From: Platerodrilus igneus
Taxonomy: Eukaryota > Arthropoda > Insecta > Coleoptera > Lycidae
Direction of reading: 5' to 3'
NCBI GenBank assembly: GCA_036346225.1
Contig: JARFIW010000668.1
Coordinates: forward strand, 2,873,001 to 2,937,000
Length of the DNA: 64,000 nt
Shown here: piece by piece, positions 1 through 64,000 of the stretch
Layout of the letters: the number at the start of each line of letters is the position of its first letter
Numbering within the stretch: position 1 is the stretch's first letter
The notes under the pieces: generated by a model
Databases searched by the model: none
What the model was told of the DNA's origin: nothing
The model's input: only the letters and a program-made list of their open reading frames with translations
Program-made: the position numbers and the translations under genes

Positions 1-108
1 TTTGACAGTATTCATTGCTTCTTCTATGTACAAGTTAAAAATCAATGGGGATAGGGCACATCCCTGTCTCACCCCTTTCCTAATGTTTACTTCTCTACGT
101 TCTCTTAC
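1..108 (-). pseudogene. LINE reverse transcriptase fragment, cut by window edge
   Basis: Read on the minus strand this stretch is open and encodes a core reverse-transcriptase segment with the motif GVRQGCALSPLIFNLYIEEA, which fits conserved RT block 4 (G-x-R-Q-G-C-x-L-S-P-x-L-F-N). It resembles the RTE/CFDP2-like LINEs at 26.8-30.0 kb and 19.7-20.6 kb. The rest of the element lies outside the window on the left. On the right the similarity stops near position 108 in AT-rich DNA. Confidence 0.8.
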
Positions 109-1193
109 AATTTAAAAATGCGATAATTCTTACAGTTAAAAAGTCGATAAATACAGTTAAAAAGTTCATAAATACATCGCGCTAGCGCGAAATAAGCGAC
201 GTCACGGGCGGGTGATAGCTCCAGCTTACACAGGCTTTAGCGCGGCCATCTGCCAATGACGTCACCAATGCACAATTTATATTGCGCAATAATCGGAAAT
301 TTATATAAATATACGACAATAGATAATACAGCGAACAAATTAGATAATGGACTACTTACATCAGAAATCCGAACGTCCTGCGGGGTTGAGCTAAAGTATG
401 CCTCTATTAAAGTCCATCAGGGCTCCATCCCGGAGGGATTAAAGATGGTACGCCCGACGCTCTTCCAAAGCGTTCGGACCAGCTACGGCAATCATGGGGC
501 TCTTTCATCCAGGGTCGTGCAGTACGGTTCGCCTTCGGCTCAAATTGTCACCTACCTATGCAGGGAATGACGGGAACTTGGTATAGGTCGACAAACAAAG
601 ACAAGCAAGCAAGGAAAACTACATAGATAAGATAACGATACGTTACCGAAAAACGTCCACTTCACTCGAAGGTTCAGGCAAAAAGCCACGTTACAGAGAG
701 CAGAGGAAAAACCCCACTTTTTTCCCCTACTCCACTCACGTCGCGCGATCTGGCGCAACGCACTGTGACGTAACGGAAATACGCGCCCCGAGTCTTTTGA
801 AATTATGGCGCGAAACTTCCGCACATCAAAATTAACCTAAAAACAATGTTTAAGGGCCAATTTGATTGGCACGTAACAATCGCGACAAAGCCACAAAAGA
901 AAAAACTTAAAAAAGGAAAAAGTCTGTTAGCACAGTAACAGCTTAAAATCTAAGTCCTAACTACCCTATATAAAACCTATTTTAAAACCTACAAAATGTT
1001 TATATAAGGCGCCACCTGGTTTTTTGACCGATAACACGTCTATCGAAGTACCAGGAAACGGAAAATGTAGCCCCATTGTTTTTGACTACACTAATCATCG
1101 ACAGCACAAATTTGTTGGGGAGCATAAAACACTACTTAAATTAAAACGGATGCGACAAGTCACCTAACCTATCTAAACTAGAGTTAACACAAG
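109..1193. other. Region with no recognisable gene; possible LINE 5' flank
   Basis: I see no convincing protein here. A 104-residue open frame at 256-570 has no recognisable motif. The stretch at 170-550 is richer in GC than its surroundings and contains two GACGTCA (CRE-like) octamer cores near 198 and 257. The part immediately upstream of 1194 may be the 5' untranslated region of the LINE that follows, but I cannot place the LINE's 5' boundary. Confidence 0.5.
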
Positions 1194-1978
1194 ATGGCTG
1201 ACAGTGATCAGCATGCATTTAACAGTTCTAACAATAGTTGTAATTATTGTGGTAAAAAAGTAGTAAACAAATATTATAGTTGTGTTACTTGTGATGTTAA
1301 AGTTCATCCTTCATGTAGTGACCGAAAAGGATCAGTTATTTTAAGTAAAGATGGTAATAAAATATATTATTGTGCTGAGTGCTCTGATAATGGTAATGAC
1401 AGTGTTGATAATATTGTTAGCAACAATAATTTGGATACTGGTATTACTGGTCAGGATAGTGTAAATTATCTACCACAAAATAATAGCCAGGATATTATTA
1501 CTTTTCTCAAAAGTGAAGAATTTGACAAACTTATTAGAAGTATGGTTCTAGCTTCAACTGTGCATCTACATGATGAGATTAAAGAACTAAGAGAGGCAGT
1601 CTTCAAATTGAGAAGCAGTAATGTTGATCTGATAAAGCTACTAACAAATGGTCAACAAATTACTAATTTAGCTAAAGATAAAGTTACTACCAATCCAGAA
1701 GTTAACACCTTGAGTGATAATCAACTATTGCAACAGGTGGAATACAAACAAGGTCATAACATAAAGGATAGCATTAAAACAAGTACAGAATCAGGTGTTC
1801 ACATGGTCCCTGATAAAATTTCATCTATATCAAAACCAATTATAAATTCTACTGATAATAAGAATAACAAAAACAATAACAACAATAAAAGCACTATCTC
1901 AAACATTCGAACAACCAAAAAAGAATTAATAATTGGTACTGCCACAGTTTGTGCCTCTACATCTAACGGTGAGTCCAC
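1194..1978 (+). pseudogene. LINE ORF1 protein, N-terminal part with PHD finger
   Basis: The frame opens with MADSDQHAFN and carries a Cys4-His-Cys3 zinc finger at residues 16-63 (C16, C19, C30, C33, H38, C41, C60, C63), the spacing of a PHD finger. Residues about 115-150 are predicted coiled coil (LHDEIKELREAVFKLR). A low-complexity Asn/Lys stretch (DNKNNKNNNNNKS) follows near residue 225. PHD-like fingers at the start of ORF1 are known in CR1-type insect LINEs, where ORF1 binds RNA in the ribonucleoprotein particle. The frame is open up to the hAT insertion, so the ORF1 was probably intact before the hAT arrived. Confidence 0.8.
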
Positions 1979-2260
1979 CAGAGCTGAGTACTTCAGTACA
2001 AAAATGTACTGGTAATACGGTATTCAGTACTTTTAGCTACTGTAAGTAGTTTACTGTAAGTACTTTCAAAATACATGTACTGGTACTTAAATACTGAAGT
2101 ATTGTCTGCAAAGTACTGGTACTGGTACTGGTTCTCTAATTTTTGTTCAGTATTACTTGTTACTTGTTACTTACAAATGTACTGTAATATGTTGTAAGTA
2201 CTTGTACTCTGTAAAACTTCCAGTAATTTATTTAAGTACATTTATGTATTTCCCATAATT
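1979..2260. repeat. Left subterminal repeat cluster of the hAT
   Basis: This stretch contains many degenerate copies of TACTGGTACT/AGTACTTGTAC in both orientations. A matching cluster lies at about 6985-7310. In hAT elements short subterminal repeats are the usual transposase-binding sites, so this is probably their role here. Confidence 0.75.
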
Positions 2261-2988
2261 TACTTGTGAAGTACAGCCCACTGCATTGCTTAGTCTACAT
2301 ACTTATATCTTATATTACTTCATATTACACTACTTGGTGTTCAGTGCATGTGCAGTTCTGAGTAAGTTGCAGTGTTATTTGAAATCATACAAAAAGTGAA
2401 TTGGTAGACAATATATATATCAGGCGAATATCAGTAGGTAGGTATGAACATAAGATAAATCATGTTAGAGTAATTATAAAGAATAGGTATCATTTTTAGC
2501 TTAGCTGTATGTCATTTGTGTTTTGTGTATATTTAAATTTAAATAGTAACAAAAATAAAACTTCAATAGTTTAATACAAACCAAGTTATCGGTTACAGCA
2601 GTCAGCAGTTAAAAAATACGGTTGACGCAACACATGCAATGCAGCCGTAAAATAGAATTTAACTAGTTGTAGAAATGCGATTAGATTACAATAATTAAAG
2701 GTAATACTAGGTGAACAATTATTCAATAATTTTCTGTATAAGTTACAAAATTTAAATGACATGGCTGCAATAATCTTATAATTATAATTATAAATTGCAA
2801 CTGATGTAATTACAATAAGCCAAGCCCATACATTTTTTCATGTCATTATCATCAGATGACGCATATCATAATATTTTAACTTCTGATTATTTAAGTTTAA
2901 AACTTAATGGATTAGAGGTTAGCTGGCTGCTTTAATGAAAACATAAAAGTATACATAACAACGTTGTATATTGAATCTTTATTTTAAA

Positions 2989-3713
2989 ATGTGTGTCCTA
3001 AATTGGATGCTGTTAATGGGTTACATATGGTTATTATTAAAATACGATACAATAAAACTGTTTTTCAGTCATCAGCCAACTTTTCGAGATCAATTCAATT
3101 GTGAATTCAGAAATGAGCGAACTTCTTTTGTTTTCAAATTATAACCAAAAAGTGATATTTTTTATCAATTTCATTAATTTGTATAACTCGTTTATTTGTA
3201 AAAAATATCAAAAATGCTGTAGAAGTTTTCTTTGCAATGTTTAATATTTATAACATTTTAGAAGTTATAACAAATTTGCCATTTTTTAAGTGGAAACCGC
3301 ATTTGACTGCCACTTAATTTAAAAGCTCTTTGCAATGCAAGAGCTTTTCAAAAAATCAAAAATATATAGTTTAATATAGTTATTTTTGAAATGGCCGATT
3401 TTTTCATGTTTTCGGTATAATAAATTAATTAATTATATCGGTAATAAATAGTTGGTCGCGAAACAAAAGATAAACACAATATGACAATTATTTGTATTTT
3501 GACATTTTACAAATAAACGAGTTATACGAATTAATGGAATTGTTTAAAATATCAATTTCTGGCTATAATTTGAAAACCAAAGAAGTTCACTTATTTTTGA
3601 TTTTACCATTCAATTGATCTTAAAAAGTTGGCCCATGACAGCAAAAATAGTTTTATCGTATCTTTAATTATAACCAAGTTGCCCATTAACAGCATCCAAC
3701 TTGGGCCACACTG
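2989..3713. repeat. Fold-back (long inverted repeat) MITE-like insertion
   Basis: The left arm (about 2989-3215) and right arm (about 3490-3713) are inverted copies of each other over roughly 225 bp with scattered mismatches. For example ggatgctgttaatggg at 3006 is mirrored by cccattaacagcatcc at 3682. The right terminus reads inward CAGTGTGGCC, and the base pair after it is TA, suggesting a Tc1/mariner-type TA target site, although the left flank has lost it. No open frame lies between the arms. It is nested inside the hAT, upstream of its transposase gene. Confidence 0.75.
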
Positions 3714-3764
3714 TACTTAGGTACAAGAAAAGCTAATAATAGGTGAAATATTTTAGAAATTAAA

Positions 3765-6399
3765 ATGGACGATAAATATGACTTGTTAGAATCATCCATT
3801 ACTGATCCTTACGAAACATCAGGAGATGATGATCCAGATTATGAATACAATCCTCAAAAAGAAATAAAGAAGCCCAAACTGCTATCAGATTATTTTCGAT
3901 TAAGATGTGAAACAACTACACGAGATGCTTTGAATCATAAACACCTTGTAAAAGTTTGTCACAATCACAAACTATTAGTAGTGGCACTGGCACAGAACAA
4001 CAAGCTTTAAGTAGTCAAGATGATTTGATATTAAAGAAGAAGATACAAAACAGCTCTATTCTAGATGGAAAATTCTTTAGGGTTATTGGAAAGGTAATAT
4101 TTAAAATTTTTAATATTATAAATACATAAACATAATTTCCTTCTTGTGACGTTGTATTGCACTTTTACTGTAATTTGATATGTTAGGTGATGTGGTAGAT
4201 TAAATTTGGTAAAACTATAGTACTTAACTTTAATCTAATATTAATTACTTTACTGTTACACCAATCTATTATATTTAGTTCGAATACCGTTGATACCTCA
4301 ATCAACACTAATACAATAACATTTGTTTTGTTGCTGTGAGTATCAAATACCTACACACCTCACCTATTTACTTATTTTTACTGAGATTTGCATTAATTTT
4401 TCTTTAGGTAACAGATATTAATCACATCCAAGCAGAATGCAAGATGTGCTTACCAAAGAAAACTGTTATTAAAGGATCTGTAGATATATCCACGAATTTT
4501 GTTAAGCACATTAAGAATAAACACAATGAGCAAATTGAAATCTATAGAGTATACAAAGAAGAAAAAGGCGGAATCGTATGACAAAAACTAATTTTAAAAA
4601 CTGGAACATTGAAACTGACGATGGGAATAGCTCTACATCTACATCAACCGCATCTTCAATATCTCTGACAAAAGCCAAACGTCCATTAAAACAGGCTCAA
4701 TTTTTATTTCCGCAAAGTAAAGTTGCACAAAAAGACTTTGATGAAAGAATAATTAGATTTATTGTGGAAAGTATGTCACCGATATCTATAATATGTCATC
4801 AAAGCTTTATTAACATTTTCAAAGGCATGAATTTAAAGGTCATGAGCCGATTTGCTGCTATTCAGAAAGTTGACAATGAGTATCAAAATATGATTACATC
4901 TATAAAACAACAACTATCCGGTTGTGACTTTGTTTGTACAACTGCAGATATTTGGTCGTCCAAAAGAAGAAGTTTTATGGGAGTAACTTGCCACTGGATA
5001 GATCAAAATTTGACACGTCATTCGGTTGCATTATCATGTAGACGATTTGAAGGAGTTCATTCTTTTGACAGAATTGGAGAACTCTTAGATGAAATTAATA
5101 AGTATTTTGGCTTAGATAATAAAAGATTCTTGCAACTATCACAGATAATGGCGCAAATTTTATAAAATGTTTTAAAGAATTTGGAATTATGTTAAATGAT
5201 GGTTTGCAAGCTACAAGTAATGGGTTTGACAAAATAGAAGAAAACCACGAAGAGGAAGAATCTCCAGAGTTTATCAATGTAACGATGTCATTTGAATCTG
5301 AAACTTCCAAAAGTTTATCTTCTGAATTTAAAGTCTGTAATTTTTACGGATCACTTACGATGTGCATCACATACAATAAATTTAATTGCTACCACAGACT
5401 ACAACAATTCTTTACAAAGCTCGCATCAACTTAGAAGTAAAATTGCCAAACTTTTAACAAATGTTCAAACCTCTGGAACAAGGCAAGAAGACCTAAATCA
5501 GCAGAGATAATTCAAGAAGTTCTGGGTTGCACGTTGAGTTATCCTGGTGTAACTCGATGGAATTCGACATATGATGCTATACAAACAATTCTAGCTTACA
5601 AGGAAAAATTATTAGAGCTTTGCAATAAATTACTTGTACCTAACTTAAGTGACAACGACTTTTCATTTTAGAAGAATACTCAAAAATTATGAAACCACTG
5701 CTGAAACACTTGATTTTCTCCAAGGGATAAAACACCTATTATGGGTACCTTCTTCCAAGTATTGTATCAATGCACACAAAATTGGAAAAAATTAAGCTGT
5801 CAGGAAATATTAAACAACTGTCTAAGTCTCTGGATTACATTTTAGATTCCATAGTTAAAAAACGATTTAAAGACATATTTATGTTGCAATCTCAAAAAGC
5901 TGTTATAGCTGCAGTAACACATCCTATGTTTAAAATGAGGTGGTTTAATGCTTTTAAAGGAACAGATGTCTCTGTTACACCAAAAGACATTCAATCTTGG
6001 ATAATAGATGCTGCTTTGGAGTTTAAAGATTTAGTGGAGCCCGATGTGGTAGCCAGTGAAGACATTCCAGGCACGTTTTTTGATTTTAAAGATGATAATG
6101 TAATGCTTACGCTTACACCTCAATTACAACATTCAATTTCAAATGAGCTATTGCAAAATCAGTTTGAATTTGAACTGTTAAAATATTTAAATGATAAACG
6201 AACCAACCTTGAAATGTTGAATGATTATAAAGTTGTAAGGAAAATATTTATAAAATACAACACTATCTTACCATCCTCCGCACCAGTGGAACGACTATTT
6301 TCGTTTGCACAAATTATAAATGCACCAAGGCGCCATGCATTTAGTGACACTAATTTTGAAAAGTTGGTTCTATTAAAAAGCAATGTAGGTTTTAAGTAG
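3765..6399 (+). pseudogene. hAT transposase gene (BED finger to hATC), frameshifted
   Basis: The gene starts at ATG 3765 (MDDKYDLLESS). After a frameshift near 3955 it reads to a splice donor (AAG|GTAATA) at 4093/4094. A 314-bp intron ends TTTCTTTAG at 4407. The next exon encodes a BED zinc finger (CKMC and HIKNKH). Then come the RNase H-fold catalytic pieces: TADIWSSKRRSFMGVTCHW near 4945, TDNGANF near 5142 and VTRWNSTYDA near 5550. The C-terminal hATC dimerisation block (SSAPVERLFSF near 6270) follows, ending at stop 6397-6399. Several frameshifts at about 5160, 5430 and 5670 make the copy inactive as written. It would cut and paste the surrounding element. Confidence 0.88.
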
Positions 6400-7310
6400 A
6401 AATATCTTTGTTGAATGATTTTTGTATATAATGTTACATTTCCTTTTGTAAATGTAAATAATCATTTTTATTATTAAATATTAATTACACAAACAGTTGT
6501 AAAATTTTTATCAGTTCCGCTCGTTTAGATAAATACAATTTGTATCGTACAGATACAAGATTTTTTTATAAACTTTGCATTTGGTTATAAAAGGCCTTAA
6601 CCACTAACCTCTTCTACGGTTGTTAGGTAAGGTCACTTAAACCTGCAGGTGAAGAAAATATTCTCAGAAGTGCTTCCGTGCTTCAGAATTATACAGTTTA
6701 TCTGTATCTGTCTACTAATTTTGACCACTTAGTAGTTGGGAACCGCATCCGCATTTAGATTATGTAAAATATTGTAGTTAAGAGTTTTTTAATTATTGGT
6801 AATTGGTATATTCATTTCACCATACAACACAGTACACAGGTTCCAAAATCATTATACCAATGTAGTATTTGATTTGGAGTAATAAGTTTGCTACAACAAT
6901 TTCCACAACTTATTACTACTTCAATAGTAAAAAGATAATTATTACACATTTTGATGATGGATTTTGGAAAAGTTCTTGAAATTATTTACTGTATGTTCTA
7001 GTACTGGTACTGTACTGGTAGTTGCAGTATTCGAAATTACGAAATACTGAACTAAAAGTACTGGTACTTGATACTGTAAGTAAAGCAAATATTATTTAGT
7101 ACTGGTTACTGGTTACTTTCAGTACTTTTATTAGGTACTGGTCACAGCTCTACTTGTACTGCAATATTTTTTTACTTTCAGTACATTACTTGAATATTGT
7201 AAGTACTTGGTAAAGAATACTGGTACTTGGTACTGTAAGTAAAACAAATATTATTTAGTACTGGTTACTGGTTACTTCCAGTACTTTTTTAAGTACTGGT
7301 CACAGCTCTG
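6400..7310. repeat. hAT 3' non-coding region with right subterminal repeats
   Basis: After the transposase stop there is AT-rich DNA with no frame. From about 6985 to the terminus, many GTACTGGTACT-like repeats mirror those of the left end. Two near-identical blocks (about 7080-7150 and 7235-7310) both read TTTAGTACTGGTTACTGGTT and end in CACAGCTCT. The right end therefore contains a partial direct duplication of its own terminus. Confidence 0.7.
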
Positions 7311-7318
7311 GAGTCCAC

Positions 7319-7571
7319 TGATGATTTCATGGCTGTTACTCGCAGGTTTAGAACTTCCAAATTACATTTGACTAGAGTGAATCCATCTGTTAATGAACAA
7401 AAGATAATGGACTACATAACAAATAAGTTGCATGATCATTTAAACGTTGATATACCACCAAATATTAAACTTGAAAAATTGAATTCAAAATTCCCAAATA
7501 GCTATAGTTCTTTCAAAGTCTCGGTCAATTCAACTTATATGTTTACTTTAATGAATTCAGCGACAAATTAA
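7319..7571 (+). pseudogene. LINE ORF1 C-terminal domain, truncated
   Basis: Directly after the right target duplication the ORF1 frame resumes in phase and encodes a conserved block with LHLTRVNPSVNEQKIMDYIT followed by YSSFKVSV. This pattern (hydrophobic strand, N-terminal helix, SYSSFKV strand) occurs at the C-terminus of many CR1/Jockey ORF1 proteins and has an RRM-like fold. The expected final residues are missing: the frame ends at a stop at 7569-7571, where the sequence jumps to the post-endonuclease linker of ORF2. Confidence 0.7.
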
Positions 7572-7572
7572 C

Positions 7573-9445
7573 AAGAAAAATAAACTTTATCAAAAATTTA
7601 AACACACAAGATCCATAAATGACTATAATGCTTATTCAGATTTACGAAGAGAAACTAAAGTCCTTATTAATCGTTGTTACAAAAAATTCTTGTCTGATAC
7701 TGAACTTTTAATACCTACAAATATTAAATATTTCTGGTCATTTATTAATTCTTTAAAGAACACCAATGGTATTCCTCGGCAGATGATCTACAAAGAACGT
7801 GCGCTAAATGATGTTCAACTTATAGCTGATGCATTTGCTGAACATTTTGAAAGTTCTTATACAGTGCATACCATCATTCCGGTGTTTAACTTTGATACTC
7901 ATAACACTGTTTGCAACTGCCTATACCACCATACATTTACCACCGATGAGGTGCAAGAAAAATATCTGCTCTGAATTGTAATAAGAGCTGTGGGCCTGAT
8001 GGTATACCTCCGGTACTGTTGAAAACTGCAGCGCATCCTTGGTTAAACCTATTACTTTATTATTTCAGCGTAGCTTTGACACTGGTACTTTTCCCAAGTC
8101 TTGAAAATCTCAACACTATTTCCCATATTCAAATCTGGAAATAGGTTGGATGTTGCTAACTATAGAGGCATATCACTGCTCTCCATACTATCTAAAATTA
8201 TGGAATCAATAATCACAGATGAACTTTTCAGAAATTTTAAACATACCATAGCAATTCAGCAACATGGGTTCTTTAAAGGCCGTTCTACTGCAACTAATCT
8301 TGCTGTATTTCACGAATATTTAACTAAGAATATAGAACGTGGATATCAGATCGATGTCATTTATACCGATTTGAGTAAGGCATTCGATAGTATTTGCCAT
8401 CAGCTGCTTGTGTTGAAACTAGAAGCGTTAGGTATACACGGTTTATATCTATCTTGGATTCAATCCTATTTGCAAAGCAGAACTCAATGTGTGAAAATTG
8501 GAAATATTTCATCTAGAGAGATAACAGTATATTCAGGGGTTCCGCAAGGGTCACACCTGGGTCCGATTTTATTCTTGCTCTTCATCAATGATGTTGTGTC
8601 CATGTTCAAGAGTTCACAGGTGTTACTTTATGCCGATGACTTGAAATTCTTCAGGGTGATACATTCAAAATCTGATTGCTTCAAAATGCAACAGGATATA
8701 GATAATTTTGTGACCTACTGCGATGGAAACTTCTTAAAGTTGAACATTTCTAAATGTAAAATTATGCGCTTTACAGATGCACAATTCCTATGTACTACAA
8801 TTATAGTATTAATAGTCATTCTATAAATTCAGTCTCGTATCACTGACTTAGGAATTACCTTTGATGTTAAAATAACCTTTAGAGACCACATCAACGCTAT
8901 AGTATCCAAATCCTCAGAGCTTTGTGTTTTATCAAAGAAACTGTAAAACCATTCGCAACATGAAAGCCTTAAAAGCACTTTACTCAGGTTTGGTTAGAAG
9001 TCTGCTTGAGTATAACTCTGTAATTTGGTCACCATCTTACTCATGTCACATTGATCGCATTGGAGGGGTGCAGTCTAAGTTTGCTAAATTTGCTTTGTAC
9101 CAAATACACTTTACAAGTGATCATATTACTCCGAGAGCAAGGTTGCAATTACTGGGTCTCCAATCGCTACAAACAAGAAGGAAACAAGGGATGTTTATAT
9201 TTGTGTTTAAAATGGTTAACAACTTGATTGATTGCAATGCCCTGCTTGCAAAATTGAATTTCCATGTAAAACATCAGATTACTCGCTCTGATAATTTATT
9301 TTTATTAAATTTTCATAGGACAAACTACGGGCAGCAGGCCGTTATAGACCGCATAATGATGACAGCTAATACAGACTATATGCATATAGACATTTTTCAT
9401 ATAACTTTCTCGAGTCTGAAAAGGCTACTTAATAGCAATTTGTAA
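7573..9445 (+). pseudogene. LINE ORF2: linker and reverse transcriptase, no endonuclease
   Basis: The frame begins in the linker that normally joins endonuclease to RT (NKLYQKFKHT, then YFWSFINSLKN near 7735). RT blocks follow in order: KSCGPDGIPP near 7990, ANYRGISLLSILSKIMES near 8160, DVIYTDLSKAFDSICH near 8360, GVPQGSHLGPILFLLFINDV near 8545 and catalytic YADD near 8630. The thumb continues LEYNSVIWSPS near 9010 to stop 9443-9445. Frameshifts lie near 7970, 8100 and 8830. The RT would prime DNA synthesis at the target site in a functional relative. Without the endonuclease and with these breaks this copy cannot act alone. Confidence 0.88.
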
Positions 9446-9529
9446 ATTTCTTATAACCTTTGTTATATGTTTAAATTTGTTAAGTGCCAATTGGATTTTT
9501 TTATAAATCTGTAATGTACTGAAATATAT

Positions 9530-9556
9530 AAATAAATAAATAAATAAATAAATAAA
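9530..9556 (+). repeat. (AAAT)n tail of the LINE
   Basis: About seven units of the tetranucleotide AAAT follow the LINE 3' UTR. Simple tetranucleotide tails are common at the 3' ends of CR1/Jockey-like LINEs and mark the end of this copy. Confidence 0.75.
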
Positions 9557-9879
9557 GTTCTTACGTGCAAACACACATGAGTGTTGCATCAAAACTGTTC
9601 CTAGTTGGCAAGAAGTGCCCAAATTTAAAAATGTTCATAGAGTGAGTCACTATACACTCTAGCAAATTTTGTTACTGGTACTTTGGTTTTCTAACGATGC
9701 ACATTTAAAACTTGTCCATGACATAGTTGTGAATCAACAAATTTACCAAAAGTACCACGCTACTAAATCCTTATATGGCTAACCTAACAAATTACATTTC
9801 TATATCAGGCTAGCTTTTTCACTCAAATTCAAGGAAAATAATTCCCACGTCTGGTCATAGATACCACACGTTAGGAAGA
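9557..9879. other. Intervening DNA, nothing recognised
   Basis: AT-rich single-copy-looking sequence between the LINE tail and the tandem repeat. No frame, RNA gene or motif is supported. Confidence 0.5.
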
Positions 9880-10240
9880 TAAAAAGATAAGACAAGATCT
9901 CAAATTGTTGTTAAAGATAAGAGATAAGATAACGATAATGAGCTTAAATTGTTATCATCAAAGGTAATGGATAAGATAACGATATTAAGCTTTAGTTATT
10001 ATTTTAGATACTAGGTAAGATAACGCGATATTAAGCTAAAGTTATTATTAGAGATAGTAGGTAAGGTAACGCGATATTAAACAAAAGTTATTACTAATGG
10101 TAGTCGGTAAGATAACGGTATTTAACTAAAGTTATTATTAAAGGTAATCGGTAAGATAACAATATTAAAACTAAGGGTATTATCAAAGATAATAAACAAG
10201 ACAAAGGCATTGGCTTAGTTATTATCCAAGACAATCGATA
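9880..10240. repeat. Degenerate tandem array, about 45-bp period
   Basis: Six to seven diverged copies of a unit with the core GGTAAGATAACGATATTAA, then AAAGTTATTATTA, start near 9912, 9970, 10014, 10059, 10105 and 10149. Spacing varies from about 44 to 48 bp. It lies downstream, in transcription sense, of the minus-strand Gypsy pol at 11.9-13.8 kb and could belong to that element's 3' non-coding region, but I could not define an LTR. Confidence 0.65.
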
Positions 10241-11859
10241 AAGGTAAAGATAGAGCGACTCCGGTAGAGCCGTTAAATAGGGATTGTCTCGTGCCTTCTG
10301 AAAAGAGAAACCTATGAAGCAAGTCCGTTTACAAGAAACGGCACGAGGGACCGGCAAAGGCATTTGGGTGCATCCCTGCACCCGGCATTAATCGATATCG
10401 GTGATACAATCACCCAATACCCACACGGTATATATCGACATAAAGATATAAACTCATTCACTCACACATTCACACACTCATACATACCTTCACTGCCAGG
10501 GCCCATGCGCTGACAGCGGCACCGCATGACCCCACGAAAGATTCGCAGAGACGTGGTCCAGGTGTCTGTGAAAACCTCCCGTGCAACCACACGGTGACTA
10601 ACGGAAATGAAAAGGAGGTAGGTTATTTGGAATGCATTAGAGGCACTTCCAGGTAGAAGAAAGTAGAGGAAGGGCTTGCATTGAGCAAAAGAGACAGAAA
10701 AAGGTGGATAGCAAAGCGCTACTCAGCCAGCCAATGTAGCCAGTAGCTCGGAGTGAGGGGACATCACTCTTATGTGTCAGACGGGTGTTCCGGGACAAGA
10801 ACAGGTCCACCGAAAGAAGAATAAGGCATAGCGGAGACAGCGGGATAAGAAAAAGTAGAGTTTTTGGACAAGCGTCCGAGAGAAGGTAGAGAGTTGTCCC
10901 TATTAAACACAGCGCAGTCTGAAGGACCACTTGCGATATTAATCCGACAAGATAAGATATATCATAAGTTGAAATTCACTAGGCTCCTAAGAGAACTAGT
11001 ACGATCATTTTCCTAACGAGTGCATCCACTACGATAAGAAAATCAGACAAAAGTTGACACAACAACTTAAAAGTATCATTACGGATACATTCACACAAAA
11101 ACAAACTGTTTTAAGGTAGTTTTTCAAAACGGTAGCACTCTAAACACACAAAAATGCCCAATTATAAGCAGTTAAATACAGGTACACTGTTCCAATATGC
11201 TAAAACAACCGAGAATTTAGTAAGATAACAATAAGAAGCAATAGCACCTCACCACAAAGTTCAATAAAAAACAATGAAAAAAAAATGTTTATGAGTTATG
11301 TTGATTTAGTAGAAAAGGAAAAAAAAAATAATGATGTAGTATAATGTGGGCGACTGTAATAATTCAAAGGAAAAACACATGGAATAGACAATCCTAGTTT
11401 TTTGCAACTGCGAATATGAACTATTTCTTACAATGGCATAGGCCGCGTCTCCTATGCGAGTCCAAAGAAGAAAAACATCCACTCAACATCAGCTAAAACC
11501 AATCATAAAGATTCAATGAGTTATTTCAACCAAAGTTACGACAATTATCACACAAAATTAAATGACGTAAGAAAAATACTAAAAACCAAATAATATGCAG
11601 TAGGAAAAGTTCGAGGGTTGGTTAAATGGAACAACAGAGTTATATTGGGGGGTGTAGAGAATGAAGTGATATATAAGTAACGGTATGGTCAAGGAAAAGT
11701 CAACCAAAAGAAAAAGATAGCTAATTTAAAGTAAGTAAAGTTAAACGTGTAAGAGATTATATACTGTATGAGAGAGGGAATAAGCAATTAAAGTTAACTA
11801 ATTGATGGTGAGAACAAAAAATATTAGATAAATCGTGAGAGGAATAGAACGTGAAAAAC
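10241..11859. other. Non-coding region 3' of Gypsy pol; LTR not resolved
   Basis: No protein is supported. The part at 10250-10950 is richer in GC and contains small inverted repeats, such as GTGCCTTCTG near 10291 and the near-mirror pair ATCGATATCGGTGAT / CACCCAATACC near 10390. It may contain the 3' LTR of the minus-strand Gypsy relic, but I could not find a second LTR copy, a clear TG...CA boundary or a polypurine tract. From about 10950 to 11859 the sequence is plain AT-rich DNA. Confidence 0.4.
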
Positions 11860-13847
11860 TTAAGTAGCATTTGGGTCAGCAGAGAATGGCTTAAGGTCTT
11901 TAATATGCCACCTGCCCTGGCGTTTTCCTTCAGCATTCTGAAGTTTGTAGATAAGGGGACTAATGACACGAATGACCTTACAAAGGATGAATTTAGGGGC
12001 TAATTTTGAAGAAAATTTCTTAGATGCATCCGATAAGACATAATTCTTTTTCCAAACTTGTTCGCCCAAGGCGAAGGAAATATTTCGTTTACGTAAGTTA
12101 TAATGGTCCTTACTCTTTTCGTAAGCTTTTAACAAATTTTTTCTAACGTCGTTAAAGATAGAAGGTAATGACTGTTGGTCCTTGTCCCAACGTACTTTAT
12201 CGTCAAATTCAATTACGTTAGTATCGTCAGGCACTAAACCATAGTAACTCCCATCGATTGGGGTATATCTTCCAAAAACAAGAAATGACGGAGTGAATTG
12301 GGTTGCTTCGTGTTTAGATGTACGCAAAGCTTGAGCAATTTTAAAAATATGTTCATCCCATGTAGTATGGTCTGAATCAATATAGGAAGAGATAGCTGTA
12401 ATTAAAACTCTATTTACTCTTTCGGTAGGGTTTACTTGGGGATGGTATTTTGCGTTAAACCAAATTTTGTGTACTTTGTAATTTTTAACGAAATTCTGAA
12501 AATCTTTAGAGATAAATTGTGCCCCATTGTCACAAAGGATAATCTGGGGAACACCAAAGATAAGAAATACATTTTGTTCTAGGAATTTAATTATAGCTGC
12601 AGATGTAGCTTTACGTAAGGGTTGCACCATAACAAATTTAGAAAACCAATCGGTGACAACTAAAAGATATTGGTTACCTCTTTTCGATCGGGGGAGAGGT
12701 CCTAATAAGTCAAGCGAAATTAATTGAAAGGGATAAGATACACGTTTAAAGTTACCCATTAAACCAGGACGAGCATCTTGTGAACTCTTATGAGAACCAC
12801 AAATTTTACAGTTTTTAATATAGCGACAAACAGATTGCTTTAGTGTGGACCAGTAATATAATTCAGATATTTTAGCGAGAGTTTTTGTAACACCAAGGTG
12901 CGCAGCTATGGGATCATCATGACATAATTTGAGCACCTCACTACGGTTAGCAGTAGGCACGACAAGTTTCCATTCAGGAATATTCGATATTTTATGTGGA
13001 GAAGATACAAATTTATATAGTCTATTATTAGTTACACGAAAGGTAGGGAATTTATCGGGATTATCAGAAACTTTTTTAATCATATTGAGATACCAGGTAT
13101 CAGGAATTAAATTTGGAAGGTTAAGAGAAACAACATCACGAGATAAGGCATCAGGTGCGATATTTAATTTGCCAGGCCTATGCCTAACATCAAAGGTAAA
13201 TTGAGATATACGCAAGTTCCATCTTGCTAAACGACCTGCTGGTTGTTTCAAGTTATTAAGCCAAGTGAGGGCTGCACAATCAGTGATTACGGTAAAATGT
13301 GTACCTTCGACATATCCTCTAAATTTCTCGATGCCAAAGATAACGCCCAATAATTCTCGTTCGGTAGCAGAGTATTAGGCGGCTCCGTGGCGTAGTGGTA
13401 TGTGTGTGACTACTACGCCCAAGGTCCCGGGTTCGAATCCCGACACGGTCCGCTTGAAAAATGTTAGGCGAGCATTTTTCGCAAAAATACACCCTCGTTC
13501 GGATGAGAGGTAAAATGGAGGTCCCGTATGTGAGTGTTGTCACGCACTTTAAAGATCCCTACCTTGCTTGGAACAGCAAGGGTTCGGCAAAAATTCAAAA
13601 TTTTCCAGGTAAAAAAAAAAACCTTGCTTCCTGGCCAATGTAGTACCTTCGGGTGGAGCATTGGAAAATCAAATGTAATGGTAGCAGAGTATTTTTGTTC
13701 GGCAGAAGTTAAGGCACGACTTGCATAGGCGATTGTATGTTCTAAACCATTTCTTACCTGGAACAACATTGCACCTAAACCAGTAAGCGAGGCATCGGTT
13801 TGTATATAAAACTTTTCATCGAAATTGGGTGAAATTAAAATAGGTGC
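11860..13847 (-). pseudogene. Ty3/Gypsy pol remnant: RNase H and integrase
   Basis: On the minus strand this encodes the end of a Gypsy pol. An RNase H-like segment starts near 13835 (YIQTDASL) and includes AEQKYSAT just beyond a SINE insertion. Then come FTVITDCAALTWLNNLK near 13290 and the H2C2 integrase finger (HDDPIAAHLGV, CKICG near 12800). The integrase core has D in LDLLGP, D in CDNGAQF and E in NPTERVN. A GPY/F-like C-terminus ends at 11860. The 496-residue ORF from 13350 is open. It is interrupted only by the SINE at 13377-13679, after which the frame is continuous. Gag, protease and RT are absent because a LINE fragment begins abruptly at 13848. Integrase inserts the element's cDNA into chromosomes. 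Confidence 0.9.
13377..13679 (+). mobile_element. tRNA-derived SINE with 14-bp target duplication
   Basis: A 303-bp insertion is flanked by the perfect 14-bp repeat ggtagcagagtatt at 13363-13376 and 13680-13693. Its head is tRNA-like with a perfect RNA polymerase III box A (TGGCGTAGTGG, 13388-13398) and box B (GGTTCGAATCC, 13430-13440). An unrelated body of about 220 bp follows, ending in an A/T-rich tail. It lies inside the RNase H coding region of the Gypsy relic, in the opposite orientation. The body motif AAAATACACCCTCGTTCGG (13484-13502) is nearly shared with the 5' part of the RTE LINE at 27114. Confidence 0.9.
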
Positions 13848-15140
13848 TTGCTAATATCTATGAACAATGCAGCTGACAGAGTATGCTTTTTGTTTAATGC
13901 AGAGTACACATCACTCAAAAAATTGCGAATAGCATCCATAGTGGATTTATTTTCACAGAAACCAAACTGTGCAGAAGAAAAGACATCGAATTTTTTTGCA
14001 AAATTAACAATCCTTATTTTAACTAATGTTTCAATTAATTTCGAGAATACTGACAACAAGCAAATAGGTCTGAAGTTGTTTGCAACAAATGGACCTCCCT
14101 TGCGAAGCGGAATGACAATTGCATGTTTTAGACATGCAGGAAACACACCTAATTGGAATGACTCATTTATTAGATCAGTAAGATATTTTAATAGATTCAT
14201 AGGCAGGCAGAGCAAAACCTTAGCAGGAATATTATCATCACCTGTACAATGTTTGTTTTTAAATGATTTGATGATGTCCAGAATTTCATATTCGTCTGTT
14301 GGAAATAACATAAATTTTTTTTCGAACTGTTTACAATTATTTCTTAGAAAGTCAGTTGCATCAGACAATGATGAGTTATTGTTAGAGACTAGCTTAAGTG
14401 CAGTTGTTGCAAAATGTGAGTTCAGGAAACTAGCCACATCCTTTTCTGGTATATTTTCAAGAGGAATATGAGAGGTATGAGACTTTGAACTACCTGTCAA
14501 TGCGTCGATAAGCTTCCATGACTCCTTTTGCCTATTCTTAGAGAGTAAAATACGGTTTGTTAATGAAAGTGATTTAGCCAAATTGATTACAGTTTTAAAT
14601 ATTCTTTTGTAATTTAAGTAATAGTTCTTAATAAAAGACGATGATGGAAAACGTTTGTAAAGGATATGTAAAAATTTTTTATTTTTGGCAGATATTTTGA
14701 TGCCTCTTGTCAGCCATTTTTTCCTTTTTATATAATGACTTTTTTTTATAGGAAAAGCCACTTCAAAAGCTGATGAAATGTTGTCAATTAAAATCTGGAA
14801 TTTTTTATTTAAATTGGAGAAAGAGGGGATGTGTTGATCTGAGCACACAGTTCAGTGAATTTAATCATATTATTTTGACTAAATTTTCGAATGTGCCGAA
14901 TTTTATGGTGGTTTAAAAATTGAGAGGTACCGAAAGTAAAATAAATAAAATTGTATTCGGAGAGATCATTCTCAATTATCTCTGTGGTCATTTGTGTAGA
15001 TGAATTTATGTTGGTAATTATATAATCAATACAGAAACTCGAAGAATTGGTGACTCTATTATCATTATTAACATGCATTTGCAAATTATGAAATCTCAGA
15101 AGCCTCGTTAACCTGCTAACATTTTTATCAAAGATATTAT
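13848..15140 (-). pseudogene. Internal fragment of a CR1/Jockey-like LINE (endonuclease end to RT block 3)
   Basis: Minus-strand frames encode the end of an endonuclease (NRVTNSSSFCIDYIITNI near 15060), the linker (KKWLTRGIKISAKNKKF near 14710) and the first RT blocks: HCTGDDNIPAKVL near 14250, FRPICLLSVFSKLIETL near 14060, AQFGFCENKSTMDAI near 13970 and ALFIDIS near 13860. It stops exactly where the catalytic Asp-bearing block continues in intact relatives and joins the Gypsy RNase H at 13847/13848. The frame is open for 337 residues, so this fragment is little decayed. Both its 5' and 3' ends are missing, unusual for a LINE, which normally keeps its 3' end. Confidence 0.85.
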
Positions 15141-15609
15141 TAAAATATTATTAAGAAACTTAGAACATTTTTATTTCAAAGAAAAAACGGTATAAAAATT
15201 TTCTTTAAGTATATATAGGAACTTTCCATTTGTCATTTTGAAACGTATTGGAGGCGCAAACTGCTGCCTCATGTGTTATGTTATTAATCTTGTAATTTAT
15301 TTCAGATATTTCATCGTTGTAGCCAATTTAGGGGTTCTACATTCCCTTTTCTTCCGAATGTAGTGGCGCTCAATATTTAGATTAAATTTTTAATATCTCT
15401 TCCCCGAACCATGCTTTTTACCGCTTAGAGTAATGTCTAGTGCATAGCACCGGTAACACCAATTACCTGCATAAGGTAAAAGATAAAAATGTAAAGAGTA
15501 GGGATTACAACCGGTACCACTCTTTAATTAGTAACCAATCAATTTAAACCGTTTAATAAATAATAGACAACTGCTTGACAACTTAAATTAATATAGATTT
15601 GTACAAGAG
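15141..15609. other. Intervening DNA, nothing recognised
   Basis: AT-rich sequence with two short direct matches around ACCGGTAACAC/ACCGGTACCAC (near 15450 and 15512). No frame or element boundary is supported. Confidence 0.4.
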
Positions 15610-16400
15610 GAAAATTTATGTACAGAGCGTTTATTAAAGATGCGCTCGACAATACAAAAATAGTAAGTGTTGAAAGCAAAGAAAATCAACACGTTACAAT
15701 ATACAGCTGATAGAGTTGGTCAACGGTATATTATTGCACATGCTGGTGGATGTTGTGGTTTTGTTAACGATTGGCTTCTAATCTTTAAATCAAAATCTAA
15801 GTCTGGAGATTATCATGACGATATGAACCACACCAATTTTATGCAATGGTTGGAAAAACAGTTGATTCCAAATTTGCCTCCTAATGGAATTATCGTCATA
15901 GATAATGCACCTTATCATAGTGTCCAAATTAATAAACCTTTTATTACATTTGCATGTAAACAAATAATTCGTAATTGGCTTGACTTTCAAGCCATATACA
16001 CAACAGACGATATGTGGAAAGCAGAATTGCTGAGTTTAGTTAAAAATGTCCATGTAATAAAATGTACTATGTTGACAAGATTCTTAAAAATCATGGTCAC
16101 ACTGTATTACGCCTACCACCATACCAGTGCGAGTTCAATCCAGTTGAATTAATTTGAAGTTTGGTTAAGCATAAGGTTGCTATGCATAATGTTGAACAGT
16201 GAAATCAAGATATAGAAAATCTATTAAAAAGTGCATTTGCGAAATAAGTCAATCGGATTGGGAGAAACATTGTAAATACGTAAAGTGCTTAGAAAATGAA
16301 GCTTTGGAAAGAGATCCGTTAGTTGACGACAAAATTGAAAAATTGGAATTTGTCGTTAACACTGGTTCATGATGAAACTGAAGAAAGTGATAGTGACTAA
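15610..16400 (+). pseudogene. Decayed DDE-superfamily transposase (Tc1/mariner-related type)
   Basis: The plus-strand frame 15667-16152 carries YIIAHAGG, FKSKSKSGDYHDDMNHTNF, then LIPNLPPNGIIVIDNAPYHS, in which the Asp of VIDNAPYHS is the second catalytic acid of a DDE nuclease. In another frame near 16125 the third acid occurs as CEFNPVEL. Further decayed homology to the acidic C-terminus runs to about 16400. Proteins with this GDYHDxMN and IDNAxYHS pattern are common in arthropod genomes as DDE endonuclease-type transposases. The N-terminal DNA-binding domain and first catalytic Asp are missing, and frameshifts near 16040 plus stops near 16150-16280 kill the copy. I could not find terminal inverted repeats. 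Confidence 0.72.
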
Positions 16401-17018
16401 TTAATTTACGTATAAATTGTGCAATTCTGAGAATAAATATTGTGTAGTGAACGTATGAATAGTTTGGACTCTGTGATTTTGTGCTTAGAGGATTACTGCA
16501 AATTTTAAAACTATGACAGTTATTTAACAGTACAGTATATTTTAACATGTAGTACTTAATAAAGTTATTATTCTGCACTTTCTTGCTTATTTAGGATTTC
16601 TGCAGTTAAATATGTTTTTAATTTCCATACTAATTATACATTTAAATATTTCAAGTAAAGCAAGGTTTGATTCCCTAAAGTGCCTAAAGATTATATGGAT
16701 GTTAGAAACGTTTTATTACAAAAAATTGTACAAACGGGTATAATGGCCATAATTACATCCATAATTGTAAATAAATTACTTTAAATCTCTCTTCAGGTTA
16801 GATCCATTATTCTCAATTAAGTTATTTGCATGATGTATTGATGGGTCTTTAGGCACTTTAGCATGGGCCATTTAAATATTGAAATGTTTACTTTTTACTC
16901 GGGATGTACTTTAAAACTAGTAGAGCCGTCATATCACACCCCTCCAGATTTCATGTTTGCTTCTGTGAGCTACATATAAAATTTGTTAATATTTATTTTA
17001 AATGTTACTTTTTTGCAG
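16401..17018. other. Upstream or intronic DNA before the PEBP exon
   Basis: AT-rich sequence without a gene-like frame. It ends in a polypyrimidine tract and a 3' splice site (TTACTTTTTTGCAG ending at 17018), so at least the last part is probably the intron before the PEBP exon. I could not find the preceding exon. Confidence 0.5.
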
Positions 17019-17507
17019 ATATTCAAAACTAATGGAATAGTCCCGGATGTTGTTGATGTTGCACCACGTAAGTTCATTAATATTTTCTACCAAAAATCCA
17101 ACAAAGAAGTTATGCTAGGCAACGAATTGACACCAAGTGATGTTCAAACGTCACCGATGGTACGCTTTGAAGCAGATCCAAATTCATATTATACTTTGGC
17201 AATGGTTGATCCAGATGCGCCAAACCGTAAATCACATACTTCGAGGTCTTGGAAACATTGGCTTATGGTCAACATCCCTGGAACAAAAATTTCCAGTGGC
17301 GAACAACTTGCTGAATATACTGGTATAAAACTACCAGAAAATTCAGGATTTCACCGCTATGTCTTCCTTATATATAAACAACCAAAGAAAATTGAATCTC
17401 ATGAACATGATAATGCTGCTAGACCAAAATTTTCAATTAAGGATTTTGCTTCTAAATATGATTTGGGCAATCCAATTGCTGGAAACTTTTTCCTTGCACA
17501 GCATTAG
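17019..17507 (+). CDS. Phosphatidylethanolamine-binding protein (PEBP/RKIP family), C-terminal exon
   Basis: Downstream of a good acceptor (TTTTTTGCAG|ATATTC) the exon opens in phase 0 with IFKTNGIVPDVVDVAP and runs 162 codons to TAG at 17505-17507. It carries the PEBP signature YTLAMVDPDAPNRK followed by the conserved His (SWKHWLMVNIPG), the second conserved block GFHRYVFLIYKQ, and the C-terminal YDLGNPIAGNFF. These residues build the anion/phospholipid head-group pocket of the family. PEBPs are small cytosolic proteins that bind phospholipids and, in animals, modulate kinase signalling. The exon has no frameshift or stop. It lacks a convincing start codon, so at least one 5' exon must lie upstream. 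The end (LAQH) is a few residues shorter than typical. This is the only clear host gene sequence in the window. Confidence 0.88.
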   Translation: MFKTNGIVPDVVDVAPRKFINIFYQKSNKEVMLGNELTPSDVQTSPMVRFEADPNSYYTLAMVDPDAPNRKSHTSRSWKHWLMVNIPGTKISSGEQLAEYTGIKLPENSGFHRYVFLIYKQPKKIESHEHDNAARPKFSIKDFASKYDLGNPIAGNFFLAQH

Positions 17508-17639
17508 ACTGTGAATTTTACTCTTATGTTTTGACACGCACAAGCTGTGAATATAAAGTTAGTTTGCAAAACTAGTAATTTTAGTATGTATTGTTTTCCA
17601 GAAGCCACATAATTACTGTCTGCCTATCTCCCTTTTAGT

Positions 17640-17930
17640 CACAACCCCTTAAAGGTGGTTTGGTGTAGCTCTTTATTGTGTTACGTTGTTCGTGGCAGTC
17701 CCTGCTCGTAGCCGTGCGTAACACAAAGAAAATCAAAGAAGAAATGACCGGGCTCAATCGGAGATTAGGGGGGGGGGTTGTAGGAAGCAGACTAACATAT
17801 AATGTACGCGGCTGTAAGGAGTTGGTGACAATACCTGCAAGAAAAATAGTTAAGCAAACCTGGAAAAAAAGAATAAGCATAGCAGCAATGAAAAGTCTAA
17901 ATTATTCAGTACCTTGTAGAATGTAAAAAA
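17640..17930. repeat. Dispersed repeat, copy 1
   Basis: The segment around 17743 (GACCGGGCTCAATCGGAGA) recurs in diverged form near 25583 (GACTGGGCTCAATCGGCGA). Similarity extends weakly on both sides (about 17710-17830 against 25550-25640). There is a run of ten G at about 17768. The repeat is unclassified, and an 82-codon open frame across it has no recognisable motif. Confidence 0.45.
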
Positions 17931-18823
17931 AAAGAACTGTTTGGATAATCTCTATAATATAACAACGGTAAAAGCAATATAAAAATTTTTAGTACAAAGT
18001 GAGATACTATTGGGGAGTAGCAGAAACGTTTCCTCACACACCAATTAAACATAAATCAGATAAAATGTTAAAAAAAATAAATAGGTAAGACACAACCGAT
18101 ATGAGTAATTCAGTAGTATCGATTGTTTTTTTTTATTTCTCTTTTTTTTCTTATGTTTTAAAACAGCATGCAAGTCTATTGTAACAGGTATCAGAACGAC
18201 AAAGATATGGCAAAGCAACGGATAGATATTTAAAGTAATACTAAGTAGGAAATAGTTCAACTTACAGAAAGTCCTTCAGTAACGCTTCCTTACAATTAAA
18301 GTGTGGGATTCACGATGTCCTGCACTAACGAAGCACTTCACCCTTGACTGTGCGGGTGTTGATGGAGTTTCTTACACTTTACACTAATCACACCTATGTA
18401 TTTCACTGGCGTTAGCAGCAGACATTATCATGCTGATGGAACTATGTAGCATTGATAAATTCTTGTTAACTCTATTTCCTGAGACAATTATTTCGAAATA
18501 TTTTGTAACACAAATCGTAATAAAAAATGGTAATAAAAATTTAGAATCACGGGCTTTCAAGGCACGATGTAATGAATTAAACTAACAGTACCGTGAGGTG
18601 TTTTATTTGCTACCTATGGTAACAAAGAAAAATCTAATGCTTTTGAATAACGAAAATTTGCGCAAACAACGATCTATTTTAGATTCGTTGGGGTTAGAAA
18701 ATTCAGAAACTACAGTATCACTGTATTTAGATAATCCAAAGTACGCACTAATCTGATAAAACAAAGGGACACTAGACTAGATCGCACGCACATTAATCCT
18801 AAAGAAAGAATCGGTCAGTTTAG
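17931..18823. other. Intervening DNA, nothing recognised
   Basis: AT-rich DNA with homopolymer T and A tracts and no supported gene. Confidence 0.4.
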
Positions 18824-19045
18824 CAAGTTCTACGACTATTATTTCACAAGACAAACAACTAAAACCACAAATTAGTAAAGTACGCGTATCACTCAGTCAA
18901 ATGTTCCGTAAAACGCACGACAAGTTCTACTACTTTTATTTCCAACCGAAAAGCAACAAAAGAAAACAATTAGCAAAGCAACGCGTATCACTAAAGTCAA
19001 TGTTTTGTAAACAAGCACGTCAAACACGTTCGCCTATAAAAGCCT
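18824..19045 (+). promoter_or_regulatory. 97-bp tandem duplication followed by a TATA-box-like element
   Basis: Two diverged 97-bp units start at 18824 and 18921 (both CAAGTTCTAC), each ending with ACGCGTATCACT...TCAA and a GTAAAAC/GTAAACAAGCACG segment. Just downstream, at about 19033, is CCTATAAAAGCC, a strong match to a TATA box. The arrangement resembles duplicated enhancer-like units in front of a core promoter, for instance an LTR or a host promoter reading rightward. No downstream gene is recognised, so the function is inferred. Confidence 0.35.
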
Positions 19046-19659
19046 CTTTTTTTCAATGTAATTAGAACTACACCGCCTACAGGTAATATACAACTAAAAT
19101 CGCGTCGTGCTTGTTCATGAAGGCAAAAAGAAACAGTCCCGCATTAATTCTCACTATTGTCAAAAGCAAAGAAGAAAGCGTATTTTCAACGTAATTAATG
19201 CATAGGAACCAAGAACGAACTACCACTCTTCACTCTAATCTATTTATTTTAAACTCGTTGTTATTACCGCTTATCGCCTATTATCTAGACTTGTATATTC
19301 ACATAAGGAACAAAATTTATACGACGGCCAGACAAGAACGATGCAATCTATAATTAATTACAAGCTGTTTAACATTTAATTAATGAGAATCAAACTTCAA
19401 TTTATCTATCTTTAATTAATACACACGAATTAAATTGCATACAATTCTGAATTATTCTGAAGTATTTACTTGATACAAACAGCGATCCAAAACGATGTAT
19501 TTTAAGAATTGAGTATAGCGTAAAATGTTAAACGACAAAAATGCACGTTACAATTGCTTTATCCTGAGTTAACTCTTTCAGTGCCCTGTAATTTTTTTTA
19601 CGTAACTTTTACTTAATCTAGTTTATATACTCTAGCCTTTGCATTCTTCTACTGATTAT
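19046..19659. other. Intervening DNA, nothing recognised
   Basis: No coding sequence or repeat is supported between the TATA-like element and the decayed LINE. Confidence 0.4.
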
Positions 19660-20600
19660 ACCTTTTGCTTTTCACTCTATTACTGCTCTAACAATTTCTT
19701 TATACCTCAAAATATGACATACTGTCCTGTCATGCATTCTTTTTATTACACTTGTAGACCCTAACATTACTAACTTTATCTGGTTAAGCAATCTCTTATA
19801 GCACCACATTTGTTCATATACATGTTTATCAATCGCATAGTTGTAACTTCCACTCTTCAACTAGTTTTTTTTAATATCTTGCATTTCAAATATGTTTTAT
19901 TTGTATTGATAATTGTAATCCAACTTCTTAAGTAGCAAAATTCATCAGCTTCTTCTAATTTTTCTAGCTATAGCGGTATTATTACCTTTCTACCGCTATT
20001 CTGTTTAATACATTTCATTATCTTTGCTTTGGTATTGTTGATTTTCATGTTTAAATCGTTTTTTAAAATTTTGTTCATTTTATTTTATTCTATTTGTAGC
20101 TTCCTAACTGTTTCTGCAAATATAACTATTATTTGTATGCCTCAGCATTCGAATTCTTTTCTCCGTGTATTATGGTACTTAGTAACGCTTTACTTTGATT
20201 TTATTTATTGCTGGCTCCATATACAAGTTAAATAAAATTAGTGGTACAGTACATCTGTCTTATGCTCTTATTAATTTCGACTTTGCTACATTATTTCCTA
20301 TTTTCATTACAGCCACTTCTATTGTATGCCTTTGTAATCTGTTCCTATATATGGTGTATTCAAATCCACATTGACAAAAGCTTTCACCATATCGTAGCCT
20401 ACTACTTTCTTATTCTTGTACTTTTTTTTAATAATAACCTTGGTGCTAAGATTATTTTCTTAGTAGCATTATCTTTTCAAAATCCAAACTGATCTTCTGC
20501 CAATTTTTTCTTTATTTGTTTCTTGCCTTGTTATATATTACTTCAACTAATGTTGTTGAACATGTGTTAATCTCATGAATCATCCTAAATTTTTGGTATT
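19660..20600 (-). pseudogene. Heavily decayed RTE/CFDP2-like LINE reverse transcriptase
   Basis: Minus-strand fragments in shifting frames follow the RT in order: AEDQFGF and a DMVKAFVNVDLN version of the catalytic block A near 20390, NKSIRQMYCTT near 20270, MKINNTKAKIM near 20030, EEADEFCYLRSWIT near 19930 and EQMWCYKRLL near 19810. The same order and wording (EVDEFCYLGSI, FETWCYRRML) occur in the better-preserved LINE at 26.8-30.0 kb. Stops and indels occur throughout, so this is an old copy. Confidence 0.7.
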
Positions 20601-21299
20601 CCTGTGATACTGATTTTTTTGGAAACTCACTTTTTGAATGATCTTGATATTTTATATCCTGCTTCGCGATTCTTCATCTCGCCTTACTAGTTTTGTATAA
20701 TAAAACAAAAAACTTCTATATAAACTGCCCAACAACTTGCAATACATTTTCCTTTTAATGTTATGCTACTTTATCTTTTATCACGCTATTTTATTTACTC
20801 TTGCAGAAATTCCTAAGTTCTGTTATTTCATGCGTATTCCATTTTCTCACAGTTACTCTGTACCTATTGTTGTTTAGTCTGCCTGCACAGTCTTATTTAT
20901 TTTATTCATATAGTCTCTGTATTCTTTTTATACTTTCCTCAGTTAACAACATTTATATATATTTTGTCTTTCTTGTGTTAAACATAAGATTTCCCGAGTG
21001 ATCCATTCTTTCTTAGATACACTTCTTAATTGCTAGTATAATGTGTGCTTCCGCTAGTACTGTAATTTTCAAACATTCTATGTTAGACCTCTTCTTATAG
21101 CAATAGATTTGACCATGCTCCCTGGACCCTGGACCACACACCCCACTCCCAATTCACTCTACATAACTGCATAATAAAAAAAATTACAAATTAAAAATTA
21201 ATTTCTTGAATGGTAAATGGTGATGTAAAGTAAAAGATAAATAAAACATTTTAATATTTAAAGTAGTATTTATTAAAATTACAACTTTTGATTTAAAAT
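20601..21299. other. Intervening DNA, nothing recognised
   Basis: AT-rich. Possibly the still more decayed 5' continuation of the LINE to the left (RT N-terminal region), but I cannot support a reading. Confidence 0.35.
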
Positions 21300-21937
21300 A
21301 CAACAGTACGTGCTCTTCTTAAATTAGATGAGTGAACCCGATATTCGGCTCTATGTTTGTGAGTAACATTTTCGCCCAGTTGGGGATAACCAAGTGAATA
21401 ACGTCTTCAAGCCTTTAGCTGAGGTTATAATGAGCAGATTAGTGTTGACAATAACGAAGCCAATCTTCATTTTATTTTTGCAATTTTGAATGATTTGGAA
21501 ACAGCATTTTCCCTCCCATATTTTATTTGTATTGAAAAAGTTTTACAATAAACGTAAATATTAAACTTTTTTGGGTTTTGATTAAATTTAATTGATTTTG
21601 TAGCTTCAAATAAAATCGAGTCACCAATTTTTGTTTTACTTTCCAGGAATTTCAGCACTGAATCAAAGTGTATAAAATCATCTTTTAAAGTTGATCAAAC
21701 AATCTTTGATTTAAAAAGCATACCTTATGATTCTTTTAACTGCATTATGAATGATTAAATAGCGAATTTTGCAAGCGTTTGCTAAGACTTTTCGCAGCTA
21801 AATGTTCTCGATAGATGACTCAATGAACAGATAACAGATTTGATATAATTTGTTTTTTACTATGCCAGAAAGCCTTAGAGTCATCTTACAATTGCTGGAG
21901 CACCGTCAGTAGCGACAGAGAAGGTATCACTCTAGGG

Positions 21938-24911
21938 CAGCGGTCCCCAACCTTTTTTTACTTTCGTACCCCCTTAATTAGGCTTTAGGACATCGAGTAC
22001 CCCCTCCTCTTATATCCCTCCTCTACACCCATACCTCTCTAACTGAAATTGGCTAACGTGTTTTTATAGTATTTATAGGTTTATAAGTACCTGTGACTTA
22101 TATTGTTTTTAGATTGGGGATTTGATAAACTGGTAAATAATTACACTACTCAAAATAATAACTATATATATTGGGTTTTACATTTTAATTTTACAAACCT
22201 TACAGGCTATAATAGTAGCCCAACATTATAAGAAGTTGTAAAATTGAACTATACAACAGTGTCTATCACTAATACTTAATAACTAAACATTGAAAGTAAA
22301 TGTTAACAGTGTTGTAATAGTGTATTGTTGGTTGGATAGACCTTTTGAATGTCAATGTGATCCTTGAGCTTGTTTCATGGAACTGAGCTTTTTAAAGTCG
22401 GGCTCAAATGAAGATAAGTATAATCTCAAATCAGGCGCTGCGTTAAGTTTATTTTGGTATTTATTGTTGATGTACACATAAGATGAAAATGCTCTTTCAA
22501 CAAGGTATGTGTTCGTGAAAGGCATTAAATATTTTAAAGATTTAGCACTAAGTTCCTTATACTCTTTCTTCACTGTTGCCCAGAAGGTCATAAGATTCAT
22601 TTTTCAGAAATCAGACTGTAGAGTCAGCCGAAAGTTCAATTAGTTTTTCTTTTTCAGAAATTGATACTTCTTTTTCTTCTTGAAATGCCAATTCATCAAA
22701 TGGATTCAAAATCCAATCGCACTCATTATTTTTCACCGGAAAGTAGTCCCTAAATGACTCCTTAAGTCCTTTTAAGTGAGCTAATATACTATATTTGACT
22801 ACTTTTGACAACTGCAGGTCATTGTCCGATACGAAATTGTGAAGGGTCTCCAAAACTTCACACTGATCGTTGTTTATACAAGTTTCCCAAAAGCCTAATT
22901 TTTTGATAATTGGCTCGATTTTGTAGGACACCTTAAAAATGTTAATTGAACTGTTTTGTAAACCCAAATTTAATTTGTTAATTTCTGAGAAAATGTCAGA
23001 TAAATAAACAAGTTGTTGAAGCCAGTCACAGTCATGAAATTTAGAGCTCAATACAAAATCATGGTTTTCAAAAAACACTTGAACTTCGTTTTAGTTCAAA
23101 CAATCTCGTTAGTACTTTTCCCCTTGAAAGCCACCTAACTTCAGTGTGTAAAAGTAGCACGTTATGTAGACCGTCCATTTCTTCACACAAAGATTTAAAT
23201 AGTCTGCTGCTTGTTGAATTGGCCTTTATAAAATTAACAAGTTTTATCGTCTGATCTAAAACTTCCTTCAATGTCTTTGGAACGTGTTTAGTCACTAGAC
23301 TTTGTCGGTGGATGCAACATTGGCTCCAAGCTACATGCGATGTTACTTGTTTAATGCGACCACGCAAGCCTTTGTAACAGTCAGACATAGACTTTCCCCC
23401 GTCTGTGCAAACACCACATCAGTTAGCCCAATCAATTTCTTTTTCATAAAAATAACCCTGAATGACATTAAAAATGTCCTCACCTGTACATCTCTCAGTG
23501 AGAGGATAGCATGGTAAAAGATTTTCTTCTGGCACATTTTCATTTACATACCTTGTAATTATAATCAGAATTGACAGGCTGGAAATATCAGTGCTCTCGT
23601 ACACCTGTAATGAAAACGACGGGCTATTCTGTAATCGCTCAATTATTGTGCATTCAATGTCATCAGACATATCATTAATTCTACGAGAAATTGTATTGTT
23701 TGAGACGGGAATGTTGTTAATTTTATGCACATGATCTTCACCGAACATACATTGAACAGCGTCTTTGATACAAGGAGATATCAAATTTTCAGCAATAGTA
23801 TGATTTTTACCTTCTTTAGCAATACGATAACCTATTTCGTACGATGCTTCAACAGCATTTTCATTAGTTTTGTTTGCAGATAAAACAAAAGAAGTTATAT
23901 TAGGGGTTTTGGACAGTTGTTGAAAAAACTTAATATCCTTATGTTTATAAATTGAATGTTTGGTCTGTAGATGACGCATTAACAAAGATGGTTTTATTAC
24001 ACCATTTGACAATATCTCCCCACATACAACGCAGAGTGGTTTTGGACAGTCTTTGTCTCCGTGAGTGAAAATCCATACTTCATATAGTCTTCACAGTATT
24101 TTCTTTTTTTAGATTTAGGAACACTGATGTTCTCAGTTTCTTTAATGATGTCAATTTCATCTCTTTTTACCGGAACAGACTTATCAGTCCCTGCATTCTG
24201 ATTAATTTGAGCTTGTAAAATGTCAGACTGCTTTGAAGTAGATACATTTGCAAAATCAAAAGCTTGGATTACACTGTTAGCTTCACCTCTCTTGAGAGTA
24301 GTAATTTTTAACCACTTATCCATTTCCAGACACAATCACAAAATCAAGCACAAATGCGAGTACACAGTAACTGTAAACAATTACTATACGGTTACTAATG
24401 AACACTAATAATAAATGAAACAAAGCCAGGCTTATTAATCAGAATCACATTACTGTATTGACTCACAATTATTGAACACTAAAATGCTGGTATATAGCTT
24501 TCAGTTGTGTTTTATATATAACAGGATATTTTGAGACAGTTCGACTATTAATAGAATTACAAGAAAGGGAAAGAAAGCGCCTAATCGATACGCATGCGCA
24601 ATAAAACGGATTCATTTGACGTTGACTGCTGGAACCGTTGGCCGAATATTTCACTTCGCCATTCACGGCTGATCAGTGAATGTTTATTTAGACGGAGTTT
24701 TGTTGTAGCAATAACTGCTAGTAGATCCTACCCAGTTGCCTGATATTATTCGTGGTGAGTGTAGTCACATCATTGTTTCTGATAACTTTGTTATTATGTT
24801 TTCGTTTTATATTTTACTGTTTTTCGCCATTATTGAAATTATTTTTGCGTACCCCTAACTAACCCACCGTGTAACCCTGGGGGTACGCGTACCCCAGGTT
24901 GGGAACCGCAG
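21938..24911 (-). mobile_element. Complete ZBED-type hAT transposon with 8-bp target duplication
   Basis: Terminal inverted repeats CAGCGGTCCCCAACC (from 21938) and, inverted, GGTTGGGAACCGCAG (ending 24911) bracket 2974 bp. The flanking 8-bp sequence ctctaggg is duplicated exactly at 21930-21937 and 24912-24919. Next to both ends lie blocks rich in GTACCCC (GTACCCCCTT left, GGGGGTACGCGTACCCC right), likely subterminal transposase sites. It holds a minus-strand transposase gene and has inserted into an older hAT-like relic. Confidence 0.95.
22352..24335 (-). pseudogene. hAT transposase (ZBED5/SCAND3-like), frameshifted
   Basis: Reading leftward from 24335, MDKWLKITTLKR opens a Lys/Ser-rich N-terminus. 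Then come a BED-type finger (CVVCGEIL and LMRHLQTKH near 23990), the helical domain (GYRIAKEGKNHTIAENLI near 23820), the catalytic region SPSFSLQVYESTDISSLS near 23600, VCTDGGKSMSDCYKGLRG near 23380, SQCCIHRQSL near 23310, LLLHTEVRWLSRGKVL near 23140 and the hATC block YLVERAFSSY near 22500. In this family the segment before EST normally reads Asp-Glu-Ser-Thr; here the Asp is Tyr, an apparent loss of a catalytic acid. Frameshifts near 24000, 23420, 23080 and 22610 break the frame. It would mobilise the surrounding element. Confidence 0.88.
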
Positions 24912-25010
24912 CTCTAGGGTATAGCTTTAACATCACAAAACTGTTTAATTCATTAAATATTGTTTAATTTTTTGTACAAGTCGCCAAACATTTAAATAAC
25001 TATGGTGCTC

Positions 25011-26829
25011 AGCTTCTCTTTCCATACTCTTGAGACTCGGATATGGGCTCTAAAATGAAATGAATACCTCCGCTGTTTATTGTTGTATATTTAATAAAAA
25101 TAATTATCAGGGCGTCGTAAGTTCAAACTGGTACATTGACTTGTTTAACCATAAAATACACATACTAAAACTTAATTTACAATTTTAGTTCCAACACAAG
25201 CAATATATTTTCTGAAACGTGTCTATACTTCAGCTTTTTACAACTGACTTCCTCTCGCGCCAGCACACTTGCTGTCCGTTTATCTCTCACCAACTACCCA
25301 TGTGCATGCAGTAAATTTGGATAACATTATATTTAATTATAATGTAGCCACACTACTTAACAATGCCATGAATTGTTCTTCTTTTACAAATTTTACATTA
25401 GCTAAAAGTAAAACTTCCTTTCTTGGCAAAGTAGAATTATTAAATCGTATTGAAATTTTTCTATGTATAAAGCCATTTTACTAATCGTTTTTTGTATAGT
25501 ATTATTTCTCAGTAGAATTCTTGTTATAAAATCATAAGCAAATGCTATGTGCCTAGACGTATCCGGAAGAACAATGAAAGAATGACTGGGCTCAATCGGC
25601 GAGTGGACGGGGTCTTACAGGATAGCATACTATAATACAAAAACAAAACATAAAAAAAAACTCTAATTTGAAAACATGTTATAAAAGAAAAGGAAAACCA
25701 ACCTGTGAGAAAGTGTAGTACCCCGCATATACCTACCCAATTAATTAGAAATGTTAAAATAGGAAACTAGTAAAATTAGATAGCCTCATTTGTAGAAATA
25801 GTATTTAAAGTTAAATTTAAGTTTATTCAGGCCTTCAACCTATGCGCTATTTCCAATAGAGGAAATAGCATATTATAACATAAAGCCAGCAAAATAGCTT
25901 GTAATTTCGAAATAGACAAGCACAGCAAAGTAAAGGTACGGTCTAAGTCCAAGTAGAACCCATTAGGTAGCTGCCAGTCACCAACCGGAAATATGCTAAG
26001 TAAATAATTTAAAATAAGGACAGAGTCACAGCGAGGAAGCAAAAGAAACAAAATAGCAGAGTTCCAAGCCAGATTTCAACGGGTGAGGCCACTATGTCAA
26101 AAGTAATGATTTGACCGATGGGTAATTTAGTGTTAGTGGAAGTTTCAGTGACTGAGATTTTTTTTATTAAGGGTAAGTTTTATCATTGCCTGATGTAATT
26201 TGTACCAGTACTAACCATAAGTAATAGAGAATGTGCCCACTGGATAACCGTTTTCGTAAGTTGTGTATCTAATGCCTAAATTTCCAAAGATGTAAATATA
26301 ATAAATAAATTTTATATTTAGTAGTCAAATATATCCAATAATATGATCAGAGTTTAATTAAGTAACAACCTAGGACCCTCAGTACGTATAAGGAAAATGA
26401 TAGCACCTTCTCTCTTTCCAGCCAGTGATACGGACAGCTACGTCTCCCCTAGATAAAAACGATACCAAAGACAAACAAAAGAAAACCGCTCGACCAACTC
26501 TCAGATAACATGATACAAACCAACAAAGAAATAAAACAAATGAAAACCGCTCGATCAACCCCTTTTAAAACCACCGATCGCTACAACAGTATTTTTAGTG
26601 TTACAAAATATCCTAGAGGATTTTGAGTACAAAAATTTTAACAAAATCAATAAATACGTTCCTGAGTATTTTTCAAATTTTTTCTGAAGGATTCTCACAG
26701 TATTAAGAAAAAAAATTGAAACAAATAATAATTATTACGTTCGTAAATTTCCTGTAAAGTAATTTAAATGAAAACGTTTCATATGCACATTAAATATGCC
26801 CTATAGTAGGGGATAAAGAATACTACTAT
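25011..26829. other. Intervening DNA with a diverged repeat copy at 25550-25640
   Basis: No gene is supported. The segment 25550-25640 is a diverged copy of the repeat at 17710-17830. Near 26480-26570 a short stretch (GAAAACCGCTCGACCAAC, GAAAACCGCTCGATCAAC) is duplicated about 75 bp apart. The rest is AT-rich. Confidence 0.45.
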
Positions 26830-29800
26830 AGTAAGCCTGCTTATCGTAAAAGGCGATTAAAAGGCGCAGCAAGGGGCAGCAGCCTTGCTGGCTAAAAGAT
26901 ATTGGAGGAGGGTTGGTTGGTCTCGGGCGATCCTCAATAATTTACAAGCTTGTTGGGGGTTGGCCGTGACGGATACGGCTTTTTGCTAAAATCTTTAAAA
27001 ACTGCGTTGTGGAAAGATATGGGAGCCTACCACAATATTTCCCAGGTGTGCGTGGCCTAAAACACGAAATATATATGATGGAGAGCTCACAAGTAAAATT
27101 CTTGTCCGGAGGTAAAATACTCCCTCATTCGGATCTCCGGGAGGGGGTACTTGGGGCTCGTCATCGTAAGAATATAAAACAACAGTTCGATTTAGTGATA
27201 GGGACTTGGAATGTAAGGTCATTACTTAGAGTAGATAAGTTAACGAATTTATTAGTCGAAATGAGAAAGGCAAAGCTGGACATTTTAGGTATTAGTGAGG
27301 TGAGATGGCCAGATAGTAATGACTTTTGGAAAGATAATTATAGAATAATTACAACTTCTTCAACTAATGGACAGGCAGGTGTAGGAATAGTGTTAGGTAA
27401 AAGATTAGGGCATAAAGTTAAAGAGTACTTACAATTTAGTGATAGAATAATTATGGTTAGATTGAGTACAAAACCCACAGACACTGTTTTAGTACAGGTT
27501 TACATGCCAACAACTCAGTACGAGGATGAGGAAGTAGAAAAGGTATACGAGGATATAAATAGTATAGTGAGAAAAGTAAAGGAGATGAGAATTTAATAGT
27601 TATGGGCGATTTTAATGCGTCAGTGGGAGAAGGTAGTGAGGGAAAAATGGTAGGAAAATTTGGGTATGGCAGACGAAAAGATAGAGGAGAAAGATTAGTT
27701 GAGTTTTGCCAGGAACATAGATTAGTAACTGTAAACACCCTATTCGAACAACATGTTAGGAGAAGATATACCTGGAAAGCCCCAGGTGATAGGGCTAGAT
27801 ACCAAATAGATTATATTTTAGTTAAACAAAGATTTAGAAACCAAGTTAAAACTGTCGTAGTTATCCAGGGGCTGACATAGATAGCGATCATAACTTAGTT
27901 AAAATGAAGTGTAAACTAAAATTCAAAAAATTGAGAAAGGGTAAAAGAGAAGGATGGGATCTAGGTAAGCTTAATGATAGTAGGGTAAAGAGGAATATAA
28001 ACAAGTATTAGATAATAAGAGCAAAGAGATAGCTGTAGGAAGGAACGTAGAAAATAGATGGAAAGAAATAAAACTGACTGTACATGATACAGCAACACAG
28101 ACTATAGGTAAGAAAAAATAGAAGCGAGAAAACCGTGGGTAACAAAGGAGATATTAGATTTAATAGAGAATAGAAGAAAGCTTAAACCTTTCAGAGAAGT
28201 GGATAGTGAAAGTAAGCAAAAATATAATACAGTTAGAAATAAGATAGTACATGAGTGTAGAAAAGCTAGAAATAAATGGATGGAAGAGAACTGTAAGGAA
28301 TACAAGATGATTTGAGAGTAGGTAAGACAGACAGGGCATACAGGGCAGTTAAAAAGTTTTTGGGAAGATAGGAAAAATATAATGGTATTAGAGACGAGAA
28401 TAATGAGCTTCTAATAAATAAAGTTGAGGTAGCAGATAGATGGAAAAGATATTTAGAAGATTTATATAAAGGAGACGATATGGACGAGTTAGAGAACGAC
28501 CAAGAAGAGGATGTAGAAATAGGGTTCTCAATATTAAGAGAGGAATTTGATAGAGCTGTTCGGAATCTTAAACTAAATAAAGCGCCAGGGATAGACGATA
28601 TTCCGCAGAATTAATAAAATATGCAAGTCAGAAAACTTTAGATAGATTATATGAACTAGTGAAATTAATATATGATACAGGTGAGGTTCCAATAGATTTC
28701 GAAAAAATATTATTATCGCAATCCCAAAAAGTCAGGAGCTGATAGGTGTGAGAATTTTAGAACAGTTAGTTTAACTTCTCATGCTTCCAAAATACTAACA
28801 ATAATAATTAAAAATAGAGTAGAAGCTTTGACTGAGAATTATTTAGGCGAAGACCAATATGGTTTCGTAAAGACAGAGGGACTAGAGAACCGATACTAAT
28901 GATTAGGGTAATTATCGAAAAAGGTTACAAAAAATAAAAGACTCATTTCGCATTTGTAGATTTAGAAAAAGCATTTGATAGGGTTAATTGGATTGTTATG
29001 TTCAGGGTTTTGCAAAAAATAGGAATCTCTCATAGGGATAGAAAAATTATTTACAGTCTATATAAAAACCAAAGTGTAGTAATTAGATTTGATGAAATAG
29101 AAAAGGAAGCTAAGATTAGAAATGGTGTTAGACAGGGTTGTATACTGTCTCCTTGATTTTTAATGTTTATATTGAGGAAGCTTTAAACTTAGCTAGAGAG
29201 AGAAAAGAGATAGGTATTAGTGTACAGGGACAGAAAATAGACATGTTACGTTTTGCAGATGATATAGCCATTATAGCAGAGTCTAGAAAAGAGTTAGGAG
29301 AGTTTTAAATATTTTAGATGAGATACTACGGAGTAACTATAGTATGAGAATTAACTCGGTAAAGACAAAGATAATGACAAGTGAGTTACAGCCTAGTTAC
29401 AAACCAAAATTAAAAATAGGTAATACCGAGTTAGAGGAGGTAGATGAATTTTGCTATTTAGGTAGTATAATTACAAAGGATGGACGTAGCAGAAGGGATA
29501 TAGTAGCTAGAATAGCTCAAGCTAGAAAAATGTTTTAAAAAGAAAACTTACTAATAGCTAATAGTATTAGTTTAGATAATAGAAAAGTTTTTAAAGTCGA
29601 TGCGTATGGAGCGTTCTACTATACGGTAGTGAGACTTGGACAATTAAAGAAGTAGATAAGAAAAGGATAGAAGCTTTTGAAACTTGGTGCTATAGGAGAA
29701 TGTTAAAGATTAGCTGGACAGATAGAGTAACAAACGAGGAAGTTTATAGAAGGATAGGTGAGGAACCCTGTATGTGGAAACAATTGAAGGTCAGGAGAGA

Positions 29801-30003
29801 TAGAATGATAGGGCACCAGTTAAGACATGAGGGACTATTTAGTAAAGTCTTAGATTATAGACTACCAAATAAAAATAGAGTAGGAAGGCCTAGACAAAGC
29901 TATATTAGTCAAATAATTAGAGATTTAGGTTGTGAAGGGTATGTGGACCTTTTAGATTAGCTCAGAATAGAAAAGAATTTAGAGCTGCGTCAAACCGACT
30001 TTA
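26830..30003 (+). mobile_element. RTE/CFDP2-like LINE, near full length but frameshifted
   Basis: The element runs from a GC-richer 5' region (about 26830-27000) through a single long ORF2-type coding region to a 3' end near 30003. The order is apurinic endonuclease, RT and a C-terminal domain ending NRVGRPRQSYISQIIRDLG. Endonuclease-first single ORFs of this sequence type, often annotated as craniofacial development protein 2-like, belong to RTE-like LINEs. A second copy of its 3' end at 30560-30718 shows the family's GATGAT-type tail. Another, minus-strand, copy lies at 48310-50722. Confidence 0.85.
27009..29960 (+). pseudogene. RTE-like ORF: endonuclease and reverse transcriptase, broken
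   Basis: The endonuclease is nearly intact: VIGTWNVRSLLRVDKL near 27200, ISEVRWPDS near 27290, VQVYMPTTQYEDEE near 27495, MGDFNASVGEG near 27603, RRRYTWKAPGD near 27755, YQIDYILVKQRFRNQVK near 27810, then the SDHN motif in another frame near 27885. RT blocks follow across indels: LKLNKAPGIDD near 28570, FVDLEKAFDRVNW near 28950, GVRQGCILSP near 29125, LRFADDIAIIAES near 29248 with the catalytic Asp pair, and DEFCYLGSIITKDG near 29445. The C-terminus KISWTDRVTNEEVYRRIG is at 29705. At least nine small indels or stops interrupt the frame between 27596 and 29700. A functional version nicks DNA and reverse-transcribes its RNA at the nick. Confidence 0.88.
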
Positions 30004-30051
30004 AGTAAGTTCGAAAACAAAACAAAAAAAATAAAAATCAGTTAACTAAAT

Positions 30052-30423
30052 GTCACCAGGACATAACTCACAATTAGTTAGAGGTCTGGCATGTTGGTAG
30101 CGTTTCGTTGCTTAAGCCTTACCATAACAGATAATTTAATAAACGTCATCATGACATAACTCACAATTAGGTAGCGGTCTGGCATGTTGGTAGCGTTTCG
30201 TTGCTTAAGCCTTACCATAACAGATAATTTAATAAACGTCATCATGACATAACTCACAATTAGGTAGCGGTCTGGCATGTTGGTAGCGTTTCGTTGCTTA
30301 AGCCTTACCATAACATATAATTTAATAAACGTCACCATGACATAACTCACAATTAGGTAGCGGTCTGGCATGTTAGACAGCGATTCGTTGCTTAAGCCTT
30401 ACCATAACATATAATTTAACACT
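30052..30423. repeat. 93-bp minisatellite, four copies
   Basis: Four near-identical direct units start at 30052, 30145, 30238 and 30331 (each GTCAYCAKGACATAACTCAC). Each contains GGTCTGGCATGTTGGTAGCG and TAACAKATAATTTAA. Because 93 is divisible by three, an apparent 97-codon minus-strand frame runs through it with a 31-residue period; it has no sign of being a gene. The array sits between two RTE 3' ends. Confidence 0.93.
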
Positions 30424-30559
30424 TTTCCTTTTTGAAGCGGATAACCAGGTTATATTTCATTTCCCTATAAATGGTAATCATGTAAACATGTTAGAGTTCT
30501 TTAACAACCATCAGGTTGCTAATATCTATGTAGAGCCAGCTGGATAGGAAAAAGATAGA

Positions 30560-30718
30560 AGGATATAGGAAGACCTAGACCAAACTATATTAGTCAAATT
30601 ATTAGAAATTTAGGTTGTGAAGGGTATGTAGAGCTTTTTAGATTAGCACAGAATAGAAAAGAAGTTAGAGCTGCGTCAAACCGACCTTAAGTAAGGTCGA
30701 AAACAAAATGATGATGAT
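30560..30718 (+). pseudogene. Second RTE LINE 3' end, strongly 5'-truncated
   Basis: This 159-bp segment repeats the last coding part and 3' UTR of the RTE element (GGAAGACCTAGACCAAAC to GGTCGAAAACAAAATGATG; compare 29884-30015). It ends in three to four GATGAT units, the simple tail expected for an RTE-type LINE. It could be a separate truncated insertion or a duplication of the first 3' end. Confidence 0.8.
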
Positions 30719-32034
30719 GCACATTAAATAAGAAAAATTTGAACAAAATCTAGAAGGAACTGCTTTCAGTCCTGTTACAGTTACAATGATTAAATCTTTG
30801 TTATCAAGATAGTTTACTGGTTAATGACTAAAAGAAAATAATCGGTCTACTTACATATTTATCGTAATTACAGGCATGTCTCTGTTAGAATGCATTCGTA
30901 CAGCAGGGCTAGGCAACAACATTATACCTAAGTCATGCTATCTCTATAACAAACCATATCAAAAAGAGAATATATAGGTTGTAACGGTTAAATTGAAGTG
31001 TTATAACAAAACTAATCACAGCTGTCACCTTATTGGATTCCGGAGGTTTGGAGCGAAGTGGGATCTCTTTCCCATACCAAAAACTCGAAAAAGCACAAAA
31101 AATCCATCACCAATCTACTGCCAGTGAAGTCATCGACTGCAGCAGTGAGACTCGCAACTGAAGTCGACCCCTCGCATCTCCTTACACAATAGTAAAAGTA
31201 ATTTTTAAGGCTTTGTGTGTCGTAGATGCACCATTTTCAAAGTTCTATACCAAGGTTACAATTCGCTTTCAGGACCGACACGTTAGTCAGGGGACAACGC
31301 AAGGGGTGGTCATGTCCACCAGAGGAAGCTGTAATGGGTACGAGTAAAAATTAGACCATTTATGAAGAAAAGTACATTTTTTAAAATTAAAAGTACTTAC
31401 CACACAATGGTGTGCACGAAATGCTGTAGATAACAAAAAATGTAATGACAAATATTCGTTGTTGTAAAGCTGCAGAAAGAATCAAGTAATGAACTCGTTT
31501 TATATACAGAATTAAAATTCAATCCCAGCGTTATCAAACACACAGGCGATAATAGAAACTCGAAACAACCTTTATCACAGAAATGTGATCGATTATTTCA
31601 ATGAGTCTTTAGGTTTGGGTATTATAAGAATTAATTATACTCTATAATAATATGAATAGAATATAATAGAATATTTATTAAATATTAATTAATTATAAAA
31701 TATTAATTTAATATTCAAAGGGTTCTGTTCAGCACTGCTGATTTTAAACAGTACCCTTCCACAACAATTTTAACTTTAAATTTCACAGAATATTAAATCA
31801 AATATACAGTAACAATTTTTTCACTCTGTTACGAAACATACTCTTGGAATTAGTGCTTAAGTATAAGTCAATGTATTTGTAAAAATAACACAAGCGCAAC
31901 ACTCAAAACTACATCTAAATTTGGTCGCATTGTGTTTTGGAATTGACAAGCAATACGTAAAACGTAATTTCAAGTTGTGCACTTCAGCACGTGGTATTAG
32001 TTTTTGATACAAATACATAGGTGTTTTAGATTTA
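30719..32034. other. Intervening DNA, nothing recognised
   Basis: No gene supported. The part at 31000-31330 is slightly richer in GC. The part at 31620-31720 is extremely AT-rich with repeated TATTAATTAA blocks. Confidence 0.4.
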
Positions 32035-33310
32035 TATACTGAAAAGACAAATACTGCAAACTAGTTCAAATCTTGCACTTAGTTTTAAAATACCCAGTTG
32101 TTTATAAATGGGCGTAACATGATCTACATAATTAACCAAATAAGCATATCGCAGACAGCAGTTATGCAATTTACTTTTGAATTGACAGTTCAAATAATTA
32201 TAATATACGACACTACAGTAGTCTAAATAACTAAGTATTAAACTATTAACAAGGTTCCACTTTATGTTTGAGGGTAATAGAGATTTATATCTATATATTG
32301 ACTTTAATTTAAAATAACCTACACTAATGAATTTCGATACATGGTTTTCAAACGATAGTGCGATGTCAATTATAATACCTAGATTTTTAGCTTTATTACT
32401 CAAATCAATTGTGCAGTTATTAACACGAAAATTTAAGATTGAGGTATTCTGTAATATCTGGGTATAATATATAATACCAATTCCTAATATAACAGTTTTT
32501 TCCAGATTTAAAACCAGATCATTTGCAGTTGATCACTTTTGAATTTTTCTATACATACATTTAATTCAGAAATGGTGTTGTTGACATTATTATTATCGCA
32601 GGCCATATATATTTGGCTGTCATCAGCATACATATGAATCCCACAGAGGGAAGGTAACACCGTTGGAAGTCTGCAGTATACATACTGAAAAGTAGAGGTC
32701 CCAGAATACTGCCTTGCGGCACACCACGTGACATACACACTTGGCCGGACAACACATCATGAAACTTTGTTTGTTGCTTTCTTCCATATAAATAATTGCC
32801 AATTAAATTTGATTCTGCTCCAACACAACCATATCTATTTAATTTTATTATCAGAAAGTTGTATATAAGCATATTAAAGGCTTTGCTGTAGTCCAATAAA
32901 CCTAGAAATGTAATTTTAGAACGTTCTATGTTATGACAAATGTCATCGCAGATTTTAGTTGGAGCTGTAGCTGTACTATGAACTTTTCGGAAGCCATATT
33001 GTATTGATGGGAGTATGTTACTTATTTCAAGATGTTCTAAAATCTGACTATGTATAATGGTTTCAAGTATCTTAGATAATGTTGGCAGTATGCTAATGGG
33101 GCCTAATTCTGAAAGTGTCGATGCATTGTTTACTTTAGGAAGTGGAGCCACAACTGATTGCTTCCATATATCTGGAAATACACCACTTCCAAAGAAATGT
33201 TAATAATGTGTGTCAATATATCCAAACAGAATGGTAAAATTAACCTCAACATTTTTAGATTTATTCCATCAATTCCCATAGCATTAGTTTTTTTTCACTT
33301 TGTTCATTAT
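32035..33310 (-). pseudogene. LINE reverse transcriptase segment
   Basis: Starting near 33300 the minus strand reads NAMGIDGINLKMLRL, then MAPLPKVNNASTLSELGPIS near 33150, ILPSIQYGFRKVHSTATAP near 33010, FLGLLDYSKAFNMLIYNFL near 32910, SRGVPQGSILGPLLFSMY near 32735 and HMYADDSQIYMA near 32620 in another frame. The thumb region (LGIIIDIALSFENHVSKF near 32385 and LSYLDYCSVVYYNYL near 32225) follows. The catalytic YADD is preserved. In block A, the Asp normally after KAF is Asn (KAFN). Frameshifts lie near 32640 and 32480. The frame ends at 32032 without the usual last 60-80 residues. Confidence 0.85.
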
Positions 33311-33660
33311 TTCTTTATATTAGACATCCACCAATTTAAAAGAATAGTATATTCTTCGACGAGCGTATAATGGTTATTATGCGCGAGCAGAAGACTATAC
33401 TTTCTCTACGACTATAATACAACTTTTGCAAGAAATTATACATCTTTGTTTTTAACTTCAACTTTTAATTACTTATATTTTATTAGTCAAAGGAAAACAA
33501 TAACTTAAATAATACATGTAACAATACAGAGTAGTAGTTCTAGTTTAAATTTACTTGTTATTAAAATTTATGGTGAAATTACGGCAATTACTAATATTTA
33601 ATACAGCTGGTGTTGAGTTTTGATCTTGACTTCATTTAAAGTATTAGAATTTGATGTTTG

Positions 33661-34080
33661 TTATTTATTTTGTTCGACAGACTGTAGTAATTTGTTCGCA
33701 GTGTTCATTTTATTTGTCATGGAATCATCCACGTAGCCTTCAGCTACAGACATACATTTCCAGCACCCGTGTCGTTTGAGAGCTGTAATATCTCCACCTG
33801 CATCAACCAACAGGGTGGCAGAGAACCTACAAAAGCTATGTCCGGTGTACTGATTTGTAAAATATACCAAGAGAACATTCTCGGAAAATGAACTTGCACC
33901 ATTAGGATTTCTCCAATCCATAAAAGCCGTGTATATTTGATGGTATTGTTTTTTTGACTTTTTGGGCAATAGATTAATCATTACCGCTTTGGCAAGAAGT
34001 TCTGGAAAAGTACATATTTCATCATTATCGCTTTCAATGTTAACAAAAATTTTATTTTGACAAAACTTACGCAAAAACAT
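33661..34080 (-). CDS. Tyrosine-recombinase-like protein with internal deletion
   Basis: The 139-residue frame begins MFLRKFCQNKIF. Residues 39-76 (LPKKSKKQYHQIYTAFMDWR, then FSENVLLVYF) match the N-terminal SAM-like/core-binding region of insect Crypton-type tyrosine recombinases. It then passes directly to the C-terminal catalytic part: HSFCR (H-x-x-R box), LKRHGCW, and the candidate nucleophile Tyr in VAEGYVDD. The middle of the normal catalytic domain, which carries the first catalytic Arg, is missing between about residues 76 and 78. The frame is open across this deletion. So it is either a precisely deleted non-autonomous copy or a miniature protein retaining the DNA-binding half. Family assignment rests on motif recognition only. 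Confidence 0.65.
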   Translation of the reverse strand: MFLRKFCQNKIFVNIESDNDEICTFPELLAKAVMINLLPKKSKKQYHQIYTAFMDWRNPNGASSFSENVLLVYFTNQYTGHSFCRFSATLLVDAGGDITALKRHGCWKCMSVAEGYVDDSMTNKMNTANKLLQSVEQNK

Positions 34081-34214
34081 TAATTTTGATAGTTAGAATT
34101 GTGAAACCTCAAATTTGTTAAACGGTTGCTAAGCAACGCGTATATTACAAGGCTGTATGATTTGTTGAAGTACCCGTGAATAATGAAAATACAACGAGTT
34201 GATTGGCCGACAGG

Positions 34215-34241
34215 CCGTGAATTCCAGTTTGGAATTCACGG
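34215..34241. repeat. Perfect 11-bp-arm palindrome near the recombinase ORF
   Basis: CCGTGAATTCC (34215-34225) and GGAATTCACGG (34231-34241) are perfect inverted copies separated by five bases (AGTTT). It lies about 135 bp upstream of the recombinase-like start codon. The arm-spacer-arm layout is like binding sites of tyrosine recombinases. It could equally be a hairpin of other function. Confidence 0.7.
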
Positions 34242-34315
34242 GGTGAAGAATTGATATTATTTGTCAATTAAATATCAAGCTAGAATGGATATATTATTCG
34301 ATAGTCGTAGAGAAA

Positions 34316-35530
34316 AATTATTAATTATATGCCCTTGCTTTAATTCTAGTAACTTCTTACTTTTATCTTTCAATACTTTGGTAGCAATAGTAGTATTTGC
34401 AAAAATAATTATTAACAAAGATCAGCATTGTTTATTTCTGAACTGATTTTTATATTTCAGTTTTTTGTGTATATTATTATTTTCAAAATATTTCCACCTT
34501 GTTTTGGATTTTTGCCATTCAGTTCCATATAAAACTTATAATAAGCGATTTTTTCATTTCTAATAACCTGTGTTACCTAATTTTTTAGGTTCTTATAGTA
34601 TTTGTAATCTTGTAATTGCTTAGTTTTAGAGTACCTTTTGTAGGCTTTATTTTGTAGGTTGATCATTAATTTTGTATTGTACGTTATGTATCCTGGTGTT
34701 CTCTTTCTTTTTGGAATTACAGAAGACAATGGAGCATGTTGATCAAATAAAGTAATGATATTTTCATTCAAAAATTGAATTTTTTCATTGAGGTTTTTTA
34801 AAGGTAGCCCTGCGTGCCAGTCAATTTTACCTGCATCTTTTGAAAATTCATCGTAGTTAAAATGTTTAAAATTTCTGTAAGTCACTTTTCCTGGAACTGC
34901 AGTGTCCACTTTCAAATTTATGGTGCAGGATACCAATTTGTGGTCAGATAAATTAAGCATATCACAAACGTTCTTAGTTATAATTTGCATGTTGTCGCTT
35001 AAACACATAATATCTGTTATTTTAGATATTAAGTAAAACACTGCACATAATTAGCTACATCTATTTTTATTATAACTCTAAGTAAATCAGAGAACTTTTC
35101 ACTACAAAATCAGTCATTGACAATCATTGACATCTCTACCAAAACCTACTACAATTAATAACAAATAAGGTAAGTATCACTGTTAGCAGTATTATAAATT
35201 ACTACAATAATGACGAGCCAGTTTGATTGATAAGAGTTTGTCCAAAAAGTCTACATTTACATCACCCATAAGCATAATGTAATCAAACTTGATGTATAGA
35301 TTAGAAAGTACCTCTTCTAATTCCTCGAAACAGCTGAAAGAGGTTGAAAATGGACAATATACAACCCCAACTGCAGTGCAGCACTTTTTTGTGTAAACAC
35401 CAATCCAGAGTTGCTCTAATGCTCTGGTTTGGAGGGAACTGATATCAATATTTATATATTTAGTATCACTTTTTACATAAAAGCATACTCCCCGACCCAT
35501 ACTATTACGATCTGCTTTAATTAAACTGTA
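34316..35530 (-). pseudogene. LINE endonuclease C-terminal part and linker
   Basis: From 35530 leftward the minus strand reads SLIKADRNSMGRGVCFYVKS, then AVGVVYCPFSTSF near 35365 and YIMLMGDVNVDFLDKLL near 35280, with the endonuclease GD-N motif as GDVN. After about 150 decayed bases it continues as TDIMCLSDNMQI near 35010 and LNLSDHKLVSCT near 34950, the catalytic SDH. The linker runs to KRYSKTKQLQDYKYYKNL near 34600 and further in decayed form to about 34320. It belongs with the ORF1 and the first endonuclease residues at 36742-37991. Confidence 0.8.
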
Positions 35531-35538
35531 GTTTGCAA

Positions 35539-36733
35539 CGGTTTTTCTAACTGGGCTCAGCTAGCCTCACGCATGGGCGCTAGTGAAACGTATATAGTTT
35601 TTTGAGGCACCTGCCCTACGTTTATAGAAAGCCAGTGAAACGAATTTTTCTTATATATAGCTGGCCTCACGTTATGGGCAAGTGTAACGAAGTCTTCCGA
35701 CATAACTAGGGGTCTATTCCTTGCGTAGAGCTATGAGAAATGGGGGGGGGGTAAGTCGAATTCTGATTGTAAGTTGAACTTAATCCAAAACAAATAAGCG
35801 CCACCAAGTCCTGACTCATTTATGATAATTGCGTGGTATATTTCTAGGGGCGGACGTGGAAACCCAAAGAAAAAAAAACGCCTTCGATGACAGAAACCCG
35901 TCTTAACTGAATAAGACGCTGCTCCTGTAAGAAATGGTAATAATTAGCTTAATAGAAGGGTGGAACACTATTTGTGTCCCACAAACATACCTAAAGAAAT
36001 ATTAAAAAAAGTATTTTCTATATAAAGTTGACATCAAAATTCCACTCTTAAGGATATTAGTTTCCTGTAGTTAGGTTTGACCATATTTGATCAAAATAAA
36101 AAAACTTTAATCTTGAACCAATAATTTACTCAAAAGATTCTCTTTTAAAACAAAATTCAATGCAACAAAATTTCATAAATAATTAAATGAGTTCATGGGT
36201 TTTAAATTAAGGTTTATCAAAATAGTTGATAATCAAACATTTTAAAACTTAGTGTGAACTTGTTACAAAAAAAGGTCCGACCCGTGCAGATCTGTTCGAT
36301 CTGTTGTTTTCAAAGTTGCTTTTATTGTGGTTATTTGCGCTAAATAAAATATCTCAATTAAACAAAGTAATAACGTTCATAGGATACCAACCGCTATTTG
36401 AAGATGTGTCTCAACTGCTAAAAATTTATACGCAAATTGGCGGCCTGCTTTTTTTCGTACATCTTGACTCTACTATATCGCATGGCCGACTGGTTATCAC
36501 GCTCGCACGGACGAACGGCCTGTTCCAGGAGGGGGCTTTCAACCAAAACGCGCTTGTGAATTGTTATCGAAGGCACAGAAATTCGACTATACATAGAATG
36601 CTACATATAGATACAACTTTAGCGTAATACCAAAGTTGTTAAATGTATTTTACATATTACTTTAATAAAAGTGTTTTATAATTTTTGCACTTTTATGGAT
36701 GGATTTAATAACCAAATAATAAAATTGTTACAA
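35539..36733. mobile_element. Unclassified insertion with 8-bp target duplication (family X, copy 1)
   Basis: The 1195-bp segment interrupts the LINE endonuclease and is flanked by the exact repeat GTTTGCAA at 35531-35538 and 36734-36741. About 440 bp of it (35630-36070) is homologous, in inverted orientation, to 50060-50455. Both share GTGAAACGAA, TCTTCCGACATA, TAGGGGTCTATTCC and GGCGGACGTGGAAACCCAAA (the latter near 35849 and inverted near 50245). Inside are partial direct repeats of GCTAGTGAAACG. A 107-codon frame at 36304-36627 has no known motif. There are no evident terminal inverted repeats and no transposase, so I cannot assign a class. Confidence 0.65.
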
Positions 36734-36741
36734 GTTTGCAA

Positions 36742-37991
36742 AGTTCACTAGTGTTGAAGGAAAATCAGGAGTTAGTCATGTTTCAGACATTGACATAATG
36801 TGAAAGTTTTTATCATTTATAAAACTACAAAAGTCATCGAAACAGTTAATCAGGGATCTAATATTTATATGACATATATTAAGGTCATTACGATGCTGTA
36901 ATTGCTAATTCGACTGGTAGTGGTCTATTTTAGCATTTGTTCTCTGTACCTGGTGTAGATAACAGGAGCATTCAAGATCTGGAGCATTGTGTTTTCATCT
37001 AGTGCTAGATTTAATTTAGAGTTGGCTGTCTGACAATTAATACAAGTTGGAGTCCCTGTTCTGTTATTTCAAGACTTATGATCATGTTTTTGAGCACAAT
37101 ATGGACAAGAAGTTTCTGATTTGCAATCCTTGACAAAATGGTGATATCCATAACATTTATAGCACTGAATAATCCTTACGTGATCAGAAATATTTCCACG
37201 TGACCAGCCCAGTTTCAATTTTCCAAGCCTCAGCAGATGATTGTGTAACAGGATCCACTTCAAGAATAATTGTTGAATTTGCGAATCTTTTATTATGTAA
37301 GACTCTTAAGATCTTGATATATGGATTAGCCGAAATTTCACTAATTTGATTCTGTTTAATTATTTTGTTTATTGTATCATCTCCTTCAAGATCATCATTA
37401 TCAATATAACTGATTTCTAATATGGGCTTTTTCAATACTGGGATCTCAACATGATATTTATCACAAAATTTATTTTCAATTTTTTCCTTTAGTACATTGC
37501 ACTCATTTTTGTTTTCTAAACCAATAACAACTGCACCTTTAAAAACTTCCTGTATTTTTAATATATTTACTCTGATGTTAATCGGATTTATATTTTACTT
37601 TAGTTTTAATTTATTTTGTTGACTTTGCTGTTGTGTTACTGGTTTAACAACAATTACTGGTTCTGCCTTTTTTTAATAATATATCTGAATATTTAGGTTT
37701 TGTAACAACAGGTTGAATTAAATTTCCAGTATTAACTAGTACCTTGCTTTTAAAATCGGCCAAATCTGCTCTTATTTCTTCCATTAACGTAAAAAAAAAG
37801 GAAGTTTGTTAATAGATGTACTACACATTTTGCACAATAGTCTTAAACTTCTTTTCTGTAAAGACATGCATCTTGCTTCTGAAGTACATAAGTTCGAGCA
37901 AGTTTTGTCTGTCACATACATCACAATTAAAAGATTCTTGGTCATTTATTATTTACTTACAATTACCACATGAATCTGCATTTATATTCAT
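36742..37991 (-). pseudogene. LINE ORF1 (zinc-knuckle, gag-like) and start of ORF2 endonuclease
   Basis: ATG near 37991 opens NADSCGNCK ... FNCDVCDRQNLLEL, a broken PHD-like finger. Later come KPKYSDILLKKAEPVIVVKP near 37700, KKPILEISYIDNDDLEGDD near 37430 and SRGNISDHVRIIQCYKCYGY near 37190. A row of CCHC-type knuckles follows (CYKCYGYHHFVKDC, CPYCAQKHDHKSC and CINC near 37040). This is the layout of insect LINE ORF1 RNA-binding proteins. After ORF1 the minus strand reads NICHINIRSL near 36885 and NFHIMSMSET near 36795, the N-terminus of a LINE endonuclease, up to the 8-bp duplication at 36741. Stops and frameshifts are scattered. Confidence 0.75.
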
Positions 37992-38839
37992 TTCATATCT
38001 TTAATTAGTTTACCATATGTACCTAACACAAACCTGATTATCAGAAGTGAGCTGATAATAAGTTGTTCTTCAAATTCAATGTACGAAGGTGTAGCAAATT
38101 CTTATGTAACCCTTGGTATTTGATCTTTAAAAATTACTCTACCGAATTCCCCACTATTAGTAGCACTACTTTACAACTTTTCAAAATTTAATTTGTATCA
38201 TTTAATATGTATCAAGCCGACAGATATTTGAAACAAGGTACCGATTATTTAAGTTATAGAAGAACTTTCCATTTCGCAGCAAATAGATTTAAATGAAATT
38301 GTAGTAAAGCGTACTTATAGTACGAATGTCTAATATACAGGATGGTGTTCGAGTATTGGAAGCAGAATCTACGCAAAAGAATAATTAACCAAAATAGCGT
38401 AAGGTTTAGTACATCGTCGGAAGGTAAACGTAACACAAATTTATGCAGCACATTTGCATATTATGTTACTTAATGTGGTATAGGAAGTTCTTATTCGATA
38501 GCGTGGGGCTTTTCGGTCCTTGGAATTAGTAGAAATATATTATAAAGTTTACAGTCCATTGTCGTTTTGCAAAGATGTTTCTAAGAGTTGTTGCAATGAC
38601 GATGTTTTCAAATATTGACTGTTTTGAAAAAAATAAATGTGGACTGTTGTTAAATGTTTCTTAAGCTCGTTGCGTCTTTTGGCCGCATCGAGTTATATTT
38701 TAGTATTAGTGGAAGCAAAAAGTCGTTTAAATATAGAATTAGATGAACAGCATACAGTATGGGACTATAATTGTTCGTTTTAAAATGATTATTGAATTAC
38801 AAAAGCGTAAAATAAACTACATATAGCAATTACCTTCTA
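37992..38839. other. Spacer between two divergently oriented LINEs
   Basis: AT-rich DNA without a supported gene. It separates the 5' end of the minus-strand LINE from the 5' end of the plus-strand LINE and may include the 5' UTR of the former. Confidence 0.45.
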
Positions 38840-41643
38840 GATGTTTAAATATAACAGCAGACTATAAGTCAATAATTTTATGCTTAAATACACAAGGCTT
38901 AACTACACATTTTGACGAAATACAACAGCTAATCAATCGAGAAAAACCAATATTGGTATGTTTAACAGAAACACATCTGACAAATTGTATTGAAAGTAAT
39001 GAAATAGGCATTAAAGAATACAGTTTAGGTAGGGTTGATTCTAGTTCACGACACACAGGAGGTGTCATAATTTACTATCAGTCATTTCTACAGCTTGAAA
39101 TATTAAAAGAGTATAGCCTCCATTTAGAATATTGGGGTATTGTTGGTAATATTAAGTTGAATAGTAGAAGTATAAATATAGCTGTGTTTTACCGTTCACC
39201 AAGTGGAAGTTGTGCAAATTTTCTAAACCTGTTGGAAAATTTGTTAGAAGAACTAGTAGAATCACGTGGTAGTGAAGATATCATTCTGATTGGGGATTAT
39301 AATATTGATTGGAATAAAATAAATGATTTCTGTACAATTAAGTTAAAAAATATTGTAAAGGACTGTGGATTTGTACAACTAATTTCTGAGAGTACAAGAA
39401 TTACTAAGGAATCTGAAACATTAATAGATTTAGTGATAACTAATAATAATGGATTAAAAAGTACAGTATGGCACACTCCAAAAGTTACAGATCATAGTAT
39501 TGTTGTTGCAGACATTAGTCACATCACACAAAAACTCCAAGTTGATGCAGAAAGCAAAATAAAGAAAATTCTTAACTATGGTTTAATGGAGAAATACAAA
39601 GAGTAATTAATATACGAAATAAATTTTATAAAAAATTTACATTCACAAGAAGTATGGAAGATTGGAAAGCATACAAAGAATGCAGAAATAATGTGATATT
39701 CATGATCCGTAGAGCTAAGATTAAATATTATGAAAAGAAAATAGATGAAAATAAAGGTAACCCAGTAAAAATGTGGAAGACTTTAAAACTTGTATTAAAA
39801 ACCGAACGTATTCAAAATAGTAAGCACATTATATTTGAGAATACACTAGAAACTAATGACAAAACTATTGCTGAAAACTTCAATACTTACTTCATAAATA
39901 GTATAACAGAAATTACATCATCAATTGGTATTGAAAAGTTTGAGTTTCACGACCAAATACGTACAAGTCTGAAGGAATTAAGTACTTTTAAATTATTAAA
40001 ATACATGAACTAAAAGAATTGGTATATAAGCAAGCAAATAAAAGCAGCCCGGATGGTGTAAACAGTAGAGTTCTTAAAGAACTTTTTGATATTATTGGTT
40101 ATCCGCTACTAAACATAATAAATATGTCTCTTATGCATGGTATTGTGCCCAAGGACTTAAAGATATCAACAATTACACCAATTCAAAAAGTAGTATCAAC
40201 AAAGAAATGCGAAGAGTACAGGCCTATAAATATGTTGGCCACAATTGAAAAGGTATTAGAAACAGTAATATATAAGCAACTGAAGCAATTCTTGGACGAG
40301 ACTAATATATTAACCACGTATCAGTCTGGTTTTCGAACGAAACATTCGTGTGAAACAGCGATTCAGCTAATCATAAATGACTGGAAAGAATCAATGGATA
40401 AAGGAAAGGCAGTGTGTGCAGTCTTTATAGATTACAAAAGAGCATTTGAGACTATAAGTAGAAATATTCTCATTCAAAAATTGGAAAAATATGGAGTTAA
40501 AGACAATGCGTTAGAATGGTTTAAAGACTACCTACAAAACAGGGAGCAAGAAACGAGATGGCAACGGGAAACATCTAGTAAATCAGAAATTGAGTGGGGT
40601 GTTCCACAAGGAAGTATTTTGGAACCATTGCTTTTTATAATTTACATAAACGATATAGTGAATGTAGTGAAGGTAACCAAGATGCATATGTTTGCTGATG
40701 ACACTTTAATATATGCTGAAGGTGCAAATGTAATAAACCTGATTCAATCTGTAAATAGTGACCTAATAAGAATTAGTAAATATTTAGTTGGAAATAAGCT
40801 GAAGATAAATGTTGATAAAACAAAATGGATGTTGTTAACGAATGATAGAAGTTATCAAATGATAAAAACAGAAAATAGGATTGTACAAATAGATGGGTCT
40901 GATATTGAACTGGTAGAGAACATTAAATACCTTGGCGTGATAATCGACCGAAAATTAACTTTTAAAATGCATCTACAGATGGTTATAAATAAAGTAAGCA
41001 AAAAGGTTGGATTTCTGAGAAGAATTAGTGCAAAGCTATCAAGTTTTGCTCGAATAACTTTATATAGAGCAATAGTTTATCCACACCTAACATATTGCAG
41101 CACCATTTTATTTGTCTCACATCAAGGTGATTTGGAAAGATTGCAAAAGATACAAAATCGTGCAATGAGATGTTTATTAAAATGTAGCAGATTTGCCAAA
41201 GTCCGTAAAATGTTAGAATGCCTTAATTTTTTAAATGTTCAGGAACAAATGAAATATAATAGTATGGTTTTTATATATAAAATTATAAATGGTTTGCTGC
41301 CTTCGTACTTGGTTAGCAACTTAATTAAAGTGTCAGATATACATAACTACAGCACAAGACAAGCAGACAATTACAATATATACAAGAAGAATAAAACGAT
41401 AACCACAAAAAATGTATTTCATTATGGCGTTAAGATATATAATACATTACCAAAATCAGTTACAAATCAGCCTTCTCAAAGAAAATTCAAGAGTAATTTA
41501 AAAAAATATATTTTAAGTTGTAGAAATGAAAACTAATTATATTATTAACTGTATTTTAATAATTTGCTTTATAGTGTAATATTTTGTTTTATACTTTAAT
41601 AACCTATATTGAGTTATGCAATAAATCTACTTACTTACTTACT
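38840..41643 (+). mobile_element. CR1/Jockey-like LINE, 5'-truncated at ORF2
   Basis: This element begins near 38840 inside the first residues of the ORF2 endonuclease and ends after a short 3' UTR in a (CTTA)n tail at about 41626-41643. No ORF1 precedes it in the same orientation, so it is a typical 5'-truncated insertion. Its RT is the best preserved in the window. Confidence 0.85.
38845..41536 (+). pseudogene. LINE ORF2: endonuclease and reverse transcriptase, two or three frameshifts
   Basis: The endonuclease reads LCLNTQGLTTHFDEI near 38880, CLTETHLTN near 38957, NIAVFYRSPSGSCANFL near 39175, ILIGDYNIDWNKI near 39284, ETLIDLVITNN near 39417 and VTDHSIVVADI near 39486. The linker follows (DWKAYKECRNNVI near 39660; MWKTLKLVLK near 39771). 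RT runs from 40019: KSSPDGVNSRVLKEL, EEYRPINMLATIEKVLET, VCAVFIDYKRAFETISRN, IEWGVPQGSILEPLLFIIYI and catalytic FADDTLIY near 40692. The thumb then continues to stop 41534-41536, about 505 residues open. Asp is replaced by Glu in block A (RAFE). Frameshifts near 39605 and 40010 are the main breaks. Confidence 0.9.
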
Positions 41644-43518
41644 AGAATTAAGGGATTTTCGAATCTAGCAAAGAAAGCTTTGTTCCCATCCTAAATTTGA
41701 TTACGTGCCTACGTGTAAGTTTTACGATTATCGTTTCTACAAACCAGCGAACAACAACCCCTAATCTATTGCATGTATTCCTGCTAAGAACGCATTTCTC
41801 GGGAAAGAAATGTGTTATGATTAGGCGATTAGCCACGAGAAATGTTTGTATAGAGGGAATACCAACAGGCTCGTGAAAGACTCATTTTAAAACAAGGGAC
41901 GTGACTTCACACTATCTATCAAACAGTATCTAACACGAATGCGTGTTACTTCCGGCAAAGTGTATTCTTGTATCTTTCCTTAATTACCTAAAAATAAAAT
42001 CTTGTGTTCTGCAAAAATGTAGGTGCACTCAATTCGCCACTAGAATTTGTGGAAACATAAGAGACTACTCCCACCTGACCCTGACATCCTGAAGACGAGT
42101 GGAGTCTATCTTTGGCTTCAGTGAATAAGCAGGTAAGCCCTTTGCATATTTTTACTGTGTTAGCTTTAGCCATGACGACACTAATTGCAATCAAATTTTG
42201 AGGCGTATTAAATTAGGCCATGGGCTATATAGTGATTGACGTTGCAGATAAAATGCAATAACCTATGAATACGTCTTCTACTCGTACTGAATACCGCCGT
42301 CTAGAAAATTTTGAAGACCCTTCAATAATGTTAGACTCCCTTTCAGTTAACCAATCATCGCTGATACGATTGTAAATCTCTTTACTTATTTCTCTTATTG
42401 CTTTCTAATAGTTTCTTTTTACTTAAGAACACTTCTTCTTACTTTAATACTTCTTTTAAATAAAATTCAAGAGTAAAATTCAAACATGTCAATTATTATA
42501 AGCCCATTTAAAATTGAGAAGGCAGTTGGAATCGTTCATAAATACTTAAATGACTATGAATAAATAGGGAATGTGAGGTTTTCATTAAGTAAGAACGGAA
42601 ATATTCAAATGCAGGAACTGCCTGTAGCATACATACCAGTTATATTAACATTTAGGTAATCTTCTATACAATAGTAACACTTGAATTAGTAGACGATTTA
42701 CCCTGGTTTAAATTTCTTATAACAAAGGGTTTTGATGTCATGGGATAGATTATTGTAGAGGGCAATAATAATGTTTTCGTTGTAGAACATTTTGTTCATG
42801 AGCAAGAAAGGTGCAGAAACAATGAATTGCAATAAAGCAGTCTTAATTAAAATTACGTAGAATAAGACATTGTATGAGTATCAAGAAACTGCAGACAGCA
42901 AGATCTGCACTTTCCCACAAGATGAAGTGAGACCAGAGGCTTCATAAATACTGTAAGAAGCTCCTGATCATCGGTCAGTCTTCGAACTTCATAATTTTAA
43001 CATTGTTGGTAGTTAAAGCTACTTATTGGTAGTTATTGATTGTTAAAATATTAACTTTGATTGTCAACTAAATTAAGTCACGTTAATGAACATAACATAC
43101 AAATTGATATAGAAGAAATAAACCATTTTGTAATTACTGTATTAAAATAAATTTGATAGAAGTGTTTTTGGAAATAGATGTTTTTTAAAAAGAAGCTCCC
43201 AAAGGCCCAAAATCTATCTGGCGCAGCCGGAACGGATTCCAGAAGGGCATTAGCGATTTCAAAATCGAAGAACTAGTAACCGTGAATTTTAATTCTTTAC
43301 TGGAACAGAAAACAAAGATTGGACGAAGTACAGAATCCACCGAGTCCAATACAGAAAGAAGGCTAATGGAACTAACAATCAAATTATCGTGAGTACCTAT
43401 AGTTCATTTTCCTTACAATTTTTTTCAATTGCATATTGATATTAGAAAGTAAGATTTGAAACGAGAGAATTTTTACATACACATTTATGTACAATTTATT
43501 ACTGAAACAATTATTCGG
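41644..43518. other. Long region without recognised genes
   Basis: Mostly AT-rich DNA. One short open frame on the plus strand, about 43190-43392 (EAPKGPKSIWRSRNGFQKGI near its start), has balanced amino-acid composition and ends close to a donor-like ATCGTGAGT. I do not recognise it and cannot show it is an exon. Nothing else is supported. Confidence 0.4.
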
Positions 43519-43660
43519 CAAAAGTCTGAACTTGATGAGATTATAACAAAGATTAATAATTATACACATTTTACGAGACAACTATACAGCAAAAGTCTGA
43601 AATTGATGTAATTATAGCAGAGGTTTATAATTACACACAATCTAAGTAGCAGTAATTGAT
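43519..43660. repeat. 71-bp tandem duplication
   Basis: Two diverged 71-bp units begin GCAAAAGTCTGAACTTGATG (43519) and GCAAAAGTCTGAAATTGATG (43590), each followed by a similar ATTATAxCAxAGxTTxATAAT stretch. In one frame both read KSE[LI]D.II, so the duplication may derive from coding DNA, but stops surround it. Confidence 0.6.
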
Positions 43661-43979
43661 TTTTTGAATAACTTTAGTGCAAACTTGACAAAGTTAACAG
43701 AGAATTAATAATTTAGAAAGATGAATTCCGAAAACTTAACTCTTTCAATACTGTACGGACATATTCTCCCAGAGAATTTCTAATAATTACTAAAATAATT
43801 TAAATGCTTATAAATGCATTGGGATCTGGGATTTTAGTACTGTATGGTCATAGACTCATAAACAAGTCCAAACCTGTCTGCCTTGTTGCTGTTTGCTGTC
43901 TGCTGTTTTTCTTTTCTATAAAATTTTGTCAGTCTAAATGTTGCTAGCAAACAGTAGACAATGTCACGCTTCGCTACAG

Positions 43980-44545
43980 TACTGGGCGCGACGCTCTCAG
44001 CGTTGCTTTAGTGCTTTATAACTCCAGGAGTTTTTGGGCTTGTTGATGATGTGATGACTTGTTGTAGTGTTGTTCCTTGGTGGAACTTTTTAATAAATTT
44101 GTTGGTCTGGATTCCTCGAGGCCTGCTCTCGGAATCCCCCTGTTGTGATGCAGTGAGCAGTTTCCCGGATCTTCCCTTTGGTTGCTCTCCAACTACACGA
44201 TATCCGAATCCTGGGTCCACTGGCCTGTGGTTTTCGACCGACAGGATGGCTATTCGCCACAAGCCGCTCCATTGTGAGGTAGCTCGTCTAACAGGACTAA
44301 CGGGTGTACATACCCAACGACTTCACTTGTGTACTCATTCCTCGGCGCCCCGCATAGCTGGAGAACTCCCTCAAGTCGTCACCGTTCCGCTACTCGCCTT
44401 TGATTGCCCGCAAGCGGTGGTAGATAACTGTCGATGCTTTGGAATCTAGGCAGTAACTCGCGTGTCACGCTTATTACTAACTCTTACGTCATCATTGAAC
44501 AATTTAATAGCGGTGACAATAAATACCATTAGTGCGGGTACCCTA
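43980..44545. other. GC-rich island of unknown origin
   Basis: About 550 bp have clearly higher GC than the flanks. Overlapping open frames on both strands (44051-44449 plus; 44008-44262 and 44090-44272 minus) reflect the low stop-codon density rather than a recognised protein. The composition suggests a foreign repeat, such as an LTR or UTR of a mobile element, but no partner copy is in the window. Confidence 0.4.
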
Positions 44546-44996
44546 CAGCTTTAGTGAAACATTATGCCGTAGTGCGAGTGCGTGAAGTAACATGAGTCGT
44601 ACTCGGGCGGTAACAGGAGACAGTTGAACGAGAGACCTGAAAGCGACACCACACCGAGCGCGCGTGTTCTTGTGTGTCCGCTACCTTTTGTGTGTGACTT
44701 TTCTTGCCCAGAGCGGCACAGGCTTAAAGTATTTATATTCTTGATCAAGTAGTTTAGCGTATTTGCTCTGTTTATTACATAACCGCTACACTGCCTTCGG
44801 TATTGCTACATAATAACAATTGGTTCTTCTCTATCATTATTATTTTTCGATTAATCTTATCAACCACACCCAACCACTAACTGTGTTTTTATATGTGCTG
44901 TGCTCGGAATTTCCAAGTAAGCTATTTATAATTCTATTTTACTTATTTAGTGTGCAGCAATAGTCTCTATGAGTTTTTTTATTTTCAAAAATAAAA
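44546..44996. other. Spacer before the piggyBac relic
   Basis: No gene or repeat recognised. Confidence 0.4.
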
Positions 44997-46975
44997 ATGG
45001 GACTTATATATGTCCCAATAGTGTTAATTATTGGGATATTATATTTTATCAGTATTGAGTAACCTATACATTCAAAATTTTCGTTTTAGAATGGATAAAC
45101 CTTTGTCAGACAAAGAGCTCCAAGATATTGTGGATTCTGAAGAAGAATTAGACCCACTTCAAGACAGTGATGATAGTCATATACATAAAAACTATATACA
45201 AACATCTAGCGACGATGTTCCTTCAAGTGAAGTTGAAGGTACTGCATTGATACAAATTTTGGATGATGCGTTTACTTTTGAAGATGAAGAATTCAACGGC
45301 GAAAATGAAAAGGAAAACGAAGTTCTGAAAAGTAATTTAGAAGTTGCGTTTGACTGGACTAGAAAAACTGAAAATTTTATACCGAAACATAATATTCCAC
45401 AAGAAAAACAAACAATTGTACTGTGTAAAATAACAAACAAGTCTTCAGAAATGGATGCTGTGTTCGAAATATTTCCTAAAAGCTTATTTGTATGGATTGC
45501 TCAATGCACCAATCAACGATTAGAAATTGTAGAAAAACATCTAAAAGATATATTCAAAAGACATCGAGTGCAGAAATAATGATCGTGCTTGGTTGTTCTC
45601 TCATAATGAGTTACAATCGTTTAGCAGCATATCACATGTATCGGTCCAACAGAAAATCTTTAGGTAATGATGAAATTAAAAGTGCCATATCTAGGGATAG
45701 ATGTCAGTTATTTGTATCAAAATTGTACTTCAATAACCCCGAAAAATTAAAAGACGCTTTCAAGGAGTATTAAATAGAAGAAGTATTATTCTATCTAAAA
45801 AAAACTTTTTTGTCTGCCAGAAGTGATAGTACGTATCAATCAATTGACGAGACGATAACAAAATTCAAAGGAAGATTATCAATGAAACAATATATTCCTC
45901 TAAAACCAATCAAACGAGGTATAAAACTATGGACAAGATGTGATTCCAAAACTGGGCATGTATACGATACAAATATTTACTCCGGAAAAGAAAATTCCAC
46001 ACAAGAAGGCACACTTGGTGAAAGAGTTGTGGAGAAATTAACCAGATCAATTCGAAATATGAACATATGTTTATGTATTGACCGATTTTTTCACCTCAAT
46101 CCATCTTTTACATACACTATACCATATGCTGCCGTTGGAACGTGCATAAAGACTAGAAAAAATGTTCCAAAATTTAAAGGTAAACTGCAGAGAGGAGACA
46201 GTGAAATGATGACATGTAAAGAAGGCATAATTTGCACTCGTTGGCAAGACACTAGAGAGTTCTTGGTAGTAAGCAACTGTCACGGTGGCAATATCGGTAC
46301 TATAGAAAGAAAAGCAAAAGAAGGCAGTGAAAAAGAAATTACTTGTCCCAATTCAATTATGTTTTATAATGAATTTATGGGAAGCGTCGATCACGCCGAT
46401 CAAATGATATCACAGTATGATTTGGATCGAAAAAGCTCCAATTGGTGGCGAAAGGTTTTCTACAAGCTATTCATGACTGCAATATATAATGCATATATAA
46501 TATGCAATGAAACAAGACGTTCAAAACTGCCGTTTATAAACTTTATTATACCAGCAGCAGAAAGTATGATAGCCATTAGCAAATCCCAGCTGGGCAAGAA
46601 GAAAATAATGAAGAGAGGACGTCCCTCAAATAGAACCAAATTTATGGATAATGTTGGGGATCCTCTGCCTATTCCGGTAAATTCAAGAAAACGATGTGTA
46701 CGATGTGCTGGTTTCAAAAAAGAAAAGAAGATAAAGATCAATTGCCAAATGTACACAGTAGCGCTCTGTAATGATTGTTTGCTAAGTATCATACTTGATT
46801 ACCTTGTATATATGTAATAAAAAAGAATGTTGAATTACAATGATGTTTTTCTTTTATCTTTTTTTCTTTTTAGTGCAACATATATTTTATGTGCTCCACT
46901 ATTTTACTATTATAAAATACTGTTGGGACACATACGGCCCACTCACCAATACTATTGGGACAATATGTCCCAATT
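44997..46975 (+). mobile_element. piggyBac-like transposon
   Basis: A piggyBac transposase gene is bracketed by an inverted pair: TGGGACTTATATATGTCCCA running to AATAGT (44998-45022) on the left, and ACTATTGGGACAATATGTCCC on the right (46951-46971). Each arm is itself a GGGAC...GTCCC palindrome. A third GGGAC block lies at 46925. I could not identify flanking TTAA duplications, so the outermost ends are uncertain and may lie a little outside this range. Confidence 0.65.
45091..46817 (+). pseudogene. piggyBac transposase, frameshifted
   Basis: Translation starts at ATG 45091 (MDKPLSDKELQDIVDSEEEL), an acidic N-terminus typical of the family. After frameshifts near 45500-45580 and 45770, the catalytic region runs YQSIDETITKFKGRLSMKQY near 45840, GIKLWTRCDSKTGHVYDTNI near 45920 (first Asp in VYD), CLCIDRFFHLNP near 46072 (second Asp) and MGSVDHADQMISQYD near 46378 (third Asp). 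All three acids of the piggyBac DDD triad are therefore present. The C-terminal cysteine-rich domain is visible as CVRCAGFKKEKKIK and CNDCL near 46700-46780. The gene ends at TAA 46815-46817. Two or three frameshifts make it inactive as written. Confidence 0.9.
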
Positions 46976-47114
46976 ATTATTTTACAATAATCAATAAATA
47001 ATATGATCCTTTATATGAATATTTGTTTTCCCGTCAAACTAAATTAGCAATAAATATTTTGTGTAATAAATACTACATGAATTATTAAAATAAAAAAATC
47101 GTATTGAAAGAGTT
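46976..47114. other. Short spacer
   Basis: AT-rich DNA between the piggyBac relic and the gag relic; nothing recognised. Confidence 0.4.
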
Positions 47115-47923
47115 AAGGTTATATTTAGATTCGATTCCAATGTACAATGGCAATCAAGCTTTGTTAGGTATACTCATTACCGCGTGTGAGATACTCCTGA
47201 AGTCCTTTTACAAACAAGGGAACCTTGAAAAAATATGTGGCTTTTAAGATTAATCCTGAGTAAATTAACCGGCAGAGCTTTGACCTTAATAGTCAGTAGA
47301 GATGATCTAACGGGTTAGGAGGATTATAAAAAGATATTAATTGCGGATTTCGGCGACTAGTAGAATATAAAATGCTTAATTAGAGACTTATTAAACATAC
47401 GAATGGAACACAATTAATCACCATATCAATTTGGTATGCGATGTCAAGACGTGAGAAGTTTAATTCTAACCAAACTTAAATTAGAAGAACCGGATCTAGC
47501 GTACGTTTAATTAAAACTAAAATGTACGACGAAATGGTTTTAGATATGTATATAAACGCGTTTCCCGAGTGGCTATCGGACAAAATAAGATTTAGAAAGC
47601 CCCAAAACTTAGAAGAGGCTATAAACTTAATAATAAAAGAAGAAAACGTAATGTATTATAGGAATAGACGTAACAATCCAAATATTAACAAAAAGTATGA
47701 ACCAATTAAGACTTTAAAAGCGGCGAGACCAATACCAACACAATCCAAATTTACATCATTTAACACATCGACAAATCATTTGAAAGTTAATAATCCAAAC
47801 TTCAATAATACAAATTTCAATAATCAATTTCAACAATTTCCCAAACCTACATTTACACCCAATGTTGGCAACACTTGTGCTACTCACGCCGCTGAAATTG
47901 TTGTCGTCCCGGTAACGCTATGA
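47115..47923 (+). pseudogene. Ty3/Gypsy gag relic
   Basis: Across several stops the plus strand gives a gag capsid-like sequence: KNMWLLRLILSKLTGRAL near 47230, ALTLIVSRDDL near 47277, KCLIRDLLNIRME near 47371 and LDMYINAFPEWLSDKIRF near 47540. Then comes NLEEAINLIIKEEN near 47608, the usual end of the capsid domain, and an Asn/Pro-rich tail. The frame from 47522 is open for 133 residues but lacks an intact CCHC zinc knuckle. No LTR, protease or pol follows on this strand. It is an isolated gag fragment of a Gypsy family other than those at 11.9 and 51-58 kb. Confidence 0.7.
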
Positions 47924-48309
47924 ACTAAAGAGAGGGTGCCTTGAAAACTGAATGATTTAAATGTCAAAGAATTGTTATTGTTTATTACTTGAATTTATTT
48001 AGAATTAAGCTGTGTATTGACGAGAAAAAAAGGGAAACCAAAGTAAGTAGTGTTATTATAACTAAAACGAATTGTAATTATTGTTTCAATATATAGTTTT
48101 TTAAAGCGATACGTTCGCTAGAAACCTGTGTTTGAATCTGGCGGACAAACTGCTCCGAAAATTGGAATCCTGCTTTAACACCCAAGTTTAATCAGAGCGC
48201 AAATCGAACATGGCAAACATGCGGCGTAAATTCTAACAAAAACGCACCCATGACGAATAATAACAACCACAATAATTATTACAAAGCAACTCCTTTTGAC
48301 ACTTTATCT
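47924..48309. other. Spacer 3' of the gag relic
   Basis: No gene supported. A short GC-richer block near 48110-48180 (GCGATACGTTCGCTAG) has no identified role. Confidence 0.4.
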
Positions 48310-50722
48310 GGTAACACCTCATTTTAACTAAGTTATGATCGTTATCTATGTCAGCCCCTGGATAACTACGACAGTTTTTAACTTGGTTTCTAAATCTTTG
48401 TTTAACTAAAATATAATCTATTTGGTAACTAGCACTATCACACGGCGTTTTCCAGGTATATCTTCTTCTAACATGTTCAAATAGAATGTTTACAGTTACT
48501 AATCTATGTTCCTGGCAAAACTCCACTAACCTTTCTCCTCTATCATTTCGTCTACCATCCCCAAATTTTCTACCATTTTTTCCTCACTACCTTCTCCCAT
48601 TGACGCATTAAAATCGCCCATAACTATTAAATTCTTATCTCCCTAATTTTTTATCTAATACTATTCCTGCCTCTGCCTGTCCATTAGTTGAAGAAGTTGT
48701 GATTAATCTATAATTATCTTGTAACATGTTTAATTTGATCAATATTGAGTCGCGTTGAATTACGAGAATAATGCGCTAAGCGTGCCTTATTCTTTATTAA
48801 GGTTCCATATAGTACATAATGGAACGCTTCGTTTTAATAATTTTCCTGTAGTAAAATATCTGTGTGGCATAAAGTTATTTTGTCGAGCATCTCTAGCAAT
48901 CCTGCTTCTTTCGTATTTCCCCACCTCTAACGTCGCTATCGTTCGTTTCTCGCTTTGTTCGTTAGTCGCTTCCTAGCAACCAATTTATCAAGATGTTTTC
49001 CAGACTAGAGGCATGCGACCTTCGGTTGAATTATTTGTGTGAGTGGTTCAAGTCATGCTAGACTTGGATCAATTTCGGTAACTTCTACTAACGGTTTGTA
49101 ATTTATACATTGTACGAACTTAATTTAATTTTGTTTCATTTATTTAGCGCGCCTACGAAAAACGATAGAGAAGGACAAGTGAAGATTTTGGTTTTGTAAG
49201 TTGTATGGTTTTGTACAAGAACTTGAGATTGCAGACATGTGGTCGTAATTGCTGTTATCCTAAGTTTGAAATGGCTTATAGTATTGTTTGGAACTGATGG
49301 AATTTCTGTTCGGATTTGTCTAGGAGAATCAGATGCAGTTTGGTTCGTTATTACATTTAAGAAATTTTTGCATGTGTTTAGAATGCTGTTAGTCTTTGAT
49401 AAACAGATAGTCATATAAAAAAACGAAATTTGCTATCATGTTTATGAACATATGATCTGTTTCACTGTCGATTATTGTTGAACTGGTTTTGCAAACCGTA
49501 GAAAGAAATTTTTGTCAGGTTAGGTTTATATAATTGTAAGCTGTGTTCCATTTGAACTTCAGATAAATTTCAAGGTATATTTTCGACGTTATACTTTTTT
49601 GTGATATAGCAACATTTGACAGATGTTTGCCGTGAAAGCAGATGTTTCGAGCAGCTTTCCTAAAATTCAAATTAAACATTCTTCAATCTTGAAGTTAGCT
49701 TTTATTCACAGATAAATTATAAAAACTAAGTATAAAAATTTAAATACACGCTGCATACTAATTATGAAACTGTAATCAACCTGATAAGATCTGCCCAGGA
49801 TAGAAACGATAGTTCAATGCAATGTGTTTACGAATTATTTTGATCAAATATTTAAAACAAGCTTATGTTTAGAGAGCAGTCTTTTGCTTTAAAAAGACAA
49901 AATTTTAACTTTGTTATAAATGTTATTGTTGAGAATTTTTTTTACGAAAAGTTATGAATTTTTAAAAGAAAGTTTTTTACTTCAGTAAACAATTAGCTAA
50001 ACTTTGAGACTTTTATTTTGGTCAAATGCGATCAAATCTGATAACATAAAGGTAGCATTTTTGGGTAATAATTTTGTGCCAATATCATATTGGATATACA
50101 TTTTTTACTTTTAATACTTTTATAGGACACAAATGGTGTTCTACATTTTTATTTATTTAATCTTTGTAATTTCTTACAGGAGTTGCGTCTTATTTTTATA
50201 AGACAGGTTTTTGTTAACGAAGGCGATCGTTTTATCTTTGGGTTTCCACGTCCGCCCTTAGAATTGTTTTTTGCTCTTATCGTGATTATCTCAGGGCTTG
50301 GTGGCGCCTATTTAATTTAGTTTAGCTTTGGTTTGCAAACAAAATTCGACTTACCCCCCCACATCTTATTGCTCTACCCAGGAATAGACCCCTAGCTATG
50401 TCGGAAGATTTTCGTTTCACTAGCGCCCATCATAAAAACTACAAAATTCGTTTCAATCTTTCCAAAAGTCGTTATTATCTGTCCATCTTATTTCAGTAAT
50501 ACCTAAAATGTCTAGCTTTCCTTTTCTCATTTCGACTAATAAATTTGTTAACTTATTTACTCTAAGTGATAACATTACATTCCAAGTCGCTATCACTAAA
50601 TCGAACCGTCATTTTAAATTCTTACGATGACGAGTCCCAAGTACCCCCTCCTGGAGATTCGAATGAGGGGGTATTTTACCTCCGGACAAGAATTTTACTT
50701 GTGAGCTCTCCATCATACATAT
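48310..50722 (-). pseudogene. RTE-like LINE 5' fragment, split by an insertion
   Basis: Minus-strand segments 50722-50456 and 48720-48310 match, in order, the plus-strand RTE copy at about 27070-27340 and 27340-27900. They cover the 5' region (GGTAAAATACCCCCTCATTC), the first endonuclease blocks, then MEFCQEHRLVTVN near 48526, RRRYTWKTP near 48470, YQIDYILVKQRFRNQVK near 48425 and ADIDNDHNLVKM near 48355. The reading resumes exactly across a 1735-bp insertion marked by duplicated ATCTT. The RT is absent. The C-terminal limit near 48310 is a breakpoint. Confidence 0.82.
48721..50455. mobile_element. Unclassified insertion with 5-bp target duplication (family X, copy 2)
   Basis: The 1735-bp segment sits inside the RTE endonuclease with ATCTT repeated at 48716-48720 and 50456-50460. 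Comparison with the uninterrupted RTE copy near 27330-27345 confirms the empty site. On the minus strand it begins TGAAACGAATTTTGTAG. Its first 400 bp (50455-50060) are homologous to 35630-36070, including TAGGGGTCTATTCC and a run of seven G. The other 1.3 kb is not shared. It has no recognisable ORF and no terminal inverted repeats, so it may be non-autonomous. Confidence 0.65.
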
Positions 50723-51052
50723 ACTATTTACCATTAGATAAATATATTGTTATATGTTAGTTTCTATATAAATGATATTGTAAATTTTATGTTTAATTAT
50801 TACTGTATTTAAATAAAAGTGTACCTATGATACATGTATAAGATGGTACTATTATGAGACAAAAATACAAGTATGTATATATTTTTAATAAATTTTTATT
50901 TTAATAATATGGCTTATTTCTATTTCTGTACTCATTCATCAATATCAGAGAGCAGAAACTTTTTTAAAATTATATCTAATCCCTCTGAACAGGGCAAGGT
51001 TATTCAATACACATGTCAACACCCATATTCGGAGCTCACAGTTGAACCTTTA
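50723..51052. other. Spacer left of the Gypsy element
   Basis: AT-rich DNA, nothing recognised. It ends in the 4-bp target duplication ATAT (51053-51056). Confidence 0.5.
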
Positions 51053-51056
51053 ATAT

Positions 51057-51653
51057 TGTAACGGGCTACTGCTACCGCGTTTCTTTAATTTAAAACAAGT
51101 AATAACCAGAGTCTTTATTACTCACTGTTCACAAGTCTAATTAACAGTATATGCCTTATTTATAGATGTTTTCAGTCCAATTAACAATGAAGCACTATTA
51201 CACTAATGAATTTACAAGCACTAATTTCTTTTTAAACTAACTTCTTTACCATAGGTCCATTAACAACACTAACACGACTATTTATTTATTATACACTTCT
51301 ATTTATTTATGTATACTACAAGCTGCATGTACATTAGACACGGCATATAACATTTATGTATACACTTGAACTTCCCAAAAGCTCAACTACTATTACTTTA
51401 CAACGATATAATTTATTTTAGACATTCTAGTATAGACTGACCCTTGCATTTATTAGCGGTCTTATATATACTCTGAGTTAAAGATATGACTCATCCTCTA
51501 GTAATTACGAGAAGCTTCCTGGTCTATTGAGAATAAACAGTGCTGGCGGCGTTTTGTGTGTTTGATTGCTAGAAGAATTCTCGAATCCTGAAGACTATGC
51601 AGAGCCTACAGCGCTTGCGTGTTTGACGGGTTGCCAAATAGTAGCTCGCAACA
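51057..51653 (-). repeat. 3' LTR of the Gypsy element
   Basis: This 597-bp copy matches 57352-57946 end to end, with one 2-bp length difference (CCAGAGTC versus CCAGTC). In element sense it follows the polypurine tract. It is preceded in window order by the ATAT target copy. Confidence 0.95.
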
Positions 51654-51670
51654 CTGCCCCCCCTTTAAAA
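51654..51670 (-). other. Polypurine tract
   Basis: In element sense TTTTAAAGGGGGGGCAG lies directly upstream of the 3' LTR. This is the expected primer site for plus-strand cDNA synthesis. Confidence 0.85.
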
Positions 51671-51762
51671 CCGCTACGTCTCGTAACTGTAAATACATTT
51701 TGACGCCAATTCGATGAATGATTACTGTATCGGCAGCTATCTCCTCTGGTGCATCCACCACG

Positions 51763-54114
51763 TCATTGGAAGTAACAGTCAACACTCTTTTCTTGGTCTT
51801 GGTAGGCAACCGGCTGATAACAACAAACAAGAACCTGGACGTTGGTTTCCTGGAAAACTACTTCTAGCATATTTCGGACTATCCTCCAATCTAAGCGATC
51901 CAGTCCACAGCCTAGCTTGGGCACCGCTAATTTCGTTACTCTATTTTTCAACATCTGCGCCTTAAGATTTAGCAAAGCCTCCCATAGATGTCCATAACTA
52001 GGTCTCTGCCATGAAGAATTTTTGGTGACCAGATAGTAAACATAACGATTTTTATCCTGAAGAACCAAAGCTTTTCCTACAGTTGGCTGCTGTTGTACTA
52101 ATTCATCCACACATCCAAACTTTTTCTTGAAAACAACAGCTATTCCCCTTGACATTGCCAAATCTTGAGCTACATAATGTGCAAGGGAATACTCTTCTGG
52201 TGCTCTAAACAGATCTTGCTGTTTTTCAACAACAACGCCAAATCTCGCCTTAGTGGAACCACAATACGCCGCCATAAAGCTCTCAAAATCTACATTTGGC
52301 TCAGGATTAATAACTTGTCGAATACCATTCTCATCATCCGAGCTTTCCTGGTTGTTGCCAGCGTAGGATGTTAAACGGTCAAAGTGTACCATTTTCGGTT
52401 TACCACGGGGAGATCTTCTGATCCGGTACACTACATCATTAATCATTTTCATCACTTCGTACGGGCCTTCCCATTGCCTTTGTAATTTTGGCGACAACCC
52501 ACGTTTTCTTTGTGGATTATACAACCACACCAAATCTCCCGGTTCATAACCACCTTCTTGTGCTCTCGTGTCATATTGTGATTTCATCCGATTGCTTGCT
52601 GCCTGGATATTCTTTCGGACGTTTTCGTGAATGCTATTTGATCTTTCGCGAAGCTTACTAACGTAATCTTCACCTGCGATCTCTTCTCCATGTTTAAAAC
52701 CAAACTGAAGATCACATGGTAGCCGCAATTTACGTCCTAGCATTACGCAAGCGGGCGAGTATCCTGTGCTGTCATGTACCGAAGATCGGTACGCCAGTAG
52801 GAACAAATGTAAATATTGGTCCCAGTCTTGTTGATGTTCAGAGACAACTTTGGTCAGGTACTTCCCTAACGTCCTGTTTATTCTTTCAACCATTCCATCC
52901 GATTGGGGATGAAGTGGCGTGGTTCTAGTCTTCCTGATTCCAAGATGCTTGCAGACGTTTTGAAACAACGCCGATTCGAAGTTCCGACCTTGATCGGAGT
53001 GTAATTCCAACGGAACTCTAAAACGACAAAACAACTCCCTGATTAGTACATCTGCAACCGTCGCGGCTTCTTGGTTAGGTATAGCATATGCCTCCGGCCA
53101 TTTGGTAAAATAATCCATTGCAACCAAGATGTATTTATTTCCTTTCTCTGATTCAGGAAACGGACCAGCTATATCAATGGCTACCCTCTCAAAAGGATTC
53201 CCCACGTTATACTGTATCATTGGGGCTTTCCGTTTTGTGACCGGGCCATTTGCAGTGGCACACAATTCACATTTCCGGCACCACTCCTTCACATCATCTT
53301 TGCAGTTCACCCAATACAATCTTTCTCTCACTCTTTCGAGAGTTCTTTTCACGCCAAAGTGCCCTCCGGAAATACCATCGTGCAAATGCTGCAACACTTC
53401 CGTCACTCTGCTTCTCGGCACTATCACTTGAAGTCTCTCAGTGCCATCTTCACATTCCAGGCGTCGTTTCAAGATTCTATTTCCAATCATCAAGGAGTCC
53501 CACTGTGCCCAGTATGCCTTCAGGCTCCTACTTAAAATACTAATTTCTTCCCAAGCTGGTCGTTGTCTTCTATTTTTCCACTCAATAATACGTCCAAATT
53601 CGTCGTCCTTCTTCTGGTCTTCTTGTATTCTTTCGGGTTGCCAAATATCATCGGTCAACATCATTCTATGGATGACACTTATCTTCTCTTCCATCTTGGA
53701 GCAATGATTGCAGTCCACCGGACAAGGTCTCCTTGATAAAGCGTCTGCATTCCGATGGCTGGTTCCTACACGATGTTCTGTGTCAAAGTGATGTTCCTGC
53801 AGCCGCTCTATCCACCTTGCAACTTGCCCTTCAGGATTTCGAAACTGCAGTAACCATTTTAGTGCAGCATGGTCTGTTCTCATTAGGAATTTACGGCCGT
53901 ATAAGTACTTATAAAAGTGCTCTACAGATTTGACGACGGCCAACAGCTCCCTTCTTGTCACACAATAGTTCCTTTCTGGCCATGACAAGACCTTGCTGAA
54001 ATACCCAATAACTTTTTCTTGTCCGTCCTGAACTTGAGAAAGAACGCTTCCTATAGCTGTGTTACTGGCATCAGTATCCAACACAAATTTCCCCTCCATC
54101 CGTGGATAACTCAA
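51763..54114 (-). CDS. Gypsy pol C-terminal ORF: RNase H, integrase and OARD1-like macro domain
   Basis: An uninterrupted 783-residue frame (first Met at 54114, in phase with upstream RT beyond two stop codons). RNase H lies at about 8-130 (FVLDTDASNTAIG, RTDHAALKWLL, NADALSRRP). The integrase H2C2 finger is at about 243-285 (HLHDGISGGHFG, CRKCELC). The integrase core has D314 (AIDIAGP), D374 (HSDQGRNFE) and E410 (DGMVERINR). The GPY/F module is at about 523-586 (WEGPYEV). After an acidic linker, residues 628-766 form a macro domain with GIAVVFKKKFG (657-667), YYLVTK (K698) and GCGLDRLDW (D739). K698 and D739 are 41 residues apart, as are catalytic Lys84 and Asp125 in human OARD1/TARG1. The macro domain would bind or hydrolyse ADP-ribose on proteins. 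It ends at stop 51763. Confidence 0.93.
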   Translation of the reverse strand: MSYPRMEGKFVLDTDASNTAIGSVLSQVQDGQEKVIGYFSKVLSWPERNYCVTRRELLAVVKSVEHFYKYLYGRKFLMRTDHAALKWLLQFRNPEGQVARWIERLQEHHFDTEHRVGTSHRNADALSRRPCPVDCNHCSKMEEKISVIHRMMLTDDIWQPERIQEDQKKDDEFGRIIEWKNRRQRPAWEEISILSRSLKAYWAQWDSLMIGNRILKRRLECEDGTERLQVIVPRSRVTEVLQHLHDGISGGHFGVKRTLERVRERLYWVNCKDDVKEWCRKCELCATANGPVTKRKAPMIQYNVGNPFERVAIDIAGPFPESEKGNKYILVAMDYFTKWPEAYAIPNQEAATVADVLIRELFCRFRVPLELHSDQGRNFESALFQNVCKHLGIRKTRTTPLHPQSDGMVERINRTLGKYLTKVVSEHQQDWDQYLHLFLLAYRSSVHDSTGYSPACVMLGRKLRLPCDLQFGFKHGEEIAGEDYVSKLRERSNSIHENVRKNIQAASNRMKSQYDTRAQEGGYEPGDLVWLYNPQRKRGLSPKLQRQWEGPYEVMKMINDVVYRIRRSPRGKPKMVHFDRLTSYAGNNQESSDDENGIRQVINPEPNVDFESFMAAYCGSTKARFGVVVEKQQDLFRAPEEYSLAHYVAQDLAMSRGIAVVFKKKFGCVDELVQQQPTVGKALVLQDKNRYVYYLVTKNSSWQRPSYGHLWEALLNLKAQMLKNRVTKLAVPKLGCGLDRLDWRIVRNMLEVVFQETNVQVLVCCYQPVAYQDQEKSVDCYFQ
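51817..52233 (-). CDS. OARD1/TARG1-like macro domain fused to integrase (domain entry)
   Basis: Residues 628-766 of the pol frame. The order of motifs follows the OARD1/TARG1 branch of macro domains: an N-terminal DLFRAPEEYSLAHYVAQDL strand-helix, the ADP-ribose loop GIAVVFKKKFG, a YVYYLVTK strand carrying the presumed nucleophilic Lys, a helix WEALLNLKAQ, and the second loop VPKLGCGLDRLDW with the presumed catalytic Asp. OARD1-type enzymes remove ADP-ribose from acidic residues and deacylate O-acyl-ADP-ribose. No stop or frameshift separates it from integrase, so it would be made as the tail of Gag-Pol. A short tail (YQDQEKSVDCYFQ) follows. Activity is inferred, not shown. Confidence 0.9.
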
Positions 54115-54174
54115 AATTGGTGCTGTAACTAGTAGCCGTTTCAGTTGCTAAAATGCACTGTGGCAGTCGTCATT

Positions 54175-55513
54175 CTAATCATATTCTTGTCCATCTTCGG
54201 TTTGTTTCGTTAACGGTTTGGAAATGTTTGCAAACCCAAGTATAAAACGTCGGTAATATGTGCACAATCCTAGAAAACTGCGTAGTTGGTGTATATCTGC
54301 TGGTGTAGGCCACTCCTGTACTGTTTTTATTTTGTCAGGGTCAGCTCTTATTCCGGTCTCCGAAACGACATGTTCTAAGTACTTCACCACTTTTCCAAAT
54401 AGGTGACACTTCTTGGGGCTAAATGTAAGGTTTGCCCCGCGTAATCTTTGGAATATCTCCTCTAGGTTCTTGAGGTGTTCTTCAAAAGACCGGCCTAACA
54501 CTATCACGTCGTCTAGGTACACCAGGCATGTTTTCTAGGACAGTCCACGCAGTATCGACTCCAACAATCGTTCAAAAGTAGCAGGAGCATTGCATAATCC
54601 AAATGGCATGACCTTGAACTGCCATAATCCAGTTCCAATTTATTTTCTTTATCGTTTGGCTCCAAGCCTACCTGCCAGTATCCGCTTTTCAAGTCCAAGG
54701 TCGAAAACCATTTGGATCCGGATAGAGTATCCAAGGTGTCATCAATTCTGGGCAAAGGATAGCTGTCTTTCTTGTCACATTGTTAAGCCGCCGGTAGTCT
54801 ACACAAAACCTTGTCGACCCGTCCTTTTTCTTGACAAGCACTACCGGGGATGCCCATGGACTGTTCGAGGGTTCAATCACTCCTTGTTTTTCCATATCGG
54901 TGATAATTTGATCGGCTTCTTTACATTTTGCCAAAGGAAGCCGCCTGGGGTGTTGTCTTATCGGTTGCGCAAATCCAGTATTGATCTTGTGTTGCACAAC
55001 ATTCGTCCTTCCTTTCTCACTATCATCCAGTGCAAACACACCTCGATATCGTCCGACCAGTTCTTTTACCTTACCCAGTTGGTCGCCGTTTAATCCTTGA
55101 CACGAGGGTATCAACATATCCAGCAATTTGTGTGGGCCACCGTTGGCTAGTTGATCTTTTGTGTCGTCCACACAACGTTTAATATGGCATACTGGAATGC
55201 AACTTCCCACAATCATGTCTTTCTTCAGGGTCACCGTATGCGGATTAATGTTCAGCATCCTTACTGGTATCATATTTCGAAACTTTACTAGCGTTCTTCC
55301 AACAAGTAATCCATCCTGACCCATTCCCGATTCAGTTGCTTCCATCATGCATACTTGTCCTTCCCGGAGCGTACCATCCGTGCGTCCCATTACAATCATT
55401 TCCGCATTCTCGGGTATTTTCATATCACAAATCATTCGAACTTGCATCGTCTGGTTATTCGTACCTTGAAATGGAATCCCATCATCATCTATCCGAAGCA
55501 CATTTTCTTTCAT
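54175..55513 (-). pseudogene. Gypsy reverse transcriptase, interrupted by frameshifts and stops
   Basis: From 55513 the frame continues the post-protease region ([17 protein letters not shown]) into the [19 protein letters not shown] near 54940, [20 protein letters not shown] near 54850, [14 protein letters not shown] near 54800. In a shifted frame comes [20 protein letters not shown] near 54745 (first catalytic Asp), then a damaged stretch, then MYLDDVIVLGRSFEEHLKN from 54522 (catalytic YLDD) to SFLGLCTYYRRFILGFANIS near 54255. Lesions are a frameshift near 54760, a deletion plus frameshift around 54520-54650, and two in-frame stop codons near 54175 and 54148 before the RNase H frame resumes. 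RT copies the element RNA to DNA; this copy cannot do so as written. Confidence 0.9.
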
Positions 55514-55531
55514 GTTTACATGAAACCCATA

Positions 55532-56089
55532 TTATCTCATGAGATCCATTCTCAAGATCACTTCTTCTGTAATTTCAGCTACCAACATTCGATGATTAAT
55601 TAGTTTGTCCCCAATTGCCAACGTAACGGCAGTCTCTCCGTGAGTACAAATTTTCTCACCACTTGCCGTTCGAAGACACACCGATATAGATAGCACTCTT
55701 CCACGACCAACCAAATCTGGTCTCACAATAGTTTTTGTCGCTCCTGTATCCACGAGTAATCGGACAATCCTACCATTAATTCTACTATCGATATAAATGC
55801 TGCCCAGACTTCCCATCGACGATGCAGCACGGATGATAATCTCCGGGGCACTACGCTGTGCTGTCGACGTTCGCGCCCTTACATTGATCTGCTTTAACTC
55901 AACCGGTTGTTTCTTTGGTTGAGTACAGCGTCTCTGCAAATGACCAACTTCACCGCAGTTCCAGCATCGCAGACGCAATCGCCGCGGTCGTTGTAGTTCC
56001 AGCCTTTCTGCCACACGGTTGACTATTTCATCTATGCTGTTCTGAGCTTGACCAGGTTCCTCTAAGGCAGACCGAACTTTGTGACCCAT
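55532..56089 (-). pseudogene. Gypsy nucleocapsid zinc knuckle and aspartic protease
   Basis: The 185-residue frame carries a CCHC knuckle (CWNCGEVGHLQRRC, residues about 42-55) that binds RNA in the particle. A retroviral-type aspartic protease follows, with active site LLVDTGATKTIV near residue 112 and the second flap-end motif EEVILRMDLMR at the end (normally ILGMD). The frame overlaps the upstream gag frame at 56062-56089 in another phase. It stops at TAA 55532-55534, only 19 bases before the next in-phase Met, so one stop codon separates protease from the downstream pol frame. Confidence 0.88.
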
Positions 56090-56607
56090 CCTGTGTGATG
56101 TCTGCTTAGCGCATGGGCCAGTGCGTCATCCAACATTTTTGGCCGTGCTAGTCTTAGCGCTTGCTGTATTTCGCCATCCTTAACGCCATCCACAAATGTT
56201 TGGACAGCAAGTTGTTCGAGGAAGCTATCTGGTGCCGTTGGATATGCCAATTTAACTAACCTGGCAATGTCAGTTTCGAATTCTTGCAGGCTTTCACTTG
56301 TCTTTTGCGAGCGGTTCTTAACTTGTGCGTGGTAAATCTGTTGAAGGTGAGCATCTCCATATCTCATCTCAAGCTTTGATGTTAAGAGGCCGTAATCATT
56401 CTGCTGGTGATCGTGAATCGTTTGGAAGATGTTAAGAGCTTTCCCCCGTAGGGCCACTATTAAGGAGATAGCTTTCTCTTTGTTGCACCAACCGTTGGCT
56501 ATTGCAGCAGCTTCAAATTGTTTCAAATATGTGGGCCAAGGTGTTTTGTCATCGAATGTGGGTGGTTTCACTTTAAATTTAGACGGTATTGACTCGCTCT
56601 TTTCCAT
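56062..56607 (-). pseudogene. Gypsy gag capsid region
   Basis: The frame starts MEKSESIPSKFKVKPPTFDD. It contains the capsid-like block TPWPTYLKQFEAAAIANGW, ISLIVALRGKALNIFQTI, LLTSKLEMRYGD and FLEQLAVQTFVDGVKDGEIQ, a pattern typical of arthropod Ty3/Gypsy Gag. It overlaps the zinc-knuckle/protease frame at its end (56062-56089). The last residues after LSRHHTG are out of phase, so a frameshift lies near 56090. Its start lies 6 bases beyond the stop of the coiled-coil frame. The two may have been one Gag now split by a frameshift. Confidence 0.85.
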
Positions 56608-56612
56608 GCTTC

Positions 56613-57149
56613 TTATTTCTGGAATGTTCTTGGTAATTCAAGTGGCCGCGTTGTTAGTGAAATCACCTGTTCTTGCAGCCTCATCACATCTTCTTCCATT
56701 TTTATCAATTTACTGTCCAACTTTTGCTCAACTGTTTTTACCTGTTCAGTGAAATCTTCTTTCAATGCAATGGAGCATTCCATTAATCTTTGTTCTAATG
56801 TGGCTGTCTTTTCATTCAACTTTTCTTCTAATTTCGCAGCATTTTCGTTTAACTTTTCTTCTATTTTCTCAGCATTTTCACTAAACTTTATTTCCATTTT
56901 CGCAGCATTTTCACTAAACTTTTCCATTTTCTCAACATTTTCGCTAAACTTTTCGGTAAGGTTTAATTCCAGTTTAACTGACCTCACTACGTTTTCATTT
57001 AGTGTCACTTCCAGTTTAGCCGACCTCTCTTCCATTTTCTCAGCATTTTTGTTTAACTTTTCTTCTATACTGGATTTAAAATCCTTAAGAAAATTCATTA
57101 AAGTTTCTGCGTCTATCTTACTTTGACTTCTTGTTACAGGCATATACAA
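56613..57149 (-). CDS. Gypsy gag N-terminal coiled-coil region
   Basis: The 178-residue frame begins MYMPVTRSQSKIDAETLMNF. Most of it (residues about 25-150) is a run of short diverged repeats of the type EKFSENAEKMEEKLNENAAK, with hydrophobic residues in heptad spacing. This predicts a long coiled coil for Gag multimerisation. The repeats also create a false open frame on the opposite strand (56749-57126). The frame ends at TAA just before the capsid frame. Confidence 0.82.
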   Translation of the reverse strand: MYMPVTRSQSKIDAETLMNFLKDFKSSIEEKLNKNAEKMEERSAKLEVTLNENVVRSVKLELNLTEKFSENVEKMEKFSENAAKMEIKFSENAEKIEEKLNENAAKLEEKLNEKTATLEQRLMECSIALKEDFTEQVKTVEQKLDSKLIKMEEDVMRLQEQVISLTTRPLELPRTFQK

Positions 57150-57332
57150 ACTACTTTAATGTCTTTAGACTTGTGTGTTCTCCTTCTAAATTAATCACTA
57201 TATACTCCACACAGGCTGACAGTACTATAACCTGGATGCAAGCATATTTTGTGACAGCGTTCTATGATCAGACGAGTTAAATGCCCTTTTTTAGGTAACA
57301 AAATGGGATACTTTGAATTATAATCTAAAGAT

Positions 57333-57350
57333 GAATTTCTCAGACGACCA
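57333..57350 (-). other. Primer-binding site
   Basis: One base inside the 5' LTR, the minus strand reads TGGTCGTCTGAGAAATTC. It starts with the TGG complementary to a tRNA CCA end. The matching tRNA was not determined. Confidence 0.65.
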
Positions 57351-57351
57351 G

Positions 57352-57946
57352 TGTAACGGGCTACTGTTACCGCGCTTTTTTAATTTAAAACAAGTAATAA
57401 CCAGTCTTTATTACTCACTGTTCACAAGTCTAATTAACAGTATATGCCTTATTTGTAGATGTTTTCAGTCCACTTAACAATGAAGGACTATTGCACTAAT
57501 GAATTTACAAGCACTAATTTCTTCTTAAACTAACTTCTTTACCATAGGTCCATTAATAACACTAACACAACTATTTATTTATTATACACTTCTATCTATT
57601 TATGTATACCGCAAGCTGCATGTACATTAGACACAGCATATAACATTTATGTATACACTTGAACTTCCCAAAAGCTCATCTACTATTACTTTACAACGAT
57701 ATAATTTATATTAGACATTCTAGCATAGACTGACCCTTGCATTTACTAGCGGTCTTATATATACTCTGAGTTAAAGATATGACTCATCCTCTAGTAATTA
57801 CGAGAAGCTTTCCGGTCTATTGAGAATAAACAGTGCTGGCGGCGTTTTGTGTGTTTGATTGCTAGAAGAATTCTCGAATCCTGAAGACTATGCAGAGCCT
57901 ACAGCGCTTGTGTGTTTGACGGGTTACCTAATAGTAGCTCGCAACA
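57352..57946 (-). repeat. 5' LTR of the Gypsy element
   Basis: This 595-bp copy of the LTR is followed in window order by the ATAT target duplication (57947-57950). In element sense it should contain promoter and leader start, but I see no unambiguous TATA box. Confidence 0.95.
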
Positions 57947-57950
57947 ATAT

Positions 57951-58763
57951 CAAAGAAGGTATATAAGCATAAAAGTGAACGTGGAAGTAATGGATTCATC
58001 CCGGTGACGTCACGTGATTTTGGAACTGATGACCTTGAAGGGTACAAAAATTTGCCAAACGGACCTTAGGTTTTCTTATGAGAAAATACTTGTAAAAATG
58101 GTCGATTTTGAGATTGTACAGACATAGCTTATCTACTAATATGTTAAGCAATATAAGACATATATAGCGTTGTATGGATAGAGAAGAGAACATTGTACAG
58201 GATAAAAGTTAAATATAAATTTAGTTGTAATAAATCACATATCACACTCCAGCATCGCTATTTAACTGCCACATTTCGTAGTTGATGTTGATATTTATTT
58301 AGTGTGATTTTTTTAAATTTTGATTTGTTTTTATTTTGAAACGGCAATTCTTACATACAAATATTTTGAATAGGTTGTGTTTCCTACATCTGGTGCTTAC
58401 TTGTTTTTCCTTATGTAAAAGGTTGTTCATTTAAAATCAGCTAAATTAATATTTTTCTATAATCTAAAATCTTTAAAATTATTCGACTTCCACTGATATG
58501 GAGACAGTACAAAGTGTTGCGGATGACAAAATTGAAGGCTTCTCCACTGATTATCATTAGGGATCCTGTTTTTAGAAAAATCTTGTTTACCTTGATTGTT
58601 AAATATGAAAATAATGTCAACCACCTAGAAGTTTATGCTACTACTTTAAGATTGTTGTAAAAGATCGGACTTAATCTGTCCTTAGTGTCAAAGGTTATCC
58701 ATTTCTTATCCATGTACAGCATTGACATTAGATTAACGCCACAGTACTAGTTTGGTCTTTAAA
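57951..58763. other. Region upstream of a candidate secreted-peptide exon
   Basis: No gene supported. At 57999-58012 is GTGACGTCACGTGA, a perfect CRE palindrome (TGACGTCA) overlapping a CACGTG E-box. It could be a regulatory site or part of an old repeat. The rest is AT-rich. Confidence 0.45.
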
Positions 58764-58847
58764 ATGAAGTTTACTTGGGCGTTTTGTATACTAATTTTAT
58801 TTCTGATATTTAATTTAAGTGAATGTCGCAAAAACGCTATTTCGAAG
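58764..58847 (+). CDS. Candidate first coding exon of a secreted peptide or protein
   Basis: ATG at 58764 in a good context (TTAAAATGAAG) opens 28 codons, MKFTWAFCILILFLIFNLSE then CRKNAISK, ending exactly at a strong splice donor (AAG|GTAAGC). Residues 1-19 are a textbook signal peptide: basic residue, long hydrophobic core, small or polar end. No downstream exon can be placed with confidence. The acceptor at 59216-59218 (TTGTTTACAG) would join in phase to only five more codons before a stop. Could be a neuropeptide, an immune peptide or chance; no homologue is recognised. Confidence 0.45.
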
Positions 58848-61494
58848 GTAAGCACTTAGATACTTAAGCAGTATAAAATTAAGATAGTTAGCTAGCAGCA
58901 AGTAAAATAATATAAAAATAACAGTGCTGTATATTTTAAAGTCGCAGTTTAAAAATGGACAGATAACGAACAAAAACACCAGAAGACCGTGATTTGAAAA
59001 AAAAAATAATTGAAATTGTAGTTCATTTAATATTAAAAGTCAATGCTCTATGGCATACTTTTGTTAAACATAAATAATAGTGTTGTTGGTTTTTGTTTGC
59101 TTTGGATAAAACGTCAAATTTCCCCATAGTCTGGACTTATGAACGTGAGAAAATTATTATCTTAAAGTCACTTACTATGTTATTGAGGATCGATTCAAAT
59201 AAAACAAATTGTTTACAGAAACAAGCGTTACCATGACTGCTATCAGCAACTTAAACAAAACTTCGGATCAAACTTAAGAAAACTATCAATTTAATCGTTT
59301 ACTTTATTGTCACGAACCATATATATATATATATATATTGCTGTTGATCGTGGATACAGTCTCTGGATCTCCCTAAATTCCATTCAAGCCCTAATGTTGG
59401 GCCGTCATAAGATTGTCTGTGGATCTTGGACTCATCGGTTTGACATCGCCAGTGTCAACACTGATTTTCAAAAAAAATTAAAAAAATTTATAAAAAAAAA
59501 TTCTTACCCTATCGATTTTCTGCTTCAAGAATCTTCAGCAGCTTCCCTGGCTAGCTCAGCTGTGCCTCTTCTCGGATACCTAAATTTACAATCATTCTTC
59601 CTTCCCATTCGCACACCATTCAATAAAATCACCAAATAATACAACAATCATACAATCTTTTATTTATCGCTATTTACAAACAAATTATTCACAGGTATAA
59701 ACAGTTTGCTATACTAATTACGACTCAATAAGTGACCTGTTTCAAAGTCCTTGTTTTAAATTATTATTTGCAAACACATTTAATAAAAATATGAGTACAT
59801 GGGCCCCAAATAATACCCTATATTTATTGTACTCTAAAGTATGGTGAGCTCATAATTACCCAGTTTATTAATGTACGTCTTTTACCTTGCATAAAATTAC
59901 TACAAAACTAATAAACCCATGTACTCTTAACAATCCAATTTAAATTCAAAATGAAATTTAGTAAGTTTTACATACACCCTTTTTCAATATTTTAAATAAC
60001 CCTAATAATTGTCAAGTGCAGGTATCTTTTCCGATACGTTATATAACCATAAATAACCCCGATGTTCACTCACACATCACCAAATAATTCCAAAAGTTTA
60101 TCAGATAACAGAAAATTCAAATAAGTTACCTGGAGAATGCTTCAAGCCTCCATCCCTCCGACAATGCTTACCAGAATCCCTTGGCTTCGTGACTATGCGC
60201 TCTAATACTCCACATATTTATAGATAACCCCAGTATTCGCCCAGCGCCTTGCTTCCAATTGCCATTCCATGACAGCATACAAACTCACGTATATTATACT
60301 TCTGTTTATTGATTTACTAACATATTAATGTAATCAGCGTTGACTTGGTGAAGATCCATAATAATAATAAATAAATAAATAAGCTTGATATGGTATTAGT
60401 TGGACCTCGGTTAATTTAATTCACTCGACACTACTCACGTTAATAACTATAAGGCCTCAACTACCAAGTTAAAAGTGCTAGTACTACATTTACTGTATTA
60501 TGAATAATTTTTAATACTCACAATAACTCTACTTTAACGTCGGTCTATCGTAGTAAGTAGTATAAGGCGATGAAAATATAAAGAGGGAGCTCCTAAATCT
60601 CTTAGAGTATTTATAATATTCAACATGCCATTTCTAGGCCACACTTCTCACGAAAAACTTATTTTAAAATAACACTTCTGCAAATTTTGATATAACCGAC
60701 TTAAAGCTTCCAGAAATTCATCTCGTGGACGCGCCGTATAATCCGAAAATTGCCTCCACCTGTCGCATGTTCGTCAGTTTGTAAAACTATCCATTTCAAC
60801 CAATGATTCTGTTCTGTGTCGTCATGAAACTTCGCCTGTAATATTTTTATCTCTGTCTTATGCATGTTTTATGTCGCGCTCCAAACCCAACTTGAGTTAT
60901 AGAAAATCGATATTGCTGACAGCGTCTCATTACTCCACGTGGATAAGTACGTGCGTTTTGAATGCCAATACTTTTATATCAGTTTCTATCTGTAGCATAT
61001 TACTGATCGTGCATCTCACCTACTCTTTAAGAACTTTGTTAGCATGTTATTCGAAGCAACTGACGGTTGAAGCCCGCTTTATTATGCTGATAATTTTGAA
61101 GAAGGTAACCTTTTAAACATGTAGGTGTTCTTAATTATAGACCGTTTAAAACAACAATTCTTGGAGTCTATATTTCACCGTACTGACGTCTGTTTGTTAC
61201 CAAGAAACCTTTTGCCTTGAGATTATCGATTTTCTTTACCCTGGTGTGTTTTCCAATGCTTTTATATGTTAAATTAAAATAAATTAAATTAATTATGCGT
61301 TTCTATTTGTTTTTAAAACTGGTTTTCTCTATGTACTTCTAACTTTTCAATCATTAATTATAAAAATACGTCAATACTTGTCCGTTTAAATTAAATAAAT
61401 TAAATAAATTTTGCGCGAAAATAATTTGTTCGTTTCTTTATACAGGGTGTTTGAAATTGCATTGCTTACCCCAAACTTAATTCCTCGAATCCAT

Positions 61495-61525
<31 letters not shown>

Positions 61526-62664
61526 TATGGTGGTTTTAAAAGATCATAAAAGATTCATTTTTAAGTATCTGGTATTAACGAAATTTTATAAATAATTAAT
61601 GAAATTTAAGTAGGTTTGCAAAGAAATTAAATGGTAGAAGCCAATGCCATTAATTTATTAATTAATTTGAATTTAATTGAACGATTATTGATGTATAATA
61701 TGCATAAAAGCGTTTAAAAACCCAATAATACCAAAGATGAGACGCGTTGCTAACGAACAAATATATCAGCAGAGTTAAAATACGTGGAATATCCAACTCG
61801 TAGAAGTGTTATTTAAAATGTTACGATTGAACACCTGCGTATTTTTCTAAAGGTCAAGTTCTGCTTAAATTGTGTAGTTAACAAATGGTTACAGAGAATG
61901 TCAGATAAACCGTCGCTTATATTCACGGGAAATGCTAATGAGGGAGTTATTTAACGCACGTAGACAGTCCACGTGTGTAAACAGTGAACAAACAAGGATA
62001 TCGATTTTCAACCACTCAAGCAAAGTTAGACTGAGACGTAGAAAACGTATAAGCATGAGACCACAATAATATAGGAGGGATTTGAAAACGTCATTAAGTC
62101 TACGATTGGTCGATATGTTAGTTCAACTTGATATAGACACGAGGATAGTGTAGAGTGATTTTCTTAAAAATTTATAACGAGGTACTGAAATTCGCGGATT
62201 TGAAAATTGGGGTTGAGTGCAAAATTGTGAGAATGTGTTGTTGCGAGCGGGATTTCGGATAACTGGGGGTCTAGAGAGGTTACAGTCGAAAGACATAAAT
62301 ACTCGAGAGAACTAGGACTCGCTTTTTTTGTCTTTTAACTTCGTGCCTTATTATTTCGATCGTCCCAAAAGCACGTATAAAATTTGACACAAAGTTGTAA
62401 GTATTACGAATAATTTAAAGTGTATTGCTTAGTGGTAGATTCTAAATTAATTAAAAACGCGGTTAGTGTGCCGAAATTACTTATTTTAATTTGAGGTATC
62501 ACCTATAATTTTATCAACTCGTGTCGGGACATTAAATAACGTAGATTACTGTGAAATGAAATTTGGAATTTGGTTACACCGAGAAGGAGGCGTTGGCGGA
62601 TCATCTGAAATGGAAGTCGTCTAGTAATTGAGAGAATCGACCTGCAGACCAGATAGAAATTTAC
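58848..62664. other. Non-coding region with simple repeats
   Basis: (TA)n tracts lie at 59319-59339 and 61501-61525, and an (AAT/AAAT)n tract near 60360-60383. A 110-codon frame at 59307-59639 begins within the TA tract and is dominated by a Lys-rich run; I do not recognise it. The sequence ACAGGGTGTTTGAAA at 61442 resembles the outer end of some insect DNA transposons, but no partner end was found. From about 62250 the DNA is richer in GC and could be a 5' UTR of a host gene. Confidence 0.4.
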
Positions 62665-62705
62665 ATGGCATCATCTACAGAGCGAAGATATTCTAGAAAT
62701 TCCAG
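62665..62705 (+). CDS. Weak candidate first coding exon
   Basis: ATG at 62665 opens MASSTERRYSRNS and runs into a donor-like CCAG|GTAACG at 62705/62706 (13 codons plus two bases). The upstream 300-400 bp has the balanced composition of a 5' UTR and few upstream ATGs nearby. The evidence is only the start and donor; no downstream exon is recognised. Confidence 0.25.
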
Positions 62706-62856
62706 GTAACGATTTAAATTTGTGATTCCTATAAACTGTAAACATTGGGGTGGCGTATGAGAGTGTTTTTCAAGGTAGTGTGAATTATTTACGTATTAAA
62801 TAGAATATGTGTAAATAACTTTATTATGGTATTACGGTATTAAAATTAATTCAACA

Positions 62857-63335
62857 AAGGTTCAAAGTGATGACTATTATTTTGTAAACACATACGAATT
62901 CTTTGCTGAAAATTAGTCCTAACTCTGCATAACCTTTCAGTTAGAAAAGCTTCTGTTATTCGTTGCCTCATATTTTTTTTTAGTTGAAGGTGAATGGTAA
63001 ACAACTAATTGTATGTAGCACCACAATTGGGTGAAGTCAGATCTGGTGACCTAGCGACCCAATTTACATAACCGTCTCTTCCAAGCCATCTATTTAGAAA
63101 ATTACAAACCACACAATGATAATGAGGCGAAGCATCTAATTATAACCACATGGTTCTTCTTTTCTCTAAAAAAACTTCCTCCAACAACACTGGTAACTCA
63201 TTTCCCCAAAAATTCAGAAACATCAAATCATTTTACGGACTATTAAAAAAACAAAGGCCAATTAAACATGCTTTTTTCTCTAACATCCACATGCAAAATT
63301 CAATTCTCTTCTGGTAGTCATTTCCATCAAATTGT
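62857..63335 (-). pseudogene. Decayed mariner-like DDE transposase
   Basis: Read on the minus strand in one main frame with stops and small shifts, this gives NDYQKRIEFCMWMLE near 63325, then LDASPHYHCVVCNFLNRW near 63135, GRDGYVNWVARSPDLTSPN near 63075 and FLTERLCRVRTNFQQRIRMC with HHFEPL at the end near 62870. This matches the order in a widespread insect group of Tc1/mariner-related transposases (DGAPPHY, then RSPDLTPxD, then RRxxxCIxxxGxHFEHLL). The normal Asp after RSPDLTP is Asn here. Terminal repeats were not found. The N-terminal DNA-binding domain is missing beyond the (TA)n tract at 63340. Confidence 0.65.
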
Positions 63336-63336
63336 T

Positions 63337-63339
<3 letters not shown>

Positions 63340-63389
<50 letters not shown>
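63340..63389. repeat. (TA)n microsatellite
   Basis: About 25 uninterrupted TA units adjoin the decayed mariner-like transposase. TA is the target of mariner elements, and such tracts also arise by slippage. Confidence 0.95.
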
Positions 63390-63393
<4 letters not shown>

Positions 63394-64000
63394 ATGATAA
63401 TAGGGTAATTTAGGGATATATTAAATCATAAGGGTAGTACGCTACATATAAATATTACTAAAGTTTAGAAAACTAAACAATTTCATCATAAAATGGAAGT
63501 AACTCAACAATTATGAAAAAAGCTAATATCAAACACACTGTATATAAATCACAACTAATCTTAATTTATAAAAGCAAGTTCATTCTTCAAAAATCATATT
63601 ATATTTAGTATGATAAATAACTTGTACATCATATAATGCATTTTAAATTAAATATTCAAACATAAAATTGAAAATAAATACGCAGGAATAACATTTTAAA
63701 TCCAACGAGTTTTATTGAAATAAATACGCAATTAGTGAAAGAAAATAACCTGGCATGCTAGCTATAAAAGAATCCCATTCAAAACATTAACGCATAAAAT
63801 ATATAAACGCATTCAAATAAGTCATCATAGAAATTTAACGTGATATGACGTAATACGTATATCGTAAATTCATATAAAATCCAACAGATTTTGGAAACAC
63901 TAAACAACAAAACAGACGTTTGGTCACGTGATAAATTAAACGGGAAAATTTTAATAAATGCAAATATAAACAAGCGGACGTAACTTGAAGAAAGTTGAAA
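63390..64000. other. AT-rich DNA to the window end
   Basis: No gene or repeat recognised. Confidence 0.45.

What the first reader, a model, noticed from the sequence alone, without database searches (positions are those of the whole stretch)
51817..52233. LTR retrotransposon integrase fused to an OARD1/TARG1-like macro domain
Seen: one unbroken frame runs from RNase H through integrase and GPY/F into a C-terminal domain with GIAVVFKKKFG, YYLVTK and GCGLDRLDW, inside a complete LTR pair. Known: these motifs define the OARD1/TARG1 macro-domain branch, where Lys84 and Asp125 (41 apart) are catalytic; here K698 and D739 are also 41 apart. Inferred: the element captured a host ADP-ribosyl hydrolase and may use it to reverse PARP-type ADP-ribosylation at integration sites or in antiviral defence. 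That would parallel the macro domains of some RNA viruses. I am not aware of this as a described feature of Ty3/Gypsy elements.
Basis: partly seen in the sequence, partly recalled or inferred. Interest (0 to 1): 0.93.

Follow-up and report, generated by a model that had tools for sequence, protein, structure and literature searches.

The report
Beetle retrotransposon carrying ADP-ribose eraser
A jumping gene found in several beetle genomes has taken over a host enzyme of the kind that removes ADP-ribose marks and fused it, with a likely RNA-binding zinc finger, to its own integrase, which suggests that such marks get in the way of its copying or integration.

Summary
The frame at 51763-54114 (-) joins RNase H and integrase to a macro domain inside an LTR pair (51057-51653, 57352-57946; 4-bp duplication ATAT). 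The domain belongs to the TARG1/OARD1 branch: E=1.3e-36 to human OARD1, predicted fold closest to human TARG1, K698 and D739 at the positions of TARG1's K84 and D125. It is not a freak copy: the fusion occurs in Harmonia, Molorchus and metagenomic proteins and in at least 150 places of the window's own 2.7-Gb genome. Among 40 copies chosen by integrase, all 40 carry the macro domain, dN/dS is 0.20, and both catalytic residues are kept wherever ungapped; but 26 of 40 have a frame-shifting indel there, partly perhaps assembly error. Ten element macro domains form one clade, sister to beetle host OARD1; the host gene has a splice border inside the domain, the element none. Best reading: a selected ADP-ribose eraser riding on integrase, probably clearing the element's own single-stranded RNA/DNA or integration joints. 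Activity and substrate are untested. Precedent: macro-domain ORFs in fish retroviruses. New variant of a known kind.

The parts
51057..57946 (-). LTR retrotransposon (Ty3/Gypsy), 6.9 kb, this copy broken in several frames
   Evidence: LTR pair and 4-bp duplication ATAT; Pol best PDB match Ty3 Gag-Pol 7q5b E=7.2e-49
57352..57946 (-). 5' LTR
   Evidence: 572 of 595 aligned bases identical to the 3' LTR, K2P 0.040
51057..51653 (-). 3' LTR
51654..51666 (-). purine-rich tract next to the 3' LTR (likely PPT)
   Evidence: sequence AAAGGGGGGGCAG abutting the LTR
56613..57149 (-). gag N-terminal coiled-coil-like ORF
   Evidence: Apolipoprotein-type Pfam match far under its cut-off
56062..56607 (-). gag ORF (capsid-like part)
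   Evidence: 74% identical to P0002 over 56107-56583; no Pfam match
55532..56089 (-). CCHC knuckle and aspartic protease
   Evidence: zf-CCHC E=7e-6, gag-asp_proteas E=6.5e-8
54689..55513 (-). protease-RT linker and start of RT
   Evidence: P0012 aligns over 55145-55966; no significant Pfam match, RT start judged by eye
54175..54522 (-). RT fragment in another frame
   Evidence: RVT_1 E=5.5e-8
51763..54114 (-). open frame RNase H - integrase (D314, D374, E410) - integrase C-terminal (GPY/F-type) region - macro domain, 783 aa
51826..52221 (-). TARG1/OARD1-type macro domain (residues 632-763)
   Evidence: human OARD1 E=1.3e-36; AF2 model pLDDT 87, top fold match TARG1 4j5s; NCBIfam DarG E=8.9e-12, 44.9 bits, under its cut-off of 250
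52021..52023 (-). codon of K698, aligned to TARG1 catalytic K84
   Evidence: K84A inactive in PMC8501950 (passage)
51898..51900 (-). codon of D739, aligned to TARG1 D125 (number and role recalled)
51718..51777 (-). remnant of a CCCH zinc finger, interrupted by TGA at 51763-51765 in this copy
   Evidence: finger in other species and copies

Best explanation
This is a high-copy beetle Ty3/Gypsy family whose Pol ends in a captured host TARG1/OARD1 domain followed by a CCCH zinc finger. Shown: the fusion, its spread, common descent with beetle OARD1, purifying selection, retention of both catalytic residues in the copies sampled. Inferred: the domain is an active ADP-ribosyl hydrolase that enters the particle and pre-integration complex as part of (or cleaved from) integrase, and there removes ADP-ribose from the element's own single-stranded RNA or cDNA (uracil- or thymine-linked) and/or from acidic residues of proteins at the integration gap. 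The zinc finger would help hold it on RNA or single-stranded DNA. Base-linked ADP-ribose would block reverse transcription or gap repair, so an eraser would help copying. Order of confidence: active hydrolase about 0.8; acts in cis on the element's nucleic acids rather than on host proteins about 0.5.
For: Sequence and fold: human OARD1 E=1.3e-36, TARG1 4j5s top fold match with TMt 0.94, DarG macrodomains next, NCBIfam DarG E=8.9e-12 though under its cut-off. K698 and D739 kept in 41 of 41 rows (window plus 40 copies chosen by macro similarity); in 41 rows with 40 copies chosen by integrase, K in 34 of 34 and D in 39 of 39 rows where the codon is ungapped (7 and 2 gapped). Selection: macro dN/dS 0.197 in integrase-chosen copies; variants shared by 2 or more copies N 12, S 22 (P 4e-7 to 7e-5 against neutrality for kappa 1-6). 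Spread: 25 of 28 proteins have an integrase domain in the same protein; 40 of 40 integrase-chosen copies have at least half of the macro domain aligned. [quoted passage not shown] PARP1 marks exposed ssDNA and TARG1 clears it (PMC11102865, passages); TARG1-like proteins of human, Drosophila and bacteria remove uracil-linked ADP-ribose (PMC13036486, abstract and passages).
Against: No activity, expression or particle data. Pfam's Macro model scores under its cut-off in the window and in 7 of 8 relatives scanned, and is unlisted in the eighth; the finger models are weak too and the finger was not folded with confidence (P0029 model, pLDDT about 40 there). Residues that catalyse may also serve binding, so conservation alone does not prove catalysis. 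26 of 40 integrase-chosen copies have a frame-shifting indel in the macro domain, mostly single-base deletions recurring at short runs: assembly error or decay, not separable here. Whether insects put ADP-ribose on retroelement RNA or cDNA is unknown to me.
Confidence: 0.6

Rival explanations
1. Targeting module: the macro domain binds ADP-ribosylated chromatin or DNA-damage sites and tethers integrase there, as the chromodomain does at the same place in chromovirus integrases (recalled). Catalysis is secondary or absent.
For: Position after the integrase C-terminal domain; the TARG1 fold binds ADP-ribose (4j5s complex). Duplications in 11 of 20 copies plus the window are AT-rich 4-mers (ATAT, ATAC, GTAT, GTAA), which shows a local site preference but not its cause.
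Against: A pure reader need not keep both catalytic residues, yet no ungapped copy of the two samples lost them. A short AT-rich target preference needs no reader.
Confidence: 0.2
2. Counter-defence in trans: the domain, freed by the element protease or acting in cytoplasmic particles, strips ADP-ribose from host antiviral targets, like alphavirus and coronavirus macrodomains.
For: Fold kinship with alphavirus macrodomains, though weaker than with TARG1; CCCH finger suggests RNA association (weak matches); fish epsilon-like retroviruses occasionally carry macro-domain ORFs.
Against: Fusion to integrase fits action inside the particle better than action on the whole cytosol. ADP-ribosylation immunity of insects against retroelements is not established as far as I know.
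Confidence: 0.15
3. Passenger: a host exon caught by read-through and carried along without function.
For: The window copy itself is broken, and 26 of 40 integrase-chosen copies have a frame-shifting indel in the domain.
Against: Presence in several beetle genera, dN/dS 0.16-0.20 beside 0.23 for integrase, 52-63% identity across families beside 59-69% for the integrase C-terminal part.
Confidence: 0.04
4. Assembly or annotation artefact.
For: Single-base deletions in this assembly look partly like base-calling errors.
Against: At least 150 places in one genome, other named species and metagenomic contigs.
Confidence: 0.01

Closest known systems
Human OARD1/TARG1 (C6orf130; PDB 4j5s, 2eee)
   Same: Macro domain of the same branch, catalytic K and D, fold TMt 0.94
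   Different: Stand-alone host enzyme (solved chains of 146-160 residues), no integrase, no zinc finger
Beetle host OARD1-like genes (Aromia P0048, Diabrotica P0027, own genome C549 / L051)
   Same: Nearest relatives in the tree (99/97*)
   Different: No pol domains; P0048, P0027 and L051 share an extra C-terminal region (for L051); L051 has splice-like borders. Macro 44% identical to the window's for the L051 exon, 40% for P0027
Bacterial DarG antitoxin macrodomain
   Same: Next-best fold match and an NCBIfam match; removes ADP-ribose from DNA
   Different: Toxin-antitoxin partner, 24-25% identity in the fold match
Chromoviruses (chromodomain at integrase C-terminus; recalled)
   Same: Extra domain at the same Pol position in Ty3/Gypsy
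   Different: Chromodomain reads histone marks; here an enzyme fold plus CCCH finger
Fish epsilon-like endogenous retroviruses with macro-domain ORFs (Basta et al. 2009, seen only as one sentence in PMC4977317)
   Same: LTR retroelement that acquired a macro-domain gene
   Different: Retroviridae, described there as additional open reading frames; the macro subtype is not given in the passage; here Pol-fused, TARG1 type, insects
Alphavirus/coronavirus macrodomains
   Same: Macro fold in a replicating element
   Different: Alphavirus domains match the fold more weakly (rank 16 and below); coronavirus ones recalled

Membership tests
TARG1/OARD1 macro-domain branch | Sequence similarity to OARD1 above other macro domains | tested here: met
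   OARD1 E=1.3e-36; next a DarG-type chain 6.7e-6
TARG1/OARD1 macro-domain branch | Fold of TARG1 | tested here: met
   AF2 model pLDDT 87; ranks 1-8 are human TARG1/C6orf130 entries
TARG1/OARD1 macro-domain branch | Catalytic lysine (K84) and aspartate (D125) | tested here: met
   K698, D739 aligned and kept in ungapped copies; K84, D125 recalled
TARG1/OARD1 macro-domain branch | Groups with animal OARD1 in a tree | tested here: met
   Sister to beetle OARD1-type rows 99/97*
TARG1/OARD1 macro-domain branch | ADP-ribosyl hydrolase activity | not testable with these tools
   needs biochemistry
General macro family (Pfam PF01661) | Score above the curated cut-off | tested here: not met
   21.3 bits against 22; the OARD1-specific comparisons are strong, so this reflects the model's distance from the branch
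Ty3/Gypsy LTR retrotransposon | LTR pair, target-site duplication | tested here: met
   18 of 20 other copies give a pair
Ty3/Gypsy LTR retrotransposon | Order protease - RT - RNase H - integrase with DDE triad | tested here: met
   (in separate frames upstream); Ty3 Gag-Pol top match E=7.2e-49
Ty3/Gypsy LTR retrotransposon | Primer-binding site | not tested
   sequence after the 5' LTR printed, no tRNA match sought
CCCH zinc finger | C-x7-9-C-x5-C-x3-H spacing | tested here: met
   In relatives and, read in the window's frame, in 36 of 40 and 37 of 40 own-genome copies; not in the window copy, where a TGA interrupts it and the last ligand is shifted
CCCH zinc finger | Pfam CCCH model above cut-off | tested here: inconclusive
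   PF00642 at its cut-off (20.5) for 1 of 8 proteins, below it for 4, unlisted for 3; PF15663 below its cut-off throughout
Chromovirus | Chromodomain after integrase | tested here: not met
   No chromodomain in the Pfam scans

The most novel reading that the evidence does not exclude
The element carries an eraser of base-linked ADP-ribosylation on its own RNA genome or cDNA. That would imply that insects restrict retroelements by ADP-ribosylating their nucleic acids, a eukaryotic parallel of bacterial DarTG-type defence, and that a retrotransposon evolved the counter-measure by capturing the host's own TARG1.
Probability: 0.2. Interest if true: 0.92.

Novelty: new variant of a known kind. Interest (0 to 1): 0.73.

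Why it matters
As far as I know few retroelements keep a captured host enzyme under selection. A TARG1 module on integrase says that ADP-ribosylation matters to a retrotransposon's life cycle, and it supplies a natural reagent to ask whether RNA or ssDNA base ADP-ribosylation restricts mobile DNA in animals. It would also add an enzyme, rather than a chromatin reader, to the integrase C-terminal position.

Tried and rejected
Rejected: unique copy or artefact; relaxed selection; recent origin from the species' own present-day OARD1, since the element rows form their own clade next to the beetle host-type rows.

Led nowhere: viral-contig scan for the macro domain, 6 stretches matched a pattern and none encodes a relative; Rfam and tRNA scans of the window, nothing; a comparison of integrase and macro trees in seven families, the macro tree too weakly supported to judge; structure of macro plus finger from P0029, finger not confident; a search of the own genome with P0030 for other subfamilies, not answered; the 2009 fish retrovirus paper is not held; a paper search on PARP1 and retroviral integration (4 papers hold the terms, 1 listed, none opened).

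Weakness found in my own first test: the 40 copies were chosen by macro similarity and leaned to long open frames, which biases dN/dS down; I therefore repeated it on 40 copies chosen by integrase. For these I went down the list of 150 in rough steps and skipped copies already in the first sample.
Full report
What is there. On the minus strand, 51057-57946 is one LTR element. The LTRs (51057-51653 and 57352-57946) align over 595 bases with 23 mismatches (K2P 0.040), begin TGTT and end TACA in the sense direction, and are flanked by ATAT; a purine tract lies next to the 3' LTR. Gag, protease and RT lie in several separate open frames, so this copy is not intact as assembled. The last frame, 51763-54114, is open for 783 codons and reads RNase H, H2C2, integrase core (D314, D374, E410), integrase C-terminal domain, a short linker, and a macro domain. 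Its best solved relative is Ty3 Gag-Pol (7q5b, E=7.2e-49, residues 228-577), followed by human OARD1 on residues 631-763.

The macro domain. Pfam's general Macro model gives 21.3 bits against a cut-off of 22. phmmer gives E=1.3e-36 to human OARD1/C6orf130, with a DarG-type chain next at 6.7e-6. NCBIfam's DarG model gives 8.9e-12, 44.9 bits, well under its own cut-off of 250. An AlphaFold2 model from 31 sequences (pLDDT 87.1) matches human TARG1 4j5s first (E=2.6e-17, TMt 0.94), then DarG. K698 and D739 stand at the TARG1 K84 and D125 positions. That K84 is catalytic, also for thymidine-linked ADP-ribose on DNA, I saw in passages of PMC8501950; D125 is recalled.

A missed part. In other proteins the frame goes on through C-x7-C-x5-C-x3-H. 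Pfam's CCCH models match it weakly: PF00642 reaches its cut-off in 1 of 8 proteins scanned, is below it in 4 and unlisted in 3. In the window copy a TGA at 51763-51765 falls inside this finger and the last ligand is shifted by a residue. Read in the window's frame, whatever indels lie upstream, the four ligands are in place in 36 of 40 copies chosen by macro similarity and in 37 of 40 chosen by integrase; the others have a stop, a gap or a lost ligand.

Not unique. Searching about 5.8 billion proteins with residues 628-783 gave 28 proteins out of 162 candidates: Harmonia axyridis 1, Molorchus minor 21, 'Erysiphe pulchra' 1, unnamed metagenome sources 4, Diabrotica 1. The Diabrotica protein looks like a host gene, not an element; 25 of the 28 have an integrase domain in the same protein by the precomputed Pfam column. 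A second search with the macro domain alone gave 10 proteins, among them P0029, P0030 and P0034 with finger-like tails (in P0034 one cysteine is lost) and two short Aquatica leii models, one of which (P0038) begins with an integrase-like stretch (by eye). In the window's own genome (2.71 Gb, 1723 contigs) the 150 scored matches to the macro domain, the window's included, were 92-100% identical, 139 of 150 without an inner stop; 13263 candidates passed the first look and only 150 were scored, so 150 is a lower bound. A search with the integrase core scored 150 places at 94-100%. Of 20 of the 40 copies of the first sample, 18 gave both LTRs at the expected distance, with K2P 0.000-0.035; 11 of 20 show a 4-bp duplication (ATAT, ATAC, GTAT, GTAA); in several of the other 9 the LTR edge was not reached by the alignment to the window's LTR, so the duplication was not properly judged. 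Some insertions are therefore recent. Another Ty3/Gypsy frame in this window (11860-13350) ends after its integrase with no macro domain.

Selection. In 41 rows including the window, pairwise NG86 dN/dS was 0.227 for integrase (residues 213-612), 0.163 for macro and 0.113 for the tail with the finger; variants in 5 or more copies had per-site N/S of 0.12, 0.10 and 0.07, against 0.58, 0.38 and 0.41 for single-copy variants. Those copies were chosen by macro similarity, in rough steps down the 150 and leaning to long open frames, which biases the macro figure. In the control, 40 copies were taken in rough steps from the 150 of the integrase list, skipping copies already sampled: in 40 of 40 at least half of the macro domain aligned (one reached only about three quarters of it), dN/dS was 0.197, N/S per site 0.12 for variants in 5 or more copies and 0.57 for single-copy ones. 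Variants in 2 or more copies, N 12 and S 22, depart from neutrality with P 4e-7 to 7e-5 for kappa 1 to 6, and differ from single-copy variants N 46, S 23 (Fisher P 0.003). Copies are related, so the counts are not fully independent events. K698 is K in 34 of 34 ungapped rows (in 7 rows the codon is gapped, and 7 copies have a single-base deletion at that place), D739 is D in 39 of 39 ungapped rows (2 gapped). 4 of 41 rows have a stop in the macro domain in each sample.

Against. 26 of the 40 integrase-chosen copies have a frame-shifting indel in the macro domain and 13 have none. Most are single-base deletions recurring at a few sites with runs of 3-5 equal bases. For 6 of 7 sites the carriers are closer to each other than in nearly all shuffles (0-24 of 500 as close), for one not (233 of 500), and the combinations are haphazard. 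I read this as mostly unpolished base-calling errors in young repeats, but shared decay is not excluded. It limits any claim on how many copies encode the whole protein, and means that part of the window copy's broken frames may be artefact too. Pfam's Macro model is under its cut-off in 7 of 8 relatives and unlisted in the eighth.

Origin. In a tree of 44 macro domains the 10 element rows are set apart by a 97/95* branch, and with 6 beetle host-type rows they form a group at 99/97* (the first tree with 42 rows agrees, element branch 92/90). I chose the rows: the window and 9 element proteins (one for the 21 of Molorchus), 4 host-type proteins, 27 others out, and human; one search found 2285 proteins of which 120 are listed, mostly vertebrate and coral. 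Two of the host-type rows are metagenome fragments whose organism I assume, no OARD1 of other insect orders was in the set, and one host row (L049) has a long branch; so 'beetle' origin means 'beetle or close insect lineage'. The own-genome OARD1 (C549, L051) has splice-like borders, CCAG|GCGAGAC and AACAG|GTTAGT, the first inside the macro domain, where the element is uninterrupted; this fits capture through an mRNA.

How it may work. [quoted passage not shown] PARP1 marks exposed single-stranded telomeric DNA and TARG1 clears it (PMC11102865, passages). TARG1-like proteins of human, Drosophila and bacteria remove uracil-linked ADP-ribose, and PARP10 adds it to single-stranded RNA (PMC13036486, abstract and passages). 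A retrotransposon depends on single-stranded RNA, single-stranded cDNA and gapped integration joints. A TARG1 module carried by integrase, with a probable nucleic-acid-binding finger next to it, would be placed to keep these free of ADP-ribose. This last step is inference. The rival that it tethers integrase to ADP-ribosylated chromatin, as chromodomains do for histone marks (recalled), is not excluded.

Novelty. I found no report of this fusion. 'Macro domain' with 'LTR retrotransposon' gave 2 papers, PMC4977317 and a LINE-1 paper seen only in the listing; one search gave PMC4977317 alone; one search gave PMC4695847, whose passages speak of SIRT6 and LINE-1. Searches (10 papers; 3; 2) list no paper on it by title, and searches showed 20 of 843 and 12 of 505 papers, none on it by title; I opened none of these beyond those named. 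The library holds only open-licence PMC papers. [quoted passage not shown] 2009, not held). I therefore call it a new variant of a known kind.

Noticed in passing
   Followed up: yes
L049 (G000:C861:4987559-4988533): A second OARD1-type gene of the same genome in a single 577-codon open frame, strongly diverged, with the GCGLDRL loop altered; possibly a retrocopy or specialised paralog.
   Followed up: partly
P0002, contig labelled Erysiphe pulchra: A fungal assembly contig of 5369 bases carries this element, sister to the Harmonia one (99/85*); probably ladybird contamination, or a horizontal transfer.
   Followed up: no
L099-L138, macro region: Recurrent single-base deletions at short runs in haphazard combinations across copies; suggests unpolished long-read errors in young repeats of this assembly.
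   Followed up: partly
P0021 residues 8-40: The Molorchus version of the element has a SAP-like match (E=1.2e-4, 22.0 bits, cut-off 23.9) at the start of its gag-side protein.
   Followed up: no
window 11860-13350 (-): Another Ty3/Gypsy RNase H-integrase frame without any domain after the integrase.
   Followed up: partly
window 45810-46817 (+): ORF that looks like a piggyBac-type transposase (recalled look, not scanned).
   Followed up: no
window 13835-14848 (-): ORF that looks like a non-LTR reverse transcriptase fragment (by eye, not scanned).
   Followed up: no
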